From positions 1-35,738 of the forward strand of contig NTKF01000010.1 of NCBI GenBank assembly GCA_002457295.1: a stretch of 35,738 nucleotides of DNA, in the 5' to 3' direction. The translations under genes were made by a program, and so were the position numbers. The notes beneath the pieces are model-generated. The model was not told the DNA's origin. It was given only the letters and a program-made list of their open reading frames with translations, and made no database searches. The DNA comes from Flavobacteriales bacterium MED-G22. Its GTDB lineage: Bacteria; Bacteroidota; Bacteroidia; Flavobacteriales; Flavobacteriaceae. Position 1 is the stretch's first letter; each line of letters opens with the position of its first letter. This document shows, in pieces, positions 1-35,738 of the stretch.

Positions 1-527
1 ATATGTTGAAAATAAAAGGCGCTAAATTCAAATCCAATCAATGCAAATAGCCCAACAGCTAGTAATGAAAATAGCACACCACCCAAAATAATGAGCCCTA
101 TAAGCAGGAGATGATCACCGCTCTGCCTTAAAAAAGAGACTCTACTTGCATTAGATGACCACTTTTTCCTTAGGCTTGTAAATGCATAGGCACCCCAAAA
201 TAGCACAATCATATGTACACATGAGAGAAAAAAAGGCGGATGATTTTCATCACCATCTAATCCGTTTAAATAAGCTGTTCCGAGGCTAATGATCAGTAAA
301 GGAATAATGGTTTGTTTTAATTCAGCTTTTTGATACCATATTAAATATAATGTTAAGGGTAAGAACAGTATCAACCCAATGTTTCGAATAAAATAACTTT
401 CTGAGTCCAATTTAAATAGGGTTGGAATATGTACTAAAAAACCAATAAGAAAGATCAACAATACAATCGTTTGCCACTCTTTTTTAGTGCCCCAATTTAG
501 CTTTTGACTGTCTTTTGAGTTTTCCAT
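1..527 (-). CDS. Partial polytopic membrane protein, DUF4153-like
   Basis: The reading frame starts at an ATG at 527 (MENSKDSQKLNWGTKKEW...) and stays open to the left edge, so only about the first 175 residues are present. After a short charged N-terminus there are at least four hydrophobic segments: around residues 19-33, 44-58, 68-78 and 93-108, with another near the truncated end. The segment HPPFFLSCVHMIVLFWGAYA and the GGVLFSLLAVGLFALIGFEF stretch recall DUF4153 inner-membrane proteins, which usually exceed 500 residues. The role of that family is not established. The gene is divergent from the symporter gene at 668, with about 140 bases between them that may hold both promoters. That it is a real membrane gene is fairly sure; the family name is tentative. 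Confidence 0.6.
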   Translation of the reverse strand, partial: MENSKDSQKLNWGTKKEWQTIVLLIFLIGFLVHIPTLFKLDSESYFIRNIGLILFLPLTLYLIWYQKAELKQTIIPLLIISLGTAYLNGLDGDENHPPFFLSCVHMIVLFWGAYAFTSLRKKWSSNASRVSFLRQSGDHLLLIGLIILGGVLFSLLAVGLFALIGFEFSAFYFQH

Positions 528-667
528 AAAGGCTATAAATTTATAATAGAATATTTCATTACAATTTAAGCCATTCCTTCAGATTTAGTAAATTCGTTAT
601 TTGGACTATTATTTCCAAAAATTGAAAAAAAACCAAATAAACTAAAATTGGATTTAAACAATTCCTT

Positions 668-2287
668 ATGAAAATGTTGGACACTTTAGATTGGATTTCC
701 ATTTCAATCTACTTTATTATTCTTGCCGGAATAGCCATTTGGGTTATCCGAAGAAAGAAAAACGATACAGAAGATTATTTTTTAGCTGGCAGAAACGTAG
801 GTTGGTTTGTTGTAGGGGCTTCTATTTTCGCGTCCAACATAGGGTCTGAACATGTGGTTGGTTTGGCAGGGTCTGGTGCTGGAAACAAATTACCCATGTT
901 GATATATGAGCTTCATGCATGGATAGTTTTACTTCTAGGATGGGTCTTTTTGCCATTTTATATGCGTTCAGGTGTATTTACCATGCCTGAATTTTTGGAA
1001 AAACGATTTGATGCGCGTTCAAGATGGATCTTATCCATATTTTCTATAGCGGCCTATGTGCTCACAAAAATTTCAGTAACCATTTACGCAGGTGGTATTG
1101 TAGTTTCCGCGCTATTAGGTATAGATTTCTGGACGGGAGCCATTGCAACAGTAATTTTGACGGGTCTTTATACTATTTTAGGGGGTATGCGGTCAGTGGT
1201 CTACACAGAAGCTTTGCAAACCGTTGTTTTAGTGGCAGGCGCACTTTGCCTAACAATTATGGGGCTCAATGCAGTTGGAGGATGGGAGTCTATGAAGGAA
1301 ACCGTTACTCCAGAATACCTAAACATGTGGCGATCATTAGATGATCCAGAATTTCCGTGGTTACCTTTATTTATATCAAGTACTGTTGTTGGTATTTGGT
1401 ATTGGTGTACAGACCAATACATTGTGCAGCGAGCGCTAACCGCTAAGAACCTTAAAGAGGCTAGAAGAGGAACAATTTTTGGCGCCGTATTAAAACTTTT
1501 CCCTGTGTTTTTATTTCTCATTCCTGGAATTGTTGCCCTTACGCTAAAAATGAGAGGAGAACTAGATTGGGAGTCGCCCGATCAAGCTTTTCCTGTTTTG
1601 ATGAGCAACTTATTGCCTTCGGGGTTAAGAGGATTGGTTGCGGCGGGATTGCTAGCTGCTCTTATGAGCTCATTAGCTTCGGTATTTAATTCTTGTTCTA
1701 CCCTTTTTACTGTTGACATCTATAAAAAATTAAGACCGGAGGCATCAGAGAAAAATTTAGTCCGCATTGGACAATTAGCAACCGCCTTTGTCGTGCTAAT
1801 TGGTATTTTATGGATACCCATCATGCAAAACATTTCAGGCGTATTATACGAATATCTTCAAAAAGTGCAATCCTACATTGCCCCTCCGATTGCAGCTGTT
1901 TTTCTTTTGGGTATTTTCTACAAACGAGTCAACAAGCAAGGCGCCTTTGTTACTTTAGTTTCAGGGTTTATAATTGGGGCTTTTCGTATTACTCTCGAAC
2001 TCTTCACAGACGACTTTAGTCCTGGGAGTGTACTCCATTTTTTGGGTACAGTAAACTATTTAGTTTTTGGAGGGTATTTCTTTCTAATTAGTATCTTGAC
2101 TCTCATTGGTGTTAGTTATGCGCATCCAGCCCCAGCAATTGATCAAATTGAAAATTTAACTTTTTCTACCCTTTCACCTGAAAGTGTGGCTAACAATAAA
2201 AACAGTTATAATTTTTGGGATATCCTCATCACAATTGCAGTTGTTCTGTTAGTAGTGGGTGTGATGATTTTCTTTAATGGTTCTTAA
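668..2287 (+). CDS. Sodium/solute symporter (SSS family)
   Basis: A 539-residue protein with about 13-14 hydrophobic helices, the usual size for the SSS family (TC 2.A.21). Landmarks are the TM1 region with the following EDYFLAGRNVGWFVVGASIF, then SNIGSEHVVGLAGSG, the long TM4-TM5 region GGMRSVVYTEALQTVVL, the WYWCTDQYIVQRAL segment, and the GLLAALMSSLASVFNSCSTLFTVDIYKK segment, all typical of SGLT-like sugar/sodium symporters. It should move a sugar, polyol or similar solute inward with sodium across the inner membrane. The ATG at 668 leaves a short cytoplasmic-like lead before TM1; two codons later another ATG is possible. The gene converges on an oxidoreductase and an isomerase/epimerase, so the transported compound may be their substrate, but that is inference. 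Confidence 0.93.
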   Translation: MKMLDTLDWISISIYFIILAGIAIWVIRRKKNDTEDYFLAGRNVGWFVVGASIFASNIGSEHVVGLAGSGAGNKLPMLIYELHAWIVLLLGWVFLPFYMRSGVFTMPEFLEKRFDARSRWILSIFSIAAYVLTKISVTIYAGGIVVSALLGIDFWTGAIATVILTGLYTILGGMRSVVYTEALQTVVLVAGALCLTIMGLNAVGGWESMKETVTPEYLNMWRSLDDPEFPWLPLFISSTVVGIWYWCTDQYIVQRALTAKNLKEARRGTIFGAVLKLFPVFLFLIPGIVALTLKMRGELDWESPDQAFPVLMSNLLPSGLRGLVAAGLLAALMSSLASVFNSCSTLFTVDIYKKLRPEASEKNLVRIGQLATAFVVLIGILWIPIMQNISGVLYEYLQKVQSYIAPPIAAVFLLGIFYKRVNKQGAFVTLVSGFIIGAFRITLELFTDDFSPGSVLHFLGTVNYLVFGGYFFLISILTLIGVSYAHPAPAIDQIENLTFSTLSPESVANNKNSYNFWDILITIAVVLLVVGVMIFFNGS

Positions 2288-2327
2288 GGGTTAGGATACC
2301 AAAGAATTGCAGGCCTAAAAGAAAATA

Positions 2328-3440
2328 TTATAACTCTAATTTAACTTTCTTTCCACTTTCAATGGCTTGGTAAATAGCATCTATAATAATCATATCCTTC
2401 AGACCCTCACGGCCAGATACAGATACTTGTGGCTGATAATTATCCAAAATAATACCCGCCATAGCGTCCATCTGAACAGTTTGATGGGTCACCACAGCTG
2501 CTGTGAGAGGCCCTAAATGAGAACTGCCTTGGATGGGACCATATCCAGTAGAGGGTTGCATAGAAACATGCCCTTTTGAGCCATTGAGATAAAATCGGTC
2601 TAGGTCTGTCATATTGTAGGTTGAAAGACAAGAGGCAACAGCACCACTAGGAAAGCCCAATTGAAATTGAATGGTCTCATCAACTCCCTCTTTAAACTTT
2701 ACAGGATCAGTTTTTGTTTCTTGGGCTGTCACCCATATAGGCTCTTCACCCACCATATACCGGGCCCCGTTGATCGAGTAGATACCAATATCCATCATGG
2801 CGCCCCCACCCGCTAAAGATTTATTCAATCGCCATTGGTTTGGATTTCCAATACGGAAACCACTAAGGCCTTGAAAAAAACGAATTGTTCCTAAGGCGCC
2901 AGATGTTCTGAGGCCGATTGCTTCTAAGGTTTTGGGCTCAAAATGCATCCTATAACCAATGAGCAATTGGACTCCTGCTGTTTCACAAGCCGCCACCATC
3001 TGTCTACCTTCTTCTGCATTAATTGCCATCGGTTTTTCGCAAATGACGTGTTTTCCTGCTTTTGCTACGCCAATTGATTGAGCACAGTGCAACGCATTTG
3101 GGGTGATAATATACACCGCGTCAATGTCAGGATTCTTTTTTAGATCAGTATAATTCTCGTAGTTATAACAATTTTTATCAGGAATGCTGTAACGCTTTTG
3201 CCATTCTTTTATTTTACTTGGGGTTCCGCTGATGACTCCTGTAATTTTTGCACGGGTGCATTGCTCCATTGCTCTGGCAACTCGATTAGCGTATCCACCT
3301 AATCCCATAATAGCTACTTTTAGCACACCCTTAGAGTGAAGTTTTAGAGGGGTGAGAAAGGGGGTGCCATCAATAGCCAAAAAAGGAAGACCCATAGAAG
3401 CCAATGCAGTGTTTTGCAAAAAACGTCTTCTATCACTCAT
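2328..3440 (-). CDS. Gfo/Idh/MocA family oxidoreductase, glucose-fructose oxidoreductase-like
   Basis: 370 residues. The N-terminus (MSDRRRFLQNTALASMG) is a twin-arginine export signal, so the enzyme is probably periplasmic. A Rossmann fold follows with VAIMGLGGYANRVARA near residues 42-57 and the family EKP motif at 135-137 (HVICEKPMAIN). The C-terminal part has GGGAMMDIGIYSINGARYMVGEEP, very close in layout to Zymomonas glucose-fructose oxidoreductase, where the Asp-Ile-Gly-x-Tyr region lines the active site. A tightly bound NADP(H) and oxidation/reduction of a sugar ring are expected; substrate unknown. It lies 14 bases downstream of the TIM-barrel gene on the same strand, likely one operon, and converges with the symporter gene. 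Confidence 0.9.
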   Translation of the reverse strand: MSDRRRFLQNTALASMGLPFLAIDGTPFLTPLKLHSKGVLKVAIMGLGGYANRVARAMEQCTRAKITGVISGTPSKIKEWQKRYSIPDKNCYNYENYTDLKKNPDIDAVYIITPNALHCAQSIGVAKAGKHVICEKPMAINAEEGRQMVAACETAGVQLLIGYRMHFEPKTLEAIGLRTSGALGTIRFFQGLSGFRIGNPNQWRLNKSLAGGGAMMDIGIYSINGARYMVGEEPIWVTAQETKTDPVKFKEGVDETIQFQLGFPSGAVASCLSTYNMTDLDRFYLNGSKGHVSMQPSTGYGPIQGSSHLGPLTAAVVTHQTVQMDAMAGIILDNYQPQVSVSGREGLKDMIIIDAIYQAIESGKKVKLEL

Positions 3441-3454
3441 ACCATTTTAAGAAT

Positions 3455-4390
3455 TTATGTTAATAAAAATTGAGCACTATCTAAAAGATCAACTTTTGGA
3501 TTTCTACACATATCATGCTCTACAAAAAAATGTTCTACCCCAACATCCAAAGCTTTAGAGACAATAGGCTTAATATCAATTGTACCTGATCCACAGCTGG
3601 TTACTTGTCTAAAAAAAGGATATAAACTTCTAAAGCCTTCTTGCTCATTTAAGACTAGATCATTTGGAATCATGTCTTTAATATGCATCAGTTTATACCG
3701 ATTAGGATATTGTGCAAGTAAACTTTTTGGATCTTGGCCTGCTGCTGTAGTCCAAAAAATATCCATTTCTAAGAACACATAGTTATGGTCGGTTTGTTCC
3801 ATCAAATAATGAAATGGCACAATATCATCAACAGGTGAAAAACCAAAGCCATGGTTATGATAAGCAAAGCGAATACCCTCTTTTTGACAAGCCCTACCAA
3901 TGGCATTGAAACGATCAGCCAATTTTTTATACGCCTCTAAATCGCCTCTTAGTTCATCTGGGATCATAGGTAGCACTGCATATTGTGCCCCTAATGATTG
4001 AGCTGCTTCTGAAAAGGCTCCCAATTTTTGTTCTAAAGTATCTAAATCAGAATGCATAGACCTTACCTTTAAATTTCCAAGCTGTTGCTTGAAACCGGAA
4101 GGATTATTTCCATAAAGTCCTGATTTAAAGTCACCATATCTTCTAGTTGTTTTACTACTAAAGGAGTAGGGGCCATGAGTTTCAACGGAAGTATAGCCCA
4201 TTTCTTGAAGGAGTTCAAAACCTTCTTCTACATTTTCTTTTAGCAACACTGGGGCAGAAAAAAGCTGCAATCCAACATTTCCAAGTAAAGCTTTTTTGAG
4301 GCTTGGAGTATCATCGAAAAGGGAAAATGGTGCAACAAAAACACCCGCTGAAGCCATTTTTAAATGGCTCAAAAAAGAAGCTCGATTCAT
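3455..4390 (-). CDS. Sugar phosphate isomerase/epimerase-like TIM barrel protein, exported
   Basis: 311 residues of the xylose-isomerase-like TIM barrel superfamily. Metal-site landmarks are present: SVETHGPY (Glu near 70), FAYHNHGFGF, VFLEMDIFWTT, LMHIKDM and the terminal FFVEHD. The N-terminus (MNRASFLSHLKMASAGVFVAPFSLF) resembles the exported branch of this family found in Bacteroidota, often carried on weak Tat-like or Sec signals. It should isomerise or epimerise a sugar or keto-sugar with a divalent metal. It is the first gene of a two-gene operon with the GFOR-like oxidoreductase, so the pair may convert a sugar in the periplasm before symporter uptake. The exact reaction cannot be read from sequence. 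Confidence 0.87.
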   Translation of the reverse strand: MNRASFLSHLKMASAGVFVAPFSLFDDTPSLKKALLGNVGLQLFSAPVLLKENVEEGFELLQEMGYTSVETHGPYSFSSKTTRRYGDFKSGLYGNNPSGFKQQLGNLKVRSMHSDLDTLEQKLGAFSEAAQSLGAQYAVLPMIPDELRGDLEAYKKLADRFNAIGRACQKEGIRFAYHNHGFGFSPVDDIVPFHYLMEQTDHNYVFLEMDIFWTTAAGQDPKSLLAQYPNRYKLMHIKDMIPNDLVLNEQEGFRSLYPFFRQVTSCGSGTIDIKPIVSKALDVGVEHFFVEHDMCRNPKVDLLDSAQFLLT

Positions 4391-4486
4391 TTAGTTTTGT
4401 TTAGATGATTTAAAGATAGTAGATTCATTTGGTTTTGTAAAGAGGATTGACACCAAAAAATTATTGTGAGGAGTTGTAAAAACCGT

Positions 4487-5143
4487 TTAAAATAAAGATT
4501 TAATGTCCTCGATCAATCGTTTAGTTTCAAGAGGAAGGGTACCATTGTATATTGCTCTGATTCTCTTTTTTTGATCAATTAGGATAAAATTTTCAGTATG
4601 AATAAAATCATTGATATCACTAACTGATTTTCCAAAGCCTTCGTCTGCAAAATAAGATTCTCTAGCCAACTTGTATATTTCATTTTTAGGGCCCGTCAAT
4701 AAATGCCAAATGGTGGAGTCAATATTGTTTGCAGCGGCATAACTACCCAACTTTTCAACAGTATCAATCCAAGGCATTACACTAAAAGACAGTATTTTAA
4801 CTCGGTCATCATTTAAAAAAGCATTTTGTACTCCCATTAGATTTTTCGACATTTTGGGACAAACAGTAGTGCAAGAGGTAAAGAAAAAATTTGCAACATA
4901 GATTCTGTCTTTGACATCGTTTTGTGAAATCCAATTTCCAAGTTGGTTTTGAAACTCAAAATTTGCTATGGTGTGAAATTCTCTCAATGCCAGATCAGAG
5001 TCATCTATCCAGATAGGAGTAAAGTCAGGGTCATTAAAATAAGGTAATTCAATTTCATAGGAAGCGCTAATTGAACCCTTTTTCTCAGCGGTTGATTTGC
5101 AGGACGTAAGAAGTATGACAAAAAGAGAAAGACAATATCTCAT
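4487..5143 (-). CDS. SCO1/SenC family lipoprotein
   Basis: 218 residues with a lipoprotein signal (LLTSC, lipidated Cys15). The thioredoxin-like fold carries the SCO copper-binding pair CTTVC (Cys91 and Cys95) in NFFFTSCTTVCPKMSKN and the partner histidine near 182 in DFIHTENFILID. SCO proteins deliver copper to the Cu-A site of cytochrome oxidase or act as thiol-disulfide reductants on the periplasmic side. Its start overlaps the stop of the upstream YwqK-like gene by four bases (ATGA), so translation is coupled. No oxidase genes are in the window; the neighbours are a MORN-type lipoprotein and a YHYH protein, so this copy may serve another copper or thiol client. Confidence 0.92.
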   Translation of the reverse strand: MRYCLSLFVILLTSCKSTAEKKGSISASYEIELPYFNDPDFTPIWIDDSDLALREFHTIANFEFQNQLGNWISQNDVKDRIYVANFFFTSCTTVCPKMSKNLMGVQNAFLNDDRVKILSFSVMPWIDTVEKLGSYAAANNIDSTIWHLLTGPKNEIYKLARESYFADEGFGKSVSDINDFIHTENFILIDQKKRIRAIYNGTLPLETKRLIEDIKSLF

Positions 5144-5793
5144 TTCAGTGCTGTGTAAGGTTCAATAACTTCTTCTTTGGTGTCAATTTTAGTACACCTT
5201 TTTATACCTGCTAACCCATATCTTCTCCCGTTTTCTCTAATCACAAAATTTGATCTAAGTTTACCATCTTTTCGCCAGATTTTTGTTGAGCCAAAGGGTT
5301 TGCCGTTACGATAATTTATTTCACTATAGGGCGCCCCTGTATCATACCATTGGTAGTGGGTTCCTTCGCTAAGCCCCTTTTTGAATACAAATTCAAATTT
5401 CTTTTGCCCAGATTCATACCACCCTCTGTGAACACCATTTTTTTTACCCTTTTGGAAAGTCCTTTTAAATCGAATTTTCCCACTGGGATAATAGCCAAAA
5501 CTTTTTCCATCTAAAAGACCATTTCGGTATTCTTTTTTATACAATACGACTCCTTTTTTAGTTTGAGAAACCAACTTTCCCGAAAAAAGGGTATTGTCAT
5601 AAAAGAGTTTTCTACGCGTATCGTATTCCAAGTTGGGGTCTCCAATCAAGACCACCATATTGGCCTTAGAAAAACTGTCAATGGCAGTTATTAGAGAATC
5701 AATTGAGTGCTGACATCCACATAATATGAATAGCGCCCCAATGATGTAAGTTTTTTTTATCAAAAATAAAATACTTTTAAAGTGTAAGAGCAT
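5140..5793 (-). CDS. YwqK-like MORN-repeat lipoprotein
   Basis: 217 residues. The N-terminus has a hydrophobic stretch ending in LCGC, a plausible lipobox with Cys27. From about residue 85 to 185 there are repeats of the G-x-x-x-G-x-x-x-x-Y/W-x-x-x-G type (NGLLDGKSFGYYPSGKIRF, KKNGVHRGWYESGQKKF, SEGTHYQWYDTGAPYSE, KPFGSTKIWRKDGKLRS), as in proteins annotated as YwqK family antitoxin or MORN repeat proteins. In Bacteroidota these are widespread cell-envelope proteins; the antitoxin name is historical and there is no toxin gene here. It sits one base after the YHYH gene and overlaps the SCO gene, so all three are co-transcribed. Molecular function unknown; possibly a binding partner in the same envelope module. 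Confidence 0.85.
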   Translation of the reverse strand: MLLHFKSILFLIKKTYIIGALFILCGCQHSIDSLITAIDSFSKANMVVLIGDPNLEYDTRRKLFYDNTLFSGKLVSQTKKGVVLYKKEYRNGLLDGKSFGYYPSGKIRFKRTFQKGKKNGVHRGWYESGQKKFEFVFKKGLSEGTHYQWYDTGAPYSEINYRNGKPFGSTKIWRKDGKLRSNFVIRENGRRYGLAGIKRCTKIDTKEEVIEPYTALK

Positions 5794-5794
5794 C

Positions 5795-6631
5795 TTAATT
5801 TGTTATAGTACCTGGTGTTCCATAAAATCCATCACCATTGATCCAAGGTAAATCATCGGTAATATGATAATGATAAATACCGTTTGGAAATTCTGTAGTT
5901 TCATGTGAATGACCATGATAAACATCTAAATCATCATTAGTCAATCGCACCCCATCTTCTACTGGGCCATAAACAGGAAACCCATCTAACAGCAATCCAA
6001 TAAAAGCGTCCTCGCCTAGGGTTTCTGTCAACCACACAGGCTCAATATGATAATGATAGACCCCGCCCGGTGCAGGATGTCCTTCATATTGATCAAAAGT
6101 GTTTAATTCTTCTAAGATATCATCTCCTGGAGCTGCCATTTGATTGAAAATGGAAACGCTATTGACAGCTACTCCCATTGTTCCCATGGGTGTTGATTCG
6201 TGGTTGTTGGCTTTTTCTGGAAACCTTGGAATGGTCATCACAATATTTTGTTCTGCAATGTCATTTGGATTTAATTTAAAGGAAGGGTTATCGGGCTCGT
6301 CATAAGCTTCATATAAATCATTGTTTAAATCATAATAGGCACTCTTATGGTCTGGTAAATCTTTTGCATAAATGACAAGATTATCACCATTAACCACAAC
6401 TGATACCGCACTGTCATAGTAGAATTTTTCTACCAAAACACTGATATCATTTGAAATACCAGTTGAACTATCTGAAGAATCTGTTGAGGTATCTGAAGAA
6501 TCAGTAGAAGAATTAGAAGAGGAATTTTCAGTAGGTTGGAGTGTTGAGGCTTCGTTTGTGTTCACTTCACTGTCATCAGTTGAGCAGGAAACAATTAAGA
6601 ATAGAACAACAAGTAATGATTTTTTTTTCAT
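5795..6631 (-). CDS. YHYH domain lipoprotein
   Basis: 278 residues. A lipoprotein signal (LFLIVSC, Cys16) is followed by a Ser/Thr/Asp-rich linker at roughly residues 25-60, which would tether the domain away from the membrane. The folded part contains two YHYH motifs (GGVYHYHIEPVW and NGIYHYHITDDLPW), YHGHSHE between them, and LLLDGFPVYGP, which define the YHYH family. The clustered histidines suggest a metal site, but no reaction is established. First gene of the operon with the YwqK-like and SCO genes; co-occurrence with a copper-type SCO protein supports a metal-related role by inference only. Confidence 0.9.
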   Translation of the reverse strand: MKKKSLLVVLFLIVSCSTDDSEVNTNEASTLQPTENSSSNSSTDSSDTSTDSSDSSTGISNDISVLVEKFYYDSAVSVVVNGDNLVIYAKDLPDHKSAYYDLNNDLYEAYDEPDNPSFKLNPNDIAEQNIVMTIPRFPEKANNHESTPMGTMGVAVNSVSIFNQMAAPGDDILEELNTFDQYEGHPAPGGVYHYHIEPVWLTETLGEDAFIGLLLDGFPVYGPVEDGVRLTNDDLDVYHGHSHETTEFPNGIYHYHITDDLPWINGDGFYGTPGTITN

Positions 6632-6962
6632 TTTGATGGGTCTACAGTTAGTTGTTAATATACTAAATTAAATCAAACCAATTATTTTTTTACCCTTGTT
6701 TCTGAGTTCCCTTTATTAAAATGAAATAATCTACAATTTAAATAGCTTCTTACTTGAAAAAGGGATTTCAACTGTTGATAATAGTTTGAAAACACATCTT
6801 CATTTCGCATACCATGAGACAACCGTTTCAACTTTTAGTTTTTCATATCTAACAATCGACAATGCTTAAAAACAGAGGATGAGTTTAAAAGCAAAATTTT
6901 TCCTATTTTTACTTGTTGTGTACTTTTTCAGCATAAATTAAAAACACTTTGAAGGTGAAAAA
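6632..6962. other. 331-base divergent intergenic region without a gene
   Basis: AT-rich spacer between the divergent YHYH operon and the DUF1553 operon. It must carry promoters for both. I found no convincing -33/-7 pair, hairpin or small coding frame by eye. Confidence 0.6.
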
Positions 6963-9900
6963 ATGAACTATATTTTTCTAAAGACATACGTATCCTTTAT
7001 AGTTATCGCTATTTTTTTCAATTCGTGCTCTGTGCAGATTCCGGATGAGGTTATGGTCGAATATGAAAAAATCAATAGAACAGTAGATTTTAATTACGAT
7101 GTACAACCAATTTTATCAGATCGATGCTATCAGTGCCACGGGCCAGATGAAAACACCAGAAAGGCAGGCCTAAGACTAGATAAGGAAGATTTAGCTTTTT
7201 CAAAGCTTGCCAGCGGCTCAAAAGCCATTGTTGCTGGAAGTCTTTTTCAGAGTGAAATGGCCCATAGGATACTTGCTTCTGATCCTGACATCATAATGCC
7301 AACCCCAGAATCAAAATTATCGTTGACCAATACAGAAAAAGCAATCCTATTGAAATGGATTGACCAGGGGGCTGAGTGGAAAAAGCATTGGGCCTTTATT
7401 CCTCCTAAAAAAAGTAAAGAAGTGGATCAGTTTCTAAATGCTGGAAATAACCCTATTGATTTTTTTGTAGGAGAAAAATTACGCCAACAAGAATTACGTT
7501 TTTCGGAACCAGCAGCTAAAGAAACCTTATTGAGACGAGTAAGTTTTGATCTCACAGGCTTACCTCCCACCCTTGAAGCTCTTGACCGGTTTTTGGCAGA
7601 CACCACGGCAACTGCTTTCGAAAAAGAAGTTGATCGTTTACTTGAAACGGAGGCAAATGCTGAACGGTTGACCTTAGACTGGTTAGATTTATCTCGATAT
7701 GCAGATTCTCACGGTCTTCATGGCGATGGTGCTAGAATCATGTGGCCATGGCGTGATTGGGTGATTAAAGCATTCAAAAAGAATTTACCTTATGATGAGT
7801 TTGTCACCTGGCAATTGGCTGGAGACCTTTTACCCAATGCAACAAGGGAGCAAAAATTAGCTACTGCATTTAACAGAAACTCACCCATGACAGGAGAGGG
7901 AGGGGTTATTGATGAAGAATGGCGATTGCATTATGTTTTTGATCGAACAGAAACCCTAAGTACCGCCTTTATGGGATTGACAGTTGCCTGTGCAAAATGT
8001 CATGACCATAAGTTTGATCCCATTTCACAAAAGGAATATTATCAACTCACAGCCTTTTTTAATAACATTCGAGAATTAGGAATGACAGGAGATGATGGTA
8101 ATTTTGGCCCGCTTCTTTTGTTGCCTGATGTTCAAAATGAAAAAGAATTAAGTGAAATTCAGACGCGCATAAAAGAAGAGGAGAAGAAGCTTCAACTCAC
8201 ACAACAAGAACTGCAAACGTTTTATGCCTATGCTGAAGAATTGCCTCAAAAAGATATTTTGAAAGAAGGGCTTCTTGCACATTATTCTCTTGAAAAACTA
8301 TCTCCCCAACCCAAAGGAAAAGGGTTTAGAGTTGATAATAACAAAAACGTCACCACACGAAATGCGCCAAAAATAGTTGAAGGAATTTCAGGCAATGCCT
8401 TTGCATTTCAAGAGGATCACGATAAAATTTATGTAAAAAAAGAAATTCCCCAATTTGAATGGACTGATCCATTTTCAGTGACAGCATGGATCAATACAGA
8501 ACAACAAAAACAAGGTTTTAGGCAATTTATTGCTGGAACCACAGGAGACAAAAATAATTGGTGGCGCGGATGGGATTTTTATTTAGATGATCAAAATAGA
8601 ATCAATTTACGCCTAATCAATATGGCTCCAGGCAATATGATCCATGTGCAAAGTGAGGTCACTATCCCTCTTAAACAATGGAAATATGTGGCATTTCGAT
8701 ATGACGGAAGCGGGAAAGCTCGGGGATCACAACTCTTTGTTGACGGCAAAGAAGTGAAAACCAACATCCTCATTGATAATTTATATAAGAGTATTTTACC
8801 AGTGACATGGAGTGGCATGAAAAAAGAGGATCGTTCAATTTTGATTGGTAAAAGCTATTCCTCATTTGTAGGAGACAATGGCACTTTTGTGGGCCGAATG
8901 GATGAAATTAAATTTTTTAATAAAGCTCTTTCTCCACTTGCAGTACAATTACACTTTGAAGAATTTACCGCTCAAAAAAACAGAGTTGATCCAACTAAAA
9001 TTAAAGACTATTTGGTGGTTGAAGACCGTCGATTTAAAAAAGCCAATGGCCAACTCAACGACCTCAGAAAAAAATGGTTAGAAACCATTAATCCAGTGAT
9101 GGAAGTGATGGTTATGGAAGAAATGGAACAACCCCGTAAAACATTTCTCTATCAAAGAGGGGACTATAATTCCCCAGCTGATGAGGTGATTCCAGAAACA
9201 CCAGAAGTGCTTCCACCACTGAATCCTGATGCTCCTAAAAACCGATTAGGATTAGCTCAATGGCTTTTTAGTGACTCACACCCTCTAACGGCTCGTGTGG
9301 CTGTTAACCACTATTGGCAAATGCTTTTTGGACAAGGGCTGGTCAGAACTCCCACTGATTTTGGTTTACAAGGCAGTTTGCCCAGTCATCCAAAATTATT
9401 AGATTGGCTTGCCGTCGAATTTCAATCGAAGGGATGGGATATTAAAGCGCTTCTAAAAATGATGGTTCTCTCTGAAACCTACCAACAGAGTTCAAAGCTT
9501 ACCAAAGAATTACAAGAAAAAGACCCTACAAATATTTATCTTGCTCGAAACCATTCCTATCGTTTATCCGCTGAAATGATAAGAGATAATGCCTTAGCAA
9601 TAAGTGGACTTTTAGTCGATGAGGTGGGAGGTCCAAGTGTGAAACCATATCAACCCCCTGGATTGTGGAAAGAAAAAAATACATTTTCTCTTCAATTGTT
9701 AGAATATAAAAAGACCGGAGGCGACAGCTTGTATCGAAGAGGGATGTACACTTTTATCAAAAGAGGATCACCCCCTCCTTCTATGGTCAGTTTTGATGCT
9801 ACCTCGAGAGAAATATGTACTGTCAAACGAGAAAACACTTCTACACCCCTGCAGGCACTGGTGTTGCTAAATGATACGCAATATTTTGAAGCAGCTCGTT

Positions 9901-10190
9901 TTTTAGCACAGCGTTTAAAACAAGAAAAAGGAACTACTTTAGAAGAACAATTGATCAATGGTTTTCGACTGGTTACCTCTAGATTTCCAAAACAACAAGA
10001 GCTGGACATATTATTAAACCAATACAAAAGACAACTTAGTCACTTTAAAAAACACCCTCAAGAAGCTAAAAAAATTATACAGGTTGGTGATAAAAAGGCT
10101 GATTCAAATCTTAACTTCACCGAATTAGGTGCTTTAACAATTGTGGCCAACACACTTCTAAATCACACAGAAAGCTATTACAAACGATAA
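6963..10190 (+). CDS. DUF1549/LamG/DUF1553 (PSD1) protein with planctomycete-type cytochrome c domain
   Basis: 1075 residues, lipoprotein-like start (FFNSC, Cys22). Domain order: a heme-binding segment with CYQCH at 55-59 (planctomycete cytochrome C type), a DUF1549 domain from about 155 to 370 that contains the family's second CxxCH (CAKCH, 343-347, followed by [13 protein letters not shown]), a coiled linker near 390-430, a LamG/concanavalin-like domain about 470-660, and a C-terminal DUF1553 (PSD1) domain about 770-1030 with [17 protein letters not shown] and [28 protein letters not shown]. The family is best known from Planctomycetes and Verrucomicrobia and its biochemical role is unknown; LamG suggests binding of a polysaccharide or surface. 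It heads a four-gene operon, 5 bases before the DUF1501 gene, its usual partner. Confidence 0.93.
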   Translation: [1075 protein letters not shown]

Positions 10191-10195
10191 GGGAT

Positions 10196-11647
10196 ATGAA
10201 CTGCAACCATTCAGAAGATAACGAGAACTACACCAGAAGAGATTTTTTAACCAAAACTACTCTCGGTTTAGGGGCTTTGTCATTGGGAAGCCTTATAAGC
10301 CCTCAAAATGCTTTTGGACAATCTAGTTTTCTCAATGAAAATAAGTTGCGACTACCTCATTTTGTTCCAAAAGTCAAAAGGGTCATTTATTTATTTCAAA
10401 GTGGTGCACCCTCGCAATTAGATTTATTCGACTATAAACCAGAGCTCATCAAACGCAACGGCCAAGAGTTACCTAAAAGCATTTTAGGAGATCAACGGCT
10501 CACAGGAATGACGGCCGGACAAACCTCGTTTCCCCTTGCAGGTACGCAGTTTTCATTTAATCAATATGGACAAAGTGGTACATGGATGAGCAATTTGATG
10601 CCCCACACCTCTAAAATAGTTGATGAATTATGCTTTATAAAGTCAATGCATACCGAGGCTATTAACCATGATCCTGCTGTTACCTTTATACAAACGGGCT
10701 CACAACTGCCAGGAAGGCCCTCCATTGGTTCGTGGTTGAGTTATGGTTTAGGTTCAGACAATAAAAATTTGCCAGAATTTGTGGTTTTGATTACAAAAGG
10801 AAAAACGGGTCAACCCCTTTATTCACGTTCTTGGGGAAATGGATTCTTGCCCTCCCAGCATCAAGGGGTTCAATTCAGGGCAGGAAAAGACCCAGTGCTT
10901 TATCTTGACAATCCTCCTGGTGTTACTCAGGATCTTAGAAGAGAACAATTAAACGATTTAAATAAACTACATGAAATCAATCATGATGATGTAGGAGATC
11001 CCGAAATTTTATCTCGAATGTCACAATATGAAATGGCCTTTAGAATGCAAACTTCAGTTCCTGAGGTGATGGATGTGTCTAAAGAACCCGATTATATTTT
11101 TGATCTTTATGGGGAAGACAGTAGAGTTCCCGGCACCTTTGCAGCCAATTGTTTATTGGCCAGAAAATTAGCTGAAAAGGATGTAAAATTCATTCAACTA
11201 TATCATCAAGGATGGGACCAACACGGAAACTTACCAGCAGGGTTGAAGAAGCAATGCAAAGAGACTGACCAGGCTTCCGCAGGGCTTATCCAAGATTTAA
11301 AGCAACGTGGGCTTTTGGAAGATACACTTGTGATTTGGGGAGGTGAATTTGGCAGAACAAATTATTCACAAGGGATGCTCACAGAAACTAATTATGGTAG
11401 AGATCATCATCCCCGTTGTTTCACCATTTTCATGGCTGGAGGTGGCATCAAAAAAGGGATCACGCTTGGTGCCACCGATGAATTTGGCTATAATATTTCG
11501 GAAAGGCCAGTGCACGTGCATGATTTTCAAGCCACTCTATTACATCTTTTAGGCCTTGATCATGAAAGACTTACCTTCAAATACCAAGGTCGTCGATTCA
11601 GACTAACGGATGTGCATGGAAACCTAGTAAATGAAATTTTAAGCTAA
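10196..11647 (+). CDS. DUF1501 family Tat-exported protein
   Basis: 483 residues. A twin-arginine signal is clear (NYTRRDFLTKTTLGLGALSLGSL, RR at 14-15). The body shows DUF1501 landmarks: VKRVIYLFQSGAPSQLDLFDYKPEL, SMHTEAINHDPAVTFIQTGSQLPGRPSIGSWLSYGLGS, and near the C-terminus LYHQGWDQHGNL and LVIWGGEFGRTNYSQG with GRDHHP. The fold belongs to the alkaline-phosphatase/sulfatase superfamily, with Asp and His residues in positions that could bind metal, but it has no C-x-P-x-R formylglycine motif and no proven activity. The signal suggests folding and cofactor loading before export. It is coupled to the DUF1553 gene upstream and the propeller gene downstream. Confidence 0.92.
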   Translation: MNCNHSEDNENYTRRDFLTKTTLGLGALSLGSLISPQNAFGQSSFLNENKLRLPHFVPKVKRVIYLFQSGAPSQLDLFDYKPELIKRNGQELPKSILGDQRLTGMTAGQTSFPLAGTQFSFNQYGQSGTWMSNLMPHTSKIVDELCFIKSMHTEAINHDPAVTFIQTGSQLPGRPSIGSWLSYGLGSDNKNLPEFVVLITKGKTGQPLYSRSWGNGFLPSQHQGVQFRAGKDPVLYLDNPPGVTQDLRREQLNDLNKLHEINHDDVGDPEILSRMSQYEMAFRMQTSVPEVMDVSKEPDYIFDLYGEDSRVPGTFAANCLLARKLAEKDVKFIQLYHQGWDQHGNLPAGLKKQCKETDQASAGLIQDLKQRGLLEDTLVIWGGEFGRTNYSQGMLTETNYGRDHHPRCFTIFMAGGGIKKGITLGATDEFGYNISERPVHVHDFQATLLHLLGLDHERLTFKYQGRRFRLTDVHGNLVNEILS

Positions 11648-11653
11648 ACTCAG

Positions 11654-12700
11654 ATGGAAAAATCCAGAAGAAAATTTGTAAAACAAGCAGGTTTGTTTTC
11701 GAGTATCGCATTTATTCCAAACAGTATGAATAGAAATTTATTGAATGTAAATGAAGGAAATGCGATAGTTGGACATGGTGATTTTAAATATCGGGTGGAT
11801 AAAAAATGGGGGATACAAGACTCAGCACAGTTTCCCGTCAATGATTGCCATGAAATGGTTTTTGATAAAAAAAACCGCCTTTTTATGACTACCACACATC
11901 CAAAAAACAATGTTTTAGTTTATGATCGGTCTGGAAAAATTCTCGACGCATGGGGTACTGAATTTCCAGGAGCACACGGTTTAACACTTGTTGAAGAGGG
12001 AGAAACGGAGTATCTGTTTATTACTGATCCTGATAGCCACAAGGTTTGTAAAACGACACTTAAAGGGCAAATTCTCTTTACGCTCGAAGCGCCAAAAGAA
12101 ATTGAAGAATACACTTCGCCTGACTCGTTTAAACCAACAGAAACAACCATTGCCCCTAATGGAGACATTTATGTGGCCGACGGGTATGGACTCGATTTTA
12201 TTATTCAATATGACGCTAAGGGAAACTACATTAGACATTTTGGTGGCAATGGCAAAGGAGAGGATCAATTTGAATGTTGCCATGGCGTTTTGATTGACAC
12301 CCGTCGTCCAAACAAAGATGAATTGCTGATTACATCACGTTCAGCAAATGAATTTAAACGATTTACGCTTGACGGAAAGCACCTCGAAACCATATCTCTG
12401 CCGGGTTGTTGGATATGTAGACCAGTTATAAAAGGAGAACATTTATATTTCGCAGTAATCGTAACTAAAGATTGGAATTCTTTTGATGGTATGCTTGCTG
12501 TCTTGGATGAAAAAAACAGGATTGTTTCCCTTCCTGGTGGCAGCATGCCCACGTATCAAGACGGAAAATTGTTGCCCCCTCAATATGATCAAAAGACTTT
12601 TTTTAACCCTCATGATGTTTGTGTAGATAGTGATTTAAATTTATACATCCCACAGTGGAATTCAAATAAAACCTATCCTATTAAATTATCAAGAGTTTAG
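11654..12700 (+). CDS. Exported six-bladed beta-propeller (NHL-like) protein
   Basis: 348 residues. The N-terminus MEKSRRKFVKQAGLFSSIAF is a twin-arginine-like export signal. The rest reads as repeated NHL-type blades: DCHEMVFDKKNRLFMTTT, GAHGLTLVEEGETEYLFITDPDSHKV, TTIAPNGDIYVADGYGLDFIIQYD, and FNPHDVCVDSDLNLYIPQW. Similar propellers occur in peptidyl-alpha-hydroxyglycine lyase-like proteins and as binding modules; the conserved His residues at blade starts (CHEM, GAHG, CCHG, NPHD) hint at a metal in the central channel. Located third in the operon, 6 bases after DUF1501 and 3 before the membrane cytochrome gene, so probably part of the same periplasmic complex. Catalytic or scaffold role not determinable here. 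Confidence 0.82.
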   Translation: MEKSRRKFVKQAGLFSSIAFIPNSMNRNLLNVNEGNAIVGHGDFKYRVDKKWGIQDSAQFPVNDCHEMVFDKKNRLFMTTTHPKNNVLVYDRSGKILDAWGTEFPGAHGLTLVEEGETEYLFITDPDSHKVCKTTLKGQILFTLEAPKEIEEYTSPDSFKPTETTIAPNGDIYVADGYGLDFIIQYDAKGNYIRHFGGNGKGEDQFECCHGVLIDTRRPNKDELLITSRSANEFKRFTLDGKHLETISLPGCWICRPVIKGEHLYFAVIVTKDWNSFDGMLAVLDEKNRIVSLPGGSMPTYQDGKLLPPQYDQKTFFNPHDVCVDSDLNLYIPQWNSNKTYPIKLSRV

Positions 12701-12703
12701 TTT

Positions 12704-14065
12704 TTGGATATTTATTTACTTCTCGGCAGACTGCATCCATTGATGGTTCATCTACCCATTGGGTTTATCTTTCTCATTGTCATTTTTGAATTTTACGCTG
12801 GGTTCTTAAAACAGGAAATGAACAAGAAACTAGTCACAATGGGTTGGTTTTTTTGTTTTCTTTCTTCCTTATTTACTTCCATAACAGGTTATTTAGTGTC
12901 CTCGCGGGGTCACTATATTGAAGAAAACTTAGCTTTTCATAAAATTTTAGGGTTTGTGTTGGTTGGGATCACCTTCTTTTCATGGGTCATTAGAATATCT
13001 TTTCCATTCCGATTTGACTTGAACTTTAGAAAGAAATCCATATTAAATTCAGGGTTGATTGTTTTGCTGCTTGTCACGGGGCATTTAGGAGGCAATTTGA
13101 CGCATGGCAAAGAATATCTGACGGAATTTTTGCCAGAAAAAAAGAAAACGGTTCCAGGATTATCAGTTCATGCGCCTTTAAAAAAGAGTCTTGACTCTGT
13201 ACGTATTTATCAAGACTTGGTTCATCCAATTTTTGAAGCCAAATGTGTTTCCTGCCACAATACCGATCTCAATAGGGGAGGTCTCAACATGACTTCATTG
13301 GTTGCTCTTAAAAAGGGGGGTAGCTCGGGGAATTTACTTAACCAAAAAAAACCAAGAAAAAGTCTTCTTTTTAAGAGGATTACCCTGCCTACCCACGAAA
13401 TAAAATTTATGCCACCCGATGGTGAGCCCATTTCTTTTGACGAAAAAAACTTGATTTTGTGGTGGATAGAAAATTTAGAACAGTCAGAAGAAGGAATCCA
13501 ACCTGAAGTGGTGCCAACGGAAATAAAATTTATTTTAAACCAATTATACGGGCTTGATTTAAAGGAAAAAAACTGGAATGAAAGAATTGACGTTCCTAAG
13601 TTAGAGGTTACTGTTTTAGAAAAATTTGATCCAACCATTTTTGAAATTAAATACCTTTCAAGTCTTCAAAAATTTATTACAGTTACTTTTTTAAAAAAGA
13701 ATATTACAGAAGAAGATTTTAAAAGCCTTTTAGCTATAAAAGATCATATAGTCAATTTGAAACTACCTCAATGTGAATTAAATAACGCTACCGCTTCCCA
13801 GCTCAAAAATTTTAAAAATTTAGTGCACTTAGACCTAAAAGACAATCCGGTTGAAGACCAAGCCATCAGCACTTTGCTGGTTTTGGAAAATTTAGAAGTG
13901 TTGAATTTAGTAGGAACAAAAATAACAGATGAGAGCTTTTTGGCTTTTCAAAATTTTAAAAACTTAAAGCGTGTTTATGTTTGGCAAACTTCAATTCAAA
14001 AAACATTTATTGAAGAGTTCAATAAAAAGCAAGATAAAGTAGAACTTATAGGGGCAACATTCTGA
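12704..14065 (+). CDS. DUF2231-like membrane protein with c-type heme site and leucine-rich repeats
   Basis: 453 residues from a TTG start. TTG is chosen because the conserved RLHPLMVHLPIGFIF begins at residue 9 and the first in-frame ATG would cut it; it also sits 3 bases after the previous stop. Four membrane helices occupy about residues 15-125 (DUF2231-like), ending in TGHLGGNLTHGKEYLTE, a segment common in planctomycete-type cytochrome proteins. A heme motif CVSCH at 181-185 follows (IFEAKCVSCHNTDLNRGGLNM), with a Met-Pro-Pro at about 235 as a possible axial ligand. The C-terminal third has leucine-rich repeats (LVHLDLKDNPVEDQAI, LEVLNLVGTKITDESF). It probably anchors the operon's proteins to the inner membrane and passes electrons; this is inference. 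Confidence 0.88.
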   Translation: MDIYLLLGRLHPLMVHLPIGFIFLIVIFEFYAGFLKQEMNKKLVTMGWFFCFLSSLFTSITGYLVSSRGHYIEENLAFHKILGFVLVGITFFSWVIRISFPFRFDLNFRKKSILNSGLIVLLLVTGHLGGNLTHGKEYLTEFLPEKKKTVPGLSVHAPLKKSLDSVRIYQDLVHPIFEAKCVSCHNTDLNRGGLNMTSLVALKKGGSSGNLLNQKKPRKSLLFKRITLPTHEIKFMPPDGEPISFDEKNLILWWIENLEQSEEGIQPEVVPTEIKFILNQLYGLDLKEKNWNERIDVPKLEVTVLEKFDPTIFEIKYLSSLQKFITVTFLKKNITEEDFKSLLAIKDHIVNLKLPQCELNNATASQLKNFKNLVHLDLKDNPVEDQAISTLLVLENLEVLNLVGTKITDESFLAFQNFKNLKRVYVWQTSIQKTFIEEFNKKQDKVELIGATF

Positions 14066-14118
14066 AGTTTAGTTAAAGGGTATAGTGAAGTGAACCCAAC
14101 ATTCTTCAAAAGATAAAA

Positions 14119-14140
14119 AAACCCTTCTTCTGAAGGGTTT
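14119..14140. terminator. Bidirectional rho-independent terminator
   Basis: Perfect 9-bp stem AAACCCTTC / GAAGGGTTT with a four-base loop, with a T-run on each strand (TTTTTATTT on +, TTTTTTTATCTTTT on -). It closes the DUF1553 operon and the convergent SnoaL-like gene. Confidence 0.92.
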
Positions 14141-14160
14141 TTATTTGCAATAGAGTAGAG

Positions 14161-14634
14161 TTAAGACTTTTTTATCTCTTTACGATATACGAGAATGCGT
14201 CTGACTTTTTTCTCCTCTATATAAACATCTACAACATCTAAAACGTTTAAGTTTAGTGGTTTATCTTGTAAGGCATGACCAGCAATAACCCATTCGCCTT
14301 CTTGACCTGTTACTTTCATTGTATAGGCAAAGTAAGGTTTCCAAGTTGGGTTTGAGGTATCAAACCAATTTGTTAAGGCTCCTAGAAATTGATCTTTCCC
14401 TCGAATTTCGCCACCGTCAGGCATTTCAACGAGAATAGAATCGTGTGCCATTTTTGAAATTTTAGCCATATTTCTGTCATTGTGTGCCTCAATAAACTTT
14501 TCATACAGTTTCAAGTTTTTTGGATTCGCATCAGTGGCAGGAATTTTACCATTTGCCCCTTGCAACCAACCTGGAGCTTGTGCAAGAGAAACAATTGTAG
14601 ATAATAGAAATGTAAATAAAAATAATTTTTTCAT
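14161..14634 (-). CDS. Secreted SnoaL-like (NTF2 fold) protein
   Basis: 157 residues. A Sec signal peptide (MKKLFLFTFLLSTIVSLAQA) precedes a single NTF2/SnoaL-like domain: KLYEKFIEAHNDRNMAKISKMAHDSILVEMPDGGEIRGKDQFLGALTNWF, then the beta-sheet half with WVIAGHAL and a Lys/Arg-rich end. Such domains are small cone-shaped pockets, either enzymatic or binding; no catalytic residue can be assigned. It is a single-gene unit with its own promoter (-7 at 14665-14672) and terminator at 14119-14140. The promoter and leader match those of three other genes in the window (starts at 19377, 20093, 24268). Confidence 0.85.
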   Translation of the reverse strand: MKKLFLFTFLLSTIVSLAQAPGWLQGANGKIPATDANPKNLKLYEKFIEAHNDRNMAKISKMAHDSILVEMPDGGEIRGKDQFLGALTNWFDTSNPTWKPYFAYTMKVTGQEGEWVIAGHALQDKPLNLNVLDVVDVYIEEKKVRRILVYRKEIKKS

Positions 14635-14664
14635 TTTGAATTGATTTATGATGTTATAACTAAA

Positions 14665-14695
14665 CTAAGATAATGTCTTTCCGATATATATCAAA
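14665..14695 (-). promoter_or_regulatory. Bacteroidota-type promoter of the 14161-14634 gene
   Basis: On the minus strand: TTTG (14692-14695), 19 bases, TATCTTAG (14665-14672), then 30 bases to the ATG including CATAAATCAAT. It fits the -33/-7 pattern of the group's primary sigma factor and recurs at three other genes. Confidence 0.72.
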
Positions 14696-14762
14696 TCAAA
14701 AATAGAATCAATCCTCTTGCTTTTTAAATTATACAAAAACAGTTGGGGATGTGAAATAGCTC

Positions 14763-16166
14763 TTATTTTCTTTGCCAAGGTGTTTTGCCTCCTTCTTGAA
14801 TATGCCTCCTTAGCTTCTTATTCAACTCTTCAGCTTTTTCAGGATATACCGCTATCAAATTATTTTTTTCATAGGGGTCATTTTTAAGATTGTATAACTC
14901 AAGTGGTTGATAGGGTGAACTCTGCAATAGTTTCCAGTCACCAGCTCTAAGGGCATGATATGCTTTTCCACCATATCGCAGACCTCCTTCTCTTCTCACA
15001 AAGTAGAGTTCTCTTTCTTCTGAGGGTTGTTCCCTACCAAGCAGTGTGGAATGAAAACTTCTACCATCAAACGAATCTTTGTTTTCAAGCCCGGCAATTG
15101 ATAATAAGGTAGGATATATGTCTACAGTGGCATTCACTTGGTTGGTTGTGCTGCCCTTTTCTATTTTGTTAGGCCATACCATAACTGTAGGTACACGAAG
15201 CCCCCCTTCATACATACTTTGCTTTCCGTCTCTAAGGAGTCCGTTGTTGGCCAAACTGGGTAAATGACCACCATTGTCACTGGTAAAAATGATTACTGTG
15301 TTTTCATATTGCCCACTCTCTTTTAGGCTTTTTATAACCTTACCAATACCTTCATCAAGATGTTCTATAAAGGCGATTAATTTTGCTCTTTTCTTTGGGA
15401 TGTTTGGCTCTCTTTTCAATACCCTTTGATAATAGGCTTCTGGTGGTTGCACAGGAAAATGAGGAGCATTGTAGGCTAAATAAAGAAAAAAGGGTTCTTC
15501 TATATTTTTTCTGGACTGAATGTAGTCTGCTGCCCATTTAGAAAAAAGATCTGTAGCATGCCCCACAGGGTCTATTTCTTTTTCGTTTAGGCGCATAAAA
15601 TTTTGACCCACTCTTCTTTTGATCACATAATCTTCCATCATATCCTCTAACCAACCGTGAAACAAATCAAACCCTTTTTGATTAGGTAAATTGGGACTTG
15701 ATAAACCCAAATTCCATTTTCCTATGTGGGCAGTATGATACCCTGCTTCTTTGAGCCTCTTGGGTAGTAGAATAACAGTTGGATCTAAAAAGCCCCAGTT
15801 GTTTTTTGGATTAGTACGAATTAAACCAGGAACACCCACTCTGTCTGGGTTTTTGCCTGTCATTATTGAAGCTCTTGTTGGAGCACAAACAGGCGAGTTA
15901 GTATAAAAATAAGTAAACCGCATTCCCTCTTCTCTCAAGGCGTCTATGGCGGGTGTATTCAAATCTTTTGTACCTGCAAATGACACGTCTTCATAACCTT
16001 GATCATCGGTCAATATGAGGAGTATGTTAGGTTTTTTTTCTTTTAACATAGATGCTGGTGCTACCGAAGGGTTACACGCTGCACAAGCCGGAATTTGGTC
16101 AACTGCAGAGGTGTTTACAAAGAAAAGAAGACTTCCAAAAAAGAAATTATTCCAAAAGTTTTTCAT
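14763..16166 (-). CDS. Sulfatase, formylglycine-dependent (S1/arylsulfatase type)
   Basis: About 467 residues from the ATG at 16166, chosen because it starts directly with a signal peptide (MKNFWNNFFFGSLLFFVNTSA); an ATG five codons upstream is also possible. Motifs: metal-binding NILLILTDDQGYEDV, the formylglycine signature PVCAPTRASIMTG (modified Cys at 94), GKWNLGLSS, and VIIFTSDNGGH. The fold and length fit periplasmic S1 sulfatases that remove sulfate from algal polysaccharides or other sulfate esters. It needs a formylglycine-generating enzyme encoded elsewhere. There is no SusC/SusD pair or glycoside hydrolase nearby, so it is not in a classical polysaccharide locus; it lies close to the DUF1553/DUF1501 operon, as such sulfatases often do in Planctomycetes. 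The TPR gene ends 74 bases upstream and may share a transcript. Confidence 0.93.
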   Translation of the reverse strand: MKNFWNNFFFGSLLFFVNTSAVDQIPACAACNPSVAPASMLKEKKPNILLILTDDQGYEDVSFAGTKDLNTPAIDALREEGMRFTYFYTNSPVCAPTRASIMTGKNPDRVGVPGLIRTNPKNNWGFLDPTVILLPKRLKEAGYHTAHIGKWNLGLSSPNLPNQKGFDLFHGWLEDMMEDYVIKRRVGQNFMRLNEKEIDPVGHATDLFSKWAADYIQSRKNIEEPFFLYLAYNAPHFPVQPPEAYYQRVLKREPNIPKKRAKLIAFIEHLDEGIGKVIKSLKESGQYENTVIIFTSDNGGHLPSLANNGLLRDGKQSMYEGGLRVPTVMVWPNKIEKGSTTNQVNATVDIYPTLLSIAGLENKDSFDGRSFHSTLLGREQPSEERELYFVRREGGLRYGGKAYHALRAGDWKLLQSSPYQPLELYNLKNDPYEKNNLIAVYPEKAEELNKKLRRHIQEGGKTPWQRK

Positions 16167-16255
16167 TAAAACAAGATACACCGAATCGATTAGATATCAA
16201 ATTTCGTATTTGAAATGATACTCTATTGATGAGTTTAAGCTGCTCACTCTTTTTT

Positions 16256-17455
16256 TTAGTTGAACCATGAAGCCATCAGACTTGTAGTTTGGGTAATAAA
16301 TTCATTTTTAAAAACGTTCTCCATGCTGGGAGGTGGAGGAATCTTTTTAACTAAACTGCATCCAGAATCATTAGCTCGCCGATCTCCAGCACCCACTAAA
16401 ACGCATTCTTCATAATTTTCCTCAAACGCTAAGGAATAATTTGAAATAATCGTATTATCGGCTGTCGAAATCCACTCTACTATAGCATCAAAATGGGCAT
16501 AATTTTTACTTGTGAATAAATCACCCTGCACCCTATAGACTACTTCTGTACCATCTTTTTTGGTTCTTTTTTTTTGATTAGAATAGTGTTCTCTATTTGA
16601 TATATAAGTGCCATAATTCCAATCGTTGAAGGTGATTTTTATTATAACATCGGCTTGAATTCCATTATAATTATCTGAATAAAAGTAAGTAGAATATTCT
16701 TGAATATTTTTGACTGGTATGGCAAAAAGATTATTTCCCAACGAAGCTCTGATTTGATTCATTACCGTATTGATCACTCTAAATCGGGTATCTGTTCTTC
16801 CAGAAGAATTAGCCGGATCTAAAAGAACCACTCTATAGCTTCCCTTTTCAACGCATGTTTTCATCAGCATTTCACTATTTTCATAGTTTGGCACATAAGA
16901 ATTAATACTATTAAAAACATGATATGCCTTTTGGAAATCCGATTTTTGGTTTGCTTTTTCAAAAAGTTCAGTTCCCTGTTCATACAGTTCTTGTGCAGCC
17001 AATAGGTTGTATTCATTCACTCGCTGTGTAGCCATAGCGAGTTGAGGATTATATTCTTTCGTATGGTCCTGAACTAGAGTCTTGTTTTTGAGTTTAACTT
17101 GTTCAGGAAAAAAAAGAAGCTCATTCTGAACATCAACCAACTTTTGGTAGTATTCTTTAATTCGTTTTGCCTCTCCTACACTAGTAATACCTTGATAAGT
17201 ATTTGCTGATTTTTCTAAGAGTTGAATTTTCAATTCATACCATCTATTTACTTTGATGATAGATTTTTCAAACAATTCAACAGACTTTTTGAATTTAGGA
17301 TTTTCTTGCAAGGCTCTGGTAGCATTGATGGTGGCTGTGGCGTAGTCTTGCTCTTTATAGGCTTTGTTGCCCTGACGGGTTAATTTTCTATACCCTTGTG
17401 AAAAGGCCAAGAAAGGAAGCAGTAATAAAATACATAGGATTTGAAGGTGTTTCAT
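16256..17455 (-). CDS. Exported TPR-containing protein of unknown function
   Basis: 399 residues with a signal peptide (MKHLQILCILLLLPFLAFSQ). Residues about 20-60 form TPR-like helices (GYRKLTRQGNKAYKEQDYATATINATRALQENPKFKKS), followed by a helical middle to about 205. The C-terminal half is a distinct, probably alpha/beta, domain beginning YRVVLLDPANSSGRTDTRFRVINTVMNQIRASL, with many Tyr and Asn residues and a pair of Cys near the end (EECVLVGAG...SGCSLV). I do not recognise that domain. It sits upstream of the sulfatase on the same strand. It is likely a periplasmic or outer-membrane assembly or binding protein, a guess from TPRs and signal only. Confidence 0.75.
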   Translation of the reverse strand: MKHLQILCILLLLPFLAFSQGYRKLTRQGNKAYKEQDYATATINATRALQENPKFKKSVELFEKSIIKVNRWYELKIQLLEKSANTYQGITSVGEAKRIKEYYQKLVDVQNELLFFPEQVKLKNKTLVQDHTKEYNPQLAMATQRVNEYNLLAAQELYEQGTELFEKANQKSDFQKAYHVFNSINSYVPNYENSEMLMKTCVEKGSYRVVLLDPANSSGRTDTRFRVINTVMNQIRASLGNNLFAIPVKNIQEYSTYFYSDNYNGIQADVIIKITFNDWNYGTYISNREHYSNQKKRTKKDGTEVVYRVQGDLFTSKNYAHFDAIVEWISTADNTIISNYSLAFEENYEECVLVGAGDRRANDSGCSLVKKIPPPPSMENVFKNEFITQTTSLMASWFN

Positions 17456-17641
17456 ATCGGTAGGATTTGGTAATATGTAAACAAAGGAAAGCTATTTTTT
17501 TAAATAATAAAAGGCTATATTTTTTCAAAAAGGAGGCACTATATAAGTATATATACAATTCAACTTAGGTCAACTAAATATATTAAATTCAATTTTAGCT
17601 TTAATGGTAAAAACAGATTAACTTGTTGAGCTAATTGAACA

Positions 17642-18439
17642 ATGGTTCATCAAACAAAACAAGATAATCTAGTGAAAAGATATTGTATTGCATTTTTATT
17701 CTTGGGTTTTGGACTGCTATTTGGGCAAAGCTATCAATCTGAAATTTTAGTTCAAGATAAAGATACCCTCCCTTACAGAATACTTTTCCCCAAAAACTTT
17801 AATCCTAACGAAGCTACGCCGCTAGTAGTTATTCTTCATGGGGCTGGTGAGCGAGGAAATGATAACAAAGCTCAATTATTTCATGGAGCTAAACTCTTCC
17901 AAGAAGACAAATTTAGAGCACAACATTCTGCTATAGTCGTTTTTCCTCAGTGTCCAGAAAATTCGTATTGGGCCAGCGTGAAAAGAGATTATACCACTAG
18001 TTTAGAAAAAAAATACACCTATGCAACGATGCCACCCCAATACAATCAGTTGGAGATGGTAGAAGCGTTGATGCGTTTTTTAGAAAATAAATATACCATC
18101 GACCCTAAGCGGAGGTATGTGGGGGGTCTCTCAATGGGCGGTATGGGAACTTTTGAATTGGTGAGCCGAAATCCTGACTATTTTGCTGCTGCCTTTCCTA
18201 TTTGTGGCGGAGCAAACCCCAATTGGGCAACATTGTTAAGTAAAACGCCTTTATGGATCTTCCACGGAGAAAAAGATGATGTGGTTTGGGTAGAACATTC
18301 AAAGCGAATGTATAAGGCATTGAAGGAAATTAAAGCACCAGTTAAACTAACGCTCTACCCAGAAGTGAAGCATGACAGTTGGCACAACGCTTTTGCAGAT
18401 CCAAATTTGATGCCGTGGCTTTTTTCTAATGTAAAATAA
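17642..18439 (+). CDS. Secreted alpha/beta hydrolase (prolyl oligopeptidase/esterase type)
   Basis: 265 residues with an N-terminal hydrophobic export signal (residues 12-29). Core motifs of the serine esterase fold: oxyanion strand VVILHGAGERGNDN, nucleophile elbow GLSMGGMG with Ser164, acid in WIFHGEKDDVV (Asp212), and His in EVKHDSWHNAF (His244). This matches the small LpqC/PHB-depolymerase-like and feruloyl/acetyl esterase group, so it likely hydrolyses an ester in the periplasm or outside. Substrate unknown. It is a single gene on the + strand, divergent from the TPR gene, with no co-transcribed partner. Confidence 0.88.
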   Translation: MVHQTKQDNLVKRYCIAFLFLGFGLLFGQSYQSEILVQDKDTLPYRILFPKNFNPNEATPLVVILHGAGERGNDNKAQLFHGAKLFQEDKFRAQHSAIVVFPQCPENSYWASVKRDYTTSLEKKYTYATMPPQYNQLEMVEALMRFLENKYTIDPKRRYVGGLSMGGMGTFELVSRNPDYFAAAFPICGGANPNWATLLSKTPLWIFHGEKDDVVWVEHSKRMYKALKEIKAPVKLTLYPEVKHDSWHNAFADPNLMPWLFSNVK

Positions 18440-18573
18440 CTAGATTGATTTAAAATTCCACGCCAAGTGTTCTGTGTACTCTTGATCTAAAAATAGCTTA
18501 ACTGTATAGAACTCTAGTATAAGAATACGTTTTAATATTCTGGTTTGTAGTTTCCTAAATTGTGAAAATAAAA

Positions 18574-18596
18574 AAACCCTCTCTTGAAGAGGGTTT
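18574..18596 (-). terminator. Rho-independent terminator of the 18619-19377 gene
   Basis: 9-bp stem AAACCCTCT / AGAGGGTTT with a 5-base loop; on the minus strand it is followed by TTTTTTTATTTT. The T-run on the + strand is poor, so it mainly serves the minus-strand gene. Confidence 0.88.
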
Positions 18597-18618
18597 AAGA
18601 AATTTAGATAAAAAAGAT

Positions 18619-19377
18619 TTACTTTACTGCATATATTAATGTTGTCATCACACGCTTCATAATCTCCCTCTGAGAGGCGCCGTTTCCATATTTTTTGTTC
18701 ATTTCATTCCACAGTTTTTCTGGCATTTGCTTTCCTTGGGATTTCATTTTTTCAACACTATCATACACATCGACGGTCATATAGTCCCACTCTTTTGTAG
18801 CCCAATCAATAGGCTCATCTCTCTCAAAAGCATACCAAGCATCTCTATTCCCGTAATCTGTAAAAATAGCACCCATTTCAATGTGTTTTTGCTTATACTT
18901 TTGAGATTTCGTTTTAGTAAAATTATAAATGGCTATATCACCCACATGATTTAATTTATTACGACCAGCAACTCCATCAAGCTTTGTTCGATAGATCACA
19001 TTTCTACTTTTACGATGAACCTCCTGTAAAATAGAATGCAGTTCTGGGCTCATGTTAGGAAAAACAACGTCAACATCAAAAGCATCACAATCCCAATAGT
19101 TCTCATCACCGGGATTCATAACGTCAATAGTCATATGAGTGAAGTTTTCTGCCATACTTGAATTGGGAACCACTCGTCTAAAGATCCAATTTGACATACA
19201 TCCTAATTTAACACGTTCTGCCATCATTTTACCCAAATAGTCTTTCATTACGGTTTCATATTCAACTCTCATGTCTTCATCAACCTTATAAAACCCCATT
19301 TGAATTTTTTGATTGGTTTGGGCCACAGTTAAGGAGCAGATAAGAAGTAAGGCAAGAGATAAAATAATTTTGTTCAT
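18619..19377 (-). CDS. Secreted protein of unknown function, predicted alpha/beta-barrel repeat type
   Basis: 252 residues with a signal peptide (MNKIILSLALLLICSLTVAQ). The mature part looks like two ferredoxin-like (dimeric alpha/beta barrel) halves: the first with YETVMKDYLGKMMAERVKLGCMSNWIFRRVV, the second with YNFTKTKSQKYKQKHIEMGAIFTDYGNRDAWYAFE. Each ends in a short M-T-x-D-V strand (THMTIDVMN, DYMTVDVYD). The protein at 23522-24268 has the same layout, so they are paralogues. No catalytic motif is visible. It has its own promoter (19406-19436) and terminator (18574-18596), making it a single-gene unit. Confidence 0.75.
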   Translation of the reverse strand: MNKIILSLALLLICSLTVAQTNQKIQMGFYKVDEDMRVEYETVMKDYLGKMMAERVKLGCMSNWIFRRVVPNSSMAENFTHMTIDVMNPGDENYWDCDAFDVDVVFPNMSPELHSILQEVHRKSRNVIYRTKLDGVAGRNKLNHVGDIAIYNFTKTKSQKYKQKHIEMGAIFTDYGNRDAWYAFERDEPIDWATKEWDYMTVDVYDSVEKMKSQGKQMPEKLWNEMNKKYGNGASQREIMKRVMTTLIYAVK

Positions 19378-19405
19378 TTTAATTTATTTATGGTTAATAT
19401 AACCT

Positions 19406-19436
19406 CTAAGATACAGAGAATGTGATTTATTTCAAA
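19406..19436 (-). promoter_or_regulatory. Bacteroidota-type promoter of the 18619-19377 gene
   Basis: Minus strand: TTTG (19433-19436), 19 bases, TATCTTAG (19406-19413), 28 bases to ATG. The -7 box is identical to those at 14665 and 24296, and the leader contains CATAAATAAATTAAAATG. Confidence 0.74.
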
Positions 19437-19553
19437 AAGTATACAAAAATCCCTCACAACCCTCTAAAACCACTACACAGTTATCTTTGGTTAAAGAAGT
19501 GATATCAATGCACTAGAAAGGATTTGGATTGGAAGCATTGGTGTAAAAGAAAA

Positions 19554-19570
19554 CCCTCCACTAGGGAGGG
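19554..19570 (-). terminator. Rho-independent terminator of the 19596-20093 gene
   Basis: 6-bp GC-rich stem CCCTCC / GGAGGG with a 5-base loop; on the minus strand it runs into TTTTCTTTT. Confidence 0.82.
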
Positions 19571-19595
19571 CTTGAATTTTTGAGATAAATATTAC

Positions 19596-20093
19596 TCATT
19601 CATTTTTTTCTCCACATAAGTCCTGACCGTATAACTTTTGTGCTAACAGAAGATCACTTAAATATTCTTTAAGAATAGACACTTTCCCATCTTTATTTAC
19701 AACATATTTAAGTGCGTATTCATTTTCATATTTACCAGCTATACCCTCCATTCTACCTTCAGCAAAAACTATAGCAGTATTTTCACTAGGAATAATTTCT
19801 AAAAATTCTGCTCCAATTTCACCTTTGAGGAGAGATACAAATTCACCCATAAACTCCATATATCCATCCCAGTTATACGTATTTGAAATATCTAATTGAC
19901 CATTAAGAGTATATTCAAAATCATCAGAAATCATAGATTTCATAGTTTCAATATCACCTCCCACTTGAGCAGTATAAAACTTCATAACAATTTCTTTAGT
20001 ATTGTCGATACTTTTTTCTCTTTCACTTTTGACCTGTTCTTGAGAACATGATAGCAGTAAAATGCTTAGAGACATAAATATTATTTTTTTCAT
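19596..20093 (-). CDS. SnoaL-like lipoprotein
   Basis: 165 residues starting at the ATG at 20093. The frame is open further upstream, but starting here gives a clean lipoprotein signal (MKKIIFMSLSILLLSCSQEQ, Cys16), and the longer version would read through the -7/-33 promoter found upstream. The rest is one NTF2/SnoaL-like domain: VMKFYTAQVGGDIETMKSMISDDFEYTLNGQ, then YMEFMGEFVSLLKGEIGAEFLEIIPSENTAIVFAEGRMEG. Probable small-ligand pocket on the cell envelope; no activity can be assigned. It is a single-gene unit with promoter and terminator, with the same leader as the genes starting at 14634, 19377 and 24268. Confidence 0.82.
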   Translation of the reverse strand: MKKIIFMSLSILLLSCSQEQVKSEREKSIDNTKEIVMKFYTAQVGGDIETMKSMISDDFEYTLNGQLDISNTYNWDGYMEFMGEFVSLLKGEIGAEFLEIIPSENTAIVFAEGRMEGIAGKYENEYALKYVVNKDGKVSILKEYLSDLLLAQKLYGQDLCGEKNE

Positions 20094-20121
20094 TTTAATT
20101 GATTTATGATTAATAATACTT

Positions 20122-20152
20122 CCAATATATAGAGAATGGATTACATAGCAAA
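20122..20152 (-). promoter_or_regulatory. Bacteroidota-type promoter of the 19596-20093 gene
   Basis: Minus strand: TTTG (20149-20152), 19 bases, TATATTGG (20122-20129), 28 bases to ATG with CATAAATCAATTAAAATG. The spacer ends CATTCTCT just before the -7 box, as in the 19377 promoter (ATTCTCTG). Confidence 0.7.
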
Positions 20153-20326
20153 TCCCATCTCCCTGTTTCAATAGAAAACAGTTTCCAAAAACCCATGTCC
20201 CTGTGTTTGGATTTATGCTGGATTGAGCTTTTAGCTTTTAAATTTGATTTATCATACGATAACCGTACATATTTAGATATAAAAAATATAATCATTTGAA
20301 AATGAAACTATTGAATTTTATTCAAG

Positions 20327-20398
20327 TACCCTCGACAGGAATCGAACCTGTATCTAAAGTTTAGGAAACTTTTGTTCTATCCGTTGAACTACGAGGGT
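20327..20398 (-). tRNA. tRNA-Arg (anticodon CCT)
   Basis: The minus strand folds as a full cloverleaf of 72 bases: acceptor ACCCTCG/CGAGGGT with discriminator A, D-arm GTTC/GAAC, anticodon stem AAAGT/ACTTT with loop TTCCTAA giving CCT, and T-arm ACAGG/CCTGT with loop TTCGATT. CCA is not encoded. CCT reads AGG codons. The gene is intact, with no integrase or direct repeat next to it. Confidence 0.95.
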
Positions 20399-20630
20399 GG
20401 TTTATTTGGGGTCTAAAGATAAAGACTATAATACTAATTTTACTATTCAATTTTCTAATCAAAAACCTATCTAAAATATAAAAAAGGTTTTCACGTTTTA
20501 AAAGAATTGGCTAAAGTGTACGCATAAAAATATACTCAAATACTTTATAATACGTTATAAAGTGGTAGGGTGAGGATATTTATATCATTTTTGAACTATT
20601 CATTATATTTAAATTTTCTTAATTCATAAA

Positions 20631-21482
20631 ATGGAAGAAAAGAAACAAAACGGCAGTTGGATTATCAAACTTTTCACTTTAGGCGATAAGTTTGATGTAA
20701 ATGATTTTTGGGATCGTGTAAAAAAATCTACCGTTGAATTTATTATCTTGGTTTTTGGTGTTACAGTTTCATTTGGAATTGAGCAACAAGGTGGAGAGTC
20801 TGATTCCAGAAATGACGGTATAGAAAATCTATACAACTTGAGAGAAGAAATAGATAAAATGATTGACTACACAGATGAGTATATTGAAAGTTTTGAATGG
20901 ATAGCCACATTGTTCGACGAGCAATATGCTAAATGGGAAGTAGAAAATGACAGCATTTTTCTTGCCTATGAAATAGATGAGGAAATGCCGGAGGGGAAAT
21001 ATTATTATCCCACGATGAGTTTGTTTGTTATTAGAAATCCCTTTAATCCACCTAGAGTCAATTTTGACGCCATCAAATTAGACGGTACTTTTAGGCTATT
21101 GCCCAAAGAAGTAGGCCTCGAAATGACAAAAATTTATGATGGGATTGAGTTAGGTTACCTAATGGAAAACACAGGCAAAATTGAAGAACGACTAGTAAAT
21201 CAATTTAAGAATAGAATAGCTTCAAAATGGGTTTTTGATCTCCCCGAAGTGAGTATTGATGACAATAAGTTTTGGGTGGACAATAGAAAATATCTTCAAA
21301 AAGACAAATACGTGAAATATCTTTTATTTCAACGCTTAGATTTATATGCTAGTGATGTGGCAGGTCAATTGGGTGACTATAGAGCTGAACTTGTGCAAAG
21401 CACAAAGATGCTCGACTCGGTCATTGCCGTGCGCGAAAGTGAATTTGAATTTATTTGGTGGGTATTAAATCCCAAAGACTAA
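20631..21482 (+). CDS. Single-pass membrane protein, DUF6090-like
   Basis: 283 residues. After a charged N-terminus of about 35 residues comes one membrane helix, KKSTVEFIILVFGVTVSFGIEQQG, followed by a helical extracytoplasmic domain rich in Glu and Asp. This layout (short N-terminus, helix of the E-(F/L)-x-(I/V)-V-x-G-(I/V) type, then a helical domain with a YALV/FDAIK-like core) is that of the DUF6090 family common in flavobacteria, of unknown function. The middle NFDAIKLDGTFRLLP resembles the EYSALVNSGLIELI segment of the protein at 22795-23481. It is monocistronic on the + strand, downstream of the divergent tRNA. Confidence 0.7.
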   Translation: MEEKKQNGSWIIKLFTLGDKFDVNDFWDRVKKSTVEFIILVFGVTVSFGIEQQGGESDSRNDGIENLYNLREEIDKMIDYTDEYIESFEWIATLFDEQYAKWEVENDSIFLAYEIDEEMPEGKYYYPTMSLFVIRNPFNPPRVNFDAIKLDGTFRLLPKEVGLEMTKIYDGIELGYLMENTGKIEERLVNQFKNRIASKWVFDLPEVSIDDNKFWVDNRKYLQKDKYVKYLLFQRLDLYASDVAGQLGDYRAELVQSTKMLDSVIAVRESEFEFIWWVLNPKD

Positions 21483-21581
21483 TCCTTTTTTGTTTAGAAA
21501 CTTCTTAGAACCTAAGAACTATAATAAAGGGTGCAAGAACATACTGATGGTATACGCTCTGTTTTTAGAGTCCAACCTGGG

Positions 21582-21824
21582 TTATAGAGCCTCTTGCGTT
21601 TTCCTCTTTTTTAAAATAGAGGTGATTTTAAATAGTTGAATGGAAACAATAACAACATTTAAAAAAATTATTGATGAAGAAAGATCAAGAATACCATAGG
21701 TCAACCAAAGTATTGCTCCTACTAAATTCACAATTCTTAGCCACAACATATTGTTTATTAAGAAAGAACAAATAATGATAACAGTAGCTATCCATCCGAC
21801 GATATCAAGTGTTTCAAAGGTCAT
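21582..21824 (-). CDS. Small membrane protein, YgjV/PQ-loop-like
   Basis: 80 residues with three hydrophobic helices (about 7-24, 28-46, 50-68) and a basic C-terminus (KKRKTQEAL). The pattern LDIVGWIATVIIICSFL then LRIVNLVGAILWLTYGI resembles the half-repeat of small PQ-loop-like and YgjV-type inner membrane proteins. Function not known. It lies 116 bases beyond the PhyH gene on the same strand and might be the tail of that operon, or independent. Confidence 0.7.
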   Translation of the reverse strand: MTFETLDIVGWIATVIIICSFLINNMLWLRIVNLVGAILWLTYGILDLSSSIIFLNVVIVSIQLFKITSILKKRKTQEAL

Positions 21825-21940
21825 TGTGATTGAATTTAATTTTAAATATAAAGAAATCTCTTTCTCTCAGGTCAATTTATAATAACCAGAATAGAGCGTA
21901 TATTTTCAGGGAGCGAAAAAGGAGTGTCATAAAACCCAGA

Positions 21941-22762
21941 CTAATCTCTGCCTTCAGCATTGATTGCCTCATCCTCATCTAACACTTTTGGGTAAGGATA
22001 ATCTAATCCTAGAAGCTGTCTTAAAATGGGTGAAGCATTGTCTATAACTTCTTTTTTAACTCCCCTTTTTTGATCTTCCATGGGTTTAACAAATTTAGGA
22101 AGATATTGAAGTAAGATGGCATTTCTAACCTCATTGGAGCTGTTGTTGGGCATGGCTCCGTGCCAGGTGAGCCCATTAAAAATGGCAATATCACCTGCTT
22201 TTCCGGTCATTCTTTCGCATTCTTCAAAATACTTTATGGTATCCTTTTCATCAGGATATCGGCAAAGTTTTTGAGTGTAGGGTAGCACCCCAGTGGCTCC
22301 ATTTTCAACAGTGAAATCATTTAATAAAATGGTCACTTGGCAATTTAGTGGGAAAGAGGCATTTATATTTTTTGGGAAGCTTTCCTTTTTATACATGTCC
22401 CAATAGGGATAATCAATGTGTGGCTCTTGACCGGGACCACCAGGAAAAATGCAATTGGCAGCAATGGAGCCCAAGCAAACTTCACTACCCAGAAACTCTT
22501 GAACAATTTTTACTACTAATGGCACTTGGACCATTTTCACAAAAATATCCCCCTTATTAAGTAAATTCCAAACTCTTTTTTGAAGGTGGAGCGTGTCTTT
22601 ATTTTTTCCTTGGAAATGTGTTGTTTTTTCCTCTTCATGCTCCAAATAAAAAGTAATCAGGCGATGGGCTTCTTCAATATCATTTGGACTGAAAACGGAG
22701 GGAATAATAATATATCCCTTTCCTTCCAATAGCTCGTTACTTATTTTTTTGACTTCTTCCAA
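21941..22762 (-). CDS. Phytanoyl-CoA dioxygenase (PhyH) family oxygenase
   Basis: 273 residues of the Fe(II)/2-oxoglutarate oxygenase superfamily. The facial triad is visible: His115 and Asp117 in QEPHIDYPYWD, and His201 in LTWHGAMPNNS; Arg213 in EVRNAILLQY is placed to hold 2-oxoglutarate. There is no signal peptide, so it is cytoplasmic. The family hydroxylates small molecules (acyl-CoAs, amino acids, ectoine, natural products); the substrate here cannot be read. It starts 32 bases after the DUF6090-like gene and is probably the third gene of a unit beginning at 24268, an unusual combination with a secreted protein and a membrane protein. Confidence 0.9.
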   Translation of the reverse strand: MEEVKKISNELLEGKGYIIIPSVFSPNDIEEAHRLITFYLEHEEEKTTHFQGKNKDTLHLQKRVWNLLNKGDIFVKMVQVPLVVKIVQEFLGSEVCLGSIAANCIFPGGPGQEPHIDYPYWDMYKKESFPKNINASFPLNCQVTILLNDFTVENGATGVLPYTQKLCRYPDEKDTIKYFEECERMTGKAGDIAIFNGLTWHGAMPNNSSNEVRNAILLQYLPKFVKPMEDQKRGVKKEVIDNASPILRQLLGLDYPYPKVLDEDEAINAEGRD

Positions 22763-22794
22763 TACTAAGAAAATGGCTTATTTATACTGCTTTT

Positions 22795-23481
22795 TCAATT
22801 AATTAATTCTTTATCAATTTCTTTAATTAACAAGGAGTCTTGAATAATAGCCCTCTTGATTAAATTTGAATACAAGGAATGCATTAAACCTGTTTCAGAA
22901 ACCCTGTTTATTTCTTCATCATTCAAATACCTTTTGTTAGGTTTATAGGCGGTCCAATAACCAACTACGCCTTTGTGATTTCTTCTATTTTTTGATTCAA
23001 AAAAGGGGTCCAGTCTTTTGTCTGTCAAATACAGATCAAGCAACAATTGATTATTTTTTTCATACCATTTTTGGTCAGTATATTTTTTTTGCAATAAAGA
23101 GACCAGATTTCTATTTTCAATCAATTCAATTAAGCCCGAATTCACCAACGCAGAATATTCTTCATCATTTTCAACAAATACTGTGTTAGCATTTCTTACG
23201 TAAGATAAATAAAATCCTAACGAATCTTTATTGGTTTGATAAAGTTGCAAACCTCTATAGTAGAGGATGTCTGCATATTTATTTGCAGTGGAATGTATTT
23301 CATAGTCAAAATGGAATCCTTCAAGTTCACTCAATAAATTATTCTTGAGTTTTAGTAAAGACTCCATTTTCAACTCATTTTTGTAGGCAATAGCATTCTG
23401 TTTTTCTACATAAAACGAAATGGATATACCCAAAACAATCACTGCAAATTCTAAGATATATTTTTTAATCAACTTATTCAC
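22795..23481 (-). CDS. Single-pass membrane protein, DUF6090-like
   Basis: 228 residues. An N-terminal membrane helix (KKYILEFAVIVLGISISFYVEKQ, about 5-27) is followed by a helical extracytoplasmic domain with EYSALVNSGLIELIENRNLVSLLQKKY and a basic, Tyr-rich end. This is the DUF6090 layout, and it shares its helix signature with the + strand protein at 20631-21482, so the two are distant paralogues. Function unknown. It is 40 bases downstream of the secreted barrel-type gene and 32 upstream of the PhyH gene, all on the minus strand, so co-transcription from the promoter at 24296 is likely. Confidence 0.75.
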   Translation of the reverse strand: MNKLIKKYILEFAVIVLGISISFYVEKQNAIAYKNELKMESLLKLKNNLLSELEGFHFDYEIHSTANKYADILYYRGLQLYQTNKDSLGFYLSYVRNANTVFVENDEEYSALVNSGLIELIENRNLVSLLQKKYTDQKWYEKNNQLLLDLYLTDKRLDPFFESKNRRNHKGVVGYWTAYKPNKRYLNDEEINRVSETGLMHSLYSNLIKRAIIQDSLLIKEIDKELIN

Positions 23482-23521
23482 TTCTGGATGATGTAGTTTG
23501 TAGCTTCCTTTTCAGTCTGGT

Positions 23522-24268
23522 TTAATTACGATCAATTACTTCTATGGTTGCCGAAACGGCATCCCTAGAGGCGACAACAATTTCTGTAAGCTTATCACTT
23601 ATATATTGATTTTGAACAATATAGGGGTCAAACTGTTTTCCAGGCACGTTGATGTTCCAAGTGAAGTGAGTAAACTCTTGAAGAGCATTCTCACTGCGAT
23701 CTGTTATTTTAGTAAAGCCCCACCACCGATGATTACCTTTCAAGATTTGCTCTTCAACAAAAGGTTTATAAATTTGAGTTTCAACCTGTTCATAATCCTC
23801 TGTTTTTTGGATCATGGCACCAACTCCAATTTCATCTCCAACTTTCAAGTCGCCCCCTGCTTGAATGGTTTGATCAATAAATTCTAAATGATATCTTCTA
23901 TTCTCTACAGAAACCTCACGATTGAGAACTCGATTGATTTCTGAAGACTTAAATTTAGTTCGTGCCGCTTTTTTAAGATTTTCAAGACTCCAATTCTTTC
24001 CATAGGCATCAATTTGATCTTGGTCTTTATATACATTAATGGTTACATAATTAGGTGGATTTTCTAATGTTTTGTCAATCGTTTTTACTTCGCATAAATA
24101 CCAAGCCATCATTTTACCTTCGGCGATCATTTTTTGATGATACGGTTTAAAAATATTTTCTAGGGCAAGATAGTCTTCTTGATTTTTTATCACCTTAAAA
24201 TCGACAAATACGGTTTGGGAAAAGCAGATTAGGGGTAGCGTTAGGAAAAAAAATAAACACTTTTTCAT
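23522..24268 (-). CDS. Secreted protein of unknown function, paralogue of the 18619-19377 product
   Basis: 248 residues with a signal peptide (MKKCLFFFLTLPLICFSQ). The mature part has two similar halves: LENIFKPYHQKMIAEGKMMAWYLCEV and VETQIYKPFVEEQILKGNHRWWGFTKI, each followed by a strand ending T-I/W-N-x-N/V (NYVTINVYKD, THFTWNINVPG). This looks like a duplicated ferredoxin-like/dimeric alpha/beta barrel fold, as in the paralogue at 18619. No catalytic motif. It is the first gene of a likely unit with the DUF6090-like and PhyH genes, and its promoter and leader belong to the shared set. Confidence 0.76.
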   Translation of the reverse strand: MKKCLFFFLTLPLICFSQTVFVDFKVIKNQEDYLALENIFKPYHQKMIAEGKMMAWYLCEVKTIDKTLENPPNYVTINVYKDQDQIDAYGKNWSLENLKKAARTKFKSSEINRVLNREVSVENRRYHLEFIDQTIQAGGDLKVGDEIGVGAMIQKTEDYEQVETQIYKPFVEEQILKGNHRWWGFTKITDRSENALQEFTHFTWNINVPGKQFDPYIVQNQYISDKLTEIVVASRDAVSATIEVIDRN

Positions 24269-24295
24269 TTTTATTGATTTATGATTAATGAACCC

Positions 24296-24327
24296 CTAAG
24301 ATAAAGAAGATTATAGAAGCTTTCAAA
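24296..24327 (-). promoter_or_regulatory. Bacteroidota-type promoter of the 23522-24268 unit
   Basis: Minus strand: TTTG (24324-24327), 20 bases, TATCTTAG (24296-24303), 27 bases to ATG with ATTAATCATAAATCAAT. The -7 box is identical to those at 14665 and 19406. Confidence 0.72.
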
Positions 24328-24408
24328 TTCAATTGATGTTCTTATTTGAAAAACCTGCTTTTTCTAGTCCTTTTTTAAAAGGATCAAAGTGAATTTATTT
24401 TTTCAATT

Positions 24409-24657
24409 TTATTTTTTCATTGTTATCGAAAGATGGTCTAAAATTTCGGGCACTTCACCATTCAAATCGATTTTTTCGGCTGCATTTTCCCTAATCCAAT
24501 AATAGATAACACCCCTAAGAAATTCAGTTTGAGTGGGAATTTTCCCGAAGTTATATTTTGCTCCTTTAGAGCGTCTGGCATTTTCTAATAACAGCACCAT
24601 TTCATCAGAGGCATTAAATTTTATTTGATTGGTGTAGATAACTTTTGTTTTTGGCAT
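24409..24657 (-). CDS. Small protein, possible ribbon-helix-helix DNA-binding protein
   Basis: 82 residues, basic N-terminal half. A beta-strand-like QIKFNAS followed by helix DEMVLLLENARRSKG and a second helix TQTEFLRGVIYYWIREN is the order seen in ribbon-helix-helix regulators. There is no signal peptide or membrane segment. It stands alone, with about 140 bases to the next gene downstream. The fold assignment is a guess from pattern, and no target or toxin partner is visible. Confidence 0.55.
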   Translation of the reverse strand: MPKTKVIYTNQIKFNASDEMVLLLENARRSKGAKYNFGKIPTQTEFLRGVIYYWIRENAAEKIDLNGEVPEILDHLSITMKK

Positions 24658-24872
24658 TTGGATTTACGGTTATGTTATAAATGGACATATTCTGAATAAG
24701 AATCACGAATATTTTTATCAAAAATACATTTTTAAAAGTAAAAAATATTTTAATAGGTACCTTTTAAAAAGACTTTAAATAATGATTAAATACTATTTAT
24801 AAGACAAAGTGAAAGCGATAACTAAGAAAGCGTTTTGCCCTCACAAGATAAAAACAAAAAAGGGTGTATTTT

Positions 24873-25721
24873 TTATAAAGAGAGAATCCAATCAACCAAT
24901 AAATCTGACCATCGATCAACAGGGATACCAAGTTTATTCGTACCAAACCCATGCCCTCCCTTACTAAACATGTGCAGATCAGCCTCAGCTCCTGCTGCAA
25001 TCCAATCTTCATAAATAGTCACACTAGGGCTTGCTAATTCTAACGGGTCATCGTTAGCACAGGAAATAAATGCAGGGGGTTTATTGGAGGGCACTTTATG
25101 AGGTGCAACAATAGCCATCCAAGGATATATAGGTGCTATAAAATTGGGTTGATTATTTTCAGTGGCCTCATAGGCAGCTTGCATAGTGACTGCACCACCA
25201 GCAGAAAAGCCCATTAACCCAATCTTATTTGGATCAACTTCATACTTACTTGCATTTTTTCGAATCATCTCAATAGCCCTCAAGGCATCTTTAGTGGAAT
25301 AAGGCAAAATCGTTTTTGCACTATCGACTATGGCAGACGTTTGCCAAAGGTTATCCACCCACTTGATGACAGAACCTTCTCTCGGATACGTTCTGTATTT
25401 CAATACCACTGCCGTTATTCCTTTTGAGGCTAATTTTTTTGCCAGTACAGTACCTTCCTTTTCATAAGCTAGAAAATAAAGCCCACCTCCTGGGCATATC
25501 ACCATTGCTTTATTTGTTTTAGTGTCTCCCTTTGCTTTATATAATTCTATCTCTGGGAGGGAAACATTATCAAGTAAAAGGCCTTCTTTTTTATCTCTCA
25601 CCACACTCCCTTCTCGAAAAGATGTAAAATTCCATTTTTGGTGTTTGACAGGAATTTTCTCTTGTGCATAAGCTAGAGAAAAACAAAAGAGGGAAAGCAA
25701 ATAAAATGATTTCATAATCAT
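24873..25721 (-). CDS. Secreted alpha/beta hydrolase (acetyl/feruloyl esterase-like)
   Basis: 282 residues with a signal peptide (MIMKSFYLLSLFCFSLAYAQ; the ATG two codons later is an equally good start). Hormone-sensitive-lipase/BD-FAE-like motifs: VICPGGGLYFLAYEKEG near the oxyanion site, GLMGFSAGGAV with Ser173, Asp224 or Asp225 in ISCANDDPLE, and His257 in SKGGHGFGT. Such enzymes remove acetyl or feruloyl groups from polysaccharides or act on small esters. It follows the InlB-repeat lipoprotein gene by 56 bases on the same strand, so they may be one transcript. Confidence 0.88.
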   Translation of the reverse strand: MIMKSFYLLSLFCFSLAYAQEKIPVKHQKWNFTSFREGSVVRDKKEGLLLDNVSLPEIELYKAKGDTKTNKAMVICPGGGLYFLAYEKEGTVLAKKLASKGITAVVLKYRTYPREGSVIKWVDNLWQTSAIVDSAKTILPYSTKDALRAIEMIRKNASKYEVDPNKIGLMGFSAGGAVTMQAAYEATENNQPNFIAPIYPWMAIVAPHKVPSNKPPAFISCANDDPLELASPSVTIYEDWIAAGAEADLHMFSKGGHGFGTNKLGIPVDRWSDLLVDWILSL

Positions 25722-25777
25722 CAGTGTTTTGTCGTTGTCTAAATGTACTGTTTTTTGAAAGGAACCTTACTTTAGTT

Positions 25778-26962
25778 TTAGGGAGTGCTTCTTTCGTAAG
25801 AAAAGCCACCCTTTTTACCACCAGACCAGGAAGTGAATTTTAAACTCAAATAAACATCATCCTTAATTAAGTGGACCACTAAATTCTTTCCAACAACATT
25901 TTTCGGTTTGGAAACAGTCGCTCTAAAGGGGCCAAATGAAAGGGAACTAACATCATCAAGAGTACCAATGGCCCATTCGGTACCCACAGGGCTGTTTACT
26001 TTATCGGCATTTTCACTAACGGCTGCGTTATAGATTTGTCCTCCACCATTGCCTCTAGTAATCCAAACAGTTGATGTTAATCGGTCTTGATTTATTTCTA
26101 CGGTGGGATCAGCATTATCTTCTTTTACAAACGACAGAGTTGTCCCCAGCCAATATACAGGACCACTATCTGATACTTCTGGGCTATTATCTTCCTCTGA
26201 AACAATTACAGTAAACAGTGGAGTTAATTCTAAGTCGCTGGTCATTGTTACCGTAATTGTAGTTTCTAAAGAATCATTTCCATCCCAACCGTCGAATTGA
26301 TAGCCCTCTTCAGGCATGGCTGTTATTGAAACGGTTGTTCCCTCTGGAAACTCACCCCCTTGAGTGGATACGGATCCGCCTAGCACAGAAGAAACAGTGA
26401 GGGTGTAAGTTTGAATTTCTTCAAAAAGGGCTTGAAGTGTGAGTGCTGAACTAAGAGTTATTGATAGTGTTGTTTCTACAGAATCATTGCCTACCCATCC
26501 AGAAAATTCATAGCCTTGTTCAGGTGTAGCAGTGATTTCAATTTCGGTTCCTTCTTCAAAAGTACCTCCTGCAGTGGAAACGCTACCTCCCTCTGCCGCA
26601 GTTACTGTAATTGTAAATAGAGAAACAACAGGAGAAAATAGAGCGTTTAGTGTTTGATCTTCGTTTAGAGTAATGGTCAAGCTAGCTTCTTCAGAGTCAA
26701 CACCTTCCCAGCCAGTAAATTCGTATCCTTCATCTGGGGTTGCGGTTATTGTGATTGCTGTGCCTTCATCATAGGTACCTCCATCAGTAGAAACAGTTCC
26801 TCCTTCTGAGGTGGTTACATTGAGTGAATATTGAGGAGTCTCAACAATAGAAGGTTGTTCTATTTGGGTAGGTATGTTGGAGTCTTGTTCTTCGGTGGAA
26901 CATCCTGCTATTAGGAACAAACCAAAGGCAAACAATTGGACTGAGAGGATTTGCTTTTTCAT
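25778..26962 (-). CDS. Lipoprotein with three divergent InlB B-repeats and a C-terminal surface domain
   Basis: 394 residues. The lipoprotein signal ends at LIAGC (Cys21). Three tandem repeats of about 70 residues follow (about 45-114, 115-184, 185-255), each of the form L-x-V-x-x-x-x-GG-x-V-S-T-x-GG-x-x-x-EGT-x-I-x-ITA-x-P-x-x-GY-x-F-x-GW, the divergent InlB B-repeat. The last 140 residues form a separate domain with SSLSFGPFRATVSKPKNVVGKNLVVHLI and ending YLSLKFTSWSGGKKGGFSYERSTP; similar endings occur in many marine Bacteroidota surface proteins as far as I recall, but I cannot name it. Likely displayed on the cell surface as an adhesin or substrate-binding stalk. Upstream of the esterase gene on the same strand. 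Confidence 0.85.
   Translation of the reverse strand: MKKQILSVQLFAFGLFLIAGCSTEEQDSNIPTQIEQPSIVETPQYSLNVTTSEGGTVSTDGGTYDEGTAITITATPDEGYEFTGWEGVDSEEASLTITLNEDQTLNALFSPVVSLFTITVTAAEGGSVSTAGGTFEEGTEIEITATPEQGYEFSGWVGNDSVETTLSITLSSALTLQALFEEIQTYTLTVSSVLGGSVSTQGGEFPEGTTVSITAMPEEGYQFDGWDGNDSLETTITVTMTSDLELTPLFTVIVSEEDNSPEVSDSGPVYWLGTTLSFVKEDNADPTVEINQDRLTSTVWITRGNGGGQIYNAAVSENADKVNSPVGTEWAIGTLDDVSSLSFGPFRATVSKPKNVVGKNLVVHLIKDDVYLSLKFTSWSGGKKGGFSYERSTP
26198..26830 (-). repeat. Three tandem ~210-base coding repeats (InlB B-type)
   Basis: Within the 25778-26962 gene, the coding repeats keep the protein motif GY-x-F-x-GW at a constant spacing of about 70 residues but have diverged at DNA level, so recent slippage is unlikely. 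Confidence 0.75.
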
Positions 26963-27299
26963 AGATAAAATTCAAAATTAAGTAATTGTGAAACCAATCA
27001 ACAACTCTCGTGAATTAAATTATAGTAAATTTCAGGGATACACCAAAAGAGCTTGAAGTAGAAAAGATCATTTTCTTTTAAGAATTTCATTTACAATGAT
27101 ATTGGTCTTTTTGTATTTATTGTACTAAATGCAAAATCATCCATGCTTGCCCCTACATTTAAGAGATAAAATAAAGTCTCTAGTAACTTATTATAAATGA
27201 TTCTTTTAAAAATATAGAGTAAAATGAGCAATATTCTACATACTTTCCACTAGCAAGAAAAGTTTTAACAAAGGTTTTTTTATCTTAACAAAAAAAATT
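26963..27299. other. 337-base divergent intergenic region without a gene
   Basis: AT-rich gap between the InlB-repeat gene and the Big/LVIVD gene. On the minus strand a weak promoter-like TTTG-N21-TAATTTAA lies 35 to 75 bases before the lipoprotein ATG; on the + strand I see no clear promoter. No hairpin, tRNA or small frame was found. Confidence 0.5.
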
Positions 27300-29336
27300 A
27301 TGAGAAATATATTTTTACTATCCCTCTTATTATTCTTTTCCAAAAGTGCTCTTTCTCAAGACAGGACCATCGTTTCTGATCTTGAAAACCTCACACTTGA
27401 TATAGGGCAACTTTATAAACCCGTTTCTGACATTGTTTTTTCTGACGGAAGTAAGGGAGATTGTACAAGGATTATATATTACCAAAAAAAAGGGGTGTTG
27501 AGCTCCGGTAAATCAATAACCTTTGATAGAGCTGCAGGCACACTCAAGGCAAATGAACCAGGGACCCATGAAGTTATTGCTGTTTGTATTGACTCTAATG
27601 GAAAAAGACTCACTAGGGCATTTAATGTATTTGTGAACTACCCCAAGATTAAAGAAGTGAAGCTTTCTGTTGATGAAGACAACATATATGAAGGGAATTA
27701 TGTGCCCCTTTCTTATGAAATTACAGATGAACTAAACAATAAAAGAACAATTGATTATTGGAATTATGATGATGCATTTAAATACTTATTAAAGGTGGGA
27801 GTTTCTTTAAAGGCAAGTAATGATAAAATCAAAATTGATGGATCTAATAATATTTTAGCTCTTGAAGAAGGGACCACAACATTGATTGCCTCTTTTGATG
27901 GAATTACAGCAAAAATGGAGTTAAATATTAAAAAGAATCCAGTTTCAAAAGTAGACCTCACTTCAGACGCTCAAAATGTTAGGTCAGGTAATGTGATCAA
28001 TTTTAGTGCCACCTCATTTGACAATAGAGGTAAAATCGTTGAAAATATTCCAGTTGAATTTTCTTTCACAGGTAAAGCTTTTGATAAAAGTAACTCAGCT
28101 TCAGGATTAATAATGGAAGACGGAAGATTTGTGGGTGATGTGCCTGGAAAATATATTATTTCGGCGCGAGTAGGAAATGTATCAGCTTCAAAAATTGTGA
28201 ATGTTTTTCCAAGAAATGTCAAGCGAGAAGTGACCAGCGTTGGGTCAGGTCTTGTCAATGACAAACACACCTCAGATTTTTGGATTTTTGAGGGTATTGA
28301 TGGGGGCGACTATGGAGTCACTGGCACATGGGGGGCAGATGGTACCGCCTATTTTTGGGATGTGAGTGATCCATCAAACTTAAAAAAAATAGATAGTGTT
28401 CAAGTTGATGCCAGAACAGTAAATGACGTAAAAGTGTCTAAAGATGGTAAAATATGCGTACTCAGTCGTGAAGGGGCCTCCAATAGAAAAAATGGAATGA
28501 TACTCATTGATGTAACCAATCCTAGGGAGGTCAAAATTATTTCTGAATACACAAAAAACCTCACAGGAGGAGTCCACAACGTGTTTATAGATAAAAATCA
28601 TATCTATGCCTTGAGCAATGCCGAACGGTATTATGTCATCAATATTGATGACCCTAAGAACCCAAAAGAAGTAGGGATGTTTGAGTTAGACAAAGAAGGG
28701 CAGTCTATTCATGATGTTTGGATAGAAAATGGGATAGCGTATTCCTCCAATTGGAGCGATGGGGTTTATCTAGTTGATGTAGGCAATGGAGTAGCAGGAG
28801 GATCACCTTCAAACCCGGTTTCTTTTGGAAATTATTCTTATGCTAGTGGTGCCCATCATGCTACCTTTCCTTATAAAAGCAAATCAACTGGAAAATTCTA
28901 CACTGTTTTAGGTGACGAAATTTTTCCAAATGGAGTGAATCCAAAAGGTACAAACGAGACAGCAGGTTTTCTTCATTTTGTAGATTTTTCTGATGTCAAT
29001 AATCCTATTGAAGTGGCTCGTTATGAGCTCCCTGGACATGGCTCACATAATTATTGGATTGAAGACGACATTTTATACGTCGCCATGTATACGGGTGGTT
29101 TAAGAATAGTTGACTTAAGTGGTGATTTATTAGGGGACCTCTATAAACAAGGGAGAGAAATTGGTTATTTATTGACGGGCACGCCTGACGGTTATATTCC
29201 AAATGACACCATGGTTTGGGGCGCTCAGCTCTATAAAGACCATGTGTTTTATTCCGATTTTAATTCTGGACTTGGAGTAGCCAAGGTTTCAACTAGTAAA
29301 CCAGATTCTAGTAAGACCAATCAACATCTGGATTAA
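27300..29336 (+). CDS. Surface/periplasmic protein with Ig-like domains and LVIVD propeller
   Basis: 678 residues, signal peptide to about residue 19 (..KSALSQ). The first half has Big/cadherin-like Ig folds: about 20-110, about 115-210 (KIKEVKLSVDEDNIYEGNYVPLSYEIT...) and about 215-305 (VSKVDLTSDAQNVRSGNVINFSATSFDNRGK). The second half (about 320-665) is a propeller of LVIVD-type repeats: AYFWDVSDPSNLKKID, MILIDVTNPREVKII, YYVINIDDPKNPKEVG, VYLVDVGN, LHFVDFSDVNNPIEVARY, LRIVDLSGDL. His residues cluster between blades (GGVHNV, QSIHDVW, GAHHATF, GHGSHNYW), possibly a metal site. First gene of a same-strand group with the YVTN propeller, 45 bases upstream of it. Confidence 0.85.
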   Translation: MRNIFLLSLLLFFSKSALSQDRTIVSDLENLTLDIGQLYKPVSDIVFSDGSKGDCTRIIYYQKKGVLSSGKSITFDRAAGTLKANEPGTHEVIAVCIDSNGKRLTRAFNVFVNYPKIKEVKLSVDEDNIYEGNYVPLSYEITDELNNKRTIDYWNYDDAFKYLLKVGVSLKASNDKIKIDGSNNILALEEGTTTLIASFDGITAKMELNIKKNPVSKVDLTSDAQNVRSGNVINFSATSFDNRGKIVENIPVEFSFTGKAFDKSNSASGLIMEDGRFVGDVPGKYIISARVGNVSASKIVNVFPRNVKREVTSVGSGLVNDKHTSDFWIFEGIDGGDYGVTGTWGADGTAYFWDVSDPSNLKKIDSVQVDARTVNDVKVSKDGKICVLSREGASNRKNGMILIDVTNPREVKIISEYTKNLTGGVHNVFIDKNHIYALSNAERYYVINIDDPKNPKEVGMFELDKEGQSIHDVWIENGIAYSSNWSDGVYLVDVGNGVAGGSPSNPVSFGNYSYASGAHHATFPYKSKSTGKFYTVLGDEIFPNGVNPKGTNETAGFLHFVDFSDVNNPIEVARYELPGHGSHNYWIEDDILYVAMYTGGLRIVDLSGDLLGDLYKQGREIGYLLTGTPDGYIPNDTMVWGAQLYKDHVFYSDFNSGLGVAKVSTSKPDSSKTNQHLD

Positions 29337-29381
29337 TTTTCAAGATCAAATAGCAATTGTATTCTCTCTTAACTAAAAAAT

Positions 29382-30530
29382 ATGAAATCTAATTTATTGA
29401 AGTTTAATGGACACTGTATTTCCAGTTATGCAAAGTGGGTCATGAGAGGGAGCATTTTTTTCTTTTTTTTTATGGTGCAAAGTGTCTATGCGCAAAATTA
29501 TTATCTCTATGTAGCTTCAGAATCGGACGACACAGTATCGCTACTAAAGTTTGACGGAACAACTATTGTTGAAAAAGAAAGAATCGATGTGGGTTCTTAT
29601 CCCACAGAAATAGAAGGGCCTCATGGCATTACAATTGACCCCAATGGCAGGTATTGGTATGTCACTCTTGCCCATGGAACTCCTTATGGCAAGCTTGTCA
29701 AATATTCAACAGCAACAAACCAAGTTGTTGATGAAACCACTTTAGGACTTTTTCCTGCGTCAATGCAAATTTCAAAAGTAACGGGTTTTCTATACTGTGT
29801 GAATTTTAACTTACACGGAGACATGAAGCCCTCATCTGTTTCTGTAGTAGATCCAGAAACGATGACCGAAATTGTGCAAATCAAAACCGGAAGTATGCCA
29901 CACGGGTCTAGACTTTCAAGAGATGGTCTTAAACAATATTCTGTGGCCATGATGTCTGGGGAGTTGTTTGAAATAGATGCATTAGCACTTGAAGTGACTA
30001 GAAGGCTAGACCTTGAAGATCATACTTCAATGGACCATTCAAAAGGAGATCATCATAAAATGGGAATGAAAAAGGGAGGTATGAAACATTCTAAAATAAA
30101 ACCCACATGGGTTATCCCGCACCCAGAAGGGAAAATTGCTTATGTTGCCGGAAACGGATCTGATGAAATTATTGAAGTAGACCTTGAAAAGTGGAAAATC
30201 TCAAAAAGAATAAAAGCTGAAAAAGGGCCCTACAATGTAGAAATATCTCCTGACGGAAAATATATGATCGCTACCCTAAAAAGTATAGGAAAAACAGCAA
30301 TTTGGGACCTCAAAAAAGGGTCTTTAATAAAGACCATAACAAACTCTACCGCTATTCCCCATGGCATAGCCATTTCTAGTGATAGTAAATATGCCTTCAT
30401 TTCTGTTGAGGGAATTGGTGGTGAACCAGGTATTGTTGATGTTATCAACCTTGAAAATAAAACTCTAGTAGATCAGGTAGAAATAGGAAAACAAGCGGGT
30501 GGAATTGCTTTTTGGAAAAAAGAGAGTTGA
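29382..30530 (+). CDS. YVTN beta-propeller protein with His/Met-rich loop
   Basis: 382 residues. A hydrophobic export segment at 24-38 ends in YAQ; starting at the internal ATG (residue 21) would give a more usual signal peptide. Propeller blades of the YVTN/lactonase-like type run from about 40: YYLYVASESDDTVSLLKFDG, GPHGITIDPNGRYWYVTLAHG, KIAYVAGNGSDEIIEVDLEKW, GPYNVEISPDGKYMIATLKS, PHGIAISSDSKYAFISVEG. Between blades, residues about 214-236 form an insert with five His and four Met (HTSMDHSKGDHHKMGMKK then GGMKHS), typical of copper-binding loops. With the neighbouring DCC and PepSY-type genes this suggests a metal-related envelope function, by inference. Confidence 0.85.
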   Translation: MKSNLLKFNGHCISSYAKWVMRGSIFFFFFMVQSVYAQNYYLYVASESDDTVSLLKFDGTTIVEKERIDVGSYPTEIEGPHGITIDPNGRYWYVTLAHGTPYGKLVKYSTATNQVVDETTLGLFPASMQISKVTGFLYCVNFNLHGDMKPSSVSVVDPETMTEIVQIKTGSMPHGSRLSRDGLKQYSVAMMSGELFEIDALALEVTRRLDLEDHTSMDHSKGDHHKMGMKKGGMKHSKIKPTWVIPHPEGKIAYVAGNGSDEIIEVDLEKWKISKRIKAEKGPYNVEISPDGKYMIATLKSIGKTAIWDLKKGSLIKTITNSTAIPHGIAISSDSKYAFISVEGIGGEPGIVDVINLENKTLVDQVEIGKQAGGIAFWKKES

Positions 30531-30653
30531 AAATTTATATACACCGCCGTATTCAATTCTTTTAAACAATCAAAGAGTTCCTGAAGGGCGGGAGCTTACA
30601 GTCCTAAAAAGAGATTAACAACAAAAATAATAATATACAACTTTAGATAAGTT

Positions 30654-31064
30654 TTGACTTTGGAAAAAGTAATACTTTATTTTGATGGACACTGTGTTTT
30701 GTGTAATTGGTGGGTGAGGTGGCTTTGTAAAATAGACAAAAAAAATATTTTCTTTTTTTCAACCCTAGAACTTATAAGCGAGAGTGAAAAAAATAGGCTT
30801 CCCTTAGAAAATCCAAAGATAGACTCTGTCATTGTTTGGGATCAAAAGTCACAACCAAAAGTGGAAGCAGAAGCCATTTTATATATCATAAAAAGGATAG
30901 GAGGCCTGTGGAGTATTTTTCTTATTTTTAAATTGATACCTCTTCAATTATTGAATAAGCTATATCGTTTAATTGCAAGAAATCGAAAAAAATGGTTTGG
31001 ATCTTACACCAAGTGCCCTTTGCCAGAAAAAAAAATAAAACATAAGTTTTTGTCTCCTCAATAA
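30654..31064 (+). CDS. DCC family thiol-disulfide oxidoreductase-like protein (DUF393)
   Basis: 136 residues. There is no ATG before the defining motif, so translation must begin at a TTG (30654 or 30660). The motif YFDGHCVLCNWWVRWLCK carries the D-G-x-C-x-L-C signature, with Cys at about 14 and 17, and a helical middle with EAEAILYIIKRIGGLW follows, standard for DUF393. The C-terminus is basic (KCPLPEKKIKHKFL). Family members are small thioredoxin-like proteins thought to act in thiol redox, but few are characterised. It lies between the YVTN propeller (123 bases upstream) and the PepSY-type gene (42 bases downstream). Confidence 0.87.
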   Translation: MTLEKVILYFDGHCVLCNWWVRWLCKIDKKNIFFFSTLELISESEKNRLPLENPKIDSVIVWDQKSQPKVEAEAILYIIKRIGGLWSIFLIFKLIPLQLLNKLYRLIARNRKKWFGSYTKCPLPEKKIKHKFLSPQ

Positions 31065-31106
31065 GTGTGTAATAAATAGATTTGTAAAACGTAAATACTG
31101 ATAATA

Positions 31107-31616
31107 ATGAAAAAAAATTCTAATTATTACTTTCGAATCTTTCACCGTTATTTAGGGTTTTATTTGGTTGGAATTATGGCCGTCTACGCTATTAGTGGCA
31201 TTACTTTGATCTTTAGAAAAACGGATGCTTTTAAGGATAATGTTGAAATAAAAGCACAACTTGAAAGAGCACTAGAGCTCCCAGCTTTGGAAAAGGCGCT
31301 AAACATAGGAAAATTGGAAATAACGAAAGAGGAAAATAACATGGTTTATTTTGATGGGGGACAATACAATAAGCAAAATGGTGAAGTCATTTATCATCAA
31401 ATGCAGCTGCCTTATGTGCTAAGTAAAATGCAAAAGTTGCACAAGGCAACTACAAAAAGTCCAGTGTATTGGCTAAATATCTTTTTTGGAGTCTCATTGC
31501 TCTTTTTTGTTATCTCTGCATTTTGGATGTTTTTACCCGAAACCGCCATTTTTAAGAAGGGAGTTGTTTTTTCTCTTTTAGGAATTATTATGACATTCAT
31601 TATACTATTTATTTAA
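31107..31616 (+). CDS. PepSY-associated membrane protein, short
   Basis: 169 residues. The N-terminus YYFRIFHRYLGFYLVGIMAVYAISGITLIFRK is the first helix of the PepSY-associated TM family, with the conserved R-x-x-H-R-Y/W-L-G. An extracytoplasmic stretch of about 80 residues (ELPALEKALNIGKLEITKEENNMVYFDGGQYN) resembles a PepSY-like domain, and two more helices end the protein (about 120-145 and 150-169). It is shorter than the usual PepSY TM proteins, which are often linked to iron-siderophore reduction. Last gene of the 27.3-31.6 kb group. Confidence 0.8.
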   Translation: MKKNSNYYFRIFHRYLGFYLVGIMAVYAISGITLIFRKTDAFKDNVEIKAQLERALELPALEKALNIGKLEITKEENNMVYFDGGQYNKQNGEVIYHQMQLPYVLSKMQKLHKATTKSPVYWLNIFFGVSLLFFVISAFWMFLPETAIFKKGVVFSLLGIIMTFIILFI

Positions 31617-31858
31617 TAGTCTTTAATAAACACTTTTCATCTTCGCATTGGGTTGTTTTTTATGTTTTAGAAAAACACACCTTATAAATTAAATAGGTTG
31701 AACTGCAGGTTTAACCATTAATAGAAATTATTGGCGTAGGGTCTAAATGCGTTTAAATAATTTGATTAGATAGTATATTCAATATTTCAATCACTATATT
31801 TAAATTCTTCTTTGTCAATAGCCACAACAGAAGCTCGATTGCATACTAAATTAATTTA

Positions 31859-32665
31859 ATGATCAACACGAAATGCCTAAGGCCAATTGCCTATGAAAAT
31901 TTAATTAGAATTGGAAGATCAAATGACGGAGGTTATGTTATTCCTGAAAAAATATTTTCTATCTGTGACGGACTTTTATCTTATGGAATAAATAAAGACT
32001 GGTCGTTTGAAAAAGATTTTTGGAAAAGAAGCCCTAAGGCGACAATTCATTGCTATGATCACACCATACATTTCTTATCATTGTTGAAATTTTCATTTAA
32101 GTCGTTTCTATTAAGCGTTATATATTTGGTGTTATTAGATAGAATACGATTTTTAAAGGCGTTTAATGGGCTTTTTGTTCTTCCAGACTACTATTCCTTT
32201 TTTAAAGGAAATAGAACTTATTTCAAAAAGAGAATTTGGAATGTTACACAGAAAAATGACATTACAGTAGATGACACTCTAAATGTTATTTCTCAGGCAG
32301 GTTCAAAAAATATATTTATCAAAATGGATATTGAAACGGCAGAATATACTGTTCTCCATTCAGTATTAAATACAAAAATGAATATTGTTGGACTGGCTAT
32401 TGAATTTCATAAAATTGACCACTACGATAAAGAGTTTAACGCTTTAATAAATGCCTTTTTACACCACTATTATATTGTACACATCCATGGTAATAATTAC
32501 TCAAGAGTAATAAAGGGAGGCGATTTTTCGTCAACAGTTGAAATTACTTTTTTACATAAAAAATATGTGAATAGAACCGTAGAAATATCAACTAAGAACT
32601 ATCCCATTGAGGGGCTTGATCAACCAAATAGATTTTCAAGACCAGATCATGAATTAAGGTTTTAG
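31859..32665 (+). CDS. FkbM/METTL24-like methyltransferase
   Basis: 268 residues. N-terminal RIGRSNDGGYVIP and LLSYGINKDWSFEKDFWKRSP correspond to the first glycine-rich strand-loop of FkbM/METTL24-like methyltransferases, and IFIKMDIETAEYTVLHSVL matches the K-M-D-I-E-G-x-E motif that follows the SAM pocket (here Ala replaces the usual Gly). HGNNY and VEITFLHKKYV complete the fold. The insert around residues 75-115 is hydrophobic and basic. Such enzymes usually methylate sugars or lipids. No polysaccharide gene cluster is nearby. It converges with the DUF4157 gene, 21 bases apart, without a visible hairpin. Confidence 0.78.
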   Translation: MINTKCLRPIAYENLIRIGRSNDGGYVIPEKIFSICDGLLSYGINKDWSFEKDFWKRSPKATIHCYDHTIHFLSLLKFSFKSFLLSVIYLVLLDRIRFLKAFNGLFVLPDYYSFFKGNRTYFKKRIWNVTQKNDITVDDTLNVISQAGSKNIFIKMDIETAEYTVLHSVLNTKMNIVGLAIEFHKIDHYDKEFNALINAFLHHYYIVHIHGNNYSRVIKGGDFSSTVEITFLHKKYVNRTVEISTKNYPIEGLDQPNRFSRPDHELRF

Positions 32666-32686
32666 AATGTAAAATCAATTTAAAGC

Positions 32687-34408
32687 CTAAACACCAAAAC
32701 CTGTCATTTGCTCTTTTACTTCATCTTGTATTCTAGCCTTAGATCCATCATTTAAAACTTCGTCCTTTATTAAAAGCGTAAAAGCAGCCAATCCATCAAT
32801 TCCAGCGTCTTTATTTACTTTATCACTTATCTCTTTAGCAATATTTTGAACATTATTCTCATCTGGTTCTATGTCAGTATTTAAAAAACGATTAACAGAA
32901 TTAATCATCACATTTTGACCCTGCCTTTGAAGGTCTTCGAGTCTTGTTGCAAGTGAATCGATACTTGCTATTCCAGAACCTCGAACCGATGGTAATTCTA
33001 GAGCCCATAAAAATTCTATGGCTGCATCATCCTTTTGTTCAAAAGCTTTTTTGCAAACCTCTTCAGAATTTATGTCTTTTTTATTTCCCTGACCCCCTGG
33101 CAAACTTCTCATCCACTGCATCCACCTTTTAGGTGTGGTGACAAGCGTTTTAAGTCCACTTACAATTGTTTGAAAAATTGTAATTGCAAGACTAGCTGCC
33201 TGAGTAAGAACATCCGGAACTAATTTTAATATTGAATTAATAAAATCGAGAACATTTGTTGCAAAGCTAGCTCCCTCCTTAAGAAATCCCTTAAATAATT
33301 TGTCTATAGTATAAGTCTTAATTTTTTTGTTTTCGTCGATTTCTGAAATAACTCCATCACCTTCCGATTTATTCAAGTTTAAGAAAGCATTAAATTTACT
33401 TATCATCGCTCTTAACGAATTAAAGGCTGCAGTAAAGGAACTTGCAATACTGGTTATAGACGAAATAATTCCAGCTGCAACTTTTCCAAACATTTTATCC
33501 ATTGCTGTCTGAATCAGCGCTGAAGGACCAACGGTTTCTTTATCCGGATTTTGGAGTGTTTGGGCGTTTGTGGAAATTGCATCCCCTTGATCCTTTAAGG
33601 TTGTTAATTCGTCTTTGACTTTACTAGCAGCACCTACCTTTTCCTTTAATTCAAGTTTTTCACTTACCTCGGCATCCTCTGCCTCGTCTCCTTCTAGTTG
33701 TACAGTGGTATTTGAGGAAACTGCTAATTGAGATGTTGATAGATTGGTTTGGTTTGCCTCTTTCAACTGATAACTTTCATCGCTAGTTGAAGAAAAATTC
33801 ATGGCTTTTGCCCCCATTTGATCAGCTTCTTTTTCTAAAGCTTCACTATCATTAATTTTTACACCCTTTTTTTGTACAGTTGGTTTAACTCTTCCTTGTT
33901 TTTGTTGTGCAACGTGCCAAGCCTCATGAGGAAGATGTTTTTCTTTTCCTGGCCCTAAATGAATATCATTTCCTTGCGCATATGCGTGTGCTTCAAGTTG
34001 TGCCGGCTTGTCAGAATTTCTGTGAACTTTGACGTCATCTAGCGATTGCCCTGAAAGATTCTCAACTCCAGATTTTAATTTATTAGGCAGACCCGTTTTA
34101 TTTTCTTTAAATTGAGTAACACCTGAAGTATTAGAATAATAATTTGTTGCTTTTTGCTGTGCTTTTAGTTGTATTTCTTTAAGGGTTGAAATACTATCAG
34201 TTTTAGAAGCATCAGCGGTCTCTTGAAATTGATATAATTTTTTGTTTGTTGGGCTTTCATCTGCTGCCAGCTGTGTTGTCGATAAAGAAAAGCCATTGGG
34301 ACCATACTCTGAAAGAGCAGCCTCTGATGTTGTATCATTTTCATTTGTAGCAACTTCTGACTTCTGAACAATATTTTCTTGTTCTTGATCATTTTCGAAT
34401 TCAGCCAT
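32687..34408 (-). CDS. eCIS-core (DUF4157) domain protein, possible contractile-injection cargo
   Basis: 573 residues, no signal peptide. After a low-complexity acidic N-terminus (to about 75) comes the eCIS core domain at about 105-183: LPNKLKSGVENLSGQSLDDVKVHRNSDKP, AYAQGNDIHLGPG and the zinc-protease-like LPHEAWHVAQQKQG (HEAWH, 161-165), followed by SEALEKEADQMGAKAM with a Glu in the place of a third ligand. The remainder is helical, with an Ala/Ser/Ile-rich hydrophobic stretch at about 300-430 and an Asp/Lys-rich end. DUF4157 proteins are found with extracellular contractile injection systems, where they are thought to be loaded cargo or toxins, and in surface toxins. No sheath, tube or baseplate gene is in the window, so it is an orphan here. 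The C-terminal activity is unrecognised. Confidence 0.85.
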   Translation of the reverse strand: MAEFENDQEQENIVQKSEVATNENDTTSEAALSEYGPNGFSLSTTQLAADESPTNKKLYQFQETADASKTDSISTLKEIQLKAQQKATNYYSNTSGVTQFKENKTGLPNKLKSGVENLSGQSLDDVKVHRNSDKPAQLEAHAYAQGNDIHLGPGKEKHLPHEAWHVAQQKQGRVKPTVQKKGVKINDSEALEKEADQMGAKAMNFSSTSDESYQLKEANQTNLSTSQLAVSSNTTVQLEGDEAEDAEVSEKLELKEKVGAASKVKDELTTLKDQGDAISTNAQTLQNPDKETVGPSALIQTAMDKMFGKVAAGIISSITSIASSFTAAFNSLRAMISKFNAFLNLNKSEGDGVISEIDENKKIKTYTIDKLFKGFLKEGASFATNVLDFINSILKLVPDVLTQAASLAITIFQTIVSGLKTLVTTPKRWMQWMRSLPGGQGNKKDINSEEVCKKAFEQKDDAAIEFLWALELPSVRGSGIASIDSLATRLEDLQRQGQNVMINSVNRFLNTDIEPDENNVQNIAKEISDKVNKDAGIDGLAAFTLLIKDEVLNDGSKARIQDEVKEQMTGFGV

Positions 34409-34420
34409 AATATTTTTTAA

Positions 34421-34468
34421 AACCTAGCTGATACTTCTGCGTTAGATCAAATAATCTTGGTCTAGGTT
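34421..34468 (-). promoter_or_regulatory. Inverted repeat upstream of the DUF4157 gene
   Basis: AACCTAG at 34421-34427 and CTAGGTT at 34462-34468 form a perfect 7-base inverted repeat 13 bases before the ATG. It could be an operator or a leader hairpin; chance is not excluded. Confidence 0.3.
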
Positions 34469-34579
34469 ATTTTTATAAAAGTAACAATTTGGTTTAACAA
34501 ACAAATAATTTATAATAAATAAAAATCCAATCAATATGTTTATACCTCATCTAATTGGACAATCCTAGGAAACTTTTTT

Positions 34580-35360
34580 TTAAACTTCTTCATTTTCTTC
34601 ACTCCAGGTTTCCTTTCTTTTGTTAAGGTTTTCAGAATTATAAAGCTTGATGAACTCATCCAAATGTTGCATGGTCATCACACGTTTTTTTGGTGTGTGG
34701 TGAATATTAGTCCTGTAATCGTAGAACCAAATGTCTTTTGTCCAAGGGTCTTTACTTGCTGGTTTGTTGTTGAATAACAATACATTCGCTTTTACGCCAG
34801 GTGCGTAGAATATTCCTGTTGGCAAACGAAGAATGGTGTGTAATTCTGTGGTCTTTACTAATTGCTTTCTCACTTCTTCACCAGCACCTCCTTCAAACAA
34901 AACATTATCAGGTAATACAACCGCAGCTTCACCATTGATTTTAAGCATGGTTTTGATGTGCTGCACAAAGTTCAATTGCTTGTTAGAAGTCGTTTCCCAA
35001 AAGTCTTGACGGTTATAGCTCATGTCTTGCTTTTCGGCTTCACCCTCTTCATTGGTAATGGTAATACTACTTTTCTTACCAAAAGGGGGATTGGCTAAAA
35101 CGTAATCTACACGTGTTCCGTCATCAGAAATCAATGCATCTGCTGATTTGATAGGTGTATCACCATCTATTTCACCAATGTTGTGCAGATACATGTTCAT
35201 TAAGCACATTCTACGTGTATTGGCAACAATTTCATTACCACAAAAAGTTTCATTCTTTAGAAATGCTTTTTCTTGACAATCTAATTTATTATTATCAACA
35301 ATCCAATCGTAAGCCGCTAAAAAGAAACCACCAGTACCACAAGCAGGGTCAGCGATGGTT
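34580..35360 (-). pseudogene. hsdM: Type I restriction-modification methyltransferase (HsdM) fragment
   Basis: About 260 residues of the roughly 500 expected. The reading frame begins inside the catalytic domain at TIADPACGTGGFFLAAYDW (SAM motif I) and continues through VDYVLANPPFGKKS (catalytic NPPF), VVLPDNVLFEGGAGEEVRKQL and WFYDYRTN. It stops at KRKETWSEENEEV, where intact relatives continue with about 100 more residues. The N-terminal helical domain, and hsdS/hsdR, are absent. The left end runs into non-HsdM sequence before the DUF4157 gene; the right end meets a recombinase tail near 35360. Neither a start codon for the whole product nor a promoter remains, so it is a relic. A start at 35209 would lack motif I. 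Confidence 0.87.
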
Positions 35361-35462
35361 TTGATTAAAGCTCTGGGACACTCATCAATAAATGTTAGTT
35401 TGACTTATTTAAGAGGGTTAGAAGTTCCTGAACTTAATGAAGAGGATATGCCTGAGTTGTAA
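35361..35462 (+). pseudogene. C-terminal tail of a tyrosine recombinase
   Basis: The + strand frame reads LIKALGHSSINVSLTYLRGLEVPELNEEDMPEL and stops at TAA 35460-35462. ALGHSSINVSLTYLR is the box II signature of tyrosine recombinases, with the catalytic His and the nucleophile Tyr. Everything upstream, including the catalytic Arg box I, is missing: left of about 35360 the + strand is antisense to HsdM. It is too short for an independent gene and has no start. A terminator at 35468 follows at once, as expected for the natural 3' end of a recombinase gene. Confidence 0.8.
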
Positions 35463-35467
35463 TAAAA

Positions 35468-35489
35468 AACCCTCCCACTAGGGAGGGTT
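35468..35489. terminator. Bidirectional rho-independent terminator
   Basis: 9-bp stem AACCCTCCC / GGGAGGGTT with loop ACTA, preceded by AAAAAA and followed by ATTGTTTTG. It closes the recombinase tail on + and the partial gene at 35507 on - (T-run TTTTTTATT). Confidence 0.9.
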
Positions 35490-35506
35490 ATTGTTTTGCA
35501 AAACAA

Positions 35507-35738
35507 TTAATATCTATTTATAAGAACTCTAGTAAATGATTTTGAATACTCTGATGAAGTATCAAGTACTTTAGTAAACGCTGAAAAGGCCGCAGATTCA
35601 TTTTCACTTTGTGGGCCAAAATTAAATGCAGCATTTAAGTCAGAATAAGTCCCATATATATAAACACTCTCTCCGTTGTCTGTACCGTGAACAATTTGAC
35701 CCATTCCAACAAATCCATCAAACTTATACGACTTTATG
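35507..35738 (-). CDS. Partial protein of unknown function, C-terminal part
   Basis: The frame is open from the right edge to a stop at 35507: about 76 residues, starting ...IKSYKFDGFVGMGQIVHGTDNG and ending FTRVLINRY. It is rich in Ser, Phe, Asn and Asp without hydrophobic helices. The pattern DLNAAFNFGPQSENESAAFSAF is not familiar. The internal ATG at 35704 is probably not the start because the frame continues upstream. The terminator at 35468 lies just beyond it. The neighbourhood of a recombinase relic suggests it may belong to the same accessory region. Confidence 0.55.
   Translation of the reverse strand, partial: IKSYKFDGFVGMGQIVHGTDNGESVYIYGTYSDLNAAFNFGPQSENESAAFSAFTKVLDTSSEYSKSFTRVLINRY

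Follow-up and report, generated by a model that had tools for sequence, protein, structure and literature searches.

A constant leader and a recombinase-gene end mark probable one-gene cassettes in marine Flavobacteriaceae

Four minus-strand genes in 35,738 nt of Flavobacteriales bacterium MED-G22 (contig NTKF01000010.1; this whole stretch is called the window below) are preceded by a common sequence, and the question is what these genes share it for. A preliminary description saw one promoter and leader, and proposed either a common regulator or the duplication of an expression cassette. From comparison with related genomes we consider it probable that the genes are self-expressing one-gene cassettes, and that the leader is the conserved 5'UTR of lineage-specific small, mostly exported proteins of marine Flavobacteriaceae.

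The leader in the window and in related genomes

The pattern TTTG-N{19,20}-TATMTTRG-N{12,18}-CATAAATMAAT, composed post hoc with the sites already known (an earlier version, whose spacer was too narrow, found one), has four matches in the window and none in 100 dinucleotide shuffles. The matches are the genes starting at 14634, 19377, 20093 and 24268 (genes 1 to 4, Table 1), as had been described. Spacers between TTTG and the -7 box are 19, 19, 19 and 20 nt, distances from the -7 box to ATG are 30, 28, 28 and 27 nt, and the box reads TATCTTAG three times and TATATTGG once. CATAAATMAAT by itself also occurs four times, against 0.16 expected (four were reached in none of 100 shuffles), while with one mismatch tolerated it occurs 8 times against 6.6 expected, which is not above chance. 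A scan of the whole window for the exact leader gave these four sites only, in agreement with the earlier observation that other genes of the window lack it. The hairpins said to close three of the genes were also found: judged by reading, a hairpin and a T-run lie 3' of genes 1, 2 and 3, and none follows gene 4. The window and loci L270, L265 and L182 were scanned for known RNA families, and at gathering score only tRNA matches were obtained.

Table 1. Features of the window
Feature	Position	Strand	Basis or remark
Gene 1, SnoaL-like, exported-looking N-terminus	14161..14634	-	ORF and N-terminus reading, Pfam
Gene 1 shared leader, predicted 5'UTR	14635..14656	-	pattern; extent from 161-leader alignment
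Gene 1 -7 box TATCTTAG	14665..14672	-	pattern; TTTG at 14692-14695
Gene 1 hairpin terminator	14119..14140	-	by reading; coordinates hand-counted
Gene 2, barrel-type candidate, exported-looking N-terminus	18619..19377	-	
Gene 2 shared leader, predicted 5'UTR	19378..19399	-	pattern; extent from 161-leader alignment
Gene 2 -7 box TATCTTAG	19406..19413	-	pattern; TTTG at 19433-19436
Gene 2 hairpin terminator	18574..18596	-	by reading; coordinates hand-counted
A-type intergenic module between genes 3 and 2	19378..19546	-	present in relatives as well
Gene 3, SnoaL-like, lipoprotein-looking	19596..20093	-	N-terminus reading, Pfam
Gene 3 shared leader, predicted 5'UTR	20094..20115	-	pattern; extent from 161-leader alignment
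Gene 3 -7 box TATATTGG	20122..20129	-	pattern; TTTG at 20149-20152
Gene 3 hairpin terminator	19554..19570	-	
Gene 4, barrel-type candidate, exported-looking N-terminus	23522..24268	-	without terminator directly 3'
Gene 4 shared leader, predicted 5'UTR	24269..24290	-	pattern; extent from 161-leader alignment
Gene 4 -7 box TATCTTAG	24296..24303	-	pattern; TTTG at 24324-24327
tRNA-Arg (CCT) within gene group	20326..20398	-	
Fifth gene of same kind, barrel-type, 3' part only	35507..35738	-	
Box site GGCATATCCTCTTCATTAAGTTCAGG	35427..35452	-	
Tyrosine-recombinase gene 3'-end remnant, 29 codons and stop	35373..35462	+	overlaps box on opposite strand

In relatives the final ~22 nt before ATG (TATTAAYCATAAATCAATTAAA) are constant while the promoters differ, so that "one promoter" is the wrong reading of what the genes have in common. 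Conservation in related strains, which the preliminary description had suggested looking for, was found: the leader pattern has 225 sites in 35 of 38 congeneric genomes (1 with the reversed-pattern control; the genomes compared are drafts), with a maximum of 17 sites per genome rather than the hundreds of a general element. In the wider family it is present in 42 of 397 genomes, 34 of those with one site only. Of 105 exact leader cores in the 435 kb of loci that were fetched, 104 adjoin an ATG, as do 43 of 47 one-mismatch cores; mononucleotide shuffles gave 0 in both cases. Leader positions -22 to -19, which lie outside the selection pattern, are T, A, T and T in 133, 131, 133 and 143 of 161 leaders. 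A -7 box (relaxed pattern) was recognised in 140 of the 161 leader genes versus 27% in shuffles, and its end lies 26-28 nt before ATG in 118 of the 140.

The leader genes are also grouped. In a 400 kb sample 20 of 375 ORFs lie within three leader mismatches, 18 of them confined to two stretches, and most others have 6-11 mismatches; in the exported-protein comparison made on this sample, the 49 ORFs with 4-6 mismatches belong to neither class. A comparison over 31 disjoint gene pairs showed changes at 65 of 651 positions of the leader versus 587 of 1909 four-fold sites; it is biased towards conservation since the genes were picked by their leader, and a few pairs misaligned by an insertion inflate the leader differences. 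Searches among openly licensed PMC papers brought up no title or abstract on the leader or on the box site described below.

Judged from flavobacterial promoter spacing, the ~22-24 nt leader is predicted to be the whole 5'UTR, which would place the transcription start 22-24 nt before ATG. The median 5'UTR given for F. psychrophilum in the excerpt of PMC9723704 is 24 nt, and the genes resemble flavobacterial sigma-A promoters in their TAnnTTTG-type -7 box and short 5'UTR. The leader is almost G-free with A at -3, -6 and -12, the positions also named for the A-rich Flavobacterium initiation context (PMC6847099, in excerpt). It differs from that context at -13, which is T here whereas the same excerpt has A favoured, and in being a fixed 22-nt sequence of one gene set rather than a loose composition.

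Products and upstream modules

The products had been described as two SnoaL-like and two barrel-type proteins, all exported. The N-termini bear this out, as all four look exported (gene 3 lipoprotein-like, by reading), while the family assignments are less firm. Among Pfam families SnoaL_2 matches genes 1 and 3 best, but below threshold (23.8 and 24.6 vs 27 bits; E-values 7e-5 and 3.8e-5), and no alignment between the two was obtained. Genes 2 and 4 have no match in Pfam or NCBIfam and are weakly similar to one another (27% over 55 residues, E 7e-4). An AlphaFold2 model of gene 2 from 7 sequences was poor (pLDDT 41). The marine relative P0009, found by profile, gave a good model from 45 sequences (pLDDT 90.7) with a repeated beta-alpha-beta-beta-alpha-beta order, yet its profile link to gene 2 is weak (47 N-terminal columns at 78%); "barrel-type" is thus a provisional label. 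Solved structures searched by sequence contained no credible relative (best E 0.37). In relatives, the leader genes mostly encode small exported barrel-type and SnoaL-like proteins grouped in islands (131 of 139 proteins kept for annotation, partial or short ORFs being dropped; domain scan on 111 of 118 non-redundant proteins, 7 partial ones excluded). The leader also precedes a DUF1059 protein and an alcohol dehydrogenase, hence it is not limited to exported proteins.

The promoters upstream of the leader fall into several different modules, which argues against one promoter-bound regulator. In at least 9 of 61 pairs, judged by eye, near-identical ORFs lie behind different upstream modules with the leader retained. 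Modules were separated by eye, and the F and A-like classes are defined by loose patterns (7-mer clustering placed 137 of 161 in one cluster and was not used); 56 of 151 leader genes carry no recognised upstream module, 10 of the 161 being too close to a locus end to be included. The four window genes are all without a box; an A-type site is present at one of them, an A-like promoter at another, and neither at the remaining two. Between the two origins proposed earlier, the cassette fits better, because these look like one-gene units with interchangeable flanks.

The box site and the tyrosine-recombinase gene

Many leader genes come after a 26-bp box, whose sequence is that of a tyrosine-recombinase gene's 3' end in antisense. 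A same-strand leader and ATG follow within 170 nt in 60 of 141 boxes, and in the opposite direction in 1; an ORF ends immediately before 96 of 136 boxes versus 24% at random places. The neighbouring sequence switches at the box: among 143 boxes, 17 pairs share the left flank only, 20 the right only and 1 both, counts that are non-independent: by eye the 17 reduce to some ten groups, while comparisons between two recombinase ends make up 13 of the 20 and at least 2 more share promoter and leader only.

In genomes G347, G003, G352, G358, G021 and G031 the recombinase gene contains the box in its 3' end. In G347, 7 further boxes stand beside this gene, 6 of the 7 intervals contain one ORF, and the ORFs read toward the box and recombinase end. 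G003 has 5 further boxes in a less regular array, in which no ORF has a leader within 4 mismatches; in G031, boxes and leader genes flank the recombinase gene. The PF00589 catalytic domain scores above the Pfam cut-off (residues 181-333 of 347; 43.8 vs 27.1 bits). Of the 38 genomes (drafts), 5 contain such a recombinase at full length, and most leader genomes are without one. G310, which has the recombinase, shows no box over 20 kb, and the boxes of G030 have no leader genes in their vicinity. As for boxes tracking the recombinase of their own genome, the outcome was mixed: the best match was the own recombinase end for 9 of 12 boxes in G031, 6 of 10 in G030 and 0 of 9 in G352, the comparison being uninformative in G347, G003 and G358.

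We suggest that a cassette would consist of a box or other module, a promoter, the constant leader, an ORF and often a terminator. One class of sites is the antisense recombinase-gene end, where that recombinase most likely joins cassettes, and the constant leader would permit translation wherever a cassette lands, behind any promoter. For the four window genes, mobility is presumed from their relatives and from the truncated fifth gene, which is interrupted by the window end so that its leader is not visible. There is about an even chance that this amounts to a second gene-cassette capture system in marine Flavobacteriaceae, with a non-IntI recombinase whose own gene's 3' end is the entry site, and in which serial self-expressing cassettes (promoter and standard near-G-free 5'UTR) would shuffle small exported proteins among species.

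Alternative explanations and known systems

An explanation that we regard as unlikely, though the best of the alternatives, is shuffling at repeats through ordinary homologous recombination, or integrative elements that accreted step by step and whose recombinase genes decayed, the recombinase not shuffling single genes. It agrees with modules, leader and terminators all being repeated sequences, with modules that differ on both flanks of the same ORF even at box-free places, with recombinase fragments being common, and with a tRNA gene near 12 of 34 island loci, as for integrative elements. However, boxes repeatedly separate one single gene from the next, always with the same orientation in such a series, and the identity of the flanks switches at the box.

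Rather less probable is a regulon, in which one regulator (a DNA-binding protein near +1, an RNA-binding protein or a small RNA) reads the leader and controls the members. The constant block does precede non-homologous genes, in G031 a leader variant particular to that genome is fixed throughout, and the leader changed less than four-fold sites in the biased pair comparison; but member promoters differ, an unsystematic search found no regulator, and the leader sequence also fits plain translation needs. Such control and the cassette reading could both hold. That the clade simply has a strong promoter and ribosome-binding context of this form, despite boxes that fit the sigma-A consensus and a leader that fits the A-rich context, is very improbable given the few sites per genome, the rarity in the family and the mismatch distribution of the sampled ORFs, and by these counts a general leader used by hundreds of genes is excluded, the leader being limited to one gene set.

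Integrons are the standard example of recombinase-driven single-gene capture, and like them the proposed cassette system places single-gene units in a row next to a tyrosine recombinase, with a site repeated from unit to unit; tandem one-ORF units and a same-orientation site are seen here (the G347 array, and the 60 vs 1 boxes above). In integrons attI lies beside the 5' end of intI and the array reads away from intI, whereas the site here is the recombinase gene 3' end and the genes read toward it. None of the 38 congeneric genomes has a match above the 265-bit cut-off of TIGR02249 (integron integrase), with weaker matches in 37 of 38 congeneric and 14 of 14 control genomes; the box-associated recombinase scores 24 bits. 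The IntI-specific insertion sits in the catalytic domain (PMC8138268, in excerpt). The attC sites of integrons act as folded single strands, whereas seven box sites, one strand each, with DNA energies, showed nothing unusual in folding (z -0.66 to 1.00). Some integron cassettes carry their own promoters (PMC8618304, in excerpt); those described here differ in having a constant 5'UTR. The layout is integron-like, and an integron itself is rejected on recombinase family, site position and site folding. GInts and integrative islands likewise combine tyrosine recombinases with cargo, near tRNA genes in part of the loci here, and the att sites of GInts can overlap the ends of genes; according to the same excerpt (PMC5385486) GInts require the four-gene operon ginABCD, whereas the recombinase here stands by itself and the sites lie between individual genes.

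If the cassette system is real, its non-folding sites, its self-expressing cassettes and the position of its entry site within the recombinase gene would suggest more than one origin of such platforms. The system would further account for the islands in which small-genome marine Flavobacteriaceae collect small exported proteins that lack annotation, and its constant leader would provide a search key for the full cassette repertoire.

Constant leader in the window and its relatives

According to the preliminary description, four minus-strand genes of the window share one promoter and leader, and pattern matching in the window found the genes, their spacings, the boxes and the common CATAAAT(C/A)AAT all as described. 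The combined promoter and leader pattern gave four matches in the window versus none in 100 shuffles. The short block alone, with one mismatch allowed, did not exceed the chance count in the window; thus, the signal owes its strength to the exact block and to its position adjoining the ATG.

The closest species-genome matches to one transporter gene of the window were at most 77% identical and came chiefly from Flavobacteriaceae, some being marine single-cell or metagenome genomes. A 1.57 Mb sample combined the window with 80 loci from this transporter search and 3 others. Here, CATAAAT was followed within a few bases by an ORF of at least 60 codons in 17 cases, and the complete leader preceded only seven of these ORFs, namely four of the window and three of genome G031 (AG-914-G02). 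A pattern scan of 32 genomes revealed 12 sites in G003 (AG-901-E05), 11 in G031, 6 in G012, 3 in G023 (TMED48) and 0-4 in each of the others; the reversed-pattern control gave 12 sites across all 32. Within the genus of G003, leader-pattern sites were present in 35 of 38 genomes (225 in total; reversed pattern, 1), and in the wider family any site was found in 42 of 397 genomes, 34 of them having one (reversed pattern, 10).

We assessed 161 leader genes drawn from the fetched loci at up to 2 mismatches, the selection being made by positions -18 to -1. Positions -22 to -1 are almost invariant, with 6 G in the 3059 bases of positions -19 to -1 and C (77) or T (77) at -16; positions -22 to -19, outside the selection, are still 81-89% constant. 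Upstream similarity falls to background before about -60. The -7 box is present in 140 of the 161 and lies 26-28 nt before the ATG in 118 of those 140. This distance, combined with the promoter box position of F. psychrophilum (-12 to -5, PMC9723704), gives a 5'UTR as long as the block, and the constant block is predicted from this spacing to be the whole 5'UTR, 22-24 nt. As regards the positive translation determinants of F. johnsoniae (PMC6847099), the leader agrees in having A at -3, -6 and -12 and disagrees at -13. Leader positions were changed in 65 of 651 cases versus 587 of 1909 four-fold sites (31 disjoint gene pairs), a difference biased by gene choice. The G031 leader is a fixed variant of its own, CATAAATTATTTAAA.

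Genes behind the leader and their flanks

The 131 leader proteins compared form 38 similarity clusters. Barrel-type candidates make up the two biggest (23 and 22), the first of which includes window genes 2 and 4, and the following ones (16, 8 and 6) look SnoaL-like, with window gene 3 in the cluster of 8; window gene 1 is a singleton. A hydrophobic N-terminus was seen in 122 of the 131 by a crude test, and Pfam (E 0.01, 111 representatives) returned SnoaL_2 (14), DUF4440 (4) and beta-lactamase (3) among 51 families in total, 25 of them listed. In 400 kb of contig G332:C44, picked so as to contain known sites, 20 of 375 ORFs had the leader at up to 3 mismatches, 18 of them in two stretches; the N-terminus test was passed by 20/20 leader ORFs versus 124/306 ORFs with more than 6 mismatches.

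One window protein without a Pfam match has relatives that recur in leader islands (5 ORFs, 3 loci, leader at 0/5). Proteins P0008-P0062 form one family with no precomputed Pfam domain; the AlphaFold2 model of P0009 is confident (pLDDT 90.7) and has a repeated beta-alpha-beta-beta-alpha-beta order. By eye, this family seems to include leader gene L189:4748.

Near-identical genes had different promoter modules with the leader kept in at least 9 of 61 pairs, as judged by eye. On the 3' side, similarity extended through the terminator and ended there in several of the 13 gene pairs inspected. Window gene 3 has a G003 relative (82%) behind another upstream module. The A-type module, an intergenic class found in 20 places including relatives, swaps with box modules, and no recombinase was linked to it.

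Coordinates in the window, in leader-gene pairs and in box arrays
Feature	Position	Remark
Window genes 1 and 3	starts 14634, 20093	minus strand; SnoaL-like
Window genes 2 and 4	starts 19377, 24268	minus strand; barrel-type candidates
A-type module, window	19378-19546	about 170 nt, terminator to ATG
tRNA-Arg (CCT), window	20326-20398	within gene group
Protein without Pfam match, window	22795-23481	
Right end, window	34580-35738	gene resembling (by eye) a type I restriction methylase subunit; recombinase remnant with box; terminator; cut-off barrel-type gene
Recombinase remnant and box, window	35373-35462	adjoining truncated barrel-type gene
Leader stretches, G332:C44	about 248.9-259.4 kb; 631.6-656.3 kb	
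Gene pair	L199:2659 / L204:892	proteins 97.7% identical; promoter modules differ, leader kept
Gene pair	L176:144 / L225:1516	97.9% identical; promoter modules differ, leader kept
Gene pair	L158:1516 / L182:1416	94.5% identical; promoter modules differ, leader kept
Boxes, G347:C45	7471, 8906, 9530, 10275, 10809, 11385, 11689, 12637	7471 inside recombinase end
Boxes, G003:C12	1049, 2636, 4039, 4930, 5435, 6369	spacing less regular than G347:C45

Recombinase gene and its box

One upstream module begins with GGCATATCCTCTTCATTAAGTTCAGG; reverse-complemented, this sequence gives the final codons of a tyrosine-recombinase gene whose product ends ...PELNEEDMPMI. The 26-bp site is called the box here. 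The full-length gene is present in 5 of the 38 genomes in the genus of G003 (G347, G021, G003, G352 and G358), matches of any length in 18, and full-length copies also in G031, G030 and G310 among 20 further genomes; a strong match was found in 17 of 397 family genomes.

On G347:C45, ORFs separated by boxes read toward the recombinase, and 6 of the 7 box intervals hold a single ORF, three of these ORFs with the exact leader. In the G003:C12 array no ORF with the leader was found at up to 4 mismatches. G352 has one ORF with two boxes around it, and no array is visible in G358 and G021 since the contig ends beside the recombinase. On G031:C2 the recombinase is surrounded by boxes and leader genes; in G030 there are boxes, leader genes not being found nearby, and in G310 no box was found in 20 kb. 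The G310 recombinase, of the same family, adjoins genes reading like type I restriction genes.

Among 143 boxes (up to 6 mismatches), pairs shared only the left flank in 17 cases, only the right in 20 and both in 1; these pairs are not independent, and 13 of the 20 right-only pairs are recombinase ends with differing neighbours. The box had the same orientation as the next leader gene in 60 of 141 cases and the opposite in 1. Boxes often stand directly after a stop codon, and how well they match the recombinase end of their own host differs between genomes. Two islands of G354 (L276 and L277) have the variant GGCATATCATCTTCAGTAAGTTCTGG throughout, and no recombinase of the box-linked family was found in this genome. 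L133 (G003:C3) has leader genes beside a second tyrosine recombinase, which is broken, belongs to a different type and extends into a box.

Place of the window genes

No box was found at window genes 1-4; an A-type site stands before one of them and an A-like promoter before another, with neither before the remaining two. The connection of the window with the recombinase consists of the remnant and box near its right end. A tRNA gene was present in 12 of 34 island loci; among other 20-kb pieces of G332 the count was 2 of 16. This excess points to tRNA genes as possible hot spots.

The preliminary description caught the edge of something wider, a constant mRNA leader carried by a shuffled set of proteins that are small and mostly exported. 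The constant leader and its restriction to this gene set are firm. Comparison of the loci supports the view that leader genes behave as cassettes, i.e., one-gene units of site or module, promoter, leader, ORF and often terminator, and the recombinase likely has a role in their shuffling.
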